A stretch of DNA of 64,000 nt from Thomasclavelia ramosa DSM 1402. GTDB lineage: Bacteria; Bacillota_I; Bacilli_A; Erysipelotrichales; Coprobacillaceae. Position numbers and translations under genes: made by a program. This document shows positions 1 to 64,000 of this stretch, piece by piece. The stretch lies in assembly GCF_014131695.1 (NCBI RefSeq), contig NZ_CP036346.1, positions 1 through 64,000 on the forward strand, given 5' to 3'. Numbering within the stretch: position 1 is the first letter of the stretch; every line of letters begins with the position of its first letter. Under the pieces are notes generated by a model, which was not told where the DNA came from, did no database searches, and was given only the letters and a program-made list of their open reading frames with translations.

Positions 1-150
1 GATAACTAGATAGCCACATTTTTCACATTCACATAAATCTTTATGCACAAGTAAAGTTGTGAATATTGTGAATTTCTAATAAAAACCTACGGAAATGTAA
101 CAATTATTGTGAATAACTTTGTGAACACTCTTTTTTAACTGTTTTTATCC
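1..150. other. oriC, upstream DnaA-box cluster
   Basis: AT-rich DNA before dnaA with near-consensus DnaA boxes (consensus TTATCCACA): TTATGCACA at 41-49, the reverse-strand box TGTGAATAA at 108-116, and a weaker TGTGAATAT at 58-66. Each of the first two differs from consensus at one position. With the cluster after dnaA this gives the bipartite origin layout usual in Firmicutes. The window starts inside the region, so further boxes may lie to the left. Confidence 0.75.
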
Positions 151-179
151 TTTAAATTTACATTTTATTAACTTATAAT
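151..179 (+). promoter_or_regulatory. dnaA promoter
   Basis: A perfect -10 element TATAAT at 174-179 lies 17 bases after a weak -35 TTTAAA at 151-156. DnaA boxes lie immediately upstream, consistent with autoregulation, which is an inference. The ribosome binding site GCGGAGGT at 187-194 follows. Confidence 0.6.
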
Positions 180-200
180 GAGGTTTGCGGAGGTTAAAAA

Positions 201-1547
201 ATGAGCGATAATAGTAAGATTTGGCAATTATGCCTCGACACTTTAGAAAAACAAAATTTGCCAGAAGAACGTAAAATCGATAAAGTAATCATGGAATCTG
301 TTTTTCGAAGTGCAAAAATAGCATCCATTAACAATAACAAAGTTATTATTACAACCCCATTTTCATTTAATGTTGAAACAATTAAAAATAACCAAAAAGA
401 CATTGAAGATATTCTTTCTGGGATGTTAGCTTCATCAATTAATCTTGAAATCGTTGGTGAAGAAGACTTTAAAAAATCTGTTGCCGTTAAACAAGAAACG
501 CCATTTAGAGATAATCTGAATCGTACCTTGACATTTGATAACTTTGTTGTAGGAAGTTCTAATCGCATGGCACAAAATGCAGCTCTATTAGTATCTACTA
601 ATCCGGGTTCTAATTTTAATCCACTGTTTATTTATAGTAATCCTGGATTAGGTAAGACCCATCTATTAAATGCAATTGGAAATTATGCAAAAGAAGTAAA
701 TCCAGCGCTTAGAATTCGTTATATTACAAGTAAAGATTTTGTTGATGAAGTTATTGGGGCAATGAAAGGCCGTGATGGTGATGAAATCTATGATAAGTAT
801 AAAAATCTCGATATTTTATTAATTGATGATATTCAATTTTTATTCAATAAAGAAAAAAGCAGCGAGATATTTTTCCACATTTTTAATGAATTAATTAATA
901 ATAATAAACAAATTGTTATTACAAGTGATAAGATGCCTGAAGAATTACAAGGAATTGAATCACGTTTAATCAGCCGTTTCAATTCAGGATTAAGTTTCGG
1001 AATTGATCCGCCAGAATTTGAAACAGCTCGCGCTATCTTAGAAAAAAAGATAGAAAATCTTGATAATCCTTCTTTAATTATTCAAGATGATGTTGTTGAT
1101 TTTATGGCTAATCATTATTGTAAAGATATTCGTAGTCTTGAAGGGGCTTTAAAACGTCTTTTCTTCTGTAGCATTATGAATCATACTAATAATATTGATA
1201 TGGCTTTTGCATTAGAATCTTTTAAAGATGATAAAATTGTTCAAAATCCAAAGAGTTCCCTAACTAAAGAAAGTATTTTAAAAACAACTGCAGAATTCTA
1301 TTATCTGACAATCAGTCAGCTAATTTCAAAAAACAAGACACGTAAATTAACAACCCCAAGAGAAATGTGTATGTATTTAATGCGGGAATTATTAGATATT
1401 ACTTTTGCTGAAATTGGGGCTACTTTTAGCAATCGAGATCATTCAACAGTAATGAAAGCATGTGCTCGCGTAGAAACTAAAATCAAGAAAGATCCTGACT
1501 ACAAATTAGCAATAAATAAGTTAAAAGACAAATTAGGTATCGTTTAG
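201..1547 (+). CDS. dnaA: Chromosomal replication initiator DnaA
   Basis: DnaA binds DnaA boxes at oriC, opens the duplex and loads the replicative helicase. The 448-residue protein has the usual parts: a short N-terminal interaction domain (about 1-90), the AAA+ core with Walker A SNPGLGKTH (about 146-154) and Walker B LLIDDIQF (about 206-213), and the C-terminal DNA-binding domain with the signature NRDHSTVMKAC. The first glycine of the usual Walker A pattern (GxxxxGKT) is serine here. The start follows a good GGAGG site. It lies between two DnaA-box clusters and is followed by dnaN, the conserved order at Firmicute origins. Confidence 0.98.
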   Translation: MSDNSKIWQLCLDTLEKQNLPEERKIDKVIMESVFRSAKIASINNNKVIITTPFSFNVETIKNNQKDIEDILSGMLASSINLEIVGEEDFKKSVAVKQETPFRDNLNRTLTFDNFVVGSSNRMAQNAALLVSTNPGSNFNPLFIYSNPGLGKTHLLNAIGNYAKEVNPALRIRYITSKDFVDEVIGAMKGRDGDEIYDKYKNLDILLIDDIQFLFNKEKSSEIFFHIFNELINNNKQIVITSDKMPEELQGIESRLISRFNSGLSFGIDPPEFETARAILEKKIENLDNPSLIIQDDVVDFMANHYCKDIRSLEGALKRLFFCSIMNHTNNIDMAFALESFKDDKIVQNPKSSLTKESILKTTAEFYYLTISQLISKNKTRKLTTPREMCMYLMRELLDITFAEIGATFSNRDHSTVMKACARVETKIKKDPDYKLAINKLKDKLGIV

Positions 1548-1702
1548 ACACAAAACTACCACAAATTGCACACATAGTTATACACATAAAAAACACTGAT
1601 TATATCAGCTTATTTAATGCTTATGCACAATATTCACACTATAATAATATTAATAGCATTATTTTAAATAATTATATATAATTAGTCACAAGGAGGAAAT
1701 TT
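1548..1702. other. oriC, dnaA-dnaN intergenic part with DUE
   Basis: The dnaA-dnaN gap has DnaA-box-like sequences TTATACACA (1578-1586), TTATGCACA (1621-1629) and ATATTCACA (1630-1638), directly followed by about 50 bases of almost pure A/T (1639-1690). Boxes abutting an AT-rich tract is the arrangement expected of the unwinding element. All boxes here are one mismatch or more from consensus. The dnaN ribosome binding site AAGGAGG closes the region. Confidence 0.8.
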
Positions 1703-2812
1703 ATGAATTTTAAAATAAAACGACTTAAATTATTAAATGCTCTTGCTAAAGCAACTAAAGCAGTTTCAATTCGAAGTCCCTTACCAGTATTGACTGGAAT
1801 TAAGTTTGATTTACAAGACGATTGTTTAATTCTAACTGGTAGTGATTCTGACATTACAATTCAAACTAAAATTGAAAAAGATGAAGATTTAACGATTTAT
1901 CAAACTGGTGGGGTAGTTTTAAATTCTCGTTACATCTTAGATATTGTTCGTAAGATTGATAGTGATGAAATTAAAATTGAGATTTTAGATGGTGCTTTAA
2001 CTAGAATTTCGGGAGCAACTTCTAAATTTGACTTAAATGGTACTGATGTTTTAGATTATCCACGAATTGATTTATCAAAAACTGGAACAAAAGTATTATT
2101 AAATGCACTATCTTTAAAAGATATTATTTCACAGACCAAATTTGCTGCTAGTGATAAAGAGCACAAACCAATTTTAACAGGAATCAACTTTAAAGCAGGA
2201 AATCGTCAATTAGAATGTACAGCAACGGATAGCTATCGTCTAGCTAAGAAAATTGTATCTTTAGATGAAGACGTTACTTTCAATATTACAATTCCTCAAA
2301 AATCTTTAGATGAAATTTCAAAAATTATTGAACGTGATGAAATGATTGAAATGTATGTTTCTGATCGTAAAGTCCTTTATGTGTTTGATAATAATATTAT
2401 TCAAACACGATTAATTGATGGAACTTTCCCAGATACTAATCGTTTAATTCCTGATGCTTTTGATTATGAACTAGATTTAGATGCTCATTATCTATTAAAT
2501 GCTATTGATCGTGTTTCATTACTAACAAATGAACAAAATAATATTATTAAATTAGATATGTCTGATGAAAAAGTCGTCCTATCATCATATATGCAAGAAA
2601 TCGGTTCTGTAGAAGAAATTTTAGATAAATCTTTTTATAAAGGAACACCAATAAGTATCTCATTTAGTTCAAAATATGCAACTGATGCAATTAGAGCTTT
2701 TAATGAACCAAAAATTAAAATTTTATTTACTGGAGAAATGAAACCTTTTATTATTAAAGATTTTGAAAAAGATGATGTAATTCAATTAGTTTTACCAGTA
2801 AGAACTTTCTAA
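1703..2812 (+). CDS. dnaN: DNA polymerase III beta sliding clamp
   Basis: The beta clamp encircles DNA and tethers DNA polymerase III and other enzymes. The 369-residue protein has the family length and the three-fold repeated clamp fold. Recognisable segments are the N-terminal RSPLPVLTGI, the central HKPILTGINF and the C-terminal QLVLPVRTF, the last being the normal end of the protein. Its place directly after dnaA and the oriC unwinding region confirms the call. An intrinsic terminator follows at once, so dnaN is separated from the recF-gyrBA operon. Confidence 0.98.
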   Translation: MNFKIKRLKLLNALAKATKAVSIRSPLPVLTGIKFDLQDDCLILTGSDSDITIQTKIEKDEDLTIYQTGGVVLNSRYILDIVRKIDSDEIKIEILDGALTRISGATSKFDLNGTDVLDYPRIDLSKTGTKVLLNALSLKDIISQTKFAASDKEHKPILTGINFKAGNRQLECTATDSYRLAKKIVSLDEDVTFNITIPQKSLDEISKIIERDEMIEMYVSDRKVLYVFDNNIIQTRLIDGTFPDTNRLIPDAFDYELDLDAHYLLNAIDRVSLLTNEQNNIIKLDMSDEKVVLSSYMQEIGSVEEILDKSFYKGTPISISFSSKYATDAIRAFNEPKIKILFTGEMKPFIIKDFEKDDVIQLVLPVRTF

Positions 2813-2836
2813 GCTACATTATGTAGCTTTTTTTTT
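2811..2836 (+). terminator. dnaN terminator
   Basis: AAGCTACAT and ATGTAGCTT form a 9-bp perfect stem with a one-base centre, followed by a run of nine T. The stem starts at the dnaN stop codon. Confidence 0.85.
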
Positions 2837-2872
2837 CGTGAAAGTATTTTTTTACTAGTTGTTTTATTTATA

Positions 2873-2881
2873 TGTGGATAA
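2873..2881 (-). promoter_or_regulatory. Perfect consensus DnaA box
   Basis: TGTGGATAA is the exact complement of TTATCCACA. It stands in the gap between dnaN and rlbA. It is the only perfect box I noticed in the origin area; those beside dnaA are degenerate. Confidence 0.6.
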
Positions 2882-2960
2882 ATTTTAAATATGAGCGAAT
2901 TTTAATAAAAAATAAGATTTTATTCATTTTTATAAAAAATGCGTTAAAATGCTTATTTTT

Positions 2961-2989
2961 TTGATTTTAACAACAATTTATGTTATAAT
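2961..2989 (+). promoter_or_regulatory. Promoter of rlbA-recF-gyrB-gyrA
   Basis: A -35 TTGATT (2961-2966) and a perfect -10 TATAAT (2984-2989) are 17 bases apart, about 30 bases before the rlbA start. Confidence 0.7.
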
Positions 2990-3021
2990 AACTCTAGATT
3001 TTATAAAAAAAGAGGATAGTC

Positions 3022-3227
3022 ATGAAAAAAATTCAAATAAGAGATGAATATATTACCCTAGGACAGTTTTTAAAGTATGCAGGATGTGTTTCTAGTGGAA
3101 TCGAAGCTAAGATGGTTATTAAAGATGAATTAGTGATGGTTAATGGTGAAGTGGAAACAAGAAGAGGCAAGAAACTTCGAACTGGTGACCAGATAGAATT
3201 TAATGGAGAGTCTTTTGTTATTGATTA

Positions 3228-3228
<1 letters not shown>
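3022..3228 (+). CDS. rlbA: S4-domain RNA-binding protein RlbA (YaaA)
   Basis: This 68-residue protein consists only of an S4 RNA-binding fold. The typical S4 segments are visible: LGQFLKYAGCVSSGIEAK, then the VNGEVETRRGKKLRTGD loop. The family sits between dnaN and recF in many Firmicutes and is thought to act in ribosome or RNA metabolism; its exact role is not settled. The stop overlaps the recF start by one base, so the two are translationally coupled. It begins after an AGAGGAT ribosome binding site. Confidence 0.93.
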
Positions 3229-6250
<3,022 letters not shown>

Positions 6251-6267
6251 GATAAAGGAGATAAATA

Positions 6268-8727
6268 ATGGAAGAACGGGGAATTAGAAAAGTAAAACTA
6301 ACATCTGAAATGAAAAACTCTTTTATGCAGTATGCGATGTCAGTTATCGTATCAAGAGCTTTACCTGATGTTCGAGATGGGTTAAAACCAGTTCAAAGAA
6401 GAATTATTTACGGGATGAGTGATTTGGGATGTACTCCAGGTACACCATATAAGAAATCTGCCCGTATTGTCGGAGAAGTTATGGGGAAATATCATCCTCA
6501 TGGTGACTCTTCAATATATGAAGCTTTAGTTAGAATGGCTCAAGATTTCTCATATCGTTATATGTTAGTTGATGGTCATGGGAATTTTGGCTCAATCGAT
6601 GGTGATGGAGCAGCAGCACAACGTTATACTGAGGCAAGAATGTCAAAAATATCTAGTGAGCTGGTTCGTGATTTAAAGGAAGATACAATTGATTTTATTC
6701 CAAACTATGATGGTGAAGAACAGGAACCGGCGGTTTTACCGGCTCGTATTCCCAACTTACTAATTAATGGTTCAACGGGGATTGCAGTTGGGATGGCTAC
6801 TAATATTCCACCTCATAACTTAGTAGAAGTGATTGAAGCAATTTTAGCAGTTGCAAAAGATCCGGATATCACAATCATGGAATTAATGGAAAATTATATT
6901 CAAGGTCCTGATTTTCCAACTGGTGGTTATATTTTAGGTAAAACAGCAATTAAAAAAGCCTATGAGACAGGAAATGGTCTAATTGTCATGCGAGCAAAAA
7001 CGGAAATTGAAGAAAAAGGAAGTAAAAAAGTTATTGTTGTTACTGAAATTCCTTATATGGTCAATAAAGCTCGGATGATTGAAAAAATGTCACAGTTAGT
7101 TCGGGAAAAGAAAATTGAAGGAATTACAGAAATACGTGATGAATCAAATCGCGATGGTATTCGAGTTGTAATTGAATTACGTCGGGATATTCAACCAGAA
7201 GTAATTTTGAATCAATTATATAAATTAACATCATTGCAGACAACCTTCGGGGCTAACTGCATTGCCTTGGTCAATAATGAACCAAAAACATTAAATCTAA
7301 AGGAAATGATTACTTTATACCTTGATCATCAAGAAGAAGTAATTAAACGACGTACTAAATTCAGATTAACTAAAGCTGAAGACCGAGCTCATATTTTAGA
7401 AGGATTAAAAAGAGCTCTTGATCAAATTGATGCTATTATTGATTTAATTAGATCAAGTCGTACTACTGAAATCATTCAAACTAGATTGATGGAAGAATTT
7501 AATATGTCTGATAAACAAGCTAAAGCAATTCGAGAAATGCAATTACAACGTCTAGCTGGTTTGGAAAGACAAAAAATTGAAGATGATTTAAATAAATTAT
7601 TAGAAATTATTGCTGATTTAAAAGATATCCTAGAAAATAGAGAACGTTTATTATCGATCATTCATGATGAATTAGAAGAAATTAAAGATAAATATGGTGA
7701 TAAACGCCGTACGGAAATTATTCAAGGAACATTTGATTTAGAAGACGAAGATTTAATTCCAGTAGAAGACGTTATTATTTCTTTAACTAATAATGGATAT
7801 GTTAAGAGAATGCCAGTAGATACATACAAAACACAAAACCGTGGTGGACGAGGAATCAAGGGAATGGCAACTAATAGCGATGATATTGTAAGTTCGTTAA
7901 TTAATATGTCGACTCATGATGATCTATTATTCTTTACAAATTTTGGTAAAGTATATCGTTTAAAAGGATATAATATTCCAGAGTTTGGACGTTCGGCTAA
8001 AGGTTTACCTGTTGTAAATTTATTAAATCTTGATAAAGAAGAACAAGTTAAATCGATGATTAGTATTAATCGTAAGCAAATTGAAGAAAATAATGATTAT
8101 TATTTATTCTTTGTAACTGCTAGCGGTTTAGTAAAACGAGTTCACATCAATGAATTTGAACGAATTCGTCAATCTGGAAAGATTGCGATAAGCTTAAGAG
8201 ATGATGATCAATTAGTTTCGGTTAAATTAACAGGTGGTAATGATCAAATCTTAATCGCCGCCTCTAACGGTAAATTAGTTCGTTTTGAAGAAACTAATGT
8301 TCGGCCAATGGGACGAAGTGCTAGTGGGGTTAAAGGAATCAATGTTGATGGTAGCGAAGTTATCGGAATGACAACTGATAAAGAAGGTAAATATATCATG
8401 GTTGTGACAGAACGTGGTTATGGTAAGATGTCGCCATTAGAAGAGTATCGTTTGTCAAATCGTGGTGGTAAAGGGGTTAAAACTATTAATGCAACAGAGC
8501 GAAATGGTCAAATCGTTGCATTGCGTGCTGTTAATGGCGATGAAGATTTATTAATCATTACTGACGATGGAATCATGATTCGTTTACCAATGGAACAAGT
8601 TAAAACAGCCGGTCGAGCTACACAAGGAGTACGTTTAATTAAAGTAAATGCAGAAAACAAGGTATCTTCAGTAGAGGTAGTTGAAAAAGCTGCTGAAACA
8701 GAAGAAGATAAATCTGAAGAAGAATAG
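6268..8727 (+). CDS. gyrA: DNA gyrase subunit A
   Basis: GyrA breaks and rejoins DNA through a tyrosine; here Tyr120 in [11 protein letters not shown]. The 819-residue protein has the winged-helix and tower domains, a coiled-coil region, the GyrA box [11 protein letters not shown] near residue 540 that distinguishes gyrase from ParC, and the C-terminal beta-pinwheel, ending in an acidic tail. The quinolone-resistance region reads HGDSSIYEA, with serine and glutamate at the key positions, the residues usual in unmutated Firmicute GyrA. It is 17 bases after gyrB with a GGAG site and ends at a perfect terminator. Confidence 0.97.
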
Positions 8728-8760
8728 AATTAAAAGTATCGCTTAGCGATACTTTTAATT
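8728..8760 (+). terminator. gyrA terminator
   Basis: A perfect 15-bp stem (AATTAAAAGTATCGC and its complement) with a TTA loop begins immediately after the gyrA stop and ends in TTTTAATT. Confidence 0.85.
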
Positions 8761-8780
8761 CTTTGAAAAAGGAAAATAAA

Positions 8781-9290
8781 ATGATTATAAGACCAGAAGA
8801 AAAACAAGATTTTAATGAAATATATACTGTAGTAAAAGCCGCTTTTGCAACAGCTGAACATAGTGATGGAAATGAACAAGATTTAGTTATAGCTTTAAGG
8901 ACTGGTAATAATTATATTCAAAAATTATCATTAGTTGCTAAAATTGATAATCAGCTCGTTGGTTATATTATGTTTACAACAGCAAAAGTTGGAAATGATA
9001 CAGTATTAGTTTTAGCACCATTAGCTATTTTACCAGCATTTCAAAAACAAGGGATTGGTAGTACTTTAATTAACAAAGGCCATCAAATTGCTAAAGAATT
9101 AGGATATGAATATTGTTTAGTTTTAGGTAGTGAGCACTATTATCCACGATTTGGATATTTACCAGCTGAACAGTTTGGAATCAAAGTGCCTAAGGGAATT
9201 CCTTCAATTAATTTTATGGCAAAAAAACTGATATTTAGAGCTGGTAAAATTAGTGGCGAAGTTAAATATGCAAAAGAATTTGGAATATAA
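8781..9290 (+). CDS. GNAT family N-acetyltransferase (YhbS-like)
   Basis: A 169-residue acetyltransferase of the GNAT superfamily. Acetyl-CoA binding is indicated by the motif A segment LAILPAFQKQGIGSTLINKG, followed by the FGYLPAEQFGI region seen in YhbS-type members (LGSEHYYPRFGYLPA). The substrate is unknown. I place the start at ATG 8781 because AAAGGA lies 7 bases before it; a TTG at 8763 would also be in frame but overlaps the gyrA terminator. It is a single gene between two terminators. Confidence 0.85.
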   Translation: MIIRPEEKQDFNEIYTVVKAAFATAEHSDGNEQDLVIALRTGNNYIQKLSLVAKIDNQLVGYIMFTTAKVGNDTVLVLAPLAILPAFQKQGIGSTLINKGHQIAKELGYEYCLVLGSEHYYPRFGYLPAEQFGIKVPKGIPSINFMAKKLIFRAGKISGEVKYAKEFGI

Positions 9291-9292
9291 AA

Positions 9293-9322
9293 TAACTCTC
9301 ACTTAATTGTGAGAGTTAATTT
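9293..9322. terminator. Bidirectional terminator
   Basis: TAACTCTCAC (9293-9302) and GTGAGAGTTA (9309-9318) form a 10-bp perfect stem with T/A runs on both sides. It lies between the convergent GNAT gene and the HAD pseudogene and can serve both. Confidence 0.75.
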
Positions 9323-9959
9323 TGATTAATAAAAGCTAATATTTGTTCTATTATATCAAAATGATACTGTGCACTATTTTTAATAACTGTTTCAACATGA
9401 TTAAAAGTAAAACTGTTATCAGTACATTGCAGCATACAAATATCATTTTCACCATCTCCAATTGTATAAAGTTGCTCAGCTTTTAATTGATAGAAAAGTT
9501 TTAATAATTCAGATGCTTTAGAAATATCTTTAGCTAAAATATCAGTATAGCGGGAATTATGAAAGACATTAATATTTTCAATTTGGTCAAATGTATACTG
9601 CTTTCTTTGGGCAATAGAATCAAATTCTAAGGCAAACGAAATAATTTCATTTCTTATATTTTCTAAATCTTCTAGGTTATTGATTACAATACTCTGGGAC
9701 ATCGTATTTGCGGTTATTATTTTATTATTACTTTTAGTTGTTAATCTAATGTAACAGCTCCATTAGCACAAATGACATAATCAAAGAAATCAATATCATA
9801 TTTCTTAATACCATCTTTGAATTTCTGAGGACTTCTTTCGGTTACGATAATAAAGATGTTACCAGCATCTCTAAATTGTTTAATTTGTTTTCTAGTTTCA
9901 GGTAGAATTACTTTATTTGTAGTAATTGTACCGTCAAAATCACTACCAATTATCTTCAT
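9316..9959 (-). pseudogene. HAD-family (Cof-type) phosphatase, frameshifted
   Basis: Two minus-strand reading frames make one HAD hydrolase. The N-terminal piece (9959 down to 9741) has the nucleophile motif GSDFDGTIT and the motif II region IFIIVTERSP, and ends after ICANGAVTLD at a TAA. The C-terminal piece, in another frame, carries GDGENDICML, the magnesium-binding motif of the family. Reading on from the stop in the second frame gives an open stretch that continues the protein, so a single missing base near 9741 explains the break. No slippery site is visible before the stop, so programmed frameshifting is unlikely. A sequencing error cannot be excluded. The gene follows the methyltransferase pseudogene. 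Confidence 0.8.
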
Positions 9960-10700
9960 TTTTTCCTCTTTCTTGCAACAAACATTCCGGCATGGGTAGT
10001 CAAATAAAAAAGATTATTTTTATTTAAATATTTTTGCATATATTCATATGGTTGTTTTTTCTTTTTATATAGTGGCTCAAGATTAAGACTTAGACCTTTA
10101 CCACTTAAAATAAATTGATAATAAAGATCCAAGTCAGTTATTTCATAAACCTCTTTTCGATCATATAATTTTATATCTTGAAAATATTTTTCTAATTTTG
10201 TTTTACCATTTTCATAACCAAAGAGTTGATATAAAATTTCTTGATTAAATGAGATTTTTGAATCAAAATCTTTTAACATAACATCTCTTTCTTTCATCAT
10301 ATCTTTAGCAATAGTTGAACATTAGAGAATTCCATCATCTTTTAAAATACGATTGATTTCTTGTAATGCTTTTGGTAAGTCGTCAAAATACATGAAAACA
10401 TGATTTGCTATAACGACATCAAAACTTTTATCAAGATATGGTAAATAATAACAATCAGCTTCTTCAATTGTTTTAATTTGGGGTAAATGTTGAGTATTGT
10501 TTTGACATTCTTCAAGCATTTTCAGAGAAATATCAGCTAAAGTAATCGAAATATTATTAGAAATTTTATTTTGATTATTTAACCAAATAGTTCCATCACC
10601 ACACCCAATATCTAGTATCTTGGCATTGGGACAAAATTGATTATATGTGTATTCGATAAATAACACCTCCCTTGCTTTTTCATTCTAGCAAGTGACGTTA
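9956..10700 (-). pseudogene. Class I SAM methyltransferase, nonsense-mutated
   Basis: The N-terminal half shows SAM-binding motif I (AKILDIGCGDGT), an acidic motif II (ITLADIS) and the motif IV/V region FDVVIANHVFMYF followed by ALQEINRILKDDGIL. A TAA at 10322-10324 then interrupts the frame; translation continues in the same frame with CSTIAKDMMKERDV and about 115 residues to 9956, as in intact members where a tyrosine precedes CST. Upstream, the same frame extends through NEKAREVLFIEY to a TAG at 10685-10687, so the N terminus also seems damaged. A GTG at 10666 could start a shorter product but overlaps the GGGAGG site. It overlaps the HAD pseudogene by four bases. Confidence 0.75.
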
Positions 10701-10755
10701 CGTTCCTGTCAATAGTTAAATAAATATAAAATGTTCTCACTTTAGAACAATTTTA

Positions 10756-10783
10756 TTGACAAGAACAAATTGCTTTGATAAAC
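10756..10783 (+). promoter_or_regulatory. Promoter of the lysine riboswitch transcript
   Basis: A perfect -35 TTGACA at 10756-10761 is followed after about 15-16 bases by a weak -10 around GATAAA (10777-10782). It stands about 30 bases before the riboswitch aptamer. Confidence 0.5.
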
Positions 10784-10806
10784 TCATGGAGGATAAAATT
10801 AAATAA

Positions 10807-10966
10807 TTGGTAGAGGTGCAATGATCAATAGTAGCAAAATGTAATGTTTGGTGACAGCATTTGCGAAAGGGTGATTTGCCGAAGGAAATAGTAACACCAA
10901 TTACTATTTACCTGGGGGATTATAGAAGATATAATTTCCTGTCACATTCATGTGGAGCGCTATCTT
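10807..10966 (+). promoter_or_regulatory. Lysine riboswitch (L box)
   Basis: The leader has the conserved L-box blocks in order: TAGAGGTGCAA near the 5' end, AATAGTAGC, GGTGACAGC, GCGAAAGGGTGATTTGCC with CCGAAGG, the ACCTGGGGG segment, and the closing TGTCACATTCATGTGGAGC with CGCTATC. GGTAG at the 5' side pairs with CTATC at the 3' side as helix P1. Lysine binding should stabilise the aptamer and allow the downstream terminator to form. The block pattern is diagnostic; covariance scoring was not done. Confidence 0.92.
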
Positions 10967-10976
10967 AGTATATAAG

Positions 10977-11009
10977 TACTTTGATTGTTGCCAATTAAAG
11001 TATTTTTTT
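10977..11009 (+). terminator. Riboswitch expression-platform terminator
   Basis: TACTTTGATTG (10977-10987) pairs with CAATTAAAGTA (10992-11002), with one G-U pair and a TTGC loop, and is followed by seven T. It ends one base before an out-of-use ATG and 12 bases before the real start, so it acts as transcription attenuator. Confidence 0.88.
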
Positions 11010-11021
11010 ATGGAGGAAAAG

Positions 11022-12527
11022 ATGGATTTTGTACAAACAGGGTGGGCGTTATTGCCACCGGTCATTGCAATTTTAATTGCATTAAAAACTAAAGAAGTTT
11101 ATTTATCATTATTTTTTGGAATTGTTTCGGGGGCTTTACTGTTAAGTAACTTTCATATTATTGATACTGTTAATGTTATGTTTGATACAATGATTGGAAG
11201 TTTAAGTGATACATGGAATATCGGTATTTTAATATTCTTAATATTTTTAGGAATTATAGTTACATTGATGACTAAAGCGGGTGGAAGTAGAGCATATGGA
11301 CTTTGGGCAAAAGAAAAAATAAAATCAAGACAAGGCTCACTATTTTCAACCTTCTTGTTAGGAATTTTAATCTTTGTAGATGATTATTTTAATTGTTTAA
11401 CAGTTGGAAGTGTAATGCGTGAAGTAACAGATGAATTTAGTGTTTCAAGAGCAAAATTAGCTTATATTATTGATAGTACTGCGGCTCCAATCTGTATTAT
11501 TGCTCCAATTTCTAGTTGGGCGGCTGCTGTAAGTGGTTATACAAGTGGTGATGGTTTTAGTTTATTCTTACAAACAATTCCCTTTAACTTGTATGCTTTA
11601 TTAACAATCGTAATGGTGACTTATGTTATTAAGAAAGATTTTCATATTGGAACAATGAAACATCATGAAATAGCTGCTCAAAATGGTGATGTGCATAATG
11701 GTGTAAATGATTATGAAGAAGGAGAAGAAATGGAAGTTTCTGATCAAGGGCGGGTTTATGATCTATTATTGCCAGTTTTTTTCTTAATCATTAGTTGTAT
11801 TGTGGGAATGTTATACACAGGTGGTTTCTTTGAAGGAGTATCATTCATTACGGCTTTTACTAACTGCGATGCTTCAAGAGGACTGGTCTTGGGATCATTT
11901 TTTACACTAGTATTTATCTTTATTTTGTATCTTCCTAGAAAGATTATTAGTTATGAAGATTTTGCTAAATGTATACCAATGGGATTCAAAACGATGGTTC
12001 CAGCGATGATTATACTTACTTTAGCATGGACTTTAGGGGATTTAGTGTCAGATAAATTACAAGCTGGGGTCTTTGTTTATAATTTAATGCAGGGAGCTAG
12101 TATCTCTACAGCAATTTTACCGGTTTGTTTATTTTTAGTTGGAACAGGTCTAGCATTTGCAACGGGGACTTCATGGGGAACTTTTGGAATTTTAATTCCT
12201 ATCGCGACTTCGATTTTCCCCGAAGGTTCACAAATGCTTGTAATTGCGATTGCATCTATTTTAGCAGGGGCAGTCTGTGGCGATCATATTTCACCAATTT
12301 CTGATACGACGATCATGGCTTCGGCCGGAGCTCAATGTAATCATGTTAATCACGTCACTTCTCAGATACCTTACGCAATGTTAGTTGCTGGAGCTTGTGT
12401 TGTTGGATATTTAGTTGCTGGTTTTACTACAAATGTTGTATTGACATTTGTGATTGCAATAATTGCCTTATTCATATTTATTTTTATAACCAAATATTTT
12501 TATAATTTTAAAGCAAAGAAGGACTAA
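11022..12527 (+). CDS. NhaC-type Na+/H+ antiporter family transporter, lysine-controlled (LysW-like)
   Basis: A 501-residue polytopic membrane protein of the NhaC family with about eleven hydrophobic segments. It has the family's conserved FVDDYFNCLTVGSVMR and GDHISPISDTTIMASAG segments and an acidic cytoplasmic loop near residue 230 (YEEGEEMEV). The start is ATG 11022 after GGAGG; an ATG at 10950 lies inside the riboswitch and cannot be used. NhaC-like genes under L-box control have been proposed to be lysine transporters, so lysine uptake or exchange is the likely role rather than pH homeostasis. That function rests on regulation, not on residues I can point to. Confidence 0.85.
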   Translation: MDFVQTGWALLPPVIAILIALKTKEVYLSLFFGIVSGALLLSNFHIIDTVNVMFDTMIGSLSDTWNIGILIFLIFLGIIVTLMTKAGGSRAYGLWAKEKIKSRQGSLFSTFLLGILIFVDDYFNCLTVGSVMREVTDEFSVSRAKLAYIIDSTAAPICIIAPISSWAAAVSGYTSGDGFSLFLQTIPFNLYALLTIVMVTYVIKKDFHIGTMKHHEIAAQNGDVHNGVNDYEEGEEMEVSDQGRVYDLLLPVFFLIISCIVGMLYTGGFFEGVSFITAFTNCDASRGLVLGSFFTLVFIFILYLPRKIISYEDFAKCIPMGFKTMVPAMIILTLAWTLGDLVSDKLQAGVFVYNLMQGASISTAILPVCLFLVGTGLAFATGTSWGTFGILIPIATSIFPEGSQMLVIAIASILAGAVCGDHISPISDTTIMASAGAQCNHVNHVTSQIPYAMLVAGACVVGYLVAGFTTNVVLTFVIAIIALFIFIFITKYFYNFKAKKD

Positions 12528-12541
12528 GTGTCCTTTTTCTT
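12516..12541 (+). terminator. Terminator of the NhaC-type gene
   Basis: AAGAAGGAC and GTCCTTTTT pair around TAAGT, overlapping the stop codon, followed by a T-rich run. Confidence 0.65.
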
Positions 12542-12624
12542 TATACTTTATTTTATAATTATATTAAATAACGGTTATATTTGATATAATGAAAATAGAG
12601 TGTGACCAGAAAGGTGGTGTTAAA

Positions 12625-15531
12625 ATGGAAGAAAGTCATAATTTTTATTTAAACGATTATACTGAATTTGTTAAACAGGCGACTGATATTATCGAAAGTA
12701 ATAAGAATAGTAAAAATTATGTAATTATGTACGCTGATTTAACTAATTTTCAATTAGTTAATGACTTTTATGGTTTTATTGAAGGGGATCGTTTTCTTTT
12801 AGAATTTGCTAAATTTTTAAGTATGTCTCCACGGACAATTTTATGTGGACGTGTTTTTTCAGATCATTTTTTAAGACTATCTTTATTTGAAGATAATTGT
12901 GATATTGAATCTGTAACAAGGAATTATGAACAAAAATTAGAAACTTTTATTTCATCGCAAGAAGAACATCACCCGGATTCAAAGATTGCTGTAGCAGCAG
13001 GATTGTGTCCAGTTAAATTAGAAGAAAAAGCTATCATTAAAGCAATTGATCAAGCTAATATAGCACGAAAAGAAGCTAAAAAAGATAATCATTGTAAACT
13101 AGTTTGGTTTAATGAAGATATGCAGAAATTTATTAATAAACGTAAAATATTAGAAATTGAGATTCAAAATGCTTTACGTAATAAATTATTTACATTCTAT
13201 CTTCAACCTAAAGTTAATATTAATACGGGAAAAATTGTTGGAAGTGAAGCATTAGCCCGCCTTATTAAAGATAATAAAGTTATTTATCCTGATCAATTTA
13301 TTGAAATAATGGAGAAAAACGAAACAATAATTGACTTAGATTTTCTTATTTGTCAGCAAGTATGCAGGTATCTTCGAGAAAGAATTGATCAAGGCAAAAA
13401 ACTAATTCCTGTATCAATGAATATGTCAAGAATGCATGTTTATGAAACTGGTTTTGTTGCTAGGGTTAATAAAATTGTTAATAAATATAATATTCCTCCA
13501 TATTTATTGGAATTTGAATTAACAGAAACGGTTATTTTGAAGAATTTAACCAAGGTGAGAGAAGTAGCTGATGAATTACGAAGTTTTGGTTATCGTGTTT
13601 CGATTGATGATTATGGAACAGGTTACTCAGGGATGAATATTTGGCAAGATCTAAATTTTGATATTGTTAAATTGGATCGTTCATATATAACTAAAAGAGA
13701 GTCAAATAATAATCGCAATAATATTATTATTCCTGCAATCGTTGATATTTGTAATAAGTTACAGACAACAATTATTTGTGAAGGAGTTGAAACATTGGAT
13801 CAATGTTTATATATGAAACGTTTTGGATGTAATGTAGTTCAAGGTTATTATTTTTCAAAGCCAGTTAGCACAGTAGAATTTGAAAAAATGATTGATGAAA
13901 CGGACGGTAAATTTAATTTACCATGGAATAAAGATGATTTTAAATATACTTCTGTTGACAATATTTCTCAAAGTGAAATCAAAGCTATTACTAATTCTAT
14001 CTTTAATTTTATTCCTGGTGGGGTGGCTGGATTCAGTTATGAATTAGAACTACTATTTGTAAGTGATAGTTTGGTTGAATTAAGTGGTTATAGTCGAGAA
14101 GAATTGCTAAGTGGAGGAATTGAATGGCCTAAAAAGTTGTTTTATAGCGAAGAAGAATTTAAACATGTTTTCTATCATAATGGATTAGCTGATCGTTCTT
14201 CTAAAAATTTAGTTGAGTTTAAAATTAAAGCTAAAAATGGTAAAACCGTGTATATTAATATGTATGGGGGATTAGTTGATAGTCCAGAGTGGGGTTCATA
14301 TTATTTATGTTGTTTTTATGATGTTACAAATGAAAAAGTGAATGAATTAAAATCACATGAATTACAAGAAAATATAAATAGTTTATTAAAAAATATTAAC
14401 GGTGGAATTGGTAAAATGACACTTGATGGCAAAGGAACAATTTTATTTGCATCAGATGGTTTTTATAAAACGATTGGGTATACTCGTACTGATTTTAATC
14501 AACCGCCAATCAATAATGATTTAAGTCAGATAGTTAGTAAAGAAGCTTATTTTTTATGTAATCATGTAATTGAACAGATTAAAGCTGGTAAAATCGATTA
14601 TTTTGAAGTTGAAGTAAATTCCAAAACTGCACAAAAGATTTGGCTAACGATCTATTTTTCTAATATTCACAGAGAAAATGGAAAATTAGTAGCTGATGTT
14701 TTTTGTATCGATAGCACTGTTGATCATCAACAAATGATGCTAGAACAACACTGTAATGAGATGGAAGATAATTTAAATATTGTTATTGAAAATACCCCAG
14801 GGGATATTGTCGTTATTAAAATAAAAGATGATCATATTACCACTAAATTCCTTAGTCATGGATTATCTAAAATATTTGATTTTGAACAATCTGAGTTAAC
14901 AGATATACTGAAACATAATAAAGGATTTGATTTAGTTTATGAAGATGATCGAGAAGTTTTAGCTAAACAATTTATAGAATTATCTAAACAAAAAAGTTGT
15001 GTAAATTTTGATTATCGCTCATATTATAAAAATGGTAAAGTCAGTTGGCATAATATCAATGCAAACTTTTATCGTCAAGAAGAAGATGGAACAATCATTT
15101 ATCATGGAATTATCACTAATATTAATACTCTTAAAGAACAACAAGAACGTGCGGAAAAATTAAAAGATCGTTATAATTTTATTTTATCAGTGTTGGCTGT
15201 TGATGTTTGGAATTTTGATGTTAGAAATAATCGGATGGATAGTTTATATATGGATGATAAATTTAGTATTGATTTACCTAAAGGAGCAAAAATAGTTCCT
15301 GAAAAATTATTAGAAGATGCGCTTATTTTACCTGAAGATCAGAATAAATATTTAAATATGCTCACTTCAATAAGAGCGGGACAGAAAACAGCCCATGATA
15401 AATTACATTGTCGAATTAAAACGGGTGAATATAATTTATTTGATCTTATGATAAGAGTAAAGGATACTAATTCAGATATGGCTATAATTATGGCTAAAAA
15501 TTTTGATCAATTTTTTAATAAAAAAGAATAG
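12625..15531 (+). CDS. Cytoplasmic c-di-GMP phosphodiesterase, degenerate GGDEF-EAL-PAS
   Basis: A 968-residue soluble protein. Residues about 30-170 form a GGDEF-like fold whose active motif is lost (GRVFSDHFLRLS where GGDEF is expected). Residues about 185-430 are an EAL domain with all catalytic positions present: SEALARL, NMSRMH, ELTETV, IDDYGTGYSG, VKLDRS and CEGVET. About 530 residues of PAS-type sensor modules follow (at least three, one beginning FIPGGVAGFSYE), an unusual order because sensors normally precede the catalytic domains. It should hydrolyse c-di-GMP under control of ligand binding to the PAS modules. The start is ATG 12625 after AAAGGTGG; an upstream ATG at 12589 falls in the promoter -10 TATAAT (12585-12590). 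Confidence 0.88.
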   Translation: MEESHNFYLNDYTEFVKQATDIIESNKNSKNYVIMYADLTNFQLVNDFYGFIEGDRFLLEFAKFLSMSPRTILCGRVFSDHFLRLSLFEDNCDIESVTRNYEQKLETFISSQEEHHPDSKIAVAAGLCPVKLEEKAIIKAIDQANIARKEAKKDNHCKLVWFNEDMQKFINKRKILEIEIQNALRNKLFTFYLQPKVNINTGKIVGSEALARLIKDNKVIYPDQFIEIMEKNETIIDLDFLICQQVCRYLRERIDQGKKLIPVSMNMSRMHVYETGFVARVNKIVNKYNIPPYLLEFELTETVILKNLTKVREVADELRSFGYRVSIDDYGTGYSGMNIWQDLNFDIVKLDRSYITKRESNNNRNNIIIPAIVDICNKLQTTIICEGVETLDQCLYMKRFGCNVVQGYYFSKPVSTVEFEKMIDETDGKFNLPWNKDDFKYTSVDNISQSEIKAITNSIFNFIPGGVAGFSYELELLFVSDSLVELSGYSREELLSGGIEWPKKLFYSEEEFKHVFYHNGLADRSSKNLVEFKIKAKNGKTVYINMYGGLVDSPEWGSYYLCCFYDVTNEKVNELKSHELQENINSLLKNINGGIGKMTLDGKGTILFASDGFYKTIGYTRTDFNQPPINNDLSQIVSKEAYFLCNHVIEQIKAGKIDYFEVEVNSKTAQKIWLTIYFSNIHRENGKLVADVFCIDSTVDHQQMMLEQHCNEMEDNLNIVIENTPGDIVVIKIKDDHITTKFLSHGLSKIFDFEQSELTDILKHNKGFDLVYEDDREVLAKQFIELSKQKSCVNFDYRSYYKNGKVSWHNINANFYRQEEDGTIIYHGIITNINTLKEQQERAEKLKDRYNFILSVLAVDVWNFDVRNNRMDSLYMDDKFSIDLPKGAKIVPEKLLEDALILPEDQNKYLNMLTSIRAGQKTAHDKLHCRIKTGEYNLFDLMIRVKDTNSDMAIIMAKNFDQFFNKKE

Positions 15532-15536
15532 GAAAA

Positions 15537-15568
15537 AATAAGGGCTAAATTATTTAGGCCCTTATTTT
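15537..15568 (+). terminator. Terminator of the EAL-PAS gene
   Basis: AATAAGGGCTAAAT pairs with ATTTAGGCCCTTATT with a single bulged base, followed by TTTTA. It starts a few bases after the stop codon. Confidence 0.8.
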
Positions 15569-15662
15569 AATAATGAACGGTTGTTAACTAATGATTTTTA
15601 ATGAGCTTTGATGATTGTTTTAGCTATTAATATCACGTATGATGTTGTTGTGGGGTGAGAAG

Positions 15663-16250
15663 ATGCAGATAAAAAAAGAAGATTTAAAGAATGATATTAT
15701 TGAAGCTGCTAAAGTGGAATTTTTGCATCATGGCTACGAAGGGGCTTCAATGAGAATAATTGCTAGTAAATCACATACCACCTTGGGAAATTTATATAAT
15801 TATTTTACTAATAAAGAAGAATTATTAGGAGCTGTATTAGAGCCATCAATTAAGTCATTAAATAAGTTAGTTGAGGTTCATCTAAATGAAGAAATTCAAG
15901 TTCATTCACTAGAAGAGGTTGATGAAGCACTTGATCAATTTGGAGATTTTTTTGAAGAAAGTGATTTTCGATATATAATGGATGAACGATTAATTATCCT
16001 TTTTGAATTAAAAACGACGGAATATAAAGAAAAAAGGGATTGGTTTCTTTTAAAATTTAAGCAACATATGGCATGGCATCTTAATATTGAAGATATCAAT
16101 TCGCCGTATATTGATATTATTACAAATATGTTTATTGATTGTATTAAGCATGTATTAGTAAGTCATGATAATCTTGAAATGCAAAAACAAGAATTTTTAA
16201 AAGTTTTCAAAATGTTGTGTACAGGCATTGTTGTTAACGAAGAAAAATAA
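15663..16250 (+). CDS. TetR/AcrR family transcriptional regulator
   Basis: A 195-residue TetR-type repressor. The N-terminal helix-turn-helix is clear: AAKVEFLHHGYEGASMR, IIASKSHTTLGNLYNYF and TNKEELL. The C-terminal ligand domain is diverged, so the inducer cannot be predicted. I take ATG 15663 as start because GGGGTGAG lies just before it; an in-frame ATG 24 bases earlier has no ribosome binding site. It immediately precedes a two-gene ABC exporter and most likely represses it. Confidence 0.88.
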   Translation: MQIKKEDLKNDIIEAAKVEFLHHGYEGASMRIIASKSHTTLGNLYNYFTNKEELLGAVLEPSIKSLNKLVEVHLNEEIQVHSLEEVDEALDQFGDFFEESDFRYIMDERLIILFELKTTEYKEKRDWFLLKFKQHMAWHLNIEDINSPYIDIITNMFIDCIKHVLVSHDNLEMQKQEFLKVFKMLCTGIVVNEEK

Positions 16251-16315
16251 AAACTTGCAGTGATGATTCATTGTCTTTTGAATACATGTTTTTATTATGC
16301 AAAAAAGGAGAAAAT

Positions 16316-17011
16316 ATGATTAAATTTGAAGAAGTATCAAAGATTTATCAAAATGGAAATAAAAAAATTTATGCTTTAAATAAGGTTTCTTTTACGATTA
16401 ATAAAGGTGAATTTGTCATTATCTTAGGACCGAGTGGGGCAGGGAAAAGTACTTTATTAAATATTTTAGGGGGAATTGATCGTCTTGATGAAGGAAAAAT
16501 AATTATTGATAATGAAGTAATTTCGAATAAAAATGAAAATGAATTATCAGATTATCGAGCTCATCAAGTAGGATTTATATTTCAATTTTATAATTTAATT
16601 CCAACACTGACGGTTTATGAAAATGTAGCCTTGATGAAGGAACTAAAAAAAGATATTATGCCAGTTGATAACGTTTTAGATCAAGTAGGACTATTAGTGC
16701 ATAAGAAAAAATTTCCTCATCAGTTATCTGGGGGAGAACAACAGCGAGTTTCAATTGCTCGAGCAGTGGTCAAAAATCCAGAGATTCTTTTATGTGATGA
16801 GCCGACGGGAGCTTTAGATAGTGATACGGGAGCAAAAGTATTGAAGTTATTACATGATATGTGTAAAGAATATCATAAAACAACTATCATTGTTACCCAC
16901 AATACTAATTTGCAAGCTATCGCTGACAAAGTAATTCGAGTAAAAAATGGTCAAATCAATACAATTACAACAAATTCTCATCCTCTTGATGTGATGGAGG
17001 TGGAATGGTAA
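16316..17011 (+). CDS. ABC transporter ATP-binding protein (MacB/LolD type)
   Basis: A 231-residue ATPase of the MacB/LolD/FtsE branch. It has Walker [10 protein letters not shown], the Q-loop region [15 protein letters not shown], signature [14 protein letters not shown], Walker [16 protein letters not shown] and the switch histidine in IIVTHN. The start is ATG 16316, 7 bases after AAGGAG. The partner permease follows directly. Such pairs export peptides, lipids or antimicrobials and do not import nutrients. Confidence 0.92.
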
Positions 17012-19255
17012 ATGTTGTTTAAAAAAATGATTCGAGATTTATGGAAAAATAAGGTTCAGTTTGGAGCTATATTTATTATGATGTTTTTAGGTGTTTTTAT
17101 CTTTTCAGGTATATCTAGTGAATATCATGGACTTGAAGTAGCTTTAAATAACTATATTAAAGAGAATAATTTAGCTGATGCTTGGCTTTACCAAAAGGAA
17201 TTTAGTGATTCGACTCTTAATGAACTAAAAAAACAGACTGATTATGAACAAAGAATGTATGTCTCTACAAGCAATAAAGCGGTTGATAATAGTAATATTG
17301 ATCTCTATATTACTGATAGTAATAAAATTTCAACTCTTAAAGTCGTTAATGGTAAATCATTTAATAATCAAGATGATGGTATCTGGCTTGATGCAATGTA
17401 TGCTAAGAAAAATGGTTATCAGTTAAATGACCAAATAACTTTAAAATATCAGAATTTTGAATTAAGTAAGAAAATTATTGGTTTAGTTTATTCCCCTGAA
17501 AATATCTATCTGGCTAAAGAAGAGCAACTGACACCAAATCGTCAAAAATATGGTTTTGCATATGTAAATAATAATAGTTTTCCTAACACTTTATACCATC
17601 CGAATCAACTAGTCCTTTCCTCAAAAAAAGACATTAGTAAAATAGTTGATCAATTATTAGCTGGTAATGAATACAAGCTAATTCTCCAAAAAGATCATCC
17701 TAGTGTAAATATGTTGACTGGAGAGATTGCCCAGCATCGCTCGATAGGTTTGGTTTTTTCATTAGCTTTTTTATTTATTGCTGTTTTAATTACGATTACA
17801 ACAATGCATCGGGTTTTGCAAAGTCAACGAATGCAGTTAGGAATTTTAAAAGCATTAGGTTTTAAGAAAAGAAAGCTACTGATCCATTATTTATCACATT
17901 CAACATTTATTTGTTTAGTTGGTTCAATATTAGGTTACTGGCTTGGTTTAATAATAATGCCAGCTTTGATTTATCCAATGTTTGAAGAAATGTATGTTTT
18001 ACCGGTTTTAACTAGCCAACCAATAGTTTTAGGATATTTATTACCAATTGGCTGTACTATATTATGCATGTTAATTAGTTTTTCTGTCTGTTTCAAATAT
18101 TTAAAAATGAATGGTGCAACAATTCTTTACAGCAATAATTTAATTAGTAATTCAAGTTATTCACTAGCATGGAGCAGTAATCTACCATTTCGATTTCAAT
18201 GGAATATTCGTGATATTATTCGAAATAAATTACGGAGTCTTATGACTATTTTTGGAGTTTTGGGCTGCACTGCATTATTATTTAGTGCTTGTGGCCTATA
18301 TGATACAATGACTAATTTGACCGATTGGAATTATACTAAATTACAAAATTATAAATATAAACTTAATTTAAATGATAATCTTAATGAAGAGCAAATTGAT
18401 TATCTTTTAAACCAGACTAAAGGACAGACATTATTAGAGAGTACAGCTAAAATAGTAATTGATGAACAAAATTTAGATGTTTCGTTAACAGTCTTGGAAA
18501 ATAATGATTATATCAAACTTGCTCAAGATTTAAGTAATTTTAAATCTTTAAAAGAAGGAATTGCATTATCAAAAAAAATAGCCGATAAGCTTGATTTAAA
18601 GGTAGGAGATATAATTAAGTGGAAAGGAAATTTAGATCATCAAGAATATCAATCTAAAATATCTTTAATTATTAGAACCCCGAATATCCAAGGAATTACG
18701 ATTATGAAAGAAGAATATTTGCAAACTGGTCATCAATACTATCCCACTGCAATCATTGGGAGTAAAAATCAAGATTGCTTGACCAATCTAACAAATATTT
18801 CTTCAATCCAGTATCAGCAGGACTTATTAGAAAGTTTTGATGTTTTATTAGAGGCAATGATCCTAATTATTATTATTCTAGTTTTAGGTGCAATTATTTT
18901 AGGTGGAGTTATTTTATATAATTTAGGAGTACTGTCTTACTTAGAACGTTATTATGAATTTTCTACATTAAAAGTATTAGGATTTAAAGATACTCAGATT
19001 CAAAAAATCTTGGTTCAACAAAATATATGGTTATCAATGATAGGAATTTTATTAGGTTTGCCTGTAGGATATTTATTGATTGAATACATGATATCAACGA
19101 TTCAAGATACAATGGATGTAATTAATTTCATTGCTTTACCTTCTTACTTATATGCAATTTTAGGCACTTTAGTTATTTCCTGGGTAATAAGTAAAATTAT
19201 TTCATTAAGGATAAAACATATCGACATGGTTTCTAGTCTAAAAGCAAATGATTAA
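17012..19255 (+). CDS. ABC transporter permease, two FtsX domains
   Basis: A 747-residue membrane protein with a transmembrane segment near residue 20, a large extracytoplasmic region, and two FtsX-type blocks (about 245-370 and 610-735). Each block holds the cytoplasmic LGILKALGFKKRKLL or FSTLKVLGFKDTQIQ coupling motif. This double-FtsX layout is that of large putative exporters and lipoprotein or bacteriocin-resistance permeases. It starts at the base after the ATPase stop, with GGAGGTGG upstream. With the TetR gene it forms a regulated three-gene unit, probably defence against a membrane-active compound; the substrate is unknown. Confidence 0.88.
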   Translation: MLFKKMIRDLWKNKVQFGAIFIMMFLGVFIFSGISSEYHGLEVALNNYIKENNLADAWLYQKEFSDSTLNELKKQTDYEQRMYVSTSNKAVDNSNIDLYITDSNKISTLKVVNGKSFNNQDDGIWLDAMYAKKNGYQLNDQITLKYQNFELSKKIIGLVYSPENIYLAKEEQLTPNRQKYGFAYVNNNSFPNTLYHPNQLVLSSKKDISKIVDQLLAGNEYKLILQKDHPSVNMLTGEIAQHRSIGLVFSLAFLFIAVLITITTMHRVLQSQRMQLGILKALGFKKRKLLIHYLSHSTFICLVGSILGYWLGLIIMPALIYPMFEEMYVLPVLTSQPIVLGYLLPIGCTILCMLISFSVCFKYLKMNGATILYSNNLISNSSYSLAWSSNLPFRFQWNIRDIIRNKLRSLMTIFGVLGCTALLFSACGLYDTMTNLTDWNYTKLQNYKYKLNLNDNLNEEQIDYLLNQTKGQTLLESTAKIVIDEQNLDVSLTVLENNDYIKLAQDLSNFKSLKEGIALSKKIADKLDLKVGDIIKWKGNLDHQEYQSKISLIIRTPNIQGITIMKEEYLQTGHQYYPTAIIGSKNQDCLTNLTNISSIQYQQDLLESFDVLLEAMILIIIILVLGAIILGGVILYNLGVLSYLERYYEFSTLKVLGFKDTQIQKILVQQNIWLSMIGILLGLPVGYLLIEYMISTIQDTMDVINFIALPSYLYAILGTLVISWVISKIISLRIKHIDMVSSLKAND

Positions 19256-19340
19256 AAGAGAAACATCTTGATAATAATTGAATAAGGTGCATAATTATTG
19301 TATAATTTTAAAGAATATATATAAGCAAGGGAGAATTAAA

Positions 19341-20621
19341 ATGATTGATATTGCGATATTAAGAGAAAATCCAACCTTAGTTAAAGAAAACATGAAAAAG
19401 AAATTTCAAGATGACAAGATTGGATTAGTAGATGAGGCTTACAAATTAGATAAAGATTATCGAGAAGTTTTAACTAAAGCTAGTGAATTGAGAAGTAAAC
19501 GTAATAAATTATCTAAAGAAATTGGTCAATTTATGCGTGAAGGAAATAAAGATGCGGCTGAAAATAATAAGAAACAAGTAAGTGCAATGGCAGATGAATT
19601 AGCTAAATTAGAAGACTTAGAAACTCAATATGGTAGTGAGTTAAAAGCAATTATGATGAAAATTCCTAATTTTATCGATGAATCCGTTCCATTAGGAAAA
19701 GATGATAGTGAGAATGTTGAAATTACTAAATATGGGGAACCAGTCGTACCAGATTTTGAAATACCTTATCATACTGAAATAATGGAAAATTTTGATGGTA
19801 TTGATATGGATGCAGCTGGGAGAGTTGCTGGACAAGGTTTTTATTATTTAATGGGTGATATTGCTCGTTTACATTCTGCAATTTTATCATATGCTCGTGA
19901 TTTTATGATTGATCGTGGCTTTACATATGTTATTCCGCCATATATGATTCGTAGTAATGTAGTTACTGGTGTTATGAGTTTTGAAGAAATGGATAGCATG
20001 ATGTATAAAATTGAAGGGGAAGATTTATATTTGATTGGTACTTCTGAACACTCAATGATTGGTAAATTTATTGATAACATTTTAGAAGAAGATAAATTAC
20101 CATATACGTATACTTCATATTCACCATGTTTTAGAAAAGAAAAAGGGGCTCATGGAATAGAGGAGCGTGGAGTATATCGAATTCACCAATTTGAAAAACA
20201 AGAAATGATTGTTGTATGTAAACCTGAAGACAGTAAGATGTGGTTTGAAAAACTATGGAATAATACTGTTGATTTATTTAGATCATTAGATATACCAGTA
20301 AGAACTTTAGAATGTTGTTCTGGAGATCTAGCTGATTTGAAATCTAAAAGTATTGATGTTGAAGCTTGGTCACCAAGACAAAAGAAATATTTTGAAGTTG
20401 GTTCATGTTCAAATCTAACTGACGCTCAAGCAAGAAGATTAAATATTAGAATTAATGGTGAAAATGGAAAATATTTTGCTCACACTTTAAATAATACAGT
20501 AGTTGCACCACCAAGAATGTTGATTGCTTTCCTTGAAAATAACTTAAATGAAGATGGCAGTGTAAATATTCCTAAAGCACTACAACCATATATGGGAGGT
20601 AAGGAAAAGATAACTAAATAG
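19341..20621 (+). CDS. serS: Seryl-tRNA synthetase
   Basis: A 426-residue class II synthetase that charges tRNA-Ser. It has the N-terminal tRNA-binding coiled coil (about 30-105, rich in K, E and A), motif 2 in SPCFRKEKGAHGIEERGVY and motif 3 in VAPPRMLIAFLENN. The start is ATG 19341 after AAGGGAG; an upstream ATG has no site and would add unconserved sequence. No T-box is visible in the 85-base leader. The stop codon is buried in the terminator stem. Confidence 0.97.
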   Translation: MIDIAILRENPTLVKENMKKKFQDDKIGLVDEAYKLDKDYREVLTKASELRSKRNKLSKEIGQFMREGNKDAAENNKKQVSAMADELAKLEDLETQYGSELKAIMMKIPNFIDESVPLGKDDSENVEITKYGEPVVPDFEIPYHTEIMENFDGIDMDAAGRVAGQGFYYLMGDIARLHSAILSYARDFMIDRGFTYVIPPYMIRSNVVTGVMSFEEMDSMMYKIEGEDLYLIGTSEHSMIGKFIDNILEEDKLPYTYTSYSPCFRKEKGAHGIEERGVYRIHQFEKQEMIVVCKPEDSKMWFEKLWNNTVDLFRSLDIPVRTLECCSGDLADLKSKSIDVEAWSPRQKKYFEVGSCSNLTDAQARRLNIRINGENGKYFAHTLNNTVVAPPRMLIAFLENNLNEDGSVNIPKALQPYMGGKEKITK

Positions 20622-20632
20622 TTATCTTTTTA
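20605..20632 (+). terminator. serS terminator
   Basis: AAAGATAACTA and TAGTTATCTTT form a palindrome overlapping the serS stop and ending in a T-run. It finishes only about six bases before the next gene's ATG. Confidence 0.75.
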
Positions 20633-20637
20633 TCTAT

Positions 20638-21465
20638 ATGAAAACTCTTTATATAAGTGATTTAGATGGAACGCTATTGAATAGCCAAGGAAAAATTAGT
20701 GATTACAGTATTAAAACAATTAATAACTTAATTAATGAGGGAATGATTTTTACATATGCTACTGCTCGTTCTCTAGTTTCCGCTTCACCAGTAACAAGAG
20801 GATTAATCAAAAATCTTCCTTTGATAATCTATAATGGTACATTTATTGTCAATGGCGAAACTGGAAAACTGCTTCATAAGAATATTTTTAATTCAAAACA
20901 AGTAGCGCATATAAAAGCAATAATGGAAAAAAACCAATTAAAACCTATGGTATATGCACTAGTAAATGAAAAAGAACGAGTAACGATAATAAATGAAAGC
21001 CTTCATGAAGGGGTAAAATATTATCTTAGTAAGCGTAAAACCGATTATCGAATTAATTTAACATTAGATTACTTATCTTTGTATGAGGGTGAAGTTTTCT
21101 ATTTTACCATAATTGGAGATTATGATAATCTTCGACCAGCTTATGAAAGTTTAAAGGATGATTTAGATTATAATATTACTTTTCAACAAGAAATATATCG
21201 TAAAGAATACTGGCTAGAAATTATGCCTAAAAGTGCCTCTAAAGCAAGTGCTATTTTAAAGTTGAAAGAACTTTTAAACTGTGACAAGATAGTTAGTTTT
21301 GGTGATGCAATCAACGATTTGCCAATGTTTGCAATATCTGATCAAAGTTATGCAATGGCTAATGCAGTAACCTCTTTAAAACAACAAGCTACAGCAGTTA
21401 TCAAAAGTAATGATGAAGATGGTGTTGCTCACTGGCTTAAGGAGCATGTTATAAACACTAAATAA
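20638..21465 (+). CDS. HAD superfamily hydrolase, Cof type
   Basis: A 275-residue phosphatase of the Cof (IIB) group. It has the nucleophile motif ISDLDGTLLNSQG, motif II in TYATARS, the lysine in ASKASAI, and GDAINDLPMF binding magnesium. Substrates in this group are sugar phosphates or flavin-type phosphates and cannot be told from sequence. There is no ribosome binding site directly upstream; the nearest GGGAGG lies before the serS terminator hairpin, about 38 bases away. It is convergent with the LysR pseudogene. Confidence 0.87.
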   Translation: MKTLYISDLDGTLLNSQGKISDYSIKTINNLINEGMIFTYATARSLVSASPVTRGLIKNLPLIIYNGTFIVNGETGKLLHKNIFNSKQVAHIKAIMEKNQLKPMVYALVNEKERVTIINESLHEGVKYYLSKRKTDYRINLTLDYLSLYEGEVFYFTIIGDYDNLRPAYESLKDDLDYNITFQQEIYRKEYWLEIMPKSASKASAILKLKELLNCDKIVSFGDAINDLPMFAISDQSYAMANAVTSLKQQATAVIKSNDEDGVAHWLKEHVINTK

Positions 21466-21466
21466 A

Positions 21467-22312
21467 TCAGTAAGATAAAAAATAGTTTTTATGATTTAAT
21501 ATCGAAGTAGTTTTTAAATAATTAATAAAATTACTGATCAGTGGATTATAATTATCTTGATCATAGATTAGATAAACACTTTTTTCACTTAATGGTGTTA
21601 AGGGAATAGCTTTAAGATAATCGTTATAGCAATTATCTTTTGTAAAGGCATGCAAAATTGCGCAACCTTGATTACAGGCAATCTTCAATAAATTCCCTTC
21701 AAACTCAGGATAATTGTCTTGATAGTATAATTTTCTAACATCAAATAAAATATTTGGAAGCTCCTCTTGGCTAACAGTTTTTTGATTAGCTAAGGGGTTA
21801 TTTTTATTTATTAATACTATTAAAGAATATTTTTTTATTAATATTTTTTGATAGTCAGGATATTTAGGAAATGATAATCCTAGGGCTATATCTATCATCC
21901 TTTGTTCAAGCGCATGATATAATTGATAATTTGCATAGCTTGTTAATTCTATTTTTATATTAGGAAATTCGTTTATAAAATCAGAAAATATAGTAACCAA
22001 TAATTGAGGATCTAAATTTTTAAGAAAACCAATTTTAATTGTACCTTATTGTCCTTTTAAGAAAGAATCAATATTTAATTTTGAATGATTAAATTGATTA
22101 ATTATTTTTTTAGCTTCAATTAAAAAAATCTACCAGCTTCGGTCAGTTCTATTTGTTTATTATTGCGATTAAATAATTTAGTTCCTAATTCAGTTTCTAA
22201 TAATTGTATCTGTTTTGTAACTGCAGTTTGCGATATATAGATTATGTGCTGCTTTAGTAAAATTCATTGTCTTACAAATTGCTAAAAAATAATTTATTTG
22301 ATTAAGATTCAT
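21467..22312 (-). pseudogene. LysR family regulator, multiply disrupted
   Basis: Reading from ATG 22312 on the minus strand gives a typical LysR start (MNLNQINYFLAICKTMNFTK, AAHNLY). The frame is lost near 22235, where a shift restores QTAVTKQIQLLE and LFNRNN. A second shift occurs in a T-run near 22125, and a TAA at 22046-22048 interrupts FLKGQ-GTIKIGFLKN. From 22000 to 21467 the substrate-binding domain is open again (FINEFPNIKIELTSY). Three independent lesions make real decay much likelier than sequencing error. The gene faces away from a broken YczE-like gene, its probable target. Confidence 0.88.
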
Positions 22313-22414
22313 TTCATATTCCCCTTTAATAACTTTTAATTATTATATAATATCTTTTTAATATTAGAAAGTTATTGATTAATATATTACTATCTTGGTG
22401 ATGGAGGAATATAA

Positions 22415-23052
22415 ATGAATAAAAATGTTAATCGTTGGATCATCTACATACTATCAATCAATATTTTGGCTTTGGGAATAATTTTGAATACCCGCACTGA
22501 TTTGGGGGTGCTGCGTTCACTAGTCTTTTTTATGCTTTTAGTAAGGTCAACAATATTTCATTAGGAACTGCTTCAATTATTTTATATTTGATTTTAATTA
22601 TTGTTCAGATTTGTTTAGTTAGAAAATTAACTATTACAATTTTTTTAGAAATTCCATTTTCATTAATCTTTGGATATATTATCGATTTTTATGATTCTTT
22701 AATTAAAATTAGGTGTTCAAATTTATTATCTGCTTATCTATTATTACTGATTGCAATTATTTTTGTTTCACTTGGAGTATACTTTTCAGTTAGCTGTAAT
22801 CTTATTGCAACACCAGTTGAATCAACGGTTAAGACTATCTCGCAAGTATATAATCTAAAATTTTCGTTAGTAAAAAATGTATTTGATATTACTATGATTA
22901 TTATGATGCTCTTGCTTTGTTTAGTCTTACAGATACCAGTTTATGGAATTGGTATGGGAACAGTGTTATCTGCTCTGCTGGTTGGTAGATTTATTTCGGG
23001 CTATCAATATCTTTTTGATGAAAAAATTCAGATATATCAATTATCTAGATAA
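22415..23052 (+). pseudogene. YczE/YitT-like membrane protein, frameshifted
   Basis: From ATG 22415 (GGAGGA upstream) the frame reads MNKNVNRWIIYILSINILAL and LNTRTDLGV, then slips near 22505 in a G-run; the next frame continues with AAFTSLFYAFSKVNNISLG and runs open to 23052. One lost base explains the break. The protein would have about five transmembrane segments, as in the YczE family. Function in this family is unclear. The divergent LysR gene is also broken, suggesting that regulator and target decayed together. Confidence 0.82.
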
Positions 23053-23077
23053 AAGAATGTTTTAGCATTCTTTTTTT
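23052..23077 (+). terminator. Terminator after YczE-like pseudogene
   Basis: AAAGAATG and CATTCTTT pair around TTTTAG, followed by a run of T. Confidence 0.8.
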
Positions 23078-23105
23078 GCATCTTAGCTAATCTATGTGCA
23101 TCTTA
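23077..23105 (+). promoter_or_regulatory. Predicted LytTR operator
   Basis: Two copies of TGCATCTTA (23077-23085 and 23097-23105) are in direct orientation 20 bases apart, two helical turns. They lie just before the promoter region (TATTAT near 23129) of a LytTR-domain gene. LytTR proteins bind paired direct repeats with about this spacing, so autoregulation is inferred. Confidence 0.6.
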
Positions 23106-23165
23106 CCAAAATTAGATAGGTAAAAAAGATATTATATGATAAGGTGTTAATAAAGGAGGGATTCG

Positions 23166-23597
23166 ATGAAGGTGCTCATTGAATGTGAGGAAGATAATGA
23201 ATTAGAAGTAGTAATTCGTTGTAATAAAATTGATGATGAAGTAAGGCGAATTATTTCTTTATTTGAAGATAAACATTTTATTATTGGAAAATTAGACAAT
23301 CGTAGTTATCAAATTAAAATAGATGATATTTATTATTTAGAAGCAAATGAAGATCGTGCTTTTATTTATTGTGAAGATAAAGTCTATGAAACAAGCCTAA
23401 GATTATATGAATTAGAAGATCAATTAGATCCCCGATTGTTTGTAAGAATCAGTAAATCAATATTGCTAAATTTAAACAAATTAGATAATGTAAGAGCTCT
23501 ATTAAATGGGCGTTATGAAGCGCTATTAATTAATCGTGAAAGGTTAATTATTACACGTCATTATGTAAGCAGTTTTAAGGAAAAATTTGGAATGTAG
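23166..23597 (+). CDS. LytTR DNA-binding domain regulator
   Basis: A 143-residue protein with a C-terminal LytTR domain (about 45-143): IDDIYYLEANEDRAFIYCED, LYELEDQLDPRLFVRISKS and SILLNLNKLDNV are characteristic. There is no receiver domain, so it is not a standard two-component regulator. Stand-alone LytTR proteins of this type usually sit with a DUF3021 membrane protein, as here, which may control them. The start follows AAAGGAGGG. A direct-repeat operator lies upstream. Confidence 0.92.
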   Translation: MKVLIECEEDNELEVVIRCNKIDDEVRRIISLFEDKHFIIGKLDNRSYQIKIDDIYYLEANEDRAFIYCEDKVYETSLRLYELEDQLDPRLFVRISKSILLNLNKLDNVRALLNGRYEALLINRERLIITRHYVSSFKEKFGM

Positions 23598-23605
23598 GTG
23601 ATAAG

Positions 23606-24025
23606 ATGAATAAATTAAAAATGTTTAAATTTTATATGTTGACGACTTGTGTATCATATACGTTTGTAATTTTATTGCAAACATTATTATTTCATTTCAA
23701 TCATCAAAATATGTCTAATGAATTAGTTGTGATGATTTTTATCGTTTGTGTAATCGTAAACTTATTGATAAATGTAACTCATTATTTAGAATTACAGGAG
23801 TGGTTAACCAATTTACTTTCAATTATCGAAATAGCTTTTGTAGTCTGTACTGCTAATTATTTATGTGGATATACAAACAGTATTATTGAATTAGATAATT
23901 TTATAGGTGTTACATTTATGTCAGTAACTGTTTATTTTTTTGTAAAAGCAGTCGTTTTTATGAAAAATAATGAAGATGCTAAAAAAATAAATGAAAAATT
24001 AAAAAGAAACCGCCATCGCAACTAA
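23606..24025 (+). CDS. DUF3021-type membrane protein
   Basis: A 139-residue protein with four hydrophobic segments (about 12-28, 40-57, 70-90 and 105-123) and a lysine/arginine-rich C-terminal tail. Size, topology and the position immediately after a LytTR gene match the DUF3021 family. LytTR-DUF3021 pairs behave in other Firmicutes as membrane-linked regulatory systems in which the membrane protein inhibits the regulator; here that role is inferred. It lies 8 bases after the LytTR stop. Confidence 0.75.
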   Translation: MNKLKMFKFYMLTTCVSYTFVILLQTLLFHFNHQNMSNELVVMIFIVCVIVNLLINVTHYLELQEWLTNLLSIIEIAFVVCTANYLCGYTNSIIELDNFIGVTFMSVTVYFFVKAVVFMKNNEDAKKINEKLKRNRHRN

Positions 24026-24070
24026 TAGTTGCTTAAAAGAAACCATGCTGCAATCTAAAATTGGTGGTTT
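24007..24070 (+). promoter_or_regulatory. Structured intergenic element before the ABC genes
   Basis: AAACCGCCA (24007-24015) can pair with TGGTGGTTT (24062-24070), enclosing a small GCAAC/GTTGC hairpin at the DUF3021 stop codon. No T-run follows, so this is more likely a processing or attenuation structure than a terminator. Confidence 0.35.
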
Positions 24071-24115
24071 GAAATAAAAGTTTTACGTATAGTGATGATG
24101 TAAGGAGGAGTAAAG

Positions 24116-25054
24116 ATGAATAAAGTTATTGAGATAAAGAATTTGACTAAATGTTATGGTGATTTAATTGCTTTAGATGACTTTAGTTTAGATGTTTATG
24201 AAGGGGAAATATTAGGGTTATTAGGACCTAATGGCAGTGGTAAATCGACAACTATCAATACGATCTTATCATTATTAAAGTATGATTCTGGTTCAATCAA
24301 GATTTTTAATAAAGAGATGAGTCCTACTGCTTATGATATAAAAAGTAAAATTGGTGTTGTTTTTCAAGATGTAGCTGTATTTGATGAATTAAGCGTTATT
24401 GAAAATATTGATTATTTTTGTGGTTTATATATTAAAGATAAAAAAATTCGTGCCAACTATGTTCAAGATGCAATTAATCTTGTTAGTCTAAACGAATTTA
24501 CTAAATTTAAACCAAAGCAATTAAGTGGGGGATTATTACGAAGATTAAATATTGCATGTGGAATAGCGCATAAGCCAAAATTAATTTTTTTAGATGAGCC
24601 AACAGTTGCAGTTGATCCACAAAGTAGAAATAATATTTTAGAGGGAATTAAACGATTAAATGAATTAGGAGCAACAATAGTTTATACAACCCATTACATG
24701 GAAGAAGTTGAGCAGCTATGTAATCAAATTATTATTATTGATAAGGGGAGAGTAATTGCATCTGGAACTAAAGATGAATTAAAAAATATGATTACTCTTG
24801 GGGAGAGAATTACGATTGAATTAAAATCAATGAATCAAACATTTATTGAGCAGCTTAAAAATAGTGATCGTGTAATGAATATTGAGATTGAAAATAATAC
24901 TATTCATATATCTTATAATACGAAAGAAGATAATTTAAGTAAGTTAATTGATTATGTTCGAGAAAACAATGTTAATTATACTAGTTTATTTAGTGAACGT
25001 CCGACATTAAATGATGTATTCTTAGAATTAACAGGAAAAGAGTTGAGAGATTAA
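24116..25054 (+). CDS. ABC-2 type transporter ATP-binding protein
   Basis: A 312-residue ATPase with Walker A GPNGSGKST, signature LSGGLLRRLNIACGIA (an SGGxxRR form common in drug-efflux ATPases), Walker B LIFLDEPTVAVDP and switch histidine TTHYMEE. A C-terminal extension of about 90 residues follows, as in NatA/DrrA-type proteins. Start after AAGGAGGAG. It overlaps the next gene by one base. With the two permeases it forms an exporter placed under the LytTR regulator. Confidence 0.92.
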   Translation: MNKVIEIKNLTKCYGDLIALDDFSLDVYEGEILGLLGPNGSGKSTTINTILSLLKYDSGSIKIFNKEMSPTAYDIKSKIGVVFQDVAVFDELSVIENIDYFCGLYIKDKKIRANYVQDAINLVSLNEFTKFKPKQLSGGLLRRLNIACGIAHKPKLIFLDEPTVAVDPQSRNNILEGIKRLNELGATIVYTTHYMEEVEQLCNQIIIIDKGRVIASGTKDELKNMITLGERITIELKSMNQTFIEQLKNSDRVMNIEIENNTIHISYNTKEDNLSKLIDYVRENNVNYTSLFSERPTLNDVFLELTGKELRD

Positions 25055-26184
25055 TGTTCTATCATTTCTTTAAATATCAATTTAAAACATTGCTTAGGAA
25101 CAAGATGGTAATATTTTGGACGTTAGTATTTCCACTTGCTCTAGCGACTTTCTTTAACCTAGCATTTGCTAATTTAACAGCAAGTGAAGAATTTGAAACA
25201 GTTAAAGTTGCACTTGTTGAAGAGCAGGCTAATTCACAATTTAAAGAAACATTGCAGGAATTGGAAAAAGGTGATGATAAGTTAATTGATTTACAAATCA
25301 CAAGTTTAGATAAAGCCCAGCAGTTATTAAAAGATGAAAAAATTACGGGTTATTATGTTGTTAGTAATGAAATAAAGTTAGTGGTAAATAATACAGGAAT
25401 TGATGAAACAATTTTGGAAAGTATTGTTAATGAGTATAACAGTACAATGAGCACTGTTGAAAATATAGCAACATTAAATCCAAGTGCATTACAATCTAAT
25501 ATTTTAAATACAGTCAATTTATCTAAAAATAATTTTGAAAATCAGAATATTGGTGGAAACACGGATTTAACAGTAGTATATTTTTATACTTTAATTGGGA
25601 TGAACTGTTTAAATGCTAGTTTCTGTGGACTTAGAACAACTAGTCAAATTGAAGCAAATCTATCTAGACAAGGAACTCGAATTACTATATCACCGATTTC
25701 AAAACTCGTTACGGTTTTATCGGGAATCTTATCTGCCTTTATTATTCAATTTTCAATAATGATGGTATTAATGGCTTACCTGATCTTTGGATTAGGTGTT
25801 GGTTTTGGTGAACAGACGGGTTATATTATTCTTTTGATTGCAATCGGATGTTTTACTGGAGTAGGATTAGGAAATTTTGCTGGAAATGTTCTTAAGTTTA
25901 AAAAAGAAGATACTAAAATATCATTTTTATCAAGCTTTTCACTAGTTTTATCATTCTTTTCAGGAATGATGATCATTGATATTAAATACTGGATGCAAAC
26001 AAATCTTCCTATTTTAACTTATATTAATCCAGTAAGTTTAATTACTGATGGGTTATATGCTTTATACTATTATGATAATTTAAGTCGTTATACTACTAAT
26101 ATGATCTGCTTATTTGTAATCGGAGTTCTTCTAATCTTAGGATCACTATTCTTTACAAGGAGGAAGCAATATGACAGTATTTAA
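25054..26184 (+). CDS. ABC-2 type permease
   Basis: A 376-residue membrane protein. It has one N-terminal transmembrane segment (about 17-40), a large outside loop of about 130 residues, and five to six C-terminal segments, the ABC-2 layout of YhgE/NatB-like exporters. The next gene is a second, similar half; the two probably form a heterodimer with the ATPase upstream. Substrate unknown. It overlaps the following gene by 14 bases. Confidence 0.88.
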   Translation: MFYHFFKYQFKTLLRNKMVIFWTLVFPLALATFFNLAFANLTASEEFETVKVALVEEQANSQFKETLQELEKGDDKLIDLQITSLDKAQQLLKDEKITGYYVVSNEIKLVVNNTGIDETILESIVNEYNSTMSTVENIATLNPSALQSNILNTVNLSKNNFENQNIGGNTDLTVVYFYTLIGMNCLNASFCGLRTTSQIEANLSRQGTRITISPISKLVTVLSGILSAFIIQFSIMMVLMAYLIFGLGVGFGEQTGYIILLIAIGCFTGVGLGNFAGNVLKFKKEDTKISFLSSFSLVLSFFSGMMIIDIKYWMQTNLPILTYINPVSLITDGLYALYYYDNLSRYTTNMICLFVIGVLLILGSLFFTRRKQYDSI

Positions 26185-27319
26185 AAAATATCTAAAAATT
26201 GCTAATACTTATACACTTATGATTTTGGCATATACTGCTATCTTCCTTGGGTTAGCAATTTTTACGGGAACTTATAATTCTACTTCTACTGACTATAAAA
26301 GTATGGATGTTAAAGTCGCTATTATAAATCGGGATAAAAATACGGAATTAATTAATGGTTTTAAAGATTATATTAAAGATCATGGCGAATTAATTAGTTT
26401 AGAAGATGATAATGAATCTTTACGTGATGCGTTATTTTATCGTACAGTTGATTATATTATGATCATTCCAGATAATTACACTACTGATTTTATTAATGGT
26501 AAAGATGTAACTATTGAAACAATGGAATTGCCAGATGCATATAGTAGTATTTATAGTAAGAATCTTTTGAATAAATATTTAAATACAGCTAATTTATATT
26601 TAAAAGCAGGAATTAGTGATACTGAGTTAAGTAAGTTAATTAAAGAAGATTTAAATAAAAAAGTTGAAGTGGGGATGTTAGATAAACAAAATGAGGTTGA
26701 TTTTACAATGCCGGCAACTTATTATAATTTCTCTAATTATATGTTAATAACAATAACAATGGTAATTGTGACAATGATCATGGTTTCTTTCAATGAAGAA
26801 AAGATCAAACGGCGTAATTTAGTTTCACCAGTTAGTTATAAAAGTATGAATCGTCAGCTAATGTTAGGTAATTATACAGTTGGATTAGCTATCTGGCTAT
26901 TATATGTGGGATTCAGTTTTATTCTTTATAAAGATGCGATGTTGACAATGAATGGATTATTTTTAGTACTTAATTCACTAGTTCTAATGATATTTATTCA
27001 AGCGTTTAGTTTTATGATTGCTAAATTTACAAGTAATCGAGAAATTTTAAGTGGTGTAGGAAATCTCTTTGGTATGGGTTCGAGTTTTATTTGTGGAGCA
27101 TTTGTACCACAAAGTATGTTAAGTCCTTTTGTTTTAAGTTTAGCAAAATTTTTACCATCATATTGGTTTATTAAAGCAAATAATGAAATTATTAAATTAA
27201 CTGATTTTAGTTTTGGATCAATTAAACCTATTTTAATTGATATGCTAATTATCTTCGGCTTTACTTTATTGGTATATCTTGCTACACAAATTGTCACAAA
27301 GATACGTTTAAAGAAGTAA
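26171..27319 (+). CDS. ABC-2 type permease, second subunit
   Basis: A 382-residue membrane protein with the same architecture as its neighbour: one N-terminal segment (about 15-33), an outside domain beginning VKVAIINRDKNTELINGF, and five to six C-terminal segments. The start has AAGGAGGAAG upstream and lies inside the preceding gene, so the two are translationally coupled. The pair plus ATPase resembles exporters placed next to LytTR-DUF3021 in other Firmicutes. Confidence 0.87.
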   Translation: MTVFKKYLKIANTYTLMILAYTAIFLGLAIFTGTYNSTSTDYKSMDVKVAIINRDKNTELINGFKDYIKDHGELISLEDDNESLRDALFYRTVDYIMIIPDNYTTDFINGKDVTIETMELPDAYSSIYSKNLLNKYLNTANLYLKAGISDTELSKLIKEDLNKKVEVGMLDKQNEVDFTMPATYYNFSNYMLITITMVIVTMIMVSFNEEKIKRRNLVSPVSYKSMNRQLMLGNYTVGLAIWLLYVGFSFILYKDAMLTMNGLFLVLNSLVLMIFIQAFSFMIAKFTSNREILSGVGNLFGMGSSFICGAFVPQSMLSPFVLSLAKFLPSYWFIKANNEIIKLTDFSFGSIKPILIDMLIIFGFTLLVYLATQIVTKIRLKK

Positions 27320-27353
27320 ATATGCTATAATCATCTTACAAGAAGGTGATTGA

Positions 27354-27857
27354 ATGGAAATTGAATATTTAGAAGCAGTACCTAGTGATGCATTGAAAAT
27401 AATTAATTATTTGAATGTGGTAGCTGGCCAAAGTGATAACTTAACTTTTGGTTTGAATGAATGTATTTTGAATGAAGTACAGGAGATGCAGTTAATCAAG
27501 GAAATTCACGAAGATCCTAATTCCGTAATGATAGTTGCCAAAGATGGCGATGAAATTGTTGGAATTGCCACACTAAGTGGTAATCAAAAGACACGATTAA
27601 GCCATCGAGCGCAAATGGGTGTAAGTGTTTTAAAAAGTTATTGGCATCAAGGAATAGGTAGTAAGTTAGTCGCTATTATAATTGGATATGCTGCTGAAGC
27701 AAGTATTGAAATTATCGAATTAGAAGTTGTTACGAGTAATGAAAATGCTATTGCTTTATATCAAAAGTATGGTTTTGAGGTAATCGGAACATATGAAAAT
27801 TTTATGAAAATCGATGATCATTATGTGGATGCTTATCTTATGAATTTATATTTATAA
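27354..27857 (+). CDS. GNAT family N-acetyltransferase
   Basis: A 167-residue acetyltransferase. Acetyl-CoA binding is shown by MGVSVLKSYWHQGIGSKLV and the C-terminal ELEVVTSNENAIALYQKYGF. The pattern resembles ribosomal-protein or small-molecule acetylases of the RimI/YhbS range; the substrate is not known. A remnant of a very similar gene lies 900 bases downstream beyond an IS element. Start after AGAAGGTGA. Confidence 0.88.
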   Translation: MEIEYLEAVPSDALKIINYLNVVAGQSDNLTFGLNECILNEVQEMQLIKEIHEDPNSVMIVAKDGDEIVGIATLSGNQKTRLSHRAQMGVSVLKSYWHQGIGSKLVAIIIGYAAEASIEIIELEVVTSNENAIALYQKYGFEVIGTYENFMKIDDHYVDAYLMNLYL

Positions 27858-27858
27858 G

Positions 27859-27891
27859 AAACAAATAGGGCAATAACTCTATTTGTTTTTT
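27859..27891 (+). terminator. GNAT gene terminator
   Basis: AAACAAATAG and CTATTTGTTT form a 10-bp stem with a 10-base loop, followed by TTT. A homologous stem follows the decayed GNAT copy at 29046. Confidence 0.8.
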
Positions 27892-27898
27892 ATTACCT

Positions 27899-27955
27899 GT
27901 TCAAATTGAAAATTTGAACATATAGACTTAAGTCAGTTGAGCATACGAAGTATGC
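27899..27955. repeat. Three consecutive palindromes beside the IS element
   Basis: GTTCAAATT-GAA-AATTTGAAC (27899-27919), GACTTAAGTC (27925-27934) and GCATAC-GAA-GTATGC (27941-27955). All are perfect, and two share the loop GAA. They lie directly left of the IS200-type element. Confidence 0.7.
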
Positions 27956-28010
27956 GAAATAAAAAACCACCTGCTATGCGGGTGGAGCAATAAAGAAGTT
28001 ATACAAAGAT

Positions 28011-28069
28011 ATCACCTTTCCGATATAATGGAGTTGTTCAAGCTGTCATTATAAGAAAGGAAAGGTGAT
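28011..28069 (+). promoter_or_regulatory. tnpA leader hairpin hiding the ribosome binding site
   Basis: ATCACCTTTCC (28011-28021) is the exact complement of GGAAAGGTGAT (28059-28069), which contains the tnpA Shine-Dalgarno sequence. An inner stem TATAATG/CATTATA (28024-28030 with 28047-28053) extends it. In IS200 a leader hairpin is known to limit transposase synthesis; the same control is likely here. Confidence 0.8.
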
Positions 28070-28074
28070 TAAGT

Positions 28075-28569
28075 ATGGCACAAAAAACAAATTCATTGGC
28101 ACATACGAAGTGGATGTGTAAATATCACATCGTCTTCACACCAAAGTATAGACGAAAAGTGATATATAATCAACTTAGAAATGATATAAGAGAAATAATA
28201 ATAAGATTATGTCAATATAAAGGGGTGGAAATTATAGAGGGGCATTTGATGTCAGATCATGTACACATGTTGGTAATGATACCACCAAAGTTAAGTGTAT
28301 CATCATTTATGGGGTATTTGAAAGGTAAGTCAGCATTAATGATATTTGATCGACATGCAAATTTGAAATATAAATATGGAAATAGACATTTTTGGTCAGA
28401 AGGATATTATGTGAGTACAGTAGGACTAAATGATCAAACAGTCGCAAAATATATAAGGGAACAAGAGGGACATGATATAGCAATGGATAAATTGAGTGTA
28501 AAAGAATATCAAAATCCATTTGAAGATAAAGAAATGAAGAAAGAAAACAAAAAAGAGAGAAGAAGATAA
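28075..28569 (+). CDS. tnpA: IS200-type Y1 transposase TnpA
   Basis: A 164-residue single-strand DNA transposase. The HUH metal-binding motif is HVHML within GHLMSDHVHMLVMIPP, and the catalytic tyrosine lies in TVAKYIREQEGHD. The N-terminal WMCKYHIVFTPKYRRKV and the central GNRHFWSEGYYVSTVG are typical of the family. Length is normal, so the element may be active. The C terminus is lysine/glutamate rich. Its start codon follows AAAGGTGA, which is sequestered in a leader hairpin. Confidence 0.95.
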   Translation: MAQKTNSLAHTKWMCKYHIVFTPKYRRKVIYNQLRNDIREIIIRLCQYKGVEIIEGHLMSDHVHMLVMIPPKLSVSSFMGYLKGKSALMIFDRHANLKYKYGNRHFWSEGYYVSTVGLNDQTVAKYIREQEGHDIAMDKLSVKEYQNPFEDKEMKKENKKERRR

Positions 28570-28749
28570 CAAAAGGAGAAAGGAGGAAATAAATCCCTTT
28601 GAGGGATGGCGAGAGTCAAAAGCGATAGCTTGAACGAAGAGAAAGCAGCGCCTTGAGACGCGAGCAAGCAATATAGGCTTATAGCCTCAGAGAAAACCAC
28701 GTCTTTTAGGCGTGGTTTTTATTTACTCTAATTGTCATAGCGAGAGTAA

Positions 28750-29045
28750 ACATGTAAATTTTGTAATTGTTGAGTTTGATTTTAATGAAACAGATAAAAT
28801 TGAAAAAATTATTTGAATTCATTAATATTACTTGTTGAAGACGATAGTAAAATAATTGGTGATCATTCACTTGAAGGAATGAAAGTATTATCAGTGTTAA
28901 AGGATTATTGGTATTAAGTAATTAACAATGATAAAGCGGTACGATTATCTAATAAATTAGACTTTGAAATCATCAGAACATATGACAAATATATGTGTAT
29001 TTAAAATATTATGATACTTATTTAATGAATTTATATTTAAAATAA
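28750..29045 (+). pseudogene. Decayed GNAT acetyltransferase copy
   Basis: Frames in this stretch still read LLVEDDSKIIGDHSLEG, VLSVLKDYWY, NNDKAVRLSNKLDFEIIRTY and YYDTYLMNLYLK, interrupted by stops. These align with the intact GNAT at 27354 (SVLKSYWHQ, SNENAIALYQKYGFEVIGTY, VDAYLMNLYL). It is therefore a degraded duplicate. The earlier half is too eroded to follow. The IS200 element lies between the two copies. Confidence 0.75.
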
Positions 29046-29134
29046 AAACAAGTAGAGGGAAAGCTACTTGTTTCTATCATTCAGATAGAGGGAAAACTAT
29101 CTGTTTTTATATTGATATCAGGGAAAGGATATCA
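29046..29134. repeat. Three tandem hairpins sharing the loop AGGGAAAR
   Basis: Hairpin 1: AAACAAGTAG and CTACTTGTTT (29046-29055 and 29064-29073), loop AGGGAAAG. Hairpin 2: CAGATAG and CTATCTG (29082-29088 and 29097-29103), loop AGGGAAAA, then TTTTTAT. Hairpin 3: TGATATC and GATATCA (29113-29119 and 29128-29134), loop AGGGAAAG. Stems differ in sequence but pair perfectly while the 8-base loop is constant. The first two could terminate transcription; the third covers a possible ribosome binding site. Confidence 0.8.
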
Positions 29135-29223
29135 TGAAGAGTAGTCAATTAGAGAAAGGATTGAAAAAACTATTTAAAACTATCCTGACTACAGTTGTTA
29201 GTATAGAAAATAACTATCGTTAG
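29134..29223 (+). CDS. Possible 29-residue cationic peptide
   Basis: ATG 29134 opens a 29-codon frame (begins MKSSQLEKGLKKLFKTI, ends SIENNYR). AAAGGA lies 4 bases before the start, inside the third hairpin. The middle part is amphipathic with five lysines and a hydrophobic run, net charge about +4. No family is recognised. The frame could be chance in AT-rich DNA or a remnant. Confidence 0.3.
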   Translation: MKSSQLEKGLKKLFKTILTTVVSIENNYR

Positions 29224-29391
29224 AATTAGTTATAATTGTACCAAAATAAATTTTATTTATGGTTAATTATGGTTTAGAAAAAATAGTGATTAAAATGTAG
29301 TGAGAAATTTATAATTTATATTAGTGATCAATATTTTTAAGGTATGTTGTAAATTGAAAATAATTTTATAGATTCAATATTAAAAATGATT

Positions 29392-29418
29392 GAATTTATT
29401 ATATAGATACGGTATAAT
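29392..29418 (+). promoter_or_regulatory. SRP RNA promoter
   Basis: A perfect -10 TATAAT at 29413-29418 with a TTGAAT-like -35 near 29392. It is followed within about 7 bases by the start of the SRP RNA. Confidence 0.6.
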
Positions 29419-29424
29419 CATACT

Positions 29425-29509
29425 TGCCATTACAATAGGCGGCTTCGAACCATGTCAGGACCGGAAGGTAGCAGCATTAAGAATCCCCGTCTATGTGTAG
29501 TGGTTTTTT
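29425..29509 (+). ncRNA. ffs: Signal recognition particle RNA, small bacterial type
   Basis: The conserved Ffh-binding tip is present: GTCAGGACCGGAAGG followed by TAGCAGC. The 5' arm CCATTACAATAGGCGG pairs with the 3' arm CCGTCTATGTGTAGTGG through a long helix with G-U pairs, and a T6 run ends the RNA. It lacks an Alu domain, so it is the short 4.5S-like form. It lies just before tadA and dnaX, a frequent Firmicute arrangement. Confidence 0.93.
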
Positions 29510-29526
29510 GTATAAAGGAGAAAGTC

Positions 29527-29985
29527 ATGGATCAAGATCTTGAATTTATGGAAATTGCATATCAAGAGGCTTTAAAATGTTTAGATATGGATGAAGTGCC
29601 AGTAGGAGCAGTGATAGTTAAAGATGGAAAGATTATTGCATGTGGACGCAATCTTCGTGAAACCAGTAAAAGAGCAACGGCACATGCTGAGATAATAGCA
29701 ATTGAAGAAGCCTGTCGAACATTAAACTCATGGTATCTTGATGAGTGTACATTATATGTGACTCTTGAACCTTGTGTAATGTGCTCTGGTGCTATAATTA
29801 ATAGTCGAATTCAGCGAGTTGTATTTGGTGCTTTTGAATCACGCTGGTTAGCCCTAACTACGATTTATCAATCGGATATTCCTGTTAATCATCAGCCCGT
29901 GATTGTCTCCGGGGTATTAGGAGATAAATGCTCAAAAGTGATAAAGGATTATTTTAAAAACAAACGTAAGCGGGATAAAAGTTAA
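29527..29985 (+). CDS. tadA: tRNA(Arg) adenosine(34) deaminase TadA
   Basis: TadA deaminates A34 of tRNA-Arg(ACG) to inosine. The 152-residue protein has the zinc-binding deaminase motifs HAEIIAIEEA and PCVMCSGAIINSRI, with the proton-shuttling glutamate after the histidine. The start is ATG 29527 after AAAGGAG; a frame opening at 29452 lies inside the SRP RNA and is excluded. The final codons are part of a terminator stem. Confidence 0.95.
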   Translation: MDQDLEFMEIAYQEALKCLDMDEVPVGAVIVKDGKIIACGRNLRETSKRATAHAEIIAIEEACRTLNSWYLDECTLYVTLEPCVMCSGAIINSRIQRVVFGAFESRWLALTTIYQSDIPVNHQPVIVSGVLGDKCSKVIKDYFKNKRKRDKS

Positions 29986-30001
29986 TTCTTTTATCCTTTT
30001 T
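29973..30001 (+). terminator. tadA terminator
   Basis: GGATAAAAG and CTTTTATCC pair around TTAATT and are followed by TTTTT. The stem spans the tadA stop codon. Confidence 0.85.
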
Positions 30002-30046
30002 ATTAGATAATATAGTATAATAAATAAGAATGAGGAGTGATTAGTG

Positions 30047-31969
30047 ATGTCATATAAAGCTTTATATCGGTCATATCGGCCCCAAACATTTGGAGAAGTT
30101 GCCGGTCAAGAACATATTGTAACAACTTTGAAAAATGCTATTAAAGAAAATAGAATTTCACATGCTTATTTATTTGCCGGACCACGTGGAACAGGGAAAA
30201 CAACAGTAGCTAAACTTTTAGCCAAAGCATTAAATTGTACTGGTGAAAATCCTCCATGTGATCAATGTCCTAATTGTAAGGCTATTACTGTTGGGGAACA
30301 TCCTGATGTTATTGAAATTGATGCTGCGAGCAATAATGGGGTTGATGAAGTTCGAGACTTGATTGATAAAGTAAAATATGCACCAATTAATGGTAAATAC
30401 AAAGTATATATTATTGATGAGGTTCATATGATGTCAACTGGTGCTTTTAATGCGCTATTAAAAACTTTAGAAGAACCACCAGCTCATATTGTTTTTGTTT
30501 TAGCAACTACAGAACCGCATAAAATCTTGCCAACAATTATTTCTAGATGTCAACGATTTGATTTTAAGAAAGTAGAAAACCATGATATTATTTCAAGATT
30601 GGAATATGTCTTAAAATCTGAAAATAAAAAATATGAATTATCTGCACTTGAAAGTGTTGCTAAATTAGCTGAAGGTGGAATGCGGGATGCTTTAAGTATA
30701 CTTGAACAATGTTTGGCGTATAATAATGAGTTGACGGTTGAAAGTGTTAATATGGTATATGGCTTGCTATCAATGGATAATAAAATTTCATTTATTAAAC
30801 AATTATTATCTAAAGATATAAAAGGGGTTTTGACTTCCCTTGATAATATGTTAAGTGGCAGTATCGATATTAAGCGGCTTACTTTTGATTTAGTTGATGT
30901 ATTAAAGGATATTATCATTTATAAAAATACTCAAGATGTTTCAATTTTATTCGTTTTAACACAGCAAGATGTTGATAATTTGGCACCGTATATTTTGGTA
31001 GAAGAAGCTTTTGAAATTATTGATATATTAATTGAAGCTAGCAGTCATTACAGTCAATCTTTAGATGCTAATACATATTTTGAATTGGCTATGCTTAAAA
31101 TATGTAATCGTATTAAAGAAGAAAATAAATTAGCAATTGATAATTCTAAAGCAATTGAACAGGTAAATATTTTACCTGTAAAAGATACTGCTAAAGCGAT
31201 ACCTGTGGTTGAGGAAACAGATTCACTTCCAGAAGAAGTAATTGAAGATGAGATTATCGAGGAAGAGTTAAATAAAGGGGTTATTGAATATGATCCGGAA
31301 ATTGAAGAAAGTATTCCTGAAGAATTAAAAGCTAAGGCTGATGATATTACAGAAACGGTGGTTCCTGAAGAAGTTGCTGAGGGAACTCTGGAAACAGTTA
31401 TAAGTAATAGTGATGTTTCTTTGCCTGTTGGGGAAGATATTTCCCAGGAAATTGATGAGAATATTATTGTAAATAAATCACCAGAAAATATTGAGGTGTC
31501 TTTTAGTGATATTTTAAATATTTTAGTTCAAGCTGATCGCCGGGTTTTAAATGATATTAAAGAAAAATGGACAGTTATTGCTAGATATCGATTCAATTTA
31601 AATACTGCTAAATTTGCCTCAATGTTATGTGATGGTAAGCCAGTTGCTGCTGCCCCAGGAGGAATAATTGTAGCTTTTGAGCATCAACCAAATGTTAATG
31701 AGGTGAATGAAACTCAAAATTATTATCAGTTAAAGAATTTTTTAAAAGAGGTTCTTGGTGAAAATTATGATTTTATTGCAATTAAAAATTCACTTTGGCC
31801 AGATATGCGCTCAAAGTATATTGATATGAATCGGGCGGGAACATTACCCGCACCTGAGCCAATTGTTTTACATCATATTGGTGAATTTAAAGAAAAGAGA
31901 GCTGAACTAAATGATGCTCAAGCTATGGCGGTTGAGTTATTTGGTGATTTGGTTGAGTTTGAAGAATAA
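30047..31969 (+). CDS. dnaX: DNA polymerase III subunit tau/gamma
   Basis: Tau is the clamp-loader ATPase that also organises the replisome. The 640-residue protein begins MSYKALYRSYRPQTF, then Walker A GPRGTGKTT, the zinc module CTGENPPCDQCPNC, Walker B VYIIDEVHMM, and the SRC sensor (IISRCQRFDF). Residues about 380-480 are a long acidic, glutamate-rich linker, followed by the tau C-terminal domain. I chose ATG 30047 rather than the adjacent GTG 30044. It is followed by recR with no ybaB gene between. Confidence 0.96.
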   Translation: MSYKALYRSYRPQTFGEVAGQEHIVTTLKNAIKENRISHAYLFAGPRGTGKTTVAKLLAKALNCTGENPPCDQCPNCKAITVGEHPDVIEIDAASNNGVDEVRDLIDKVKYAPINGKYKVYIIDEVHMMSTGAFNALLKTLEEPPAHIVFVLATTEPHKILPTIISRCQRFDFKKVENHDIISRLEYVLKSENKKYELSALESVAKLAEGGMRDALSILEQCLAYNNELTVESVNMVYGLLSMDNKISFIKQLLSKDIKGVLTSLDNMLSGSIDIKRLTFDLVDVLKDIIIYKNTQDVSILFVLTQQDVDNLAPYILVEEAFEIIDILIEASSHYSQSLDANTYFELAMLKICNRIKEENKLAIDNSKAIEQVNILPVKDTAKAIPVVEETDSLPEEVIEDEIIEEELNKGVIEYDPEIEESIPEELKAKADDITETVVPEEVAEGTLETVISNSDVSLPVGEDISQEIDENIIVNKSPENIEVSFSDILNILVQADRRVLNDIKEKWTVIARYRFNLNTAKFASMLCDGKPVAAAPGGIIVAFEHQPNVNEVNETQNYYQLKNFLKEVLGENYDFIAIKNSLWPDMRSKYIDMNRAGTLPAPEPIVLHHIGEFKEKRAELNDAQAMAVELFGDLVEFEE

Positions 31970-31981
31970 AAGGAGGTTACG

Positions 31982-32575
31982 ATGAATTATCCCCAAGCAT
32001 TCCAAGATTTAGTTGATTGTTTTAAGCGTTTGCCAGGTATTGGTGGAAAAAGTGCAGAACGATTAGCATATCATGTTTTATCAATGGATAAAAAATATGT
32101 AGATGAATTTTCTGCAGCAATTGGCAGTATTCAAACCAAAATTCATTATTGCAAAAAATGTGGTCATATATGTGAAGGTGAAATTTGTGATATTTGTCAA
32201 GATCCAGACCGTGATCAGACGACTATTTGTATTGTTGAGGATCCTAAGGATGTTTTTGCGATGGAAAAAGTAAAAGAATATCATGGCTTATATCATGTCT
32301 TACATGGCGCTATGTCAATAATGGATGGTAAAACAATGGATGATTTAAATATTGCAAGTTTATTTGAGCGTTTAGACGACTCGATTAAAGAAGTAATTAT
32401 TGCGACCAATCCAACTCGTGATGGAGAAACTACAGCTTTATATTTAGCTAAATTATTATCAAAAAAGAATATTAATACTAGTAGAATCGCTAACGGATTA
32501 CCAATAGGAAGTAATATTGACTATGCTGATGAATTAACATTGTTAAAATCGTTAGAAGGAAGAAAGAAAATATAA
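31982..32575 (+). CDS. recR: Recombination protein RecR
   Basis: RecR acts with RecF and RecO to load RecA at gaps. The 197-residue protein has the helix-hairpin-helix LPGIGGKSAERLAYHV, the Cys4 zinc finger CKKCGHICEGEICDIC and the TOPRIM domain beginning TICIVEDPKDVFAME. It is 12 bases after dnaX with a strong AAGGAGG site. In most Firmicutes ybaB lies between these genes; here it is absent. Confidence 0.97.
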   Translation: MNYPQAFQDLVDCFKRLPGIGGKSAERLAYHVLSMDKKYVDEFSAAIGSIQTKIHYCKKCGHICEGEICDICQDPDRDQTTICIVEDPKDVFAMEKVKEYHGLYHVLHGAMSIMDGKTMDDLNIASLFERLDDSIKEVIIATNPTRDGETTALYLAKLLSKKNINTSRIANGLPIGSNIDYADELTLLKSLEGRKKI

Positions 32576-32607
32576 ACGCCTCATATATTTATATGAGGTG
32601 TCTTTTT
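32576..32607 (+). terminator. recR terminator that also covers the next gene's ribosome binding site
   Basis: ACGCCTCATATA (32576-32587) pairs with TATATGAGGTGT (32590-32601) with one G-U pair, then CTTTTTA. The 3' arm contains GAGGTG, the only ribosome binding site for the following small gene, and the T-run reaches its ATG. Confidence 0.75.
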
Positions 32608-32769
32608 ATGCGTAGAGTTTTATTTGTAATTACTCGAGCTTTTGTAATTTTATTGATTTTAAATATTTTAACAAATAATTATTTTAGCTATAACTTTATT
32701 AATATATTTGTACTCTCAATGTTATCCTTACCAGGAATTATTGTAATTTATATCATCTCATTATTATAA
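32608..32769 (+). CDS. BofA-like small membrane protein (truncated form)
   Basis: A 53-residue frame beginning MRRVLFVITRAFVILLIL, with two hydrophobic segments (about 4-19 and 30-52) joined by TNNYFSYNFINIF. The C-terminal LSMLSLPGIIVIYIISLL has the L-P-G-I-hydrophobic pattern that ends BofA, the inhibitor of pro-sigma-K processing. bofA lies just downstream of recR in Bacillus. At 53 residues it lacks part of the usual N terminus. GAGGTG lies 8 bases before the start, inside the recR terminator. The homology is my reading of pattern and position. Confidence 0.6.
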   Translation: MRRVLFVITRAFVILLILNILTNNYFSYNFINIFVLSMLSLPGIIVIYIISLL

Positions 32770-32792
32770 AAAATCCGGGAACCGGATTTTTT
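32768..32792. terminator. Bidirectional terminator
   Basis: AAAAAATCCGG and CCGGATTTTTT form an 11-bp perfect stem with GAA loop. It lies between the convergent BofA-like gene and hsp20 and serves both directions. Confidence 0.88.
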
Positions 32793-33207
32793 ATTCAATA
32801 GGAATATATGTGTTTGTTGTAATTTCTTTTGGAGCTTTTTTAGGTAATGTAATCTTTAACTCACCATTATCATAACTAGCTCGGATATCTTCTTGTTTAA
32901 CTTCATCCCCAATGTAGAAACTTCTTGAACAAGTACCAGTAAAACGTTCTTGACGAATGATATTTCCTTGATTATCAGTTTCCTTTCCATCAGTAGATTT
33001 ATTAGCTGTAATATTTAAATAACCATCTTTTAGTTCGATGGAGATATCTTTTTTATCAAAACCAGGTAACTCCATATCAAGTACATAATTATCGTCTACT
33101 TCTTTTACATCTGTTCGCATATGAGTACTTGTTCCTTTGAAAAAAGGATCACTAAACATATTTTCAAAAACATCATCAAAAGTAGCAAAACCAGGTAGTA
33201 ATTTCAT
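32791..33207 (-). CDS. hsp20: Small heat shock protein, Hsp20/alpha-crystallin family
   Basis: An ATP-independent holdase chaperone of 138 residues. The alpha-crystallin domain spans about 35-130: MRTDVKEVDDNYVLDMELPG, the ELKDGYLNITA strand region and GELKITLPKKAPKE with the I-x-I type tail NTYIPIE. The start is ATG 33207, with AAAGGAG 9 bases upstream; the in-frame ATG three codons earlier touches that site. Transcription is controlled by a CIRCE element in the promoter. It is a single-gene unit on the minus strand. Confidence 0.93.
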   Translation of the reverse strand: MKLLPGFATFDDVFENMFSDPFFKGTSTHMRTDVKEVDDNYVLDMELPGFDKKDISIELKDGYLNITANKSTDGKETDNQGNIIRQERFTGTCSRSFYIGDEVKQEDIRASYDNGELKITLPKKAPKEITTNTYIPIE

Positions 33208-33284
33208 ATAAACCATCTCCTTTGTTAATAATACAAAATTGAAATTACTTCATGTAATCGATACTTCCTTTGGATTACACTTAT

Positions 33285-33326
33285 ATTATAATACATTTTT
33301 TAGCACTGTCAAGTATAGAGTGCTAA
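33285..33326 (-). promoter_or_regulatory. CIRCE operator overlapping the hsp20 promoter
   Basis: TTAGCACTG (33300-33308), nine bases, GAGTGCTAA (33318-33326) matches the CIRCE repeat (TTAGCACTC-N9-GAGTGCTAA) except for one base. On the minus strand a perfect -35 TTGACA (33312-33307) lies within the CIRCE spacer and repeat, 16 bases from a perfect -10 TATAAT (33290-33285). HrcA bound here would occlude RNA polymerase. Confidence 0.9.
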
Positions 33327-33411
33327 AAAACTATTAAATTGTAACAAAACCACACATATGGTATAATTTAGTGTGAATTGTTTTTGATTTAAAGATTGAA
33401 AGGAAGATAAA

Positions 33412-34032
33412 ATGAAGGGTAAATTCATTACGTTAGAAGGACCAGATGGTAGTGGAAAAACAACTGTGTCAAAAATAGTTGTTGAACAGCTCCAAATGGA
33501 AGGATATAAAGTATTATTAACTAGAGAGCCTGGTGGAATTGATATAGCTGAACAAATAAGGAAGATTATTTTAGATACTAATAATATTACAATGGACGCA
33601 CGAACAGAGGCATTATTATATGCAGCAGCTCGACGTCAACACTTAGTTGAAAAAGTAGCTCCGGCTTTGAACGATGGATATATTGTAATTTGTGATCGCT
33701 TTGTTGATAGTTCATTGGTCTATCAAGGTGTAGGGAGAAAAATAGGAATAGAGGAAGTTTATCAGATAAATCAGTTTGCAATTGGTAATATTAAACCTGA
33801 TGCTACTATTTTCTTTGACTTGCCATATGAAGTAGGACTAGCTCGGATCAATAACGGTGAGCGAGTGGCAGATCGCTTAGATTTAGAATCTGATGATTTT
33901 CATAAAGATGTTTATAATGGTTATATGACGATTTGTGAAAAGTATGCTGAGCGAATTACTAAAATTGATGCAAGTAAGACAATCGATGAAGTTGTTGCGC
34001 AAGTGATAAATGTAATTAAGAGTAAATTATGA
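33412..34032 (+). CDS. tmk: Thymidylate kinase
   Basis: Tmk phosphorylates dTMP to dTDP. The 206-residue protein has the P-loop EGPDGSGKTT, the substrate-binding LTREPGG and CDRFVDSSLVYQG (the DR-motif) and a lid region near GERVADRLDLE. Length is normal. It overlaps holB by four bases (ATGA type), and heads the tmk-holB-ricT-trmN6-rsmI operon, the same order as in Bacillus except that yaaQ and yabA are not present. Confidence 0.97.
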   Translation: MKGKFITLEGPDGSGKTTVSKIVVEQLQMEGYKVLLTREPGGIDIAEQIRKIILDTNNITMDARTEALLYAAARRQHLVEKVAPALNDGYIVICDRFVDSSLVYQGVGRKIGIEEVYQINQFAIGNIKPDATIFFDLPYEVGLARINNGERVADRLDLESDDFHKDVYNGYMTICEKYAERITKIDASKTIDEVVAQVINVIKSKL

Positions 34033-34970
34033 AAGAGTACATAGAAAAGAATCAACCGATTTTTTATAATTTAATAAAAAATGAATTTTCACAACAACGG
34101 ATTCCGCATGCTTTTTTATTAATTGGAAATAATACTAACATTCCTTTGACTTATCTTGCAATGTCATTGATTTGTGATGAAACATTAGCTTGCGAAAATT
34201 GTAATGATTGTCGTAAAGTTAAAGAAAATAAATATAGTGATATTATTCGATTTAATGGTAAAGATAATTCTATAAAAAAGGGTAATATTGAACTGATTCA
34301 AGATACCTTTAAAAAGTCTTCTTTAGAAGGAAAAGCTAAGATATATATAATTGAGAATATTGAATATGCTACAAAAGAAGCGATGAATACGTTACTTAAG
34401 ATGCTTGAAGAGCCAACCGAGGGGATTTATGCAATTTTTACTGCTAATAATGCTAGTCGGGTATTACCAACTATTTTATCTAGATGTCAGGTAATTGATA
34501 TCAAGCCTGATAGCAAAGAGGTTATAATTGGTGCTTTGTGCCAAGATGGCATTACTAAGGAATCTGCTCATATTTTAGCTTATTTGGCCCCTAGTATAGA
34601 AGAAGCTAAGACTTTATACGATGAACGCTTTGAATATATGCAATTGCAAGTAATAAATTTTATTGAGGATTTATTTTTAAAGAGAGCTAATTTGATTATT
34701 AATACTCAGACTAATTTATTAAAAAAATATAAAGAGCGTGATGATATAAAATTGTTTTTAAATATGTTAGTATTAGCGATGAAAGATATGTTTCACGTGA
34801 AACATACTGATGATATTGTATATTGTGAACATCAAGAATTTTTGAGAAATATAAAAATTGATGAGAGTCAATTGATTAAACAAATAGAAATTATTTTAGA
34901 AACTATTTATACTATCGAAAGCAATGCTAATGTACCGATGCTGATGGATAGTATGATGTATAGACTATAG
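34029..34970 (+). CDS. holB: DNA polymerase III subunit delta'
   Basis: Delta' is the stator subunit of the clamp loader. The 313-residue protein has the N-terminal IPHAFLLIG with a degenerate P-loop (NNTNIP), a zinc module CDETLACENCNDCRKV, LLKMLEEPTEGIYAIF and the conserved SRC motif in TILSRCQVID. The missing Walker A lysine is normal for delta'. A parS site is embedded in its reading frame near residue 255. Confidence 0.94.
   Translation: MKEYIEKNQPIFYNLIKNEFSQQRIPHAFLLIGNNTNIPLTYLAMSLICDETLACENCNDCRKVKENKYSDIIRFNGKDNSIKKGNIELIQDTFKKSSLEGKAKIYIIENIEYATKEAMNTLLKMLEEPTEGIYAIFTANNASRVLPTILSRCQVIDIKPDSKEVIIGALCQDGITKESAHILAYLAPSIEEAKTLYDERFEYMQLQVINFIEDLFLKRANLIINTQTNLLKKYKERDDIKLFLNMLVLAMKDMFHVKHTDDIVYCEHQEFLRNIKIDESQLIKQIEIILETIYTIESNANVPMLMDSMMYRL
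34789..34804. promoter_or_regulatory. parS site 1 (ParB/Spo0J binding)
   Basis: TGTTTCACGTGAAACA, a perfect 16-bp palindrome identical to the Firmicute parS consensus. It lies within holB. Confidence 0.92.
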
Positions 34971-34982
34971 AAGGGAGATATT

Positions 34983-35795
34983 ATGGAAAAAATTAAATTG
35001 GCAAGTGTTAAATTTAAAAGTGCTGGTAAAGTTTATTATTTTTCAACAGATATCGAATTAGATAAAGGTGATAAAGTAGTAGTTGAAACAGCACGTGGAG
35101 TAGAACTTGGTGAGATTTCACAGTCATTAAAATCAATAAGTGAATTTAATTTAGATACAGAATTAAAAAAAATCACAAGAAAAGCGACACAACGTGATAT
35201 TGAAGCCTATAAGAAAAATATAATTGATGCCCAAGAAGCTCTAGTTACTTGCCGTGATATTATTTCACGTTATGATGTAGACATGCAATTAACTAATTGC
35301 GAATTTACACTAGATAAGGCAAAAGTGATTTTTATGTATACATCAGATGTACGGGTAGATTTTAGAGAATTATTAAAAGAATTAGCTACGGTATTTAGAT
35401 GTCGTATTGAATTACGACAAATAGGACCAAGAGATAAAGCAAAAGTAATAGGTGGGATGGGAACTTGTGGATTACCACTTTGCTGCACATCATTACTTGG
35501 TGAATTTAATGGAGTATCAATTAATATGGCAAAAAATCAAATGCTAGCTATTAATATTGAGAAAATATCTGGAGCTTGTGGTCGTTTGATGTGCTGTCTT
35601 AAGTATGAAGATGAAGTTTATACAATTGAGAAACAACGTTTTCCTAAAATTGGCAGTCGAGTAAAATATGAAGGAAAAGATGTTAAAGTATTAGGACTTA
35701 ATGTTATTAATGATCTTGTTAAGATCGATAATGGTGGTGCAATTATCTTTGTTAATCTTGATGAAATTAAGTTTAAACAAAAAGATAATAAATAA
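34983..35795 (+). CDS. ricT: RicT (YaaT), PSP1-domain protein
   Basis: A 270-residue PSP1-domain protein. In Bacillus it works with RicA and RicF to stimulate RNase Y-dependent mRNA processing and affects sporulation. Conserved cysteine clusters are present: GGMGTCGLPLCCTSLLGEF and SGACGRLMCCLKYED, which bind an iron-sulfur cluster in the Ric complex. Start after GAAGGGAG, 12 bases after holB. The stop overlaps the start of trmN6 by one base. yabA, which in Bacillus lies next, is missing. Confidence 0.93.
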   Translation: MEKIKLASVKFKSAGKVYYFSTDIELDKGDKVVVETARGVELGEISQSLKSISEFNLDTELKKITRKATQRDIEAYKKNIIDAQEALVTCRDIISRYDVDMQLTNCEFTLDKAKVIFMYTSDVRVDFRELLKELATVFRCRIELRQIGPRDKAKVIGGMGTCGLPLCCTSLLGEFNGVSINMAKNQMLAINIEKISGACGRLMCCLKYEDEVYTIEKQRFPKIGSRVKYEGKDVKVLGLNVINDLVKIDNGGAIIFVNLDEIKFKQKDNK

Positions 35796-36532
35796 TGTCT
35801 GATCAAGAAGTATTAAATTATTTATTAGCTTATAATAATATGAAAATTATCCAAAGAAAAGATATGTTTAATTTTTCTTTGGATACTGTTTTATTAGCTA
35901 ATTTTTGCACCATAACTAAAGATGTTAAACAAATTATTGATTTTGGTACTAATAATGCGGCAATTCCGTTACTATTATCACAGCGAACCAATCGTCCGAT
36001 TACTGGGATAGAAATCCAAAAAGAAGCAGTTGATTTAGCAATTAAGAATATTGAATTAAATAATTTAGAAACACAGATTAATATTGTTCACGCTGATATT
36101 GCAGAATATGTTAAAGATGCTAAAAAAGTTGGCCTAGTTATTTGTAATCCACCTTTTTTCAAAGTAGATGAGGATAGTAATTTAAATGAAAATGAATATT
36201 TAACAATTGCGCGCCATGAAATTAAGATTAATCTAGAAGGAATTATAAAGAGTGCTGCTCGAATACTTGATAATAAGGGAAAGTTTGCCATGGTTCATCG
36301 TCCCGATCGGATGATTGATATTTTGAATTTAATGCAAAAGTATGATATTGAACCAAAAAGAATTCGTTTTGTTTATCCTAAGATTGATCGCGACAGTCAT
36401 GTTTTATTAGTTGAAGGAATGTATAAAGGAAAAAAAGGATTAAAAATTGAACCACCTTTATATGCACATAATGCAGATGGTAGTTATAGTAATGAGGTAA
36501 GAAAAATGTTTGGAGAAAATATTGATGAATAG
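35795..36532 (+). CDS. trmN6: tRNA1(Val) (adenine37-N6)-methyltransferase
   Basis: A 245-residue Rossmann-fold methyltransferase (YabB in Bacillus). SAM motif I is IIDFGTNNAAIPLLLSQR, and the N6-adenine catalytic motif is VICNPPFF. Early residues match the family (NMKIIQRKDMFNFSLDTVLLA). It overlaps ricT by one base and rsmI by eight. The usual GIY-YIG gene yazA, which follows in Bacillus, is absent. Confidence 0.92.
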   Translation: MSDQEVLNYLLAYNNMKIIQRKDMFNFSLDTVLLANFCTITKDVKQIIDFGTNNAAIPLLLSQRTNRPITGIEIQKEAVDLAIKNIELNNLETQINIVHADIAEYVKDAKKVGLVICNPPFFKVDEDSNLNENEYLTIARHEIKINLEGIIKSAARILDNKGKFAMVHRPDRMIDILNLMQKYDIEPKRIRFVYPKIDRDSHVLLVEGMYKGKKGLKIEPPLYAHNADGSYSNEVRKMFGENIDE

Positions 36533-37379
36533 ACAAAAAAGTTTTCAAAATGACCAGCCATGTTTATATTTAGTTGCCACACCAATTGGTAATTTAGAAG
36601 AAATGACTTATCGGGCAATTAGAACTTTACAGGAAGTTGATTATATTGGTGCTGAGGATACCAGAAATACTGTTAAAATATTAAATCATTATAATATTAG
36701 AACTAAATTAATTTCCCATCATGAGCATAATTTAGGGCAATCGATTCCTAAATTGATTAATTTGTTGCTTGATGGTAATAATATTGCATTAGTTAGTGAT
36801 GCTGGTTATCCAGCTATTTCTGATCCAGGTTATGAATTAGTAAAAGCTGCAATCGATAATGAGATAAATGTAATTCCAATTAGTGGGGCTAATGCTTGTT
36901 TAGATGCATTAGTAGTTTCTGGAATTGCTCCGCAACCATTTTTATTTTATGGCTTCTTAGATCATCAAGATAAGAAGAAGAAAAAAGAGTTGCAGGTATT
37001 AAAGAATTATCAAGAAACGATTGTTTTTTACGAATCTCCGCATCGTATTACTAAGACACTTAAATTAATGGAAGATATTCTTGGAGATCGACCAATTGCA
37101 CTTTGTCGGGAAATAACTAAAAAACATGAGGAAATTTTACGTGGATCTATAAGTGAAATTACTAAAGTTGCTGGTGATTTAAAGGGAGAAATGGTTATTG
37201 TTGTTTCTGGCAATAATAATGTTATAGAAGAGACAGTTTTTGAGCAAACTATTGTTGAACATGTTGATGAATATGTTAGCAAAGGAATGACTGTTAAGGA
37301 TGCAATTAAAGAGGTTGCTAAATTAAGAAATATTAAGAAAAATGAAGTATATGCTACATATCATCAAAAGGACGAGTAA
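36525..37379 (+). CDS. rsmI: 16S rRNA (cytidine1402-2'-O)-methyltransferase
   Basis: RsmI methylates the 2'-OH of C1402 in the decoding centre. The 284-residue tetrapyrrole-methylase-fold protein shows YLVATPIGNLEEMTYRAIR, the EDTRNT motif, VSDAGYPAISDPGYELV and FYESPHRI, all diagnostic. The start is ATG 36525, 9 bases after GGAG; a TTG at 36510 overlaps that site. It is the last gene of the tmk operon and ends at a terminator. Confidence 0.96.
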   Translation: MNRQKSFQNDQPCLYLVATPIGNLEEMTYRAIRTLQEVDYIGAEDTRNTVKILNHYNIRTKLISHHEHNLGQSIPKLINLLLDGNNIALVSDAGYPAISDPGYELVKAAIDNEINVIPISGANACLDALVVSGIAPQPFLFYGFLDHQDKKKKKELQVLKNYQETIVFYESPHRITKTLKLMEDILGDRPIALCREITKKHEEILRGSISEITKVAGDLKGEMVIVVSGNNNVIEETVFEQTIVEHVDEYVSKGMTVKDAIKEVAKLRNIKKNEVYATYHQKDE

Positions 37380-37390
37380 TTCGTCTTTTT
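37366..37390 (+). terminator. rsmI terminator
   Basis: AAAAGGACGA and TCGTCTTTTT pair around GTAAT, spanning the rsmI stop codon and ending in T5. Confidence 0.75.
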
Positions 37391-37411
37391 CAATTAAATA
37401 AAATTCTTAAA

Positions 37412-37427
37412 AGTTTCACGTGAAACA
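37412..37427. promoter_or_regulatory. parS site 2
   Basis: AGTTTCACGTGAAACA: one mismatch (first base) to the parS consensus. It lies between rsmI and the deacetylase gene. Confidence 0.85.
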
Positions 37428-37516
37428 TTAAAAAAGATGTTTTATTAGCAATACAATAAATTTGATTTAATTCGACAAATATCGTATTATATGTATGGCG
37501 AAAGGATGGGAAAGTT

Positions 37517-38833
37517 ATGGAGTATAGGCACGCAATAAATAATAGAAGAAAATTAAAGAAAAAACCAACAATTGCCCTAGTAGTAATTGTTGTTATAGCA
37601 ATTTTATTAGGAGGAATATTTTGGTTTATTAACCGCGAGGGACCGTATGATAAGTATAAAGTATATAATAAAGATAACAAGAAATTTGGAACAGTAGAAC
37701 ACTATGAAAAAGACGATGATAGTTTCTTTATTTCATTATATTATCCAAAGACAAAAAACAGTAATTTAGATAAAATTGTTAAAGATTATCAAGAAAATTA
37801 TGTAAAAGAACAAAAGATTAATAAAAATAGTAAAGATATATTATACATGGACTACTCAATCAATGAAGTATATAATCAGTTTATTAACTTAAAATTTAAA
37901 ACTACTCGTTATGATGAAGATGACAAAGTAGTAGAAACAAAAGAAAAATTATTTACTTATGATACAAAAAAAGAAAAGATTCTAACTGTTGGAGACAGTT
38001 TAAGAAATACTTTTAAAACAGTGTTAGCTAGTAGTCAAGGAATTGATAAAGTAGATGCTAAAAGTAACAATTTAACAGTAGAAAAAGATAAATTAATTAT
38101 TTACACTACTGAAGATTTGAAAAACAAGATTGAAGTTAATTATAAAGATAATAAAGAATTAATCAAATTAGCGAATAAGAATATACCTTCAGATGCACCT
38201 TTAGATGTTGCAGGACCTGCTGCTCAGCCTGAAGTTGATCCAAACAAGAAAATGATTGCTTTCACTCTTGATGATGGACCACACAAAACAAATACTTTAA
38301 AAGTAGTTGAAATGTTTGAAAAATATAATGGTCGTGCAACTTTCTTTGAATTAGGGAAAAATATTACTTTATATCCTGATGTGGTAAAAACAGTCTATGA
38401 ACATGGTTTTGAGATTGCTAGTCACTCTTGGGATCATCCAGATTTAAGAAAGTTGGATGCTGAAGGACTTAATAAACAAATTGTTGATACACAAAATGCA
38501 ATTTATAAGATTACTGGTGCTGAACCTACATTAATTAGACCACCATATGGTGCTTTCAATGATAATGTAAAATCAGTAGTCAAAAATAATGGAATGGAAA
38601 TTGCTCTATGGAGTGTTGATACATTGGATTGGAAGTTAAAAGATGCTAATAAAATAAAAGAGACTATTATTAATAATTCATATGATGGTGCAGTAGTTTT
38701 ATTACATGATATTCATAATTTCTCTGTTGAGGGATTAGAAATGGCTTTGGGAGAACTTTATAACCGTGGTTATCAATTTGTTACTCTTGATACGCTTAAA
38801 CAATATAAAGATTTGAAAACAGTTTTTCGCTAG
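37517..38833 (+). CDS. Membrane-anchored polysaccharide deacetylase (PdaC/PgdA type)
   Basis: A 438-residue protein with an N-terminal anchor (about 20-38, IALVVIVVIAILLGGIFWF) and lysine/arginine-rich inside tail, an extracellular domain of about 190 residues resembling the DUF3298/DUF4163 part of PdaC, and a NodB deacetylase domain (about 245-430). All catalytic motifs are present: FTLDDGPH, the zinc histidines in SHSWDHPDL, RPPYGAFN, WSVDTLDW and VLLHDIH. It probably removes acetyl groups from peptidoglycan amino sugars, which protects against lysozyme. Start after AAAGG. Confidence 0.9.
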   Translation: MEYRHAINNRRKLKKKPTIALVVIVVIAILLGGIFWFINREGPYDKYKVYNKDNKKFGTVEHYEKDDDSFFISLYYPKTKNSNLDKIVKDYQENYVKEQKINKNSKDILYMDYSINEVYNQFINLKFKTTRYDEDDKVVETKEKLFTYDTKKEKILTVGDSLRNTFKTVLASSQGIDKVDAKSNNLTVEKDKLIIYTTEDLKNKIEVNYKDNKELIKLANKNIPSDAPLDVAGPAAQPEVDPNKKMIAFTLDDGPHKTNTLKVVEMFEKYNGRATFFELGKNITLYPDVVKTVYEHGFEIASHSWDHPDLRKLDAEGLNKQIVDTQNAIYKITGAEPTLIRPPYGAFNDNVKSVVKNNGMEIALWSVDTLDWKLKDANKIKETIINNSYDGAVVLLHDIHNFSVEGLEMALGELYNRGYQFVTLDTLKQYKDLKTVFR

Positions 38834-38854
38834 TATATGCTAGCGAATTTTTTT
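38826..38854 (+). terminator. Deacetylase gene terminator
   Basis: TTCGCTAG and CTAGCGAA pair around TATATG, overlapping the stop codon, followed by T7. Confidence 0.88.
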
Positions 38855-38924
38855 ACACAAAAAACCATATTTTTAATGTATCTATTATGCAATTGTTTAA
38901 TATAATCATGATTGGGGTGATTAA

Positions 38925-39575
38925 ATGAATCAAGAAATGATTAATGCTTTTCAAGAACAGAGGCATTTTGAAAAATTGATGCAACCTTATCGGGCAGCTA
39001 TTATGATTGTAAAGACTAAACTAGAAATCATAGATCAAGAATTGAAATTTAAATGTGAACATAGTCCAATTCATAATATTCAGAGTCGAATTAAATCTCC
39101 ACAAAGTATTTTAGATAAATTAGAAAGAAAGGGGATTAGTAAGAACTTTAATAATATTAAAGAGTTAAATGATATAGCTGGCCTGCGAGTGATTTGCCAG
39201 TATATCAATGATATTCAATACATTGCACAATTACTAGTTTTACAAGATGATGTAATACAAATAAAACACAATAATTATATTCAATATCCTAAAGAGAATG
39301 GTTATCGTAGTTTGCATTTGATTGTGAGTGTACCTGTTTATCAAAGAGAAGGGATGATGCAAGTACCGGTAGAAATCCAAATTAGAACTATTGCAATGGA
39401 CTGTTGGGCATCGTTGGAGCATGAATTAGCTTATAAAACTAATTTTGTTGCTAATAATGATATTAAACAGCGTTTAAAATGGTGCGCCGATATGATGGCT
39501 AAGACTGATGAAGAAATGCAAAAAGTTTATTTAGAGTTTAACCAGCCTTGGAGTAACAAAAAATGTTTCACGTGA
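38925..39575 (+). CDS. relQ: Small alarmone synthetase, RelQ/YjbM type GTP pyrophosphokinase
   Basis: A 216-residue protein with only the RelA/SpoT synthetase domain and no hydrolase or regulatory domains. Conserved motifs are RIKSPQSILDKLERKG, ELNDIAGLRVICQY, PKENGYRSLHLIV and VEIQIRTIAMDCWASLEHEL. It makes (p)ppGpp under stress. RelQ is chosen over RelP because of the length and the C-terminal helix after HELAYKTN, but I am less sure of the subtype. Start after GGGGTGA. Its terminator doubles as a parS site. Confidence 0.9.
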   Translation: MNQEMINAFQEQRHFEKLMQPYRAAIMIVKTKLEIIDQELKFKCEHSPIHNIQSRIKSPQSILDKLERKGISKNFNNIKELNDIAGLRVICQYINDIQYIAQLLVLQDDVIQIKHNNYIQYPKENGYRSLHLIVSVPVYQREGMMQVPVEIQIRTIAMDCWASLEHELAYKTNFVANNDIKQRLKWCADMMAKTDEEMQKVYLEFNQPWSNKKCFT

Positions 39576-39588
39576 AACATTTTTTGTT
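39555..39588. promoter_or_regulatory. parS site 3, also the relQ terminator
   Basis: TGTTTCACGTGAAACA (39564-39579) is a perfect parS. It is the centre of a 34-bp perfect palindrome (39555-39588) with A6 before and T6 after, spanning the relQ stop. The RNA would form a strong hairpin followed by T-rich sequence, so the same DNA can bind ParB and end transcription. Confidence 0.88.
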
Positions 39589-40311
39589 TAATATACTTTT
39601 CTAAGTAGAGTTGTTAGTATAAAAATATAAATACATAGTATAATATATACTTTTTAAGAGGTGATTACTATGATATATATAGGTACTATATAGTAGTAAG
39701 TAAAAAAATAACCTGTAAGCATATATAAAATGATAAGTAGTTATTTGAATTATAATATTGAGCATATTGTAAAGGTAAACAAAGTATATATGCTTATTTT
39801 GTCTATAAAACAGAGTAGCAAAAATATTGTAAGATATTTTTTGTGAAGATAGGTTAAGTAATTATTATTGAGAAATCACATTAGTTTATTTGAAACATAG
39901 CTAATATGAAGAAAAAGTAATGTATTTTGTGTAGTGGAAGAAAGTAAACTATTTTTAAATCCATATGATAATGTTGTAAGAGTAGTTATTTTAATAATTG
40001 GTATTAATAAAATAATAATGAATAATTTATTTCTAATAGATTTTTAACTTAGATATTAAATCATTGTATATTCATAAAGAAAATAATAACTGTGGTTAAG
40101 CTAAAATAAAAATTATATTTATACATTAATTAGTTTTGATTCTTTTAAAGAAGTCAATGATAGTATGGCACAACTTGCTATCTATAAATATTACTGGGCA
40201 AAGTAGTATATGTTAGCAATAAGATATTTGTGAGTGCTTAGATAGTAATGGATATATTATTTTCTATAAGATATACGCTATTAATAAAAAAATATTAAAG
40301 AGAGTTAATGC
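39589..40311 (+). other. AT-rich DNA with decayed coding remnants
   Basis: No intact gene. A -10 TATAAT (39639-39644) and ribosome binding site AAGAGGTGA precede ATG 39670, which opens only seven codons (MIYIGTI) before a stop. Further on, short frames read like old protein, for example FLNPYDNVVRVVILIIGI near 39955 and ISFDSFKEVNDSMAQLAIYK at 40129. I cannot name the family. The stretch looks like eroded genes and not a structured RNA. Confidence 0.55.
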
Positions 40312-40349
40312 TTGATTCAAAATGTTTCACGTGAAACGTTTTGAATCAA
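40312..40349. promoter_or_regulatory. parS site 4 in an extended palindrome
   Basis: TGTTTCACGTGAAACG (40323-40338) has one mismatch to parS. It is the core of a 38-bp palindrome with TTGATTCAAAA arms (40312-40349), imperfect at a single base pair. Confidence 0.87.
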
Positions 40350-40363
40350 AGAAAGGATTAAGT

Positions 40364-40622
40364 ATGTGAGCAAAGAAATAATTAAAAATTAAAGAAGTAC
40401 TTATTAAAATTGCTACATACTATTGTTCCCACCCAAGAGAAGATGGGATTTTTAAAAGCTGATGATACAATACTAGTTTTATTACAAAATTTTTTAACAG
40501 CTAATAATGTTAAAGCTAGTGAATATAGTATGGAACAACGGGCAACATATGTTTATCATTTAATAAATGAAAAATAGATATTTATAATAGATAATTCATA
40601 TGGAAGAACATTATTAGTCTAA
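40364..40622 (+). pseudogene. Unidentified gene remnant
   Basis: AAAGGA precedes ATG 40364, but the next codon is TGA. With a small shift the frame reads SKEIIKKLK and then, continuously, [39 protein letters not shown] and [14 protein letters not shown], up to a TAG at 40575-40577, followed by IFIIDNSYGRTLLV and a final stop. The helical, codon-biased look suggests a former short protein gene. I do not recognise it. Confidence 0.5.
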
Positions 40623-40664
40623 ATTTAATTTGACTTTAGGCTTAGAGTTTGCTAAAGTTAAGAG

Positions 40665-40881
40665 TGGAAAAAGCGAAGATGGGAAGATGTTAAAGTGGCG
40701 CATATAGAGACTTAGTGGCAGGTGGAAACTAAGAGTTAAACTTTAAGTGATGGCCCCGGAGCTGTTATCTTGAATAGTTAAAGATAATCGTTTGACTTGC
40801 GTTAAAAGTATTGAGTGACACAGCAATGTGTAAAAAAGGTGGTACCGCGATTATTCGTCCTTTTATTAGGGCGTTTTTTTA
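40665..40881 (+). promoter_or_regulatory. T-box leader of metG
   Basis: The T-box sequence AAGGTGGTACCGCG (40836-40849) is diagnostic, followed by the terminator CGTCC/GGGCG with T7 (40856-40880). Upstream, GGCAGGTGGAAACTAAG is the stem I apical region and AAGTGATGGCC gives a candidate specifier AUG at 40750-40752, matching methionine. Uncharged tRNA-Met should stabilise the antiterminator and allow metG expression. A TTGACT -35 lies at 40630-40635. Confidence 0.93.
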
Positions 40882-40905
40882 TTTAAAAATAAAGGAGAAA
40901 TATAT

Positions 40906-42837
40906 ATGAAGAATGAAAAAGATTATTATTTAACAACTGCAATTACATATACTTCAGGAAAACCTCATATTGGAAATACTTATGAAATTATTTTAGCAGA
41001 TGCAATTGCTCGATTTAAAAGACAAGAAGGATATAATGTTTATTTCCAAACTGGGACAGATGAACATGGTCAAAAAATTGAGTTAAAAGCTAAAGAAGCA
41101 GGAATCCCGCCAAAGCAGTTTGTTGATGAAAAAGCTGGTGAAGTAAAAAGAATTTGGGATTTAATGGATACTACATATGATCGATTTATGAGAACGACTG
41201 ATGATTATCATAAGTCACAAGTACAAAAAATCTTCAAAAAATTATATGATCAAGGGGATATTTACTTAGGTCATTATGAAGGTAAATATTGTACGGCTTG
41301 TGAATCATTTTTTACAGAATCACAACTAGTAGATGGAAAATGTCCAGACTGTGGAGGTGAAGTCCATGATGCTAAGGAAGAAGCATATTTCTTTAAATTA
41401 TCAAAATATGCTGATCGTTTAATTGAACATATTGAAACACACCCTGAATTTATTCAACCAGTATCACGAAAGAATGAAATGATGAATAATTTTTTAAAAC
41501 CAGGATTACAAGATTTATGCGTATCAAGAACCTCATTTACTTGGTCGATTCCCGTAGATTTTGATCCTAAACATGTTGTTTATGTATGGATTGATGCATT
41601 AAGTAACTATATTACAGGATTAGGGTATGATGTCGATGGTAATCATGGCGAATTATATCAAAAGTATTGGCCTGCAGATCTACATTTAATTGGTAAAGAT
41701 ATTGTGCGTTTCCATACTATTTATTGGCCAATTATGCTAATGGCTTTAGATATTCCTTTACCTAAACAAGTATTTGGACATCCATGGTTATTACAAGGTG
41801 AAAGTAAAATGTCAAAATCAAAAGGAAATGTAATCTATGCAGATGATTTAGTAGACATTTTTGGTGTAGATGCAGTTAGATATTATGTTTTACATGAAAT
41901 TCCATATGATAATGATGGAAGCATCACCTGGGATCTTTTAGTAGAAAGAATTAATTCTGATTTAGCTAATGTCTTAGGAAATTTAGTAAATCGTACTATT
42001 GCTATGTCAAATAAATACTTTGGCGGAATTGTTAATAACCCAAAAGTTACAGAAGCAGTTGATGATGAGTTAATTGAAATAGCATTAGCAATGCCTAAAA
42101 AAGTAATTGGTAAGATGGATGAATTTAAGTCATCTGATGCCCTTGATGCCATCTTTACATTATTAAGAAGAACTAATAAATATATTGATGAAACAATGCC
42201 ATGGGCGCTTGCTAAAGATGAAACAAAAAGGGATCGTTTAGCGACAGTTCTTTATAACTTAATTGAAAGTATTCGTTTTGCAGCGATTGCGTTAATTCCA
42301 TATATGCCATCTACTGCTAATAAGATTTTAGATCAAATTAATACTGATCAAAGAGATTTATTAGCTTTAGATACTTTTGGAACATATAAAGAAGGTACCA
42401 AAGTAGCTGAAAAACCAGAAATGTTATTTGCTCGTTTGGATCCAAAAGAAATTCAAAAGAAAGTAGAAGCATTGCAACCGGCAAAACCAGAAGTAAAAGA
42501 AGAACCAAAAGAAGATAATACAATTACTATTGATGACTTTAAGAAAATTGAATTAATTGTTGGAACAGTAGAAGAATGCAAAAAACATCCGGATGCTGAT
42601 AAATTATTAGTATCACAAATTAATTTAGGAAAAGAAACAAGACAAATTGTTAGTGGTATCGCTGATCATTATACTCCGGAAGAATTCGTTGGTAAAAAAG
42701 TAATTGTTGTAGCAAACTTAAAACCAGCTAAACTACGAGGGATTGAGTCACAAGGAATGATTTTAGCTGGAGATAAAAAGGGATTATTAGAAGTAATTAG
42801 CGTTGAAAATTTACCAAACGGGACAAAAATACATTAA
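40906..42837 (+). CDS. metG: Methionyl-tRNA synthetase
   Basis: A 643-residue class I synthetase. It has the HIGH-type motif YTSGKPHIGNTYE, the Cys4 zinc knuckle CTACESF and CPDCGG, the KMSKS motif SKMSKSKGNVIY, and the anticodon-binding helical domain. A C-terminal OB-fold tRNA-binding domain (about 535-643, beginning FKKIELIVGTVEECKKHPDA) promotes dimerisation, after a charged linker rich in K, E and P. Start after AAAGGAG. Expression is controlled by the T-box in its leader. Confidence 0.97.
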   Translation: MKNEKDYYLTTAITYTSGKPHIGNTYEIILADAIARFKRQEGYNVYFQTGTDEHGQKIELKAKEAGIPPKQFVDEKAGEVKRIWDLMDTTYDRFMRTTDDYHKSQVQKIFKKLYDQGDIYLGHYEGKYCTACESFFTESQLVDGKCPDCGGEVHDAKEEAYFFKLSKYADRLIEHIETHPEFIQPVSRKNEMMNNFLKPGLQDLCVSRTSFTWSIPVDFDPKHVVYVWIDALSNYITGLGYDVDGNHGELYQKYWPADLHLIGKDIVRFHTIYWPIMLMALDIPLPKQVFGHPWLLQGESKMSKSKGNVIYADDLVDIFGVDAVRYYVLHEIPYDNDGSITWDLLVERINSDLANVLGNLVNRTIAMSNKYFGGIVNNPKVTEAVDDELIEIALAMPKKVIGKMDEFKSSDALDAIFTLLRRTNKYIDETMPWALAKDETKRDRLATVLYNLIESIRFAAIALIPYMPSTANKILDQINTDQRDLLALDTFGTYKEGTKVAEKPEMLFARLDPKEIQKKVEALQPAKPEVKEEPKEDNTITIDDFKKIELIVGTVEECKKHPDADKLLVSQINLGKETRQIVSGIADHYTPEEFVGKKVIVVANLKPAKLRGIESQGMILAGDKKGLLEVISVENLPNGTKIH

Positions 42838-43538
42838 TGGCTTCTTTATATCCATTTATTAAAGAGGATATTCTTAAAGATATCCAAAGTGGAGTTTATC
42901 AAGAAGATAAAATGCTTCCACCTGAACGAGAATTCACTGAAAAATATCGAGTATCAAGAATGACAATTCGTCGAGCTTTAGATGAATTGATTCAAGATGG
43001 AGTTTTAATTAGAAAGTCTGGCAGTGGTGTTTTTATTGCTAAAAATAAAAAGTCACGTAGTATTTCTAAAGTATCAATCCAAACTGATGAAGAAATTGTT
43101 AAAACTTATGGTAAAGTTATAATTAAGGTAGTCTCTATAAAAACAGTTGTAAATCATCCTTTAGCACTTAGATATCTTGATGTTAAAACTGATGAGGAAG
43201 TATATCAGTTAAAGAGAGTTCAATATGGTGGTAAAACTCCAATTGTCTATGAAAATATTTTCTTACCCAAACGCTATTTTAATTCACTAGATAAGATTGA
43301 TTGCACAAGATCAATGAGCCAAATTGTTCATGAAACAATAAAAGTTAAAGAGGCAACCAATCGTTCAATTGAGGTTGAGGCACGGTTAGCATCTAAAAAA
43401 CTTGCAACATATTTAGAAGTTGCTAAGAATGCTCCAATCTTGCAAACAACAATTATTGAAAAGAATGCTGAAAATAATCCTTTATATTGTGGTGTCAATA
43501 GTTTTGATGCTACCGAATTTAAATATACATCTGAGTAG
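42837..43538 (+). CDS. GntR family regulator with UTRA domain (HutC type)
   Basis: A 233-residue regulator. The N-terminal winged helix-turn-helix reads MLPPEREFTEKYRVSRMTIR and ALDELIQDGVLIRKSGSGVF. The C-terminal UTRA ligand domain (about 85-230) has YQLKRVQYGGKTPIVYENIF. UTRA-type regulators usually sense sugar phosphates or amino acid catabolites. Its ATG shares one base with the metG stop, so it is cotranscribed with metG; that partner is unusual and gives no hint of the target. No strong ribosome binding site is visible. Confidence 0.9.
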   Translation: MASLYPFIKEDILKDIQSGVYQEDKMLPPEREFTEKYRVSRMTIRRALDELIQDGVLIRKSGSGVFIAKNKKSRSISKVSIQTDEEIVKTYGKVIIKVVSIKTVVNHPLALRYLDVKTDEEVYQLKRVQYGGKTPIVYENIFLPKRYFNSLDKIDCTRSMSQIVHETIKVKEATNRSIEVEARLASKKLATYLEVAKNAPILQTTIIEKNAENNPLYCGVNSFDATEFKYTSE

Positions 43539-43552
43539 TTAAAATGAAGTAA

Positions 43553-43590
43553 GCCCAGAATCGATTGGATTTGATTCTGGGCCTTGTTTA
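43553..43590 (+). terminator. GntR gene terminator
   Basis: GCCCAGAATC and GATTCTGGGC form a 10-bp perfect stem with a 10-base loop, followed by CTTGTTTAT. Confidence 0.8.
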
Positions 43591-43811
43591 TCTATTAAAA
43601 CTTTATTGATAATTTCTAGTTTTAGTTTTTGAAGAATAATGATTATTCTTATCTTTTTGCAAAATATCATATATGTGTTTATTAATGATTTTTATCAAAT
43701 ACAGGATACCGTTCTTATTTATTTTATATTTTTGATAATAAACTTATAGCAAGCTCTGCTTTCACTTATTATATATTTCTATATATGTTCTTTTGTTAGC
43801 CTTGCCATAAT
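43591..43811. other. Non-coding gap between converging genes
   Basis: No gene is supported. A small palindrome AGAATAATGATTATTCT lies at 43633-43649. A minus-strand frame of about 47 codons (containing GILYLIKIINKHIYDILQ) is open but has no start or family. Confidence 0.5.
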
Positions 43812-43850
43812 AAAACCCCTTCCAGCTGGTTGTGCCCAACTGAAGAGGGG
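43812..43850 (-). terminator. Terminator of the dCache-EAL gene
   Basis: On the minus strand CCCCTCTTCAGTTGG pairs imperfectly with CCAGCTGGAAGGGG, followed by TTTTATT. Confidence 0.75.
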
Positions 43851-43879
43851 ACTTCATTATAGTTGTTTTTAAATAACTA

Positions 43880-46096
43880 TTATTTGATTGTTTTTAACCA
43901 TAAAATAAATTCATCAACAGGTAGTGGTTTTGAATAAATATAGCCTTGAACCATATTACAATGGACAGATTTTAGAAATTCTAACTGTTCTAAAGTTTCA
44001 ATTCCTTCAGCTACAAGCGATATATTCAGTTTATCTGCTAGTTCAATGAAGTTGGCAATAATATCCTTACTTTTTTGACTACTTATATCATCAAAGAACT
44101 TTTTATCCATTTTTATGCCATCTACTTTAAAGTCTTTTAATAATCCTAAAGATGAGAATCCAGCACCAAAATCATCTAGAGAACATAGGAAACCATATTG
44201 ATGAATTTGATGAATTGTATCTTTAATACTTTCAATTTGCTGATTATCAAAGAAAATGGATTCAGTAAGTTCTAATTCAATCAAATTATTTGGAATTCTA
44301 TATTGTTCTTTAATTCTTGCAAATGCTTTTAAGAAATCATTATCTTTAAAATGAACTCGAGAGACATTGACTGAAATAACAAATGGTTTTTCACCACGAG
44401 CAATCATATCCTGTAAAAAGATACATACTTCTTCGAATATATATAGGTCGAGTTTAATAATATTATCATTTCTTTCGAAAAGTGGAATAAAATCAGATGG
44501 ATATATAGTTCCTCGCTCAGGATGGAACCAGCGAACTAAAGCTTCAGCTCCACCGATTTTATTATTAGAAATAATAATTTTTGGTTGTAAAAACATATGA
44601 AAATCTTTGTTTTTTATTGAATTCTCAAATAAATCATTTAATTCCTGTTCTTTTTTCATGGTATCCAAAATTTCTTTATCATAGTAAGTACATCTTGATT
44701 TCTTACTATTAAGGCGGCAGGCCAAACGAGCATAATCTTGAATAATATTAATTTCTGAATTAGGATTTTCAATTAAACAAGCGCCTTGCAAAATAGTTAA
44801 TTGTGATGCTTTGTTCTTTGCAAATGAATTAATTTCAGCAATTATCATATCAAGTCGTGTTTGAATAATTTGTTTATTAGATTCATTTAGACAAATAAAG
44901 AAATGATCATTTTCACTTCGAGCAACAAGTTCATTAGAGCTAATGTTATTGTAAATAACATTATAAATATGTTTTAAAACATCATTCCCTTTATTAAAGC
45001 CATAATTCTGATTGATCAACTTAAATTGTTTAATATCTAAAAAAATAACCGTATAATTAGATGGGGGCGCGGTATTTACTAATTTTTGCGCATCTAATTG
45101 AAAACCAGCATTATTCAATCCTGCAGTCAATGGATCAGTAAAGGCAATTTTCTCTAACCAGTTCTTGTGTTTTTTGTAAGATAGAAAAATTAAATATAAA
45201 AGAACTGAGAAAACACAAATGACACAAGCAACTAAAATAAAGTTATAGAAAATATATTGATTTGTACCACTTGAAATCAGTTCGCCAGGAACTAAGGTTA
45301 ATAATGTCCAATCATTATGGTCAAGATAATGATAAGATATTATTAAAGAAGTATCATCACTAGCAGTAAACTCAAAAACACCAGATTTACCATTAATGAT
45401 ATTTTTACGCATTTTTTTAATATGATTTACAGCATCAGTATCTGTTCCATCTTTAAAGATATTATCTAACTGCATAAATGGTTTAAGATCAGTGGGGGAA
45501 ATGACAACATTACCATTCTGATCAATAATGCAAGATAGACCTTGGCCATTAAAACTTTTAGGTTTAATTAAATTTTGGATATTTTCTTTATCACGAATAC
45601 CAATAAGTACTTTTGATATTCCTTTCTCATCATAGATCGGTGTAGAAAAAAGAAGACTCTGACCATCAAGATAGATTAGGTTATTTTCACCTTTAAATGA
45701 TGAACTTACTAGTGATAAATCAAATGTTTCAGATTGCTCGGGAATTGTATTGCCTTTATCATCAATAACAAACAAATCAGTAAATTCTAAACTTTTACAT
45801 TTTTTTTGAAGAAAAGAAGAAATCTCTTGATTATCAGGCAAAATATTTATTGAATCAGATAATAGTCTTAACGAAGATTTTATAGCTTCGATTCGCATAG
45901 AAATATCATCTGCTAATTGTGAAGTAACATCGTTTACATAAGTATTGGTACTTGAGCCCAAAGTATTATTTAAATTAATTGTATTAAAAATCATCAAGAC
46001 AATTATGACGATTAAAATTATATAAATATATATTAATTTACCAACAGGGTAGATAGAAGGTTTTTTATTAACTATATTTTTACCAATTTTTTTCAT
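43880..46096 (-). CDS. Membrane c-di-GMP phosphodiesterase, dCache-degenerate GGDEF-EAL
   Basis: A 738-residue membrane sensor enzyme. A transmembrane segment at about 20-42, an extracellular dCache-type sensor (about 45-272), a second segment (about 278-303), a GGDEF fold (about 315-465) whose active motif is replaced by ARSENDHFFI, and an EAL domain (about 480-735). The EAL catalytic positions are intact: GGAEALVRW, NVSRVHF, ELTESIF, LDDFGAGFSS, GIKMDK and AEGIETLEQ. It should degrade c-di-GMP in response to an outside ligand. It is a single gene on the minus strand. Confidence 0.9.
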   Translation of the reverse strand: MKKIGKNIVNKKPSIYPVGKLIYIYIILIVIIVLMIFNTINLNNTLGSSTNTYVNDVTSQLADDISMRIEAIKSSLRLLSDSINILPDNQEISSFLQKKCKSLEFTDLFVIDDKGNTIPEQSETFDLSLVSSSFKGENNLIYLDGQSLLFSTPIYDEKGISKVLIGIRDKENIQNLIKPKSFNGQGLSCIIDQNGNVVISPTDLKPFMQLDNIFKDGTDTDAVNHIKKMRKNIINGKSGVFEFTASDDTSLIISYHYLDHNDWTLLTLVPGELISSGTNQYIFYNFILVACVICVFSVLLYLIFLSYKKHKNWLEKIAFTDPLTAGLNNAGFQLDAQKLVNTAPPSNYTVIFLDIKQFKLINQNYGFNKGNDVLKHIYNVIYNNISSNELVARSENDHFFICLNESNKQIIQTRLDMIIAEINSFAKNKASQLTILQGACLIENPNSEINIIQDYARLACRLNSKKSRCTYYDKEILDTMKKEQELNDLFENSIKNKDFHMFLQPKIIISNNKIGGAEALVRWFHPERGTIYPSDFIPLFERNDNIIKLDLYIFEEVCIFLQDMIARGEKPFVISVNVSRVHFKDNDFLKAFARIKEQYRIPNNLIELELTESIFFDNQQIESIKDTIHQIHQYGFLCSLDDFGAGFSSLGLLKDFKVDGIKMDKKFFDDISSQKSKDIIANFIELADKLNISLVAEGIETLEQLEFLKSVHCNMVQGYIYSKPLPVDEFILWLKTIK

Positions 46097-46285
46097 TATA
46101 AAAAACTCCCAACTATAAAATTATATCAATTTAATTTTATCATTACCGTAAAAATAAACAATTAAATAATTGGGTACATAAGCATATAGTAGAAAGATTT
46201 TTTTTGTGATAAAATTATATTTATATAAATAAATCTAAGTAATTTAATATTATGTGCCTATTTAACGATAAAGGAGTTGATCGTA

Positions 46286-47737
46286 GTGAAGCAAAAACAA
46301 ACGTTATTTAATTATTTATACAACAATCTTCATGATTTGATTGTAAGTGGACGTCTTCCTTATGGCTCGAAGCTACCATCAATTTCTGAGTTGTGCGAAT
46401 TTTACAATATTGGAATTCGAACGGTTAAAGATGTATTGCACGTATTAAAAGAAGAGGGCTATATTTCGACCCATGAACGTAAAGCGACAACCGTTGTGTA
46501 TAACATTCATAGTAAATTCAAAGAAGATGGCCTTGAATATGTATTAGAGCATCGTCAGGAAATAATCGATGTGTATAAAACGATTGGTTTAATTATGCCG
46601 GTAATTTTTTCTTTTGCAGCACAGATATGGGATGAAGAAGACTTACAATTATGCTCTCAAAGATTAAAAGAATCAGAAGATAAGAGTGCAGAGGAACGTG
46701 AACGGATATGTACTCGAATATTTTTTGAACTGTTAGATAAATCACATAATCCTTTATTACGAGATATTTTCTCCAGCTTAGAAATATATGCAAGACCAGT
46801 ATTCTTTGTTAATTATGAAAAATATATTAATTATTTTAATTTAGAATATACTTTTAAAAGTATTACATGGGTTGCAAGTTCGTTATTAACTAGGGATAAA
46901 AGTGAAATTGAATATCGTTTTGGTTTAATGTACGATACAGTTATCAATGTTATTGAAAAAACATTAACGGACCTAGCTCTTAAATATCCTGAAATAAAAG
47001 AAATGACACCCAACTATACCTGGTCTGCAGAATTAGGCAGAGATCATTGTTATACACAAATAGCTCGTGATTTAATTAATAAGATCTCATTAGGTATTTA
47101 TCCAGTGGGAAGCTTTTTACCGCCAGAAGCAAAATTAGCTAAAATGTATAAAGTTAGCGTTTCTACAATTAGAAAAAGTCTACATATGTTGAATGAATTA
47201 GGTTTTGGTGAAACAATGAATGTTAAAGGTACTAGGGTAGTGATACAAGATGAGCAGACTGCAATTAAATGTATGCAAAATAAACAATACCGGCAAGATA
47301 CTTTATTATATTTAAACGGTGTTCAGGCAATGGTAATTTTAATCAAAAAAGCTGCAACCTTAGCTTTTCCAAATATTACGCAAGAAAAGATCAAAAATCT
47401 TCAGGGTGAAATAGAAGATTCAAAGAATCTTATGTTGGAATGTTTGCTTAATTGTATAGTTGACAATTTACCACTGTTACCGTTTAAAACAATTATACAA
47501 GAAACTAATAAAATTATTTATTGGGGTTATTATTTTGCTTTTTACCCAAGTGAAAAGCAAAGTATTAATATAATTAACATTAAAAGTAAAAAGGCATTAG
47601 AATATCTTTGCTTAGGTGAAGCAGAATGTTTTGCTGACGAAATATCATCGAGTTATAATCATTCACTTAATGTTGTTCGTGATTATTTAATTGAATATGG
47701 TTTAGGAGAGGCTAAAAATATTATTTCACCGGAATAA
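46286..47737 (+). CDS. GntR-type regulator with two DNA-binding domains
   Basis: A 483-residue protein with a GntR winged helix at the N terminus (about 1-70: SGRLPYGSKLPSISELCEFY, NIGIRTVKDVLHVLKEEGYI) and a second one near residues 250-320 (LGIYPVGSFLPPEAKLAKMY, KVSVSTIRKSLHMLNELGF). Each is followed by an all-helical region of about 160-175 residues of unknown fold. Two GntR heads in one chain is rare. GTG 46286 is chosen because AAGGAG lies 9 bases upstream. A terminator follows, then the corrinoid operon 90 bases on, which it probably regulates. Confidence 0.85.
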   Translation: MKQKQTLFNYLYNNLHDLIVSGRLPYGSKLPSISELCEFYNIGIRTVKDVLHVLKEEGYISTHERKATTVVYNIHSKFKEDGLEYVLEHRQEIIDVYKTIGLIMPVIFSFAAQIWDEEDLQLCSQRLKESEDKSAEERERICTRIFFELLDKSHNPLLRDIFSSLEIYARPVFFVNYEKYINYFNLEYTFKSITWVASSLLTRDKSEIEYRFGLMYDTVINVIEKTLTDLALKYPEIKEMTPNYTWSAELGRDHCYTQIARDLINKISLGIYPVGSFLPPEAKLAKMYKVSVSTIRKSLHMLNELGFGETMNVKGTRVVIQDEQTAIKCMQNKQYRQDTLLYLNGVQAMVILIKKAATLAFPNITQEKIKNLQGEIEDSKNLMLECLLNCIVDNLPLLPFKTIIQETNKIIYWGYYFAFYPSEKQSINIINIKSKKALEYLCLGEAECFADEISSSYNHSLNVVRDYLIEYGLGEAKNIISPE

Positions 47738-47767
47738 AGTTATATTTATAGAAATATAACTTTTTTA
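47737..47767 (+). terminator. Terminator of the two-headed GntR gene
   Basis: AAGTTATATTT and AAATATAACTT form an 11-bp perfect stem with ATAG loop, overlapping the stop, then T6. Confidence 0.85.
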
Positions 47768-47828
47768 TTTCAGAAAATTGTATAGACAATAATATATTTA
47801 TGATATGATATATATAGAGGTGAATATG

Positions 47829-48839
47829 ATGGAAATAGAAAAATGGCTAAATGATGTATTAGAGAAGAAAAATAAACGAGCAATGCCAATAATTACCTTT
47901 CCAGCAGCAACAAAGTTAAACATCAGTGTCAAAAAATTAATTAATGATACCGATCAACAAGTTGCAGCTCTTAAGATAATTAAAGAGGAGTGTAATCCAT
48001 TAGCAATTTTAGGTTTTATGGATTTATCGGTTGAAGCAGAATGTTTTGGTGCAGAAATAAAGGTTACTGATAACGAAGTACCGACAGTAGTTGGTCAATT
48101 AATTGAAGATGAAGATGATGCTCAGGCATTAAAGGTTCCTGCAGTGGGAAGCGGTCGAAGTCAATTATATATTGATGCAATCAAAAAAACTAAAGCAGAA
48201 ATTAAAGATATCCCTATTTTGGGAGGTTGTATTGGTCCGTTTAGTTTGGCTGGTCGTTTAATGGATGTAAGTGAAGCAATGATCAATTGTTATGAAGAGC
48301 CAGAAATGGTACATATTGTATTAAAAAAGGCTACAAAATTTTTGATCGACTATATTTCAGCGTATAAAGAAGCTGGAGCTGATGGAATTTTAATGGCAGA
48401 ACCACTAGCTGGGGTGCTATCGCCAGTTTTGGCGACTGAATTTTCTAGTACCTATGTAAAAAAGATAGTTACAGCAGTTCAAGATGAAAATTTTATGGTC
48501 GTATACCATAATTGTGGTAATAATACTTTAAAAATGATTGATGATTTTAAAGAAATTAAAGCACGAGCATATCATTTTGGTAATGCTATTAACATAAAAA
48601 AAATGCTAGAACTAATGCCAAAGGATTGTCTTGTTATGGGAAATATAGACCCAGTGGAAATAATTAGTAACGGAACCCCAGAAACAATCAAAGAAATTAC
48701 ACTAAATTTATTAAAAGAGTGTAAAGATTATCGTAATTTTATTATTTCGAGTGGTTGTGATATCCCTCCATTAGCCCCATGGAAAAATATTAAAGCTTTT
48801 ATGGAAGTTTGTGAAAATTATTATGAAAACGATTCTTGA
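47829..48839 (+). CDS. MtaA/CmuA-type (URO-D fold) methyltransferase
   Basis: A 336-residue protein of the uroporphyrinogen decarboxylase fold, in the methylcobamide methyltransferase group. The zinc-ligand pattern of MtaA/MtbA is present: the H-x-C in VVYHNCGNN and a later cysteine in SSGCDIPP. GCIGPFSLAGRLMDVSEAM and MAEPLAGVLSP are typical. True decarboxylase is unlikely because no haem genes are nearby and the next genes are corrinoid-linked. It probably moves a methyl group to or from the corrinoid protein. ATG 47829 gives the best spacing to GAGGTG. The downstream gene overlaps its end. Confidence 0.88.
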   Translation: MEIEKWLNDVLEKKNKRAMPIITFPAATKLNISVKKLINDTDQQVAALKIIKEECNPLAILGFMDLSVEAECFGAEIKVTDNEVPTVVGQLIEDEDDAQALKVPAVGSGRSQLYIDAIKKTKAEIKDIPILGGCIGPFSLAGRLMDVSEAMINCYEEPEMVHIVLKKATKFLIDYISAYKEAGADGILMAEPLAGVLSPVLATEFSSTYVKKIVTAVQDENFMVVYHNCGNNTLKMIDDFKEIKARAYHFGNAINIKKMLELMPKDCLVMGNIDPVEIISNGTPETIKEITLNLLKECKDYRNFIISSGCDIPPLAPWKNIKAFMEVCENYYENDS

Positions 48840-50250
48840 ATATTTACAGGAACAAGATTGTAATTTTATCGCCCCTTGTAATGGTCAAAAAAAATGTGGA
48901 AAATGTAAAGTAAAAGCTACCAATCGAATCATCGAGGTTAATCATGATGATCTAAAACTGCTTACTAAAAAAGAGCTGGATCAAGGATATCGTTTAGCCT
49001 GCAGCCATTTATATCATCAGGGTGACCGATTTATTTTGCCACAAGCAGACGGAGTTATTGAGGATAGTATATATTTAAATGATACCGTAGTAATTACCGA
49101 ACCTGTTGAGAAAGTTGGAATTATCATTGATATTGGAACAACAACAGTAGCAATGAAATGGCTCAATTTAAAAAGCGGAATGATTATTGAAAGTCAGTCT
49201 TTCTTTAATCCTCAAGGCAAATTTGGAAGTGATGTGATTGCTCGAATTGATTTTGATAATCGTGATAATGATCATAAATTAGGTGAACTAATAATTAAAG
49301 AAATATTTAGTCGAATCAATGTGTCTACAAAAATCAAAGAAATATTAGTTTGTGGTAATGCAACAATGATTAATTTGTTTTTAAAAGAAAAGGTAAAAAC
49401 AATTGGAGTATCACCATTTGATGTACCAATCTTAACAATGACTGAATATCCTTTAAATTATTTTATAAAGAGTTCAGTAAAGATTGAAGTTATGACTATG
49501 AATCATATTTCTGCTTATGTGGGGAGTGATATTGTCATGGGAATTTATGCTACTAATATGGATAAAAACAAGGAAAATGTATTACTGATGGATTTGGGAA
49601 CTAATGGTGAGATGGTGATAGGAAATAAGCATCGGCTATTAGCGACATCTTGTCCTGCTGGGCCTGCCTTTGAAGGGGTAAATATTGAATGTGGTGGTCC
49701 AAGTATTGCTGGCGCTGTTTGTGCGACTAAAGTCGAAAATAATAAGCTTGTCTATAAAACAATTGATAATCAAGATGCTAATAGTATCTGTGGTAGTGGT
49801 TTAATTTCTTTAATCGCTAATTTGCTACGTTTAGGAATTATTGATGATACAGGTAATTTTTTAAATAAGCAAAAAAAATACTATTTAAATGATGAAGTAT
49901 ATTTATCAATTAAAGATATAAAAGCTTTTATGTTAGCAAAAGCAGCAATTCAAGCGGGAAAAGAAGTATTATTGAAGGAATTGAATGATGAAGTAACAAC
50001 TATTTATATTGCGGGTGGCTTCGGAAATTATTTGGAGAAAGCGGATCTTGTTACCTTGAATATTATTAGTTCAGAAGAAGCTAACAAAGTTCAATATATT
50101 AAAAATAGTGCTATCAGTGGTCTTTATAAACTAATATTGACACGAGATTTTCAGCGAGTTCAACATATTAGTAATCAAACAAAAGTTATCTATTTAGAAA
50201 AAGATCCTGATTTTAATGATTATTGGATAGATGCGATGGTGTTTTCATGA
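48823..50250 (+). CDS. Corrinoid activation protein (RACE; 2Fe-2S plus DUF4445 ASKHA domain)
   Basis: A 475-residue reductive activator of corrinoid proteins, which returns inactive Co(II) to Co(I) using ATP. The N-terminal ferredoxin-like domain has the cysteine pattern APCNGQKKCGKCKVK with a later cysteine in RLACSH. The C-terminal ASKHA ATPase domain has IIDIGTTTVAMKW, LMDLGTNGEMVIG, CPAGPAFEGVNI and IAGGFGNYLEKAD. The N-terminal domain is slightly short. It overlaps the previous gene by 17 bases from ATG 48823 (a GTG at 48811 is also possible). Confidence 0.92.
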   Translation: MKTILEYLQEQDCNFIAPCNGQKKCGKCKVKATNRIIEVNHDDLKLLTKKELDQGYRLACSHLYHQGDRFILPQADGVIEDSIYLNDTVVITEPVEKVGIIIDIGTTTVAMKWLNLKSGMIIESQSFFNPQGKFGSDVIARIDFDNRDNDHKLGELIIKEIFSRINVSTKIKEILVCGNATMINLFLKEKVKTIGVSPFDVPILTMTEYPLNYFIKSSVKIEVMTMNHISAYVGSDIVMGIYATNMDKNKENVLLMDLGTNGEMVIGNKHRLLATSCPAGPAFEGVNIECGGPSIAGAVCATKVENNKLVYKTIDNQDANSICGSGLISLIANLLRLGIIDDTGNFLNKQKKYYLNDEVYLSIKDIKAFMLAKAAIQAGKEVLLKELNDEVTTIYIAGGFGNYLEKADLVTLNIISSEEANKVQYIKNSAISGLYKLILTRDFQRVQHISNQTKVIYLEKDPDFNDYWIDAMVFS

Positions 50251-50888
50251 TAAAAGTTATTGCTTGCAAAATATACGAATATTATATTTCACAACTAGAC
50301 TTATCACTTGATAATTATGAATTTGTATATCTAGATATACAACAACATAATCAACCACATACTTTAGCAAAAAATATCCAAAAAGAAATTGATAAGAGCA
50401 GGGGGGATGAAAAAATAATTGTTTTATACGGACTTTGCGGTAATGCTTTAGTTGAAATACAAGCACGCAATATTCCTGTATATCTAGTTAGAGTGCATGA
50501 TTGTTTAACTGTTTTATTGGGGAGCAAACAGCGATTTAAACAATTATTTTCAAATCGCTTGTCTTCTTCATGGAGCTGTTATAGTTTAAAAGTTAATGGC
50601 TGTAATGTTTATGAAGATGAACAATATTTAAAGTGGTGTCAGCGATACGATCAAGAAACAGCAGACTATTTGAAATCCCAATTACAAACGCAGGATAATG
50701 TATACCTAATTTATAATTATTGTGACGATGTTCCTTTTCTTAAAAATCAGGAACAAATTAAAATAGATTTAAAATTTTTAAAACAAATATTATTACAAAC
50801 TAGCAATGAATTAGTAATTTTAGAAAAAAATCAAAAAGTTGTAATTAGTAGTGATATCGATCAAGTATTTGAGATAATGGAGGAGTAG
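50247..50888 (+). CDS. DUF1638 protein
   Basis: A 213-residue protein with the DUF1638 pattern: IVLYGLCGNALVEIQARNIP, RVHDCLTVLLGSKQRFKQLF, and a following SSSWSCYSL region. It has conserved cysteines (CGN, HDC) but no known enzymatic motif. DUF1638 genes occur almost only in corrinoid methyltransferase operons; the molecular role is not established. The start ATG 50247 overlaps the upstream stop in an ATGA arrangement. Confidence 0.85.
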   Translation: MIKVIACKIYEYYISQLDLSLDNYEFVYLDIQQHNQPHTLAKNIQKEIDKSRGDEKIIVLYGLCGNALVEIQARNIPVYLVRVHDCLTVLLGSKQRFKQLFSNRLSSSWSCYSLKVNGCNVYEDEQYLKWCQRYDQETADYLKSQLQTQDNVYLIYNYCDDVPFLKNQEQIKIDLKFLKQILLQTSNELVILEKNQKVVISSDIDQVFEIMEE

Positions 50889-50890
50889 AA

Positions 50891-51523
50891 ATGATTGAAG
50901 AAATTAGTGAATTAATTCAAAAAGGACAAGCTAAAAAGGTTGTCAAATTGGTAAATGAAGCTTTAGAAGCTGGCTTTCCAGCAACGGATATTCTTAATCA
51001 GGGGTTGTTGAAAGGTATGGATGCCATTGGTGTAAAATTTAAAAATGAAGAAGTTTTTGTTCCCGAAGTATTAGTTGCAGCTCGGGCGATGAATAAGGGA
51101 ATCGAGATTTTAAAGCCATATTTACAAGATACGGAACATCAAAGTAAGGGAACCGTTATTCTCGGTACTGTAAAAGGTGATCTTCACGATATTGGAAAAA
51201 ATTTAGTTAAGATCATGTTGGAAGGAAAAGGTTTAGAAGTAGTTGATTTAGGTGTCGATGTAGATGCACAAAAATTTGTTGAAGAAGCAAAAATACATCA
51301 AGCACAAATTATCTGCTGTAGTGCTCTTCTAACAACGACAATGCCAGAAATGAAAAAAGTAGTTGATTTAGTTGCTCAAGAACATTTAAATGTTAAAGTT
51401 ATGATTGGTGGAGCACCTGTTAATCAAGATTATTGTAATGAAATAGGCGCTGATTATTATACAGATGATGCCACTAGTGCAAGTGAAGTTGCTTATGCAA
51501 TCGTGGGAGGTACGTTATGTTAA
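50891..51523 (+). CDS. Corrinoid-binding methyltransferase protein (MtaC/MttC type)
   Basis: A 210-residue carrier of the cobamide cofactor. The N-terminal helical cap (about 1-85) has FPATDILNQGLLKGMDAIG and the B12 domain has the lower-ligand motif GDLHDIGKNLVKIMLEGKG (the D-x-H-x-x-G signature), VDLGVDVDAQKFVEEA and MIGGAPVNQDYCNEIGADYY. It shuttles the methyl group between the two methyltransferases. Start after GGAGGAG. It overlaps the next gene by seven bases. Confidence 0.95.
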   Translation: MIEEISELIQKGQAKKVVKLVNEALEAGFPATDILNQGLLKGMDAIGVKFKNEEVFVPEVLVAARAMNKGIEILKPYLQDTEHQSKGTVILGTVKGDLHDIGKNLVKIMLEGKGLEVVDLGVDVDAQKFVEEAKIHQAQIICCSALLTTTMPEMKKVVDLVAQEHLNVKVMIGGAPVNQDYCNEIGADYYTDDATSASEVAYAIVGGTLC

Positions 51524-52614
51524 CTAAAGCAAAAAAAGAACAGTTAGTTGAAGATTTTGAAAAATGGTGGGAGCATAAATTAGAACGGCCAATTATTCAA
51601 GTAACTTTATTTGATGAAGATTATCAACCTCAAAAACACCGATATAATCGAGGGGAATTATTAGAAATGCTATATGATTTAGATAAGCCGGTTAATGAGG
51701 TAGTTCAAGCATATCAAGAAACATTTTTTTCGAATATTTATTTGGGTGATGCTTTTCCTATCTTTTATATGCGCTCAACCGGAGTTTTAGGAGCCTATTT
51801 AGGTCAAACTTATCATATTGATGTAAAACAAGGGACAATTTGGTTTCAAGAAATGAAAGGATGTGAGTTAGAAGATATTCATCCTCGCCTAGAGGAAACA
51901 TATCCCTTATATCAAAGATCATTAGAACTAATCAAAGCATTTAATCAGTTTTATGGAGATGATATTGCAATGGGAATTGCTAATCTTGGAGGAATGATGG
52001 ATATCGTTGAATCAATGAGAGGGGCAAATAACTCACTAATTGATTTATATGATGATCCTGATGAAGTTCAACGTTTAAATGATGACATTTACAAAGCATT
52101 TGAACAAGCCTATGAAGAGATGATTGCTAGTATTGATTTAAATAATACTTTGGGTTATACCGGATGGATCAGTCTATTATCACAAAAACCATATTTTATT
52201 TCTCAATGCGATTTTTGTTGTATGATTGGTCCAGAGCAATTTGATGAGTTTGTTTTTGAAACCTTAAAGAAAGAGGCATCCTTGATTGAGCGTTCATTCT
52301 ATCATTTAGATGGTCCTGGTGCAGTACGTCATCTTGATAAGATCATTGAATGTGGTTTTAAAGGAATTCAATGGATCAATGGTGCTGGAGCAAAACCATT
52401 AAATGATCCTTGCTGGAATGAAATTTATCAAAAAGTACATGATGCGGGCTTACTACTACAAGTTAATATAAGTGGCAAAGAAGAATTAGAATATATTGAT
52501 TATATTGTTGATTATCTTGGAAGTCCTAAAGGTATTGCTTTTATTTGTACTGGCAGCAGTAAAGATAAAGAAGCCTTTGAAGCTTATTTAGAAAAATATC
52601 ATATTCCTAATTAA
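51517..52614 (+). CDS. Second URO-D-fold methyltransferase (substrate side, MT I-like)
   Basis: A 365-residue protein of the uroporphyrinogen decarboxylase fold. Compared with the zinc methyltransferase at the operon start, the H-x-C position reads FYHLDGPGAVRHLD, so one zinc ligand is Asp or missing. Such proteins encoded beside corrinoid proteins are the substrate-specific component (MT I) in O-demethylase systems. The WWEHKLERPIIQVTLF start is typical. The methyl donor is unknown. A terminator follows, so this is the last gene of the operon. Confidence 0.85.
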   Translation: MLTKAKKEQLVEDFEKWWEHKLERPIIQVTLFDEDYQPQKHRYNRGELLEMLYDLDKPVNEVVQAYQETFFSNIYLGDAFPIFYMRSTGVLGAYLGQTYHIDVKQGTIWFQEMKGCELEDIHPRLEETYPLYQRSLELIKAFNQFYGDDIAMGIANLGGMMDIVESMRGANNSLIDLYDDPDEVQRLNDDIYKAFEQAYEEMIASIDLNNTLGYTGWISLLSQKPYFISQCDFCCMIGPEQFDEFVFETLKKEASLIERSFYHLDGPGAVRHLDKIIECGFKGIQWINGAGAKPLNDPCWNEIYQKVHDAGLLLQVNISGKEELEYIDYIVDYLGSPKGIAFICTGSSKDKEAFEAYLEKYHIPN

Positions 52615-52640
52615 GTACCATAATCGTGGTACTTTTTTTA
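52613..52640 (+). terminator. Corrinoid operon terminator
   Basis: AAGTACCA and TGGTACTT pair around TAATCG, overlapping the last stop, then T-run. Confidence 0.88.
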
Positions 52641-52642
52641 AA

Positions 52643-52658
52643 AGCTTCACGTGAAACT
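52643..52658. promoter_or_regulatory. Weak parS-like site 5
   Basis: AGCTTCACGTGAAACT keeps the central TTCACGTGAAAC but differs from consensus at three outer positions. Confidence 0.5.
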
Positions 52659-52703
52659 ATTCAATTATGATATAATAAAAAATAAGGATAAGGGGGATAA
52701 ATT

Positions 52704-53681
52704 ATGCAGTTACCAGAAAAAGTAGAACTGGCTTTTTTACCAACACCAATATATAAACTAGAGAAGTTATCTAAACAATTCCAAAAAAATATTTATATAA
52801 AAAGAGATGATTTAACTGGAATAGAAACATCGGGTAATAAAATTAGAAAGTTAGAATATTCATTGAGAGAAGCATTTGAACAAGGTTGTGATTTAGTCAT
52901 TACTTGTGGGGGGATGCAGTCAAATCATGCTCGTGCAACAGCCTATGCCGCAGCTAAGTTATCAATGAAAAGCTGCTTATTACTTCGTGGCAATGGAAGT
53001 AGTGAGCCAGTCGAAGGAAACTATTTTTTAGACCGCTTAGTTGGTGCAGATATTGTTATCAAAGAACCTGAAATTTTTAATCGTGATAAGGATAAGATCA
53101 TGCTGAAATTAAAAACTGCCTATGAAGCTAAAGGATATAAACCATATATTATTCCAATGGGAGCAAGTAATGGAATTGGTACTTTAGGTTATGTTGAAGC
53201 TTTTACAGAAATCTTAAAACAAGAAGAAGCTATGAAAGTAGAATTTGATACAATTATTGATGCTGTTGGCAGTGGGGGGACTTATGCAGGTTTATATATT
53301 GGAAATGAGCTTAATCGTACTAAAAAACAAATTATTGGATTTAATATTTGCGATGATAAGGAATACTTTATTAAGGAGATAACAAAAATTATTAAAGAGG
53401 CGCAAGTATATTTTGATCAGGAAATAAAAACAGAGCGGATCAAGATAATTGATGGTTATGTTGGTCAGGGATATGCTTTAAGTCGAAGTGAAGAACTTGA
53501 TGCTATTGCATCTTTAGCTAAATTAGAAGCAGTAGTATTAGATCCTGTATATACTGGTAAGGCATACTATGGTTTGATCAATGAATTAGAAAAAGGAACG
53601 TTTGTTGATAGTGAAAATATTTTATTTATGCATACTGGTGGAATCTTTGGGCTATTCCCGAAACAAAGTCAATTTAAATAA
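52704..53681 (+). CDS. dcyD: D-cysteine desulfhydrase / ACC deaminase family PLP enzyme
   Basis: A 325-residue PLP-dependent enzyme of the tryptophan synthase beta fold type. The PLP lysine lies in TSGNKIRKLEYSLREA, substrate contacts in CGGMQSNHARATA, and the phosphate loop near AVGSGGTYAGLYIG. Residues after KLEY and the YTGKAYYGL end fit D-cysteine desulfhydrase better than ACC deaminase, but the two cannot be separated with certainty. Start after AAGGGGGA. It is a single gene between the corrinoid operon and a converging ECF gene. Confidence 0.82.
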   Translation: MQLPEKVELAFLPTPIYKLEKLSKQFQKNIYIKRDDLTGIETSGNKIRKLEYSLREAFEQGCDLVITCGGMQSNHARATAYAAAKLSMKSCLLLRGNGSSEPVEGNYFLDRLVGADIVIKEPEIFNRDKDKIMLKLKTAYEAKGYKPYIIPMGASNGIGTLGYVEAFTEILKQEEAMKVEFDTIIDAVGSGGTYAGLYIGNELNRTKKQIIGFNICDDKEYFIKEITKIIKEAQVYFDQEIKTERIKIIDGYVGQGYALSRSEELDAIASLAKLEAVVLDPVYTGKAYYGLINELEKGTFVDSENILFMHTGGIFGLFPKQSQFK

Positions 53682-53695
53682 AAAAAGGTAGTATT

Positions 53696-53761
53696 ATGAA
53701 ATGGACACTGTTATTTGGACAACCAAATAATGGAGGTTCTTTTTATAATATTACCTTTTAA
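53696..53761 (+). CDS. Possible 21-residue peptide inside a long hairpin
   Basis: ATG 53696, preceded by AAAGGTAG, opens a 21-codon frame starting MKWTLLFGQPNNGG. The frame is bounded by AAAAGGTAGTATTAT and ATAATATTACCTTTT, which can pair over 15 positions with one G-U. No family is known. It may be a terminator region with a chance frame. Confidence 0.3.
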   Translation: MKWTLLFGQPNNGGSFYNITF

Positions 53762-53768
53762 TAAAAGC

Positions 53769-54359
53769 TTATTTATGAGGTGCTAATTTTACCAGGATAC
53801 CACTGCCAGCTAATCGAGGTCGGATGACTAAATAGATAGTAGAAGCTAAGGCGACAGTAATAACAGCATTAACTGAAGTTGTAATAGCGTTCCAGCTTGC
53901 TAAGGTGGCAGCAGCCTTTTCTGGAGCACCTAAAATCATCGAATTATAAAAATAGCCAAAGATTGGCTCTCCAACCACATTAAAAAACATTCCAGCCATA
54001 CAAGAAATGACAACATAAATTATTAAATGAGAATCATTATCATGTTTTTCAATTTTGAAAATTTTATGTGCAACTAATCCAGTAACGATTCCAATCATTA
54101 ATTTAAGGATAATTGTTTTAGGTGCATAGGTAACATAAACAGGATCAAGTAGATCACCAATTCCCATTCCAATCGCTCCTGCAATTCCTCCAGGAAGTCC
54201 CCCTAGCAATAATGCAGCTAAGACACAAAAGGTATTTCCTAAATGAAATGATGTAGTTCCCCCTGGCGTTGGTATTTTGATTTGTAGAAAAGTAAAAGAG
54301 ACATAGGCTAATGCAGCCATCAAACCAATTGTCGCTATTTTAAGTGTTTTATTATTCAT
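53769..54359 (-). CDS. ECF transporter S component (substrate-binding membrane subunit)
   Basis: A 196-residue membrane protein with five to six hydrophobic segments. IATIGLMAALAYVSFTF near the N terminus, GGTTSFHLGNTFCVLAALLL and GGLPGGIAGAIGMGIGDLL are typical of S components of energy-coupling factor vitamin transporters. The partner EcfA and EcfT genes are not in the window, so it would share a common module. The vitamin is not evident from sequence, and I saw no riboswitch in its leader. The start is ATG 54359 after GGGGGAT; longer in-frame extensions have no ribosome binding site. Confidence 0.85.
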   Translation of the reverse strand: MNNKTLKIATIGLMAALAYVSFTFLQIKIPTPGGTTSFHLGNTFCVLAALLLGGLPGGIAGAIGMGIGDLLDPVYVTYAPKTIILKLMIGIVTGLVAHKIFKIEKHDNDSHLIIYVVISCMAGMFFNVVGEPIFGYFYNSMILGAPEKAAATLASWNAITTSVNAVITVALASTIYLVIRPRLAGSGILVKLAPHK

Positions 54360-54534
54360 AAAAATCCCCCTATTTATTAAATCTATAAGTATCTTAACAT
54401 TACACTGGATATTAAAAAAGATACAGTTTTTAATAAATTTATAAGGACAGTAAGAAAATTTGCAAGTTTTAGGATTGTACAATTATTAATGGTTAAGTTA
54501 CAATATAATTATAGTAGTCTAGGAGGTGTCAGGA

Positions 54535-57132
54535 TTGAAATTCAAAAATATCGAAGAGTTAATGGATAAACTAAATAATGAATATAAAGTCCTTCTAGAT
54601 GTTATTGATAATGTTATTCTCGTAATTGATAATGAAATGAAGATACTTTTTGTGAACCGGAAAGGTCGTAAGCTGATAGGTGAAAATGTATTAATGCAGC
54701 CTTGTAAAGCTCTTAAAATGGATAATTGTAGTACGGAAAAGTGCTGTATTATGCGTTACCTTCACGGTTTACAACCATTAGATAATCTTCATAAAGATGG
54801 AAGTGTAGAAAAAGTAACAGTTTCAAGATTTTATGATAACCAAAACAATCCGCAAGGTTTTATTATCGTAGCTACCGATATAACCGAATTATCAAATATG
54901 AAAAAGGAGCTTCTAATAGGTGAAGAAATTTATAAGCTTGCTTTAAAACAAGCAAATACAACATTGTGGCAATATGATGTGTTAAATCATACAATTGAGC
55001 AGCTATTTTGTCCTGATGAAGTTGCATTAGGAATTTTAGATATTAATAAAACTTATTATAATATCCCAGAAAGTTTGGTTGAAGCAAAGATCATCAGTCA
55101 AGAGGATGGTTTACGAGTAAGAAAATTATGCCAAGAGATTGAAAAAGGCAGGCCTGAAACTTCAATTGAATTAAAGATGAAGCGTGGAGATGGAGAAGAA
55201 CGCTGGATCAGTCTAAAATGTTCAACAATCTTTGATGAGCAGGGACGTGCAGTTAAATCAATTGGAATCGGTAAAGATATTACGGATTTTGTTGAACTAA
55301 AGAGCAAGTATGAAATTGAACGAGAATATCGTGAGGCTTTAGGTAAAGATGCACTGAGTTATATTGAAGTTAATTTAACGATGAATGAAGTTATTGATCG
55401 GAAAATAGCAAAAAATAATTTTATTGATTTTTATGATGGTAAAAACTATGAAAAATCAATTTTAAAACTAAGTGAAAATTCAATTCCTAGTGAGTATGGC
55501 AAAGTGCTTCGTGAATTAAATCGGCAAAATTTATTAAATAATTATCGTGATGGAAAACGTAAATTAGATTTAGAATATCAATTCTATAATAAGTTTAAAG
55601 ATAATTATAATTTTATTCAAATTACACTATATTTGATTGAATTTAATAAAGATATTTATGCTTGTGGTTATATCAAGGATATTAATGAAAATAAAGTACA
55701 TGATCTTGTACTAAAGAAGAAAATTGAATTAGATCCACTAACAGGGCTATATAATCGAGAAGCTATTGAAATTAAAACAAATGAAATTATTCAAAATTTT
55801 CCTGAAAATAATCATGCGATTATGATCTTAGACATTGATAATTTTAAGCAGGTTAATGATAATTTCGGTCATTTATACGGTGATGCATTTTTGTGTGAAA
55901 TATCTCGAAAAATAAAATCTAAATTTCGAAATGATGACTTAGTTGCTCGTCTTGGTGGTGATGAGTATTTAGTTTTAATGAAGAATATTTCAAACAGTGA
56001 ACTAGCTATTGATAAGGCTAATGATCTATGTAAACTGATTGAAGGTGCTTATGGAACTGGAGGAACAAAAGTTAAAGTAACGGTATCTGTAGGGGTAGTT
56101 TTATACCCTAATCATGGAAAAACATTTGATGAGTTATATCACCATGGTGATCAGGCTTTATACAAAATTAAAAAGAATAATAAAAATGGTGTTTGTTTGT
56201 ATGATGAGAGTTTAGAGATTAGTGATGGTCAATTGGATAAAGTGAATAATATTGTTGATCGGGCTACCAAAAAGTTTTCTGATAATGTTGGTGAGTATAT
56301 TTTTAGAATTTTATATAAATGTCAAGATTTAAATGAAACAATTACAGCAGTCCTAGAATTATTGGGAATGCATTATTATATGAGCCAAAATTTAATTATT
56401 GTACGAGATTTGGATATTGGGAAATACAAAGTAAATAATTATTGGAGTTCAAAGAATGAAGATTTAACAAAAGTTATTGATGTTACTTATCATGATTATT
56501 GGCCTGAGTATGTACGGCAATTTGATGATGAGGGGATTCTTTGGGTCAATGATATCAAGGCTTCAGATGTTTCTCCAGCAATTAAAACACTTTATGCTAA
56601 TAGTAAGACCCGTATGGTAATTAGTGGTCTTATTAAAAATGGCGATGATATTATTGGTATCATAAGCATGGAACATGAAAAACCCTACGCTTATAAAGCG
56701 GAAGAAAAAGAAATGTTATTAACTTCGATTGCTATCATTAGTACTTTTCTTGTTAAAAAATATCAGGAAAAAGAAAAGAATCAGTATTTAAATGCAATTC
56801 AAATGATTTTAGATTTCCAAGAAAATGGGATTTACGTTATTGATCCCAACACTTATAAACTTGTGTATTATAATCATAAAATCAAACATATTTTTAATCA
56901 GGTAAAAGTTGGTGATTATTGCTATAAGTCTTTTAGAGGCTATGATGAACCATGCGCTGACTGCCCAATTAAAGATATGAAGGATAGCGATTTATCGTAT
57001 ACTAAATTGATTTATAATTGTAACATTAGTGCTCAGTTGGAGACAACGGTAAAACGTGTTCGGTGGATCAATGGTCAAGATGTTGCTGCAGTTACTAGTA
57101 TCGATATAACAAAATATTATAATGAAAAGTAG
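54535..57132 (+). CDS. Diguanylate cyclase with PAS, GGDEF and GAF domains
   Basis: An 865-residue soluble protein making c-di-GMP. Two or more PAS modules (about 15-265) precede a GGDEF domain (about 400-560) with DPLTGLYNREA, ILDIDNFKQVNDNFGH and an intact active motif ARLGGDEYLV. Five residues before GGDEY is an RNDD, a complete inhibitory I-site. A GAF-like domain follows (about 585-750), then a final PAS-like region with cysteines (DEPCADCPIKD). The start is TTG 54535, 9 bases after GGAGG; a GTG at 54526 overlaps that site. It is the only active-looking cyclase in the window against two phosphodiesterases. Confidence 0.9.
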   Translation: MKFKNIEELMDKLNNEYKVLLDVIDNVILVIDNEMKILFVNRKGRKLIGENVLMQPCKALKMDNCSTEKCCIMRYLHGLQPLDNLHKDGSVEKVTVSRFYDNQNNPQGFIIVATDITELSNMKKELLIGEEIYKLALKQANTTLWQYDVLNHTIEQLFCPDEVALGILDINKTYYNIPESLVEAKIISQEDGLRVRKLCQEIEKGRPETSIELKMKRGDGEERWISLKCSTIFDEQGRAVKSIGIGKDITDFVELKSKYEIEREYREALGKDALSYIEVNLTMNEVIDRKIAKNNFIDFYDGKNYEKSILKLSENSIPSEYGKVLRELNRQNLLNNYRDGKRKLDLEYQFYNKFKDNYNFIQITLYLIEFNKDIYACGYIKDINENKVHDLVLKKKIELDPLTGLYNREAIEIKTNEIIQNFPENNHAIMILDIDNFKQVNDNFGHLYGDAFLCEISRKIKSKFRNDDLVARLGGDEYLVLMKNISNSELAIDKANDLCKLIEGAYGTGGTKVKVTVSVGVVLYPNHGKTFDELYHHGDQALYKIKKNNKNGVCLYDESLEISDGQLDKVNNIVDRATKKFSDNVGEYIFRILYKCQDLNETITAVLELLGMHYYMSQNLIIVRDLDIGKYKVNNYWSSKNEDLTKVIDVTYHDYWPEYVRQFDDEGILWVNDIKASDVSPAIKTLYANSKTRMVISGLIKNGDDIIGIISMEHEKPYAYKAEEKEMLLTSIAIISTFLVKKYQEKEKNQYLNAIQMILDFQENGIYVIDPNTYKLVYYNHKIKHIFNQVKVGDYCYKSFRGYDEPCADCPIKDMKDSDLSYTKLIYNCNISAQLETTVKRVRWINGQDVAAVTSIDITKYYNEK

Positions 57133-57151
57133 GATCAAAGTATCCTACTTT
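57126..57151 (+). terminator. Weak terminator after the cyclase gene
   Basis: AAAGTAGGAT and ATCCTACTTT pair around CAAAGT, overlapping the stop codon, with only a short T-run. Confidence 0.55.
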
Positions 57152-57174
57152 CTAAATAAAGGGGGATTTTTTTT

Positions 57175-58734
57175 ATGAGAATTTATTTCCGGGGAAATTT
57201 ATACGGTTGTAATCAGGCAACTGCTTTTGTAGAAGATAAGGGAAAAATTATCTTTATCGGAAGTGATAAGGAAGCATTAAAATATTCTGGTGAACAAATT
57301 GATTTAAATAATAAATATGTATATCCAGGTTTTAATGATTCGCATATGCATTTAGTTAATTATGGTCAAAGTTTAAAAAATGTTCTATTAGAAAAGCATA
57401 CTAATTCGCTTAAAGCACTTTTAGAAGAATTAAAGAAACATTTAGTAAAGGGGCAGTGGCTGATTGGGCGGGGCTGGAATCATGATTATTTTACAGATGA
57501 ACAGCGTTTTCCTACCCGAAAAGATCTTGATATGATTAGTGAAGAGGAACCGATTGTAATTACGCGGACTTGTGGACATATCTTAGTTGCTAATAGCAAA
57601 GCAATTGAATTAGCAAATATTACCAGTGAAGCAGTCGAGGGCGGCTATTTTGATTTAGATGCAGGATTATTTCAAGAAAATGCACTTTATTTGATCTATG
57701 ATACAATCCCTCAGCCAACTATTGAAGAAATAAAAGATAATATTTTAATCGCTCAAAAAGAGTTACATAGTTATGGAATAACATCTGTTCAAAGTGACGA
57801 TCTCTTGAGTGCCACTAGTGATTATCATGATGCTCTACAGGCTTTTGAACAATTAAGAGCAGAAAATAAACTAACGATAAGAGTTTACGAACAAGCACAG
57901 TTGCCGACGTTAAAAGCCTTAAAAGAGTTTATTAATTTAGGTTATTGTACCGGTAGTGGTGATGAGTTTTTTAAAATAGGCCCATTAAAAATGCTTGGGG
58001 ATGGATCATTAGGAGCACGAACTGCTTTTTTAAGTAAGCCTTATTATGATGCACCTAAGACACGAGGAATTCCTGTTTTTAGTCGTGAAGAAATCAAAAT
58101 GATGTTTGACTACGCTAATCGTCATGAGATGCAGATTGCTATTCACGCAATTGGTGATGGAATCTTAGATTGGATTTTTGAAGGATACGAAAATGCGTTA
58201 AAAAACTATTCTCGTGAAGATCCACGACATGGTATTGTGCATTGTCAGATCACTCGAGAAGATCAGTTGCTTAAATATCAGCAGTTACATTTACATGCTT
58301 ATATTCAAAGTGTCTTTTTAGATTATGATAATCATATTATTAATCAAAGGGTTTCTCCCCAACTAGCACAAACATCATATAATTTTAAAACACTTCGTAA
58401 TATAACGACTATTTCTAATGGGTCAGACTGTCCAGTTGAAGCCCCAGATGTTTTAAAAGGGATTCAATTAGCGGTTACAAGAACATCTATCGATGGGACT
58501 GGACCATATCTAAAAGAGCAGGCATTAACTAGAGAAGAAGCGATCGAGTCGTTTACGATCGGTGGTGCATATGCTTCATTTGAAGAAGAGGTCAAAGGAA
58601 CTTTGGAGGTAGGAAAGTATTGCGATTTTGTTGTGCTTAGTGATAATATATTAGACGTAGATGTTCAGCATATTAAAGACATTAAAGTATTGGCTACTTA
58701 TGTAGGTGGGCAATTAGTCTATGGAGGTCAGTAA
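57175..58734 (+). CDS. Amidohydrolase, YtcJ-like
   Basis: A 519-residue metal-dependent hydrolase of the amidohydrolase 3 group. The metal H-x-H is in FNDSHMHLVNYG, with later motifs GDGSLGARTAFL, QIAIHAIGDG, HGIVHCQI and SNGSDCPVEAPDVL. YtcJ-like enzymes hydrolyse amide or formamide bonds; the substrate is unknown. Start after AAAGGGGGA. It is followed immediately by yggS with no gap. Confidence 0.88.
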   Translation: MRIYFRGNLYGCNQATAFVEDKGKIIFIGSDKEALKYSGEQIDLNNKYVYPGFNDSHMHLVNYGQSLKNVLLEKHTNSLKALLEELKKHLVKGQWLIGRGWNHDYFTDEQRFPTRKDLDMISEEEPIVITRTCGHILVANSKAIELANITSEAVEGGYFDLDAGLFQENALYLIYDTIPQPTIEEIKDNILIAQKELHSYGITSVQSDDLLSATSDYHDALQAFEQLRAENKLTIRVYEQAQLPTLKALKEFINLGYCTGSGDEFFKIGPLKMLGDGSLGARTAFLSKPYYDAPKTRGIPVFSREEIKMMFDYANRHEMQIAIHAIGDGILDWIFEGYENALKNYSREDPRHGIVHCQITREDQLLKYQQLHLHAYIQSVFLDYDNHIINQRVSPQLAQTSYNFKTLRNITTISNGSDCPVEAPDVLKGIQLAVTRTSIDGTGPYLKEQALTREEAIESFTIGGAYASFEEEVKGTLEVGKYCDFVVLSDNILDVDVQHIKDIKVLATYVGGQLVYGGQ

Positions 58735-59376
58735 ATGAGAGTAAATGAACAGGCAGTAAAAAATATTTTAAAATCGGTTGGTAATGCTAAATTGGTCGCA
58801 GCAACAAAATATGTTGGAATTGAAGAGATTAATGAATTAGAAAAACTAGGAGTAAAGTATTTTGGCGAAAATCGAGTCCAAGCTTTTTTAGAAAAATATG
58901 AAAAGTATCATGGGGCACAAGAATTTCATATGATAGGAACGCTACAACCAAATAAAGTTAAGTATATAATTGATAAAGTTAGCTTGATTCATTCAATTGA
59001 TAGTTATTCATTAATTAAAGAAGTAGAAAAACAAGCTAAGAAGCATGATTTAAAAATGCCAATATTAATCCAAGTCAATGTAGCAAAAGAGGAAAGTAAG
59101 CATGGTTTTGCAGTAGAAGAAATTGAAGATGTATTTGATTATTTAAAAGAATGTCCCCATTTAATTGTAAAAGGGCTAATGATGATGGCACCACATATTG
59201 ATTCTAATGATACAGCAGTATATTTTAAACAAACAAAGGAGTTATTTGATCAATTAAATTGTAAATATTCAGAGTTTGAAATGACAGAATTATCAATGGG
59301 GATGTCTAATGATTATCACGAAGCGTTAAAGTATGGAGCAACGATGATAAGGGTAGGAAGTGCCTTGTTTGAATAA
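58735..59376 (+). CDS. yggS: PLP homeostasis protein YggS/YlmE family
   Basis: A 213-residue single-domain alanine-racemase-fold protein that binds pyridoxal phosphate and controls its free pool. The PLP lysine lies in LVAATKYVG; FGENRVQAF, HMIGTLQPNKVKYI, ELSMGMSNDYHEA and TMIRVGSALF are all family hallmarks. Family length is about 220-230. It starts on the base after the amidohydrolase stop with GGAGG upstream. Its usual neighbours (sepF, divIVA) are not here. Confidence 0.95.
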   Translation: MRVNEQAVKNILKSVGNAKLVAATKYVGIEEINELEKLGVKYFGENRVQAFLEKYEKYHGAQEFHMIGTLQPNKVKYIIDKVSLIHSIDSYSLIKEVEKQAKKHDLKMPILIQVNVAKEESKHGFAVEEIEDVFDYLKECPHLIVKGLMMMAPHIDSNDTAVYFKQTKELFDQLNCKYSEFEMTELSMGMSNDYHEALKYGATMIRVGSALFE

Positions 59377-59396
59377 AGTAAAGTTTATAGAGTCGC

Positions 59397-59425
59397 GGAG
59401 TTTATTAATTTAAAACTCCTTTTTT
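59397..59425 (+). terminator. yggS terminator
   Basis: GGAGTTT and AAACTCC pair around a 9-base loop, followed by T6. Confidence 0.8.
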
Positions 59426-59448
59426 CATTATAAAATATAATGTATTTT

Positions 59449-59483
59449 AAGAGATTTGGATATTATTTCAAATTTCTTTTTTT
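59449..59483 (+). terminator. Second terminator before the SIS operon
   Basis: AAGAGATTTG and CAAATTTCTT form a 10-bp stem with one G-U, followed by T-rich sequence. With the preceding hairpin it insulates the next operon, whose -10 TATAAT lies at 59552-59557. Confidence 0.65.
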
Positions 59484-59584
59484 ATTGAACTTGTAAAATG
59501 CTTCTCAAGAAATTGAAAGAATTTGCAAATATTTGCTCTTTTGAATTTAGGTATAATGAAATTGTAAAGGAAGGAGGCTTTTAA

Positions 59585-60334
59585 ATGGAAGCTTGGGAAA
59601 ATTATTTTGAAGTTATGGAAAAAGTTGTTGCACAAGTAAAAAATACGCAAAAAGATAATATCAAAAAAGCTGCAAAAATACTTGCTGATACAACTGAAAA
59701 AGGAGGTCTTATTTATGGGTTTGGGACGGGTCATTCTCATTTAGTAGTCGATGATGCATTTTGGCGAGCTGCTACCCCGGCTAATTATTGTGCTTTGCTG
59801 GAACAAAGTGCAACAGGCAGTTTTGAAATTACAAAAAGTTATTACATTGAAAATATGTATGAAATTGGAAAAATGATAGTTGATTATCATCGAATCACCC
59901 CTAATGACTGCATGATTATTATTTCTAATTCTGGCAATAATATTGCACCAGTAGATGCTGCTATAAGGGCAAAAGAAAAGGGAATTCCTATTATTGCGAT
60001 TACTGCAGTGGAATATAGCCAATTCTTAAAGACAAAACATAAGGCAGGAGTAAAGCTTAAAGATGTTGCTGATGTAGTGTTAGATAATTGTTCATTAATA
60101 GGTGATGCGGCAATTGAGATAGAAAATTTTCCTATGAAAGTGGGGGCAACTAGTACAATACCAAATGTCTTTTTACAAAATGCAATATTATGTGAAATGG
60201 TTGATATTTTAGTTAAAAAGGGAATTCACCCGGATGTTTATTACAATGGTCATATGGCTTTTATGAATGAAGATTGTGCTGATCATAATGATAAATTAGT
60301 GGATAAATATTTTTATCGGATAAGGAATTTATGA
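59585..60334 (+). CDS. SIS-domain protein (sugar isomerase-like)
   Basis: A 249-residue single SIS-domain protein. The phosphosugar-binding fold is shown by IYGFGTGHSHLVVDDAFWRA and the second half MIIISNSGNNIAPVDAAIRAK, with IPIIAITAVEYSQFLKTKH. The family is the UPF0309 type. Such proteins bind sugar phosphates and act as isomerases or sensors; substrate is not known. Start after AAGGAGG. It overlaps a paralogous gene by four bases and heads an operon with PTS parts. Confidence 0.88.
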   Translation: MEAWENYFEVMEKVVAQVKNTQKDNIKKAAKILADTTEKGGLIYGFGTGHSHLVVDDAFWRAATPANYCALLEQSATGSFEITKSYYIENMYEIGKMIVDYHRITPNDCMIIISNSGNNIAPVDAAIRAKEKGIPIIAITAVEYSQFLKTKHKAGVKLKDVADVVLDNCSLIGDAAIEIENFPMKVGATSTIPNVFLQNAILCEMVDILVKKGIHPDVYYNGHMAFMNEDCADHNDKLVDKYFYRIRNL

Positions 60335-61077
60335 TGAAAGCAAGATCAAGATACTATCAGCATATTCATGATATTTTAAATAATATTGTAGATTCACAAG
60401 AAGCAGCTATTCAAAAAGCTGCCTTAGAAATGACCCAATGTATTGAAAAGGGACATACGATTTATGCTTTTGGAGCTTCTCATGCGGGAATTCTTACCCA
60501 AGAACTGTTTTATCGGGCTGGTGGATTGGCTTTAATTAATCCAATTATGGCAAAGGAAGTTCAATTAGATGTAAGACCAATAACTCTAACCACGCAAATG
60601 GAGAGACTACCTGGTTATGGGACATTGATTTTAGAGCATACGCCAATACAAAAAGAAGATGTTCTAATTATTCATTCAGTTTCTGGTCGAAATACAATTG
60701 CAATTGATATGGCATTACGGGCTAAGGCAATGGGTGTGATCGTGATTGCTGTTACAAATATAGAATATAGTCAAGCTGTAGTTTCGCGACATGAAACAGG
60801 AAAGAAATTGTTAGATATTGCAGATATTGTTATTGATAATTGTGGAGATTTTGAGGATTCCAGTATTACTATTGATGGTCTAGACCAAAAGGTTGCCCCA
60901 ACCTCTACAATAGCCGGAGCTTTTATTTTAAATAGTGTGATTATTCAAGTAGTAGAAAATCTAGTTAATGACGGCTTCGAACCACCGATTTTTCATAGTG
61001 CTAATATTGATGGAGGTGACGAATATAATCAAAATATCTTAAATCAATATAAAAATCGCATTCATTATATGAAGTGA
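60331..61077 (+). CDS. SIS-domain protein, second paralog
   Basis: A 248-residue homologue of the preceding gene: IYAFGASHAGILTQELFYRA aligns with its IYGFGTGHSHLVVDD segment, and IEYSQAVVSRHETGKKLLDI with AVEYSQFLKTKHKAGVKLKD. The two probably arose by tandem duplication and may work as a heteromer, since SIS enzymes dimerise. The catalytic loop differs (SVSGRNTIAIDMALR instead of SNSGNNIAPVDAAIR), so the substrates may differ. Start overlaps the upstream stop. Confidence 0.88.
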   Translation: MMKARSRYYQHIHDILNNIVDSQEAAIQKAALEMTQCIEKGHTIYAFGASHAGILTQELFYRAGGLALINPIMAKEVQLDVRPITLTTQMERLPGYGTLILEHTPIQKEDVLIIHSVSGRNTIAIDMALRAKAMGVIVIAVTNIEYSQAVVSRHETGKKLLDIADIVIDNCGDFEDSSITIDGLDQKVAPTSTIAGAFILNSVIIQVVENLVNDGFEPPIFHSANIDGGDEYNQNILNQYKNRIHYMK

Positions 61078-61092
61078 GTAGAGAGGAGGCGT

Positions 61093-61137
61093 ATGATTCT
61101 CTTATTGAATCATATGAGGATATCTTATGAATACTAG
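61093..61137 (+). CDS. Possible 14-codon leader peptide before the PRD regulator
   Basis: ATG 61093 lies 5 bases after GAGGAGG, a stronger site than that of the downstream gene. It encodes MILLLNHMRISYEY and ends at TAG 61135-61137, just inside the PRD gene start in another frame. ATGATTC/GAATCAT can pair across it. It could couple translation of the regulator to that of the leader. Confidence 0.4.
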   Translation: MILLLNHMRISYEY

Positions 61138-63226
61138 AAGTGTGGAAATATTGAAGAAGCTGTGCGGCGGAAAAAACTATCAAGTAGAAGATTTAGCACA
61201 TGATTTTGAGATCTCTATTCGAATGATTAGATATGTTATTGATGATATTAATGATTTTTTAGAAACAATAAATATTAAAAAAAATATAATGATAAGAAAT
61301 GGAAAGATTCAGTTTAATATTACTCATCAAGAAAAAGAGATACTGATGAAAGAAATTTCGAATTTGGATAATTATGTATATGCGATAAGTCCGTTTGAAA
61401 GAAAGTGCTATATTTTAGTTTCAATGTGGTGTTGCAGTGAACCACTCACAAGTCAGTATTTTGCTGATGAAATGAATGTTAGTAAAAGTAGTATTGATAA
61501 AGATATTCTTTCGATAAGACAAGAATATGAGGGATATGATTTTTCTATTAATGTAAAAACAGGAAAAGGCAGTTATATAGAGGGTGACGAAAGAGACATA
61601 CGCTCATGTTTCTTTAGAGTTATTGAAAAGAATATTGATTTTAATAAATTTATGCACTTTCAATATACACCAATAACTTTTATTGAAAAGAATATTTATC
61701 GAATGGTCTTCGATAAATACTGGAAAATCATTATTAAAGTTATGAATGATTTTGAAAGTCATAGTGAAAAGAAATTAACCTATTTATCATATAAAGATAT
61801 TTGTATCCATTTAGCTGTTTCTTTGACAAGAATAGAATTAGGGTATGATATCATCCTACATCAAGATTATTTGATTGAGATTTCAAAAACAGAAGGATAT
61901 CATGATGCTCAATTTATTTGTTCACAAATAATGCAGGCATTAAATATTAAGATGTCACAATCAGAAGTTGCTATTATTACGATCTTATTAAATAGTGCTA
62001 GATATACGACTTTAAAGCGATATGTTATCTATGATTGGGCTAATATACAAATGATAGCAACTACTTTAGCCTTTAAAGTAGGAGAAAAACTTAATGTAAA
62101 TTTTAGTCGAGATGAGGAATTGATCAATTCTTTAACCCTCCATTTAGGTCCTACAGTATTTAAACTGCAAAATCAAGTACCGGTTGTTAATCCGAGTTTG
62201 ACAGTTATTAAGAAAAATTATCATGAAGTTTTTATAGCATTATTAGAAACAATTGATGAATTATGCTATAAGGAATTAAAAGGAATTAAAGAGGATGATA
62301 TAGCTTTTTTAACGCTTCATTTTTGTGCCGCTTTAGAGAGAAAAAATCGTTTTAAAGATGTGTATAATGTTGTAATTGTTTGTGTTCATGGTTTTGGGAC
62401 GGCTTCTTTAATGAAGGAGATGATCTGCTCGAGATTTAAAAATATTATTGTGAAGAAAACAGTAACTGAAGAACGGATTTTAAATATAGATCTCAGTAAT
62501 ATCGATTTTATTATTTCAAGTATTGATCTACAAATAATGCAGTGTTTGGTTGTTAAAGTCAATGTAATTTTAAAAGAGAGTGATTATCGATTGATTGAAA
62601 ATGCTATGGAAAAAATTGTTCATCAAAATATTCAAGAAAGTGATACTTTTATGGATGGAATTTTAAGTATTGTTAAGAGAAACTGCGAGATTGTAAACTA
62701 TCAGCAGCTTTTCGATGATTTCAGTGAATATTTTAAAGATTTAGGAATTGATGCAGGAATCAAACTGCAGCCATTATTAAATGAATATTTAACTGCTGAT
62801 AAAGTTCTACTATGTGATACGGTCGATCATTGGGAGACTGCAGTCTGCTGTGCCGGACAAATGCTAGTTAAGAGTCAAGATATTGCAGAATGTTATATTA
62901 AATCAATGATAGATACGGTGAAAAAATCAGGGTCATATATGGTTATTGATGAAGGAATAGCCCTTATTCATGGAGAAATTGATTATGGGGTTAATCAAAC
63001 ATCAATGAGTCTGTTAATTATTAAAAATGGTGTCAAATTTAATCATGATAAATATGATCCAGTGCATATTATTTTATGTTTAGCGGCTAAAGATAATTAT
63101 ACGCACATGAAAGCATTAAATAATTTTATCAAATTTTTAGAGAATATAAGAAATAATGGGATAGAACGTTATTTTGAACTAGACTATGTTTTAGACCAGA
63201 TTAATGAGGTAAGTAAATATGATTAA
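61127..63226 (+). CDS. PRD/EIIB/EIIA-containing PTS-dependent transcriptional regulator
   Basis: A 699-residue regulator of the MtlR/LicR/ManR type. N-terminal helix-turn-helix domains (about 1-110) are followed by two PRD domains with conserved histidines (HLAVSLTRIELGYD, TLHFCAALERKNRF), an EIIB-like domain (about 410-500: VVIVCVHGFGTASLMKE with its cysteine) and a C-terminal EIIA domain (about 545-690: IDEGIALIHGEIDYG with its histidine). Phosphorylation through PTS proteins sets its activity, so it senses uptake of a PTS sugar. It overlaps the next gene by eight bases. Confidence 0.9.
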   Translation: MNTRSVEILKKLCGGKNYQVEDLAHDFEISIRMIRYVIDDINDFLETINIKKNIMIRNGKIQFNITHQEKEILMKEISNLDNYVYAISPFERKCYILVSMWCCSEPLTSQYFADEMNVSKSSIDKDILSIRQEYEGYDFSINVKTGKGSYIEGDERDIRSCFFRVIEKNIDFNKFMHFQYTPITFIEKNIYRMVFDKYWKIIIKVMNDFESHSEKKLTYLSYKDICIHLAVSLTRIELGYDIILHQDYLIEISKTEGYHDAQFICSQIMQALNIKMSQSEVAIITILLNSARYTTLKRYVIYDWANIQMIATTLAFKVGEKLNVNFSRDEELINSLTLHLGPTVFKLQNQVPVVNPSLTVIKKNYHEVFIALLETIDELCYKELKGIKEDDIAFLTLHFCAALERKNRFKDVYNVVIVCVHGFGTASLMKEMICSRFKNIIVKKTVTEERILNIDLSNIDFIISSIDLQIMQCLVVKVNVILKESDYRLIENAMEKIVHQNIQESDTFMDGILSIVKRNCEIVNYQQLFDDFSEYFKDLGIDAGIKLQPLLNEYLTADKVLLCDTVDHWETAVCCAGQMLVKSQDIAECYIKSMIDTVKKSGSYMVIDEGIALIHGEIDYGVNQTSMSLLIIKNGVKFNHDKYDPVHIILCLAAKDNYTHMKALNNFIKFLENIRNNGIERYFELDYVLDQINEVSKYD

Positions 63227-64000
63227 ATATATAAAAGAGAATTGTGTGGATTTTTATAAAGAGTGCCATGATTGGAAAGAAGCAATTGTCTATGCTGGTT
63301 ATCTATTAGAGAAAAATGGCTATATTGATCACCAGTATATAAATGATATGGTGAATATTATTGAAAAAAATGGCCCCTATATTGTAGTCATGCCAGGGGT
63401 TGCCTTGGCTCACGCAAGACCAAATGGTCATGTGTATCAAAATAGTATTAGCTTAGTAACTTTTAAAAATGGAGTGAAGTTTGGACACTCTGTTAATGAT
63501 CCAGTTCGAGTATTGTTAGCGCTTGCAGCTAAAAGTGATGAGGAGCATTTAAAGCTGTTTCAAGAAGTGGCACTATGTCTAATGGATAGAAAATATTTAC
63601 ATAAAATATTTAATGCCCGTTCTTATCAAGATATTTTAAAGGATAATAAAAATATTGATGCTATTAAAGGGGGACTGATAGTTTCTTGTTATGCTGATTC
63701 AGCAATAAATCCCTATATGGACAATTCTATTGCAATTCAATGCCTGGCTCAAAGTTGTGTTGCTGGAGGAGCTAAGGCGATAAGAACAAATTTAGAACAT
63801 GTAAAGGCAATTGCAGAAGTTGTAGATGTTCCGCTTATTGGTATTAAAAAAATCTATAAAGGAGATGATCCGCTTCATTCTAGTTTTAGAATTACACCAA
63901 CAATGGATGAAGTCGATCAGCTAGTTGCAGCTGGCGTTGATGGTATAGCCATAGATGGCACTCAAAGAGAACGTTATGATGATTTATCATTAGAAGAATT
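63219..64000 (+). CDS. PTS EIIA fused to N-acetylmannosamine-6-phosphate 2-epimerase (NanE), partial
   Basis: The gene runs off the window after 260 codons. Residues 1-142 are a PTS EIIA domain of the mannitol/fructose/ascorbate type, with the phosphorylated histidine as His65 in MPGVALAHARPNG and FGHSVNDPVRVLLALAAKSD. From about 147 the chain becomes NanE: GGLIVSCYADSAINPYMD, the alpha/beta-barrel segments VAGGAKAIRTN and VPLIGIKKIYK, then FRITPTMDEVDQLVAAGVDG and IAIDGTQRER. NanE converts ManNAc-6-P to GlcNAc-6-P. A fusion would let the EIIA that phosphorylates an incoming amino sugar and the first catabolic enzyme travel together. There is no stop or gap between the domains; GAGG lies 9 bases before the start. 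Confidence 0.9.
   Translation, partial: MIKYIKENCVDFYKECHDWKEAIVYAGYLLEKNGYIDHQYINDMVNIIEKNGPYIVVMPGVALAHARPNGHVYQNSISLVTFKNGVKFGHSVNDPVRVLLALAAKSDEEHLKLFQEVALCLMDRKYLHKIFNARSYQDILKDNKNIDAIKGGLIVSCYADSAINPYMDNSIAIQCLAQSCVAGGAKAIRTNLEHVKAIAEVVDVPLIGIKKIYKGDDPLHSSFRITPTMDEVDQLVAAGVDGIAIDGTQRERYDDLSLEE

Follow-up and report, generated by a model that had tools for sequence, protein, structure and literature searches.

Gene content and borders of the operon

The window analysed here is a stretch of 64,000 nucleotides from the start of the 3.25-Mb, one-contig genome of Thomasclavelia ramosa DSM 1402. It contains five overlapping or tightly packed plus-strand genes in the order Mlp, RACE, DUF1638, corrinoid protein and UroD2, with a palindromic operator ahead of the first gene and an intrinsic terminator at the close. 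These genes and the upstream features that bear on them are as follows.

40,667–40,865, + strand: T-box leader 5' of metG (Rfam RF00230, 111.2 bits; specifier triplet aligns to AUG, Met)
40,906–42,837, + strand: metG, methionyl-tRNA synthetase (PF09334/PF01588/PF19303)
42,837–43,538, + strand: UTRA-type GntR regulator (PF00392 and PF07702); its start codon overlaps the metG stop (TAATG)
46,277–47,737, + strand: tandem GntR-domain regulator with two GntR stretches; a separate transcription unit outside the operon
47,738–47,765 (about), + strand: intrinsic-terminator-like hairpin of the tandem GntR unit (AT-rich stem and T-run; fold −11.0 kcal/mol)
47,778–47,789, no strand assigned: operator TTGTATAGACAA (consensus TTGTCTAGACAA), a palindrome found 5' of the first cluster gene in 5/5 genomes
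47,826–48,839, + strand: Mlp, MtaA-like URO-D protein (ORF start 47,805, likely start 47,826; PF01208, 6.4e-57; ligands by alignment; tree)
48,811/48,823–50,250, + strand: RACE/RamA-type corrinoid activase (PF14574, PF17651, PF00111; 2Fe-2S ferredoxin domain, Fer2)
50,223/50,247–50,888, + strand: DUF1638 protein (PF07796, 3e-21)
50,891–51,523, + strand: corrinoid protein (PF02607 and PF02310, B12-binding cap and domain)
51,517–52,614, + strand: UroD2 (His263-x-Asp265; URO-D fold by AF2; family alignment)
52,613–52,634, + strand: intrinsic terminator at the operon close (terminator scan and fold)

The first-pass annotation had described a corrinoid methyl-transfer operon with an MtaA-like protein, a RACE activator, DUF1638 and a corrinoid protein, and the identity of these first four genes was confirmed by Pfam and NCBIfam profiles. 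The three motifs quoted in it (YHNCG, SGCDIPP and YHLDGPG) are all present. The operon start, which had been placed at position 46,286, was revised to 47,805/47,826 because the earlier position falls inside the tandem GntR gene, which is split off by the hairpin and the operator; the hairpin itself had been missed by a terminator scan that requires GC. The tandem GntR protein was considered as the operon regulator and rejected, as it is absent from the clusters of relatives, is separated from the operon by a terminator and fits less well than the UTRA-GntR protein encoded at 42,837. A D-cysteine desulfhydrase-family gene (52,704–53,681) was likewise rejected as part of the operon, since it lies past the terminator and was not seen in the clusters of relatives.

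The corrinoid protein scores 200.7 bits against TIGR02370 (cut-off 215.3). Conserved residues of the DUF1638 protein, identified by alignment, are C7, H34, C64, HDC84–86 and C111. Its structural model (pLDDT 79) gave no significant match in the PDB (best Foldseek E 0.03; best VIA Z 6.7), and therefore no mechanism is offered, although the protein is proposed to be an accessory of corrinoid activation. Genetic evidence from Phaeobacter ties DUF1638 to the reactivation of B12 during methionine synthesis (PMC5764234), and in Ruegeria grown on N-osmolytes it rises together with RamA (PMC12478193); these cases provide precedents for a stand-alone corrinoid protein in methionine synthesis.

Ligand sets and placement of the two URO-D-fold proteins

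The YHNCG and SGCDIPP segments of Mlp correspond in alignment to LHICG and APGCG, the ligand segments of MtaA, and comparison with 4ay7 shows that the metal ligands form a His-x-Cys...Cys set on the URO-D fold, as in MtaA. Mlp is 26.4% identical to MtaA and scores below the curated MtaA/CmuA cut-offs (TIGR01463, 140 of 235; NF004889, 168 of 244), which places it, as judged from these profiles, within the MtaA/CmuA superfamily and not among its named members. Mlp is also the sole PF01208 protein of the complete contig, and the genome is therefore without HemE. Identification of Mlp itself as HemE was rejected. Its hemE profile score (92 of 303 bits) is below the cut-off, the His-Cys-Cys set is absent from the aligned HemE sequences, which lack both His and Cys ligands, and HemE splits off in the tree with 100/100 support. 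The earlier view that the first URO-D protein is not a true HemE thus stands.

UroD2 returned no Pfam or NCBIfam match, including none to PF01208, and its sequence found no credible match in the PDB. The first-pass annotation had called it a second URO-D protein with an altered ligand site; the site is there, as YHLDGPG, while the fold assignment rests on an AlphaFold (AF2) model built on 16 relatives (mean pLDDT 93). The best structural match of this model is the methylcobalamin:CoM methyltransferase MtaA (4ay7; VIA Z 20.8, rmsd 3.2, 299 residues), to which the UroD2 sequence is 14.8% identical; UROD ranks second and MetE third.

Placement of both proteins in one tree, as suggested in the first-pass annotation, was achieved in part: the tree covers available sequences other than those of known O-demethylases. 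Mlp lies apart from HemE, inside a 12-row His-Cys-Cys group (98/90), and the UroD2 proteins, which carry His-x-Asp and not His-x-Cys, form a single clade of their own (100/99). Mlp is proposed as a candidate acceptor-side methyltransferase and UroD2 as a candidate donor-side methyltransferase.

Related clusters, regulation and cobalamin links

UroD2 was found in 6/316 genomes of the order. The five genes cluster, in reshuffled order, in four relatives; that the gene set is kept despite the reshuffling indicates an association that is selected, beyond chance and beyond inherited synteny. The operon is real and conserved, and its genes indicate folate-free corrinoid methyl transfer. The parts are of known kinds, and their folate-free assembly is unusual. 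Each of the five Mlp-bearing genomes has one PF01208 protein, and in them PF02574 occurs just in MetH.

In genome G204, the cluster runs RACE, corrinoid protein, UroD2 and, directly 3', a stand-alone homocysteine S-methyltransferase of MetH type. This protein matches PF02574 at 1e-50, carries the Cys motifs and has the homocysteine domain of T. maritima MetH as its closest relative of solved structure (1e-37). No PF01208 protein, and hence no detectable Mlp, was found in this 93% complete genome, in which the cluster occupies one 3.2-kb MAG contig that is cut off upstream. Four Armatimonadota contigs also encode a UroD2 relative and a stand-alone PF02574-type protein, that of L024 being confirmed by Pfam, together with a corrinoid protein where seen. 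Three of the four carry DUF1638 and Mlp; additional URO-D proteins are present, as are MtaB and RACE as far as seen.

Among other Bacilli and Erysipelotrichales, members of the window Mlp clade occur in sugar-uptake loci or in simple corrinoid clusters, where donor-side URO-D proteins other than UroD2 are their partners. These partners mostly carry His-x-Cys, with Asn replacing the second Cys. In a second Mlp group, Phe replaces the ligand His and the protein carries a fused thioredoxin domain. The reading that fits these loci is that the acceptor module is constant and the donor enzyme variable, and UroD2 would for this reason be the donor side of the window system.

The UTRA-GntR regulator is 42–52% identical to the regulators of four relatives (L011, L012, L013 and L014), in which its orthologs adjoin the cluster, and it likely controls the operon. 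In the four relatives, the second half of the operator coincides with the −35 element TAGACA, with a good −10 at 17 bp, which is the arrangement of a repressor site; the window operator has one mismatch and a poor −10. A genome-wide search with TTGTMTAGACAA returned the perfect palindrome once more, in G019, where it precedes a cobalamin riboswitch and transcobalamin-like/DUF4430/ECF-like genes (cobalamin uptake). In G020, a cobalamin riboswitch and genes of the same kinds lie 3' of the cluster itself. From these two arrangements, the predicted regulon joins methyl transfer with cobalamin supply. The remaining sites, a second one in the window genome and others in G013 and G020, are imperfect, lie near unrelated genes and are probably due to chance. 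G011 has a T-box followed by metG, Mlp, a cobalamin riboswitch and DUF4430.

Acceptor, donor and competing assignments

The final methyl acceptor of O-demethylases, the Cdm system and MtgABC is THF, reached through a pterin-binding MT II. A search of the complete 3.25-Mb contig showed that the sole PF00809 (pterin-binding) protein is a 795-residue MetH (C1:1979556), whose gene has as neighbours a metF-like gene and one encoding a putative separate activation protein; no AcsE/MtgA-type MT II was found in the operon or elsewhere in the genome. The first-pass annotation had called the operon complete and matched it to the four-component O-demethylase plan, with THF to be examined as the final acceptor, and neither point was upheld: the known type of MT II is missing, and Mlp carries a thiol-type His-Cys-Cys site, the wrong kind for THF. 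Transfer to THF through an MT II was therefore rejected. A classical O-demethylase, passing the methyl group of a methoxylated compound to THF with Mlp or MetH acting as MT II, would match the general plan of donor methyltransferase, corrinoid protein and RACE, and MetH, a methyl-THF enzyme, could in principle exchange methyl groups. Against it, Mlp lies outside the pterin-binding family, and UroD2 has no PF01208 match and a profile that matches no solved O-demethylase or CdmB sequence. We regard this assignment as highly improbable, the least to be expected of those weighed here.

The acceptor is probably a thiol, given the ligand set of Mlp and the comparative evidence. That this thiol is homocysteine, giving methionine, is suggested by the homocysteine methyltransferases of G204 and the Armatimonadota, by the linkage of T-box, metG and regulator in the window, and by the T-box–metG–Mlp order in G011; it is a tentative assignment that comes close to being probable. 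Each of these lines (G204, the Armatimonadota and the G011 metG link) is weak if taken alone. The exchange of Mlp for a homocysteine methyltransferase in G204 rests on a single contig, the Armatimonadota enzyme occurs together with Mlp-like proteins and not instead of them, and the G011 Mlp is ~22% identical to that of the window, lies on a long branch and is encoded in a genome in which no UroD2 relative was found. Further points count against homocysteine: the host has MetF and MetH and so no obvious need of another route to methionine; a His-Cys-Cys site suits any thiol or selenol; and in other Bacilli the sugar-uptake loci that hold the same Mlp clade contain no methionine genes.

The same chain could instead end on another thiol or on sulfide or selenide, yielding methanethiol, methylselenol or a methylated protein thiol, for disposal or for sulfur/selenium recycling. 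In vitro, Mlp2 of C. ljungdahlii methylates selenide and, with lower activity, sulfide (PMC10418091). The ligand set of Mlp, the desulfhydrase-family gene just downstream and the thioredoxin fusion of a related Mlp point the same way, but that gene stands outside the operon, the vicinity of the cluster showed no selenium genes, and homocysteine is favoured by the stand-alone homocysteine-methyltransferase domains of UroD2 clusters and by the linkage to metG and the T-box; we consider such an acceptor unlikely. The assignments might also be reversed: Mlp would take the methyl group from a methylthio or methylseleno substrate, and the acceptor side would be UroD2 or some enzyme encoded outside the operon, a direction that has been proposed for Mlp2 of type 1 MGCs (PMC10418091). 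The His-Asp carboxylate site of UroD2, however, suits O-donors and not acceptors, and homocysteine-methyltransferase proteins are acceptor enzymes. It is also the non-Mlp URO-D protein that changes from one related locus to the next, as a donor side should. Reversal is thus judged very unlikely.

In the preferred reading, with homocysteine as acceptor, RACE together with DUF1638 would reduce the corrinoid protein to Co(I), UroD2 would transfer the donor methyl group onto it through its His-x-Asp site, and Mlp would then methylate a thiol, most likely homocysteine, so that methionine forms outside the MetF/MetH folate route. The donor would probably be an O-methyl or other non-thioether compound. 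The UTRA-GntR protein, coupled to metG behind the T-box, would act on the operator over the promoter −35, a role against which the single mismatch and poor −10 in the window count. As a whole, the chain from an unnamed donor through UroD2, the corrinoid protein and Mlp to homocysteine falls just short of being probable; which way the methyl group moves, that the thiol is homocysteine, that the regulator is a repressor and what class the donor belongs to are all inferred from the genomes. The first-pass annotation was right that the operon genes do not name the methyl donor: the operon contains no MttB- or MtgB-type gene, no transporter is conserved beside the cluster in relatives, and no uptake system for a methylated donor was visible in the TTGTMTAGACAA regulon search. 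The methoxylated aromatics and betaine-like compounds that it suggested as donors are speculative candidates.

The more general proposal, a methionine route without folate in which a PF01208 enzyme is a methyl-corrinoid:homocysteine methyltransferase, fed by UroD2 as a newly assigned family of donor methyltransferases and modular across phyla, with various donor enzymes supplying one acceptor module, is possible but is held more tentatively than the assignment of homocysteine in the window. No paper giving a PF01208 protein a methionine role was found in searches of open-access literature. If the proposal is true, gut Erysipelotrichaceae route methyl groups from environmental or host compounds into methionine without folate, the URO-D family gains both a role as methionine synthase and a new family of donor enzymes, and DUF1638, along with many gut-genome proteins annotated as uroporphyrinogen decarboxylase, receives a testable function. 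The claim is open to direct test with a handful of small soluble proteins.

Several known systems resemble the operon. In the mlp gene clusters of Kountz and Balskus (2023), Mlp is proposed to methylate a thiol, sulfide or selenide, and type 1 clusters are defined by at least two Mlps, each with >25% identity to coenzyme M methyltransferase (PMC10418091). The window shares with type 1 clusters, which include the Methanococcus voltae sdm genes, a His-Cys-Cys MtaA-like protein, a corrinoid protein and RACE (PMC10418091); the latter two are co-directional, and no THF methylase lies within 20 kb. It differs in having a single PF01208 protein, in the partner of Mlp, a non-PF01208, His-x-Asp protein of URO-D fold with ~15% identity to MtaA, in the presence of DUF1638 and in a metG link that replaces Se/S genes. 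O-demethylases and CdmBCA (Odm/Vdm/Mtv) have in common with it a URO-D-fold donor methyltransferase, a corrinoid protein and an activase (PMC13222342). The window has the corrinoid protein and RACE activator but is without their pterin-binding MT II, and UroD2 is not sequence-matched to CdmB.

Resemblance to the roseobacter split methionine synthase/betaine demethylase extends to the stand-alone corrinoid protein, RACE/RamA, DUF1638 and a non-folate donor (PMC5764234, PMC12478193). That system uses an S-methyl_trans homocysteine enzyme and a pterin-binding subunit, whereas in the window the PF01208 Mlp would serve. Transfer of a methyl group from cobalamin or a corrinoid protein to homocysteine has been shown or predicted for the core methionine synthases MesA/B/C and core-MetE (PMC7857596, PMC7005905), which are likewise zinc enzymes of the URO-D/MetE superfamily. 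These are proteins with the catalytic domain of MetE (PF01717), for which MtrA or CoFeSP is the predicted feeder, whereas the window Mlp is a PF01208, MtaA-like protein with a dedicated corrinoid protein as its putative feeder.

Genes flanking the operon and the MetH locus

window 46277-47737, tandem GntR regulator
window 52704-53681, PLP enzyme of the D-cysteine desulfhydrase family (scoring above the TIGR01275 cut-off)
L015:2111-5962, MetH with an adjacent metF-like gene and a putative stand-alone activation protein for MetH

The regulator has an unusual architecture: a single chain holds two GntR DNA-binding domains, and a separate C-terminal part follows each of them. The operon terminator is directly followed by the desulfhydrase-family gene. 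At L015, in the window's genome, the 793-residue MetH lacks a fused activation domain.

Mlp in sugar-uptake loci and thioredoxin fusions

L063:8785-10140, Mlp (MtaA-like URO-D protein) with a fused C-terminal thioredoxin domain (Pfam-confirmed)

Further fusions were identified at L090, L091, L092, L125 and L127, the Pfam confirmation being that at L063. In the fused proteins, the ligand His is replaced by Phe. At loci L087, L088, L089, L090 and L092, a donor-side URO-D protein adjoins Mlp or thioredoxin-fused Mlp within sugar ABC transporter and esterase-like loci, a setting which suggests O-methyl sugars as the methyl donors there.

Corrinoid clusters and UroD2 relatives elsewhere

L129:1809-13559 and L130:2480-14000, corrinoid clusters interleaved with glycyl-radical enzyme genes
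L024:8421-17259, Armatimonadota cluster with a relative of UroD2 (the operon's His-x-Asp URO-D protein)
L044:10740-11825, lone UroD2 relative in genome G638

Both interleaved clusters encode a donor-side URO-D protein, corrinoid protein, RACE and DUF1638, and Mlp is absent from both. Between these genes lie a glycyl-radical enzyme, a radical SAM activase, HUMPS-family and SIS-like sugar-phosphate proteins and a DeoC-like protein; such a locus may serve to degrade a methylated substrate. The Armatimonadota cluster, containing MtaB (PF12176), the UroD2 relative, several URO-D proteins, a homocysteine methyltransferase and DUF1638, possibly serves methanol-fed methionine synthesis. No corrinoid genes were found around the G638 protein in the stretch read, and the family may thus have other uses. 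This protein carries QSDISYM in place of QCDFCCM and is adjoined by an AraC-type regulator.
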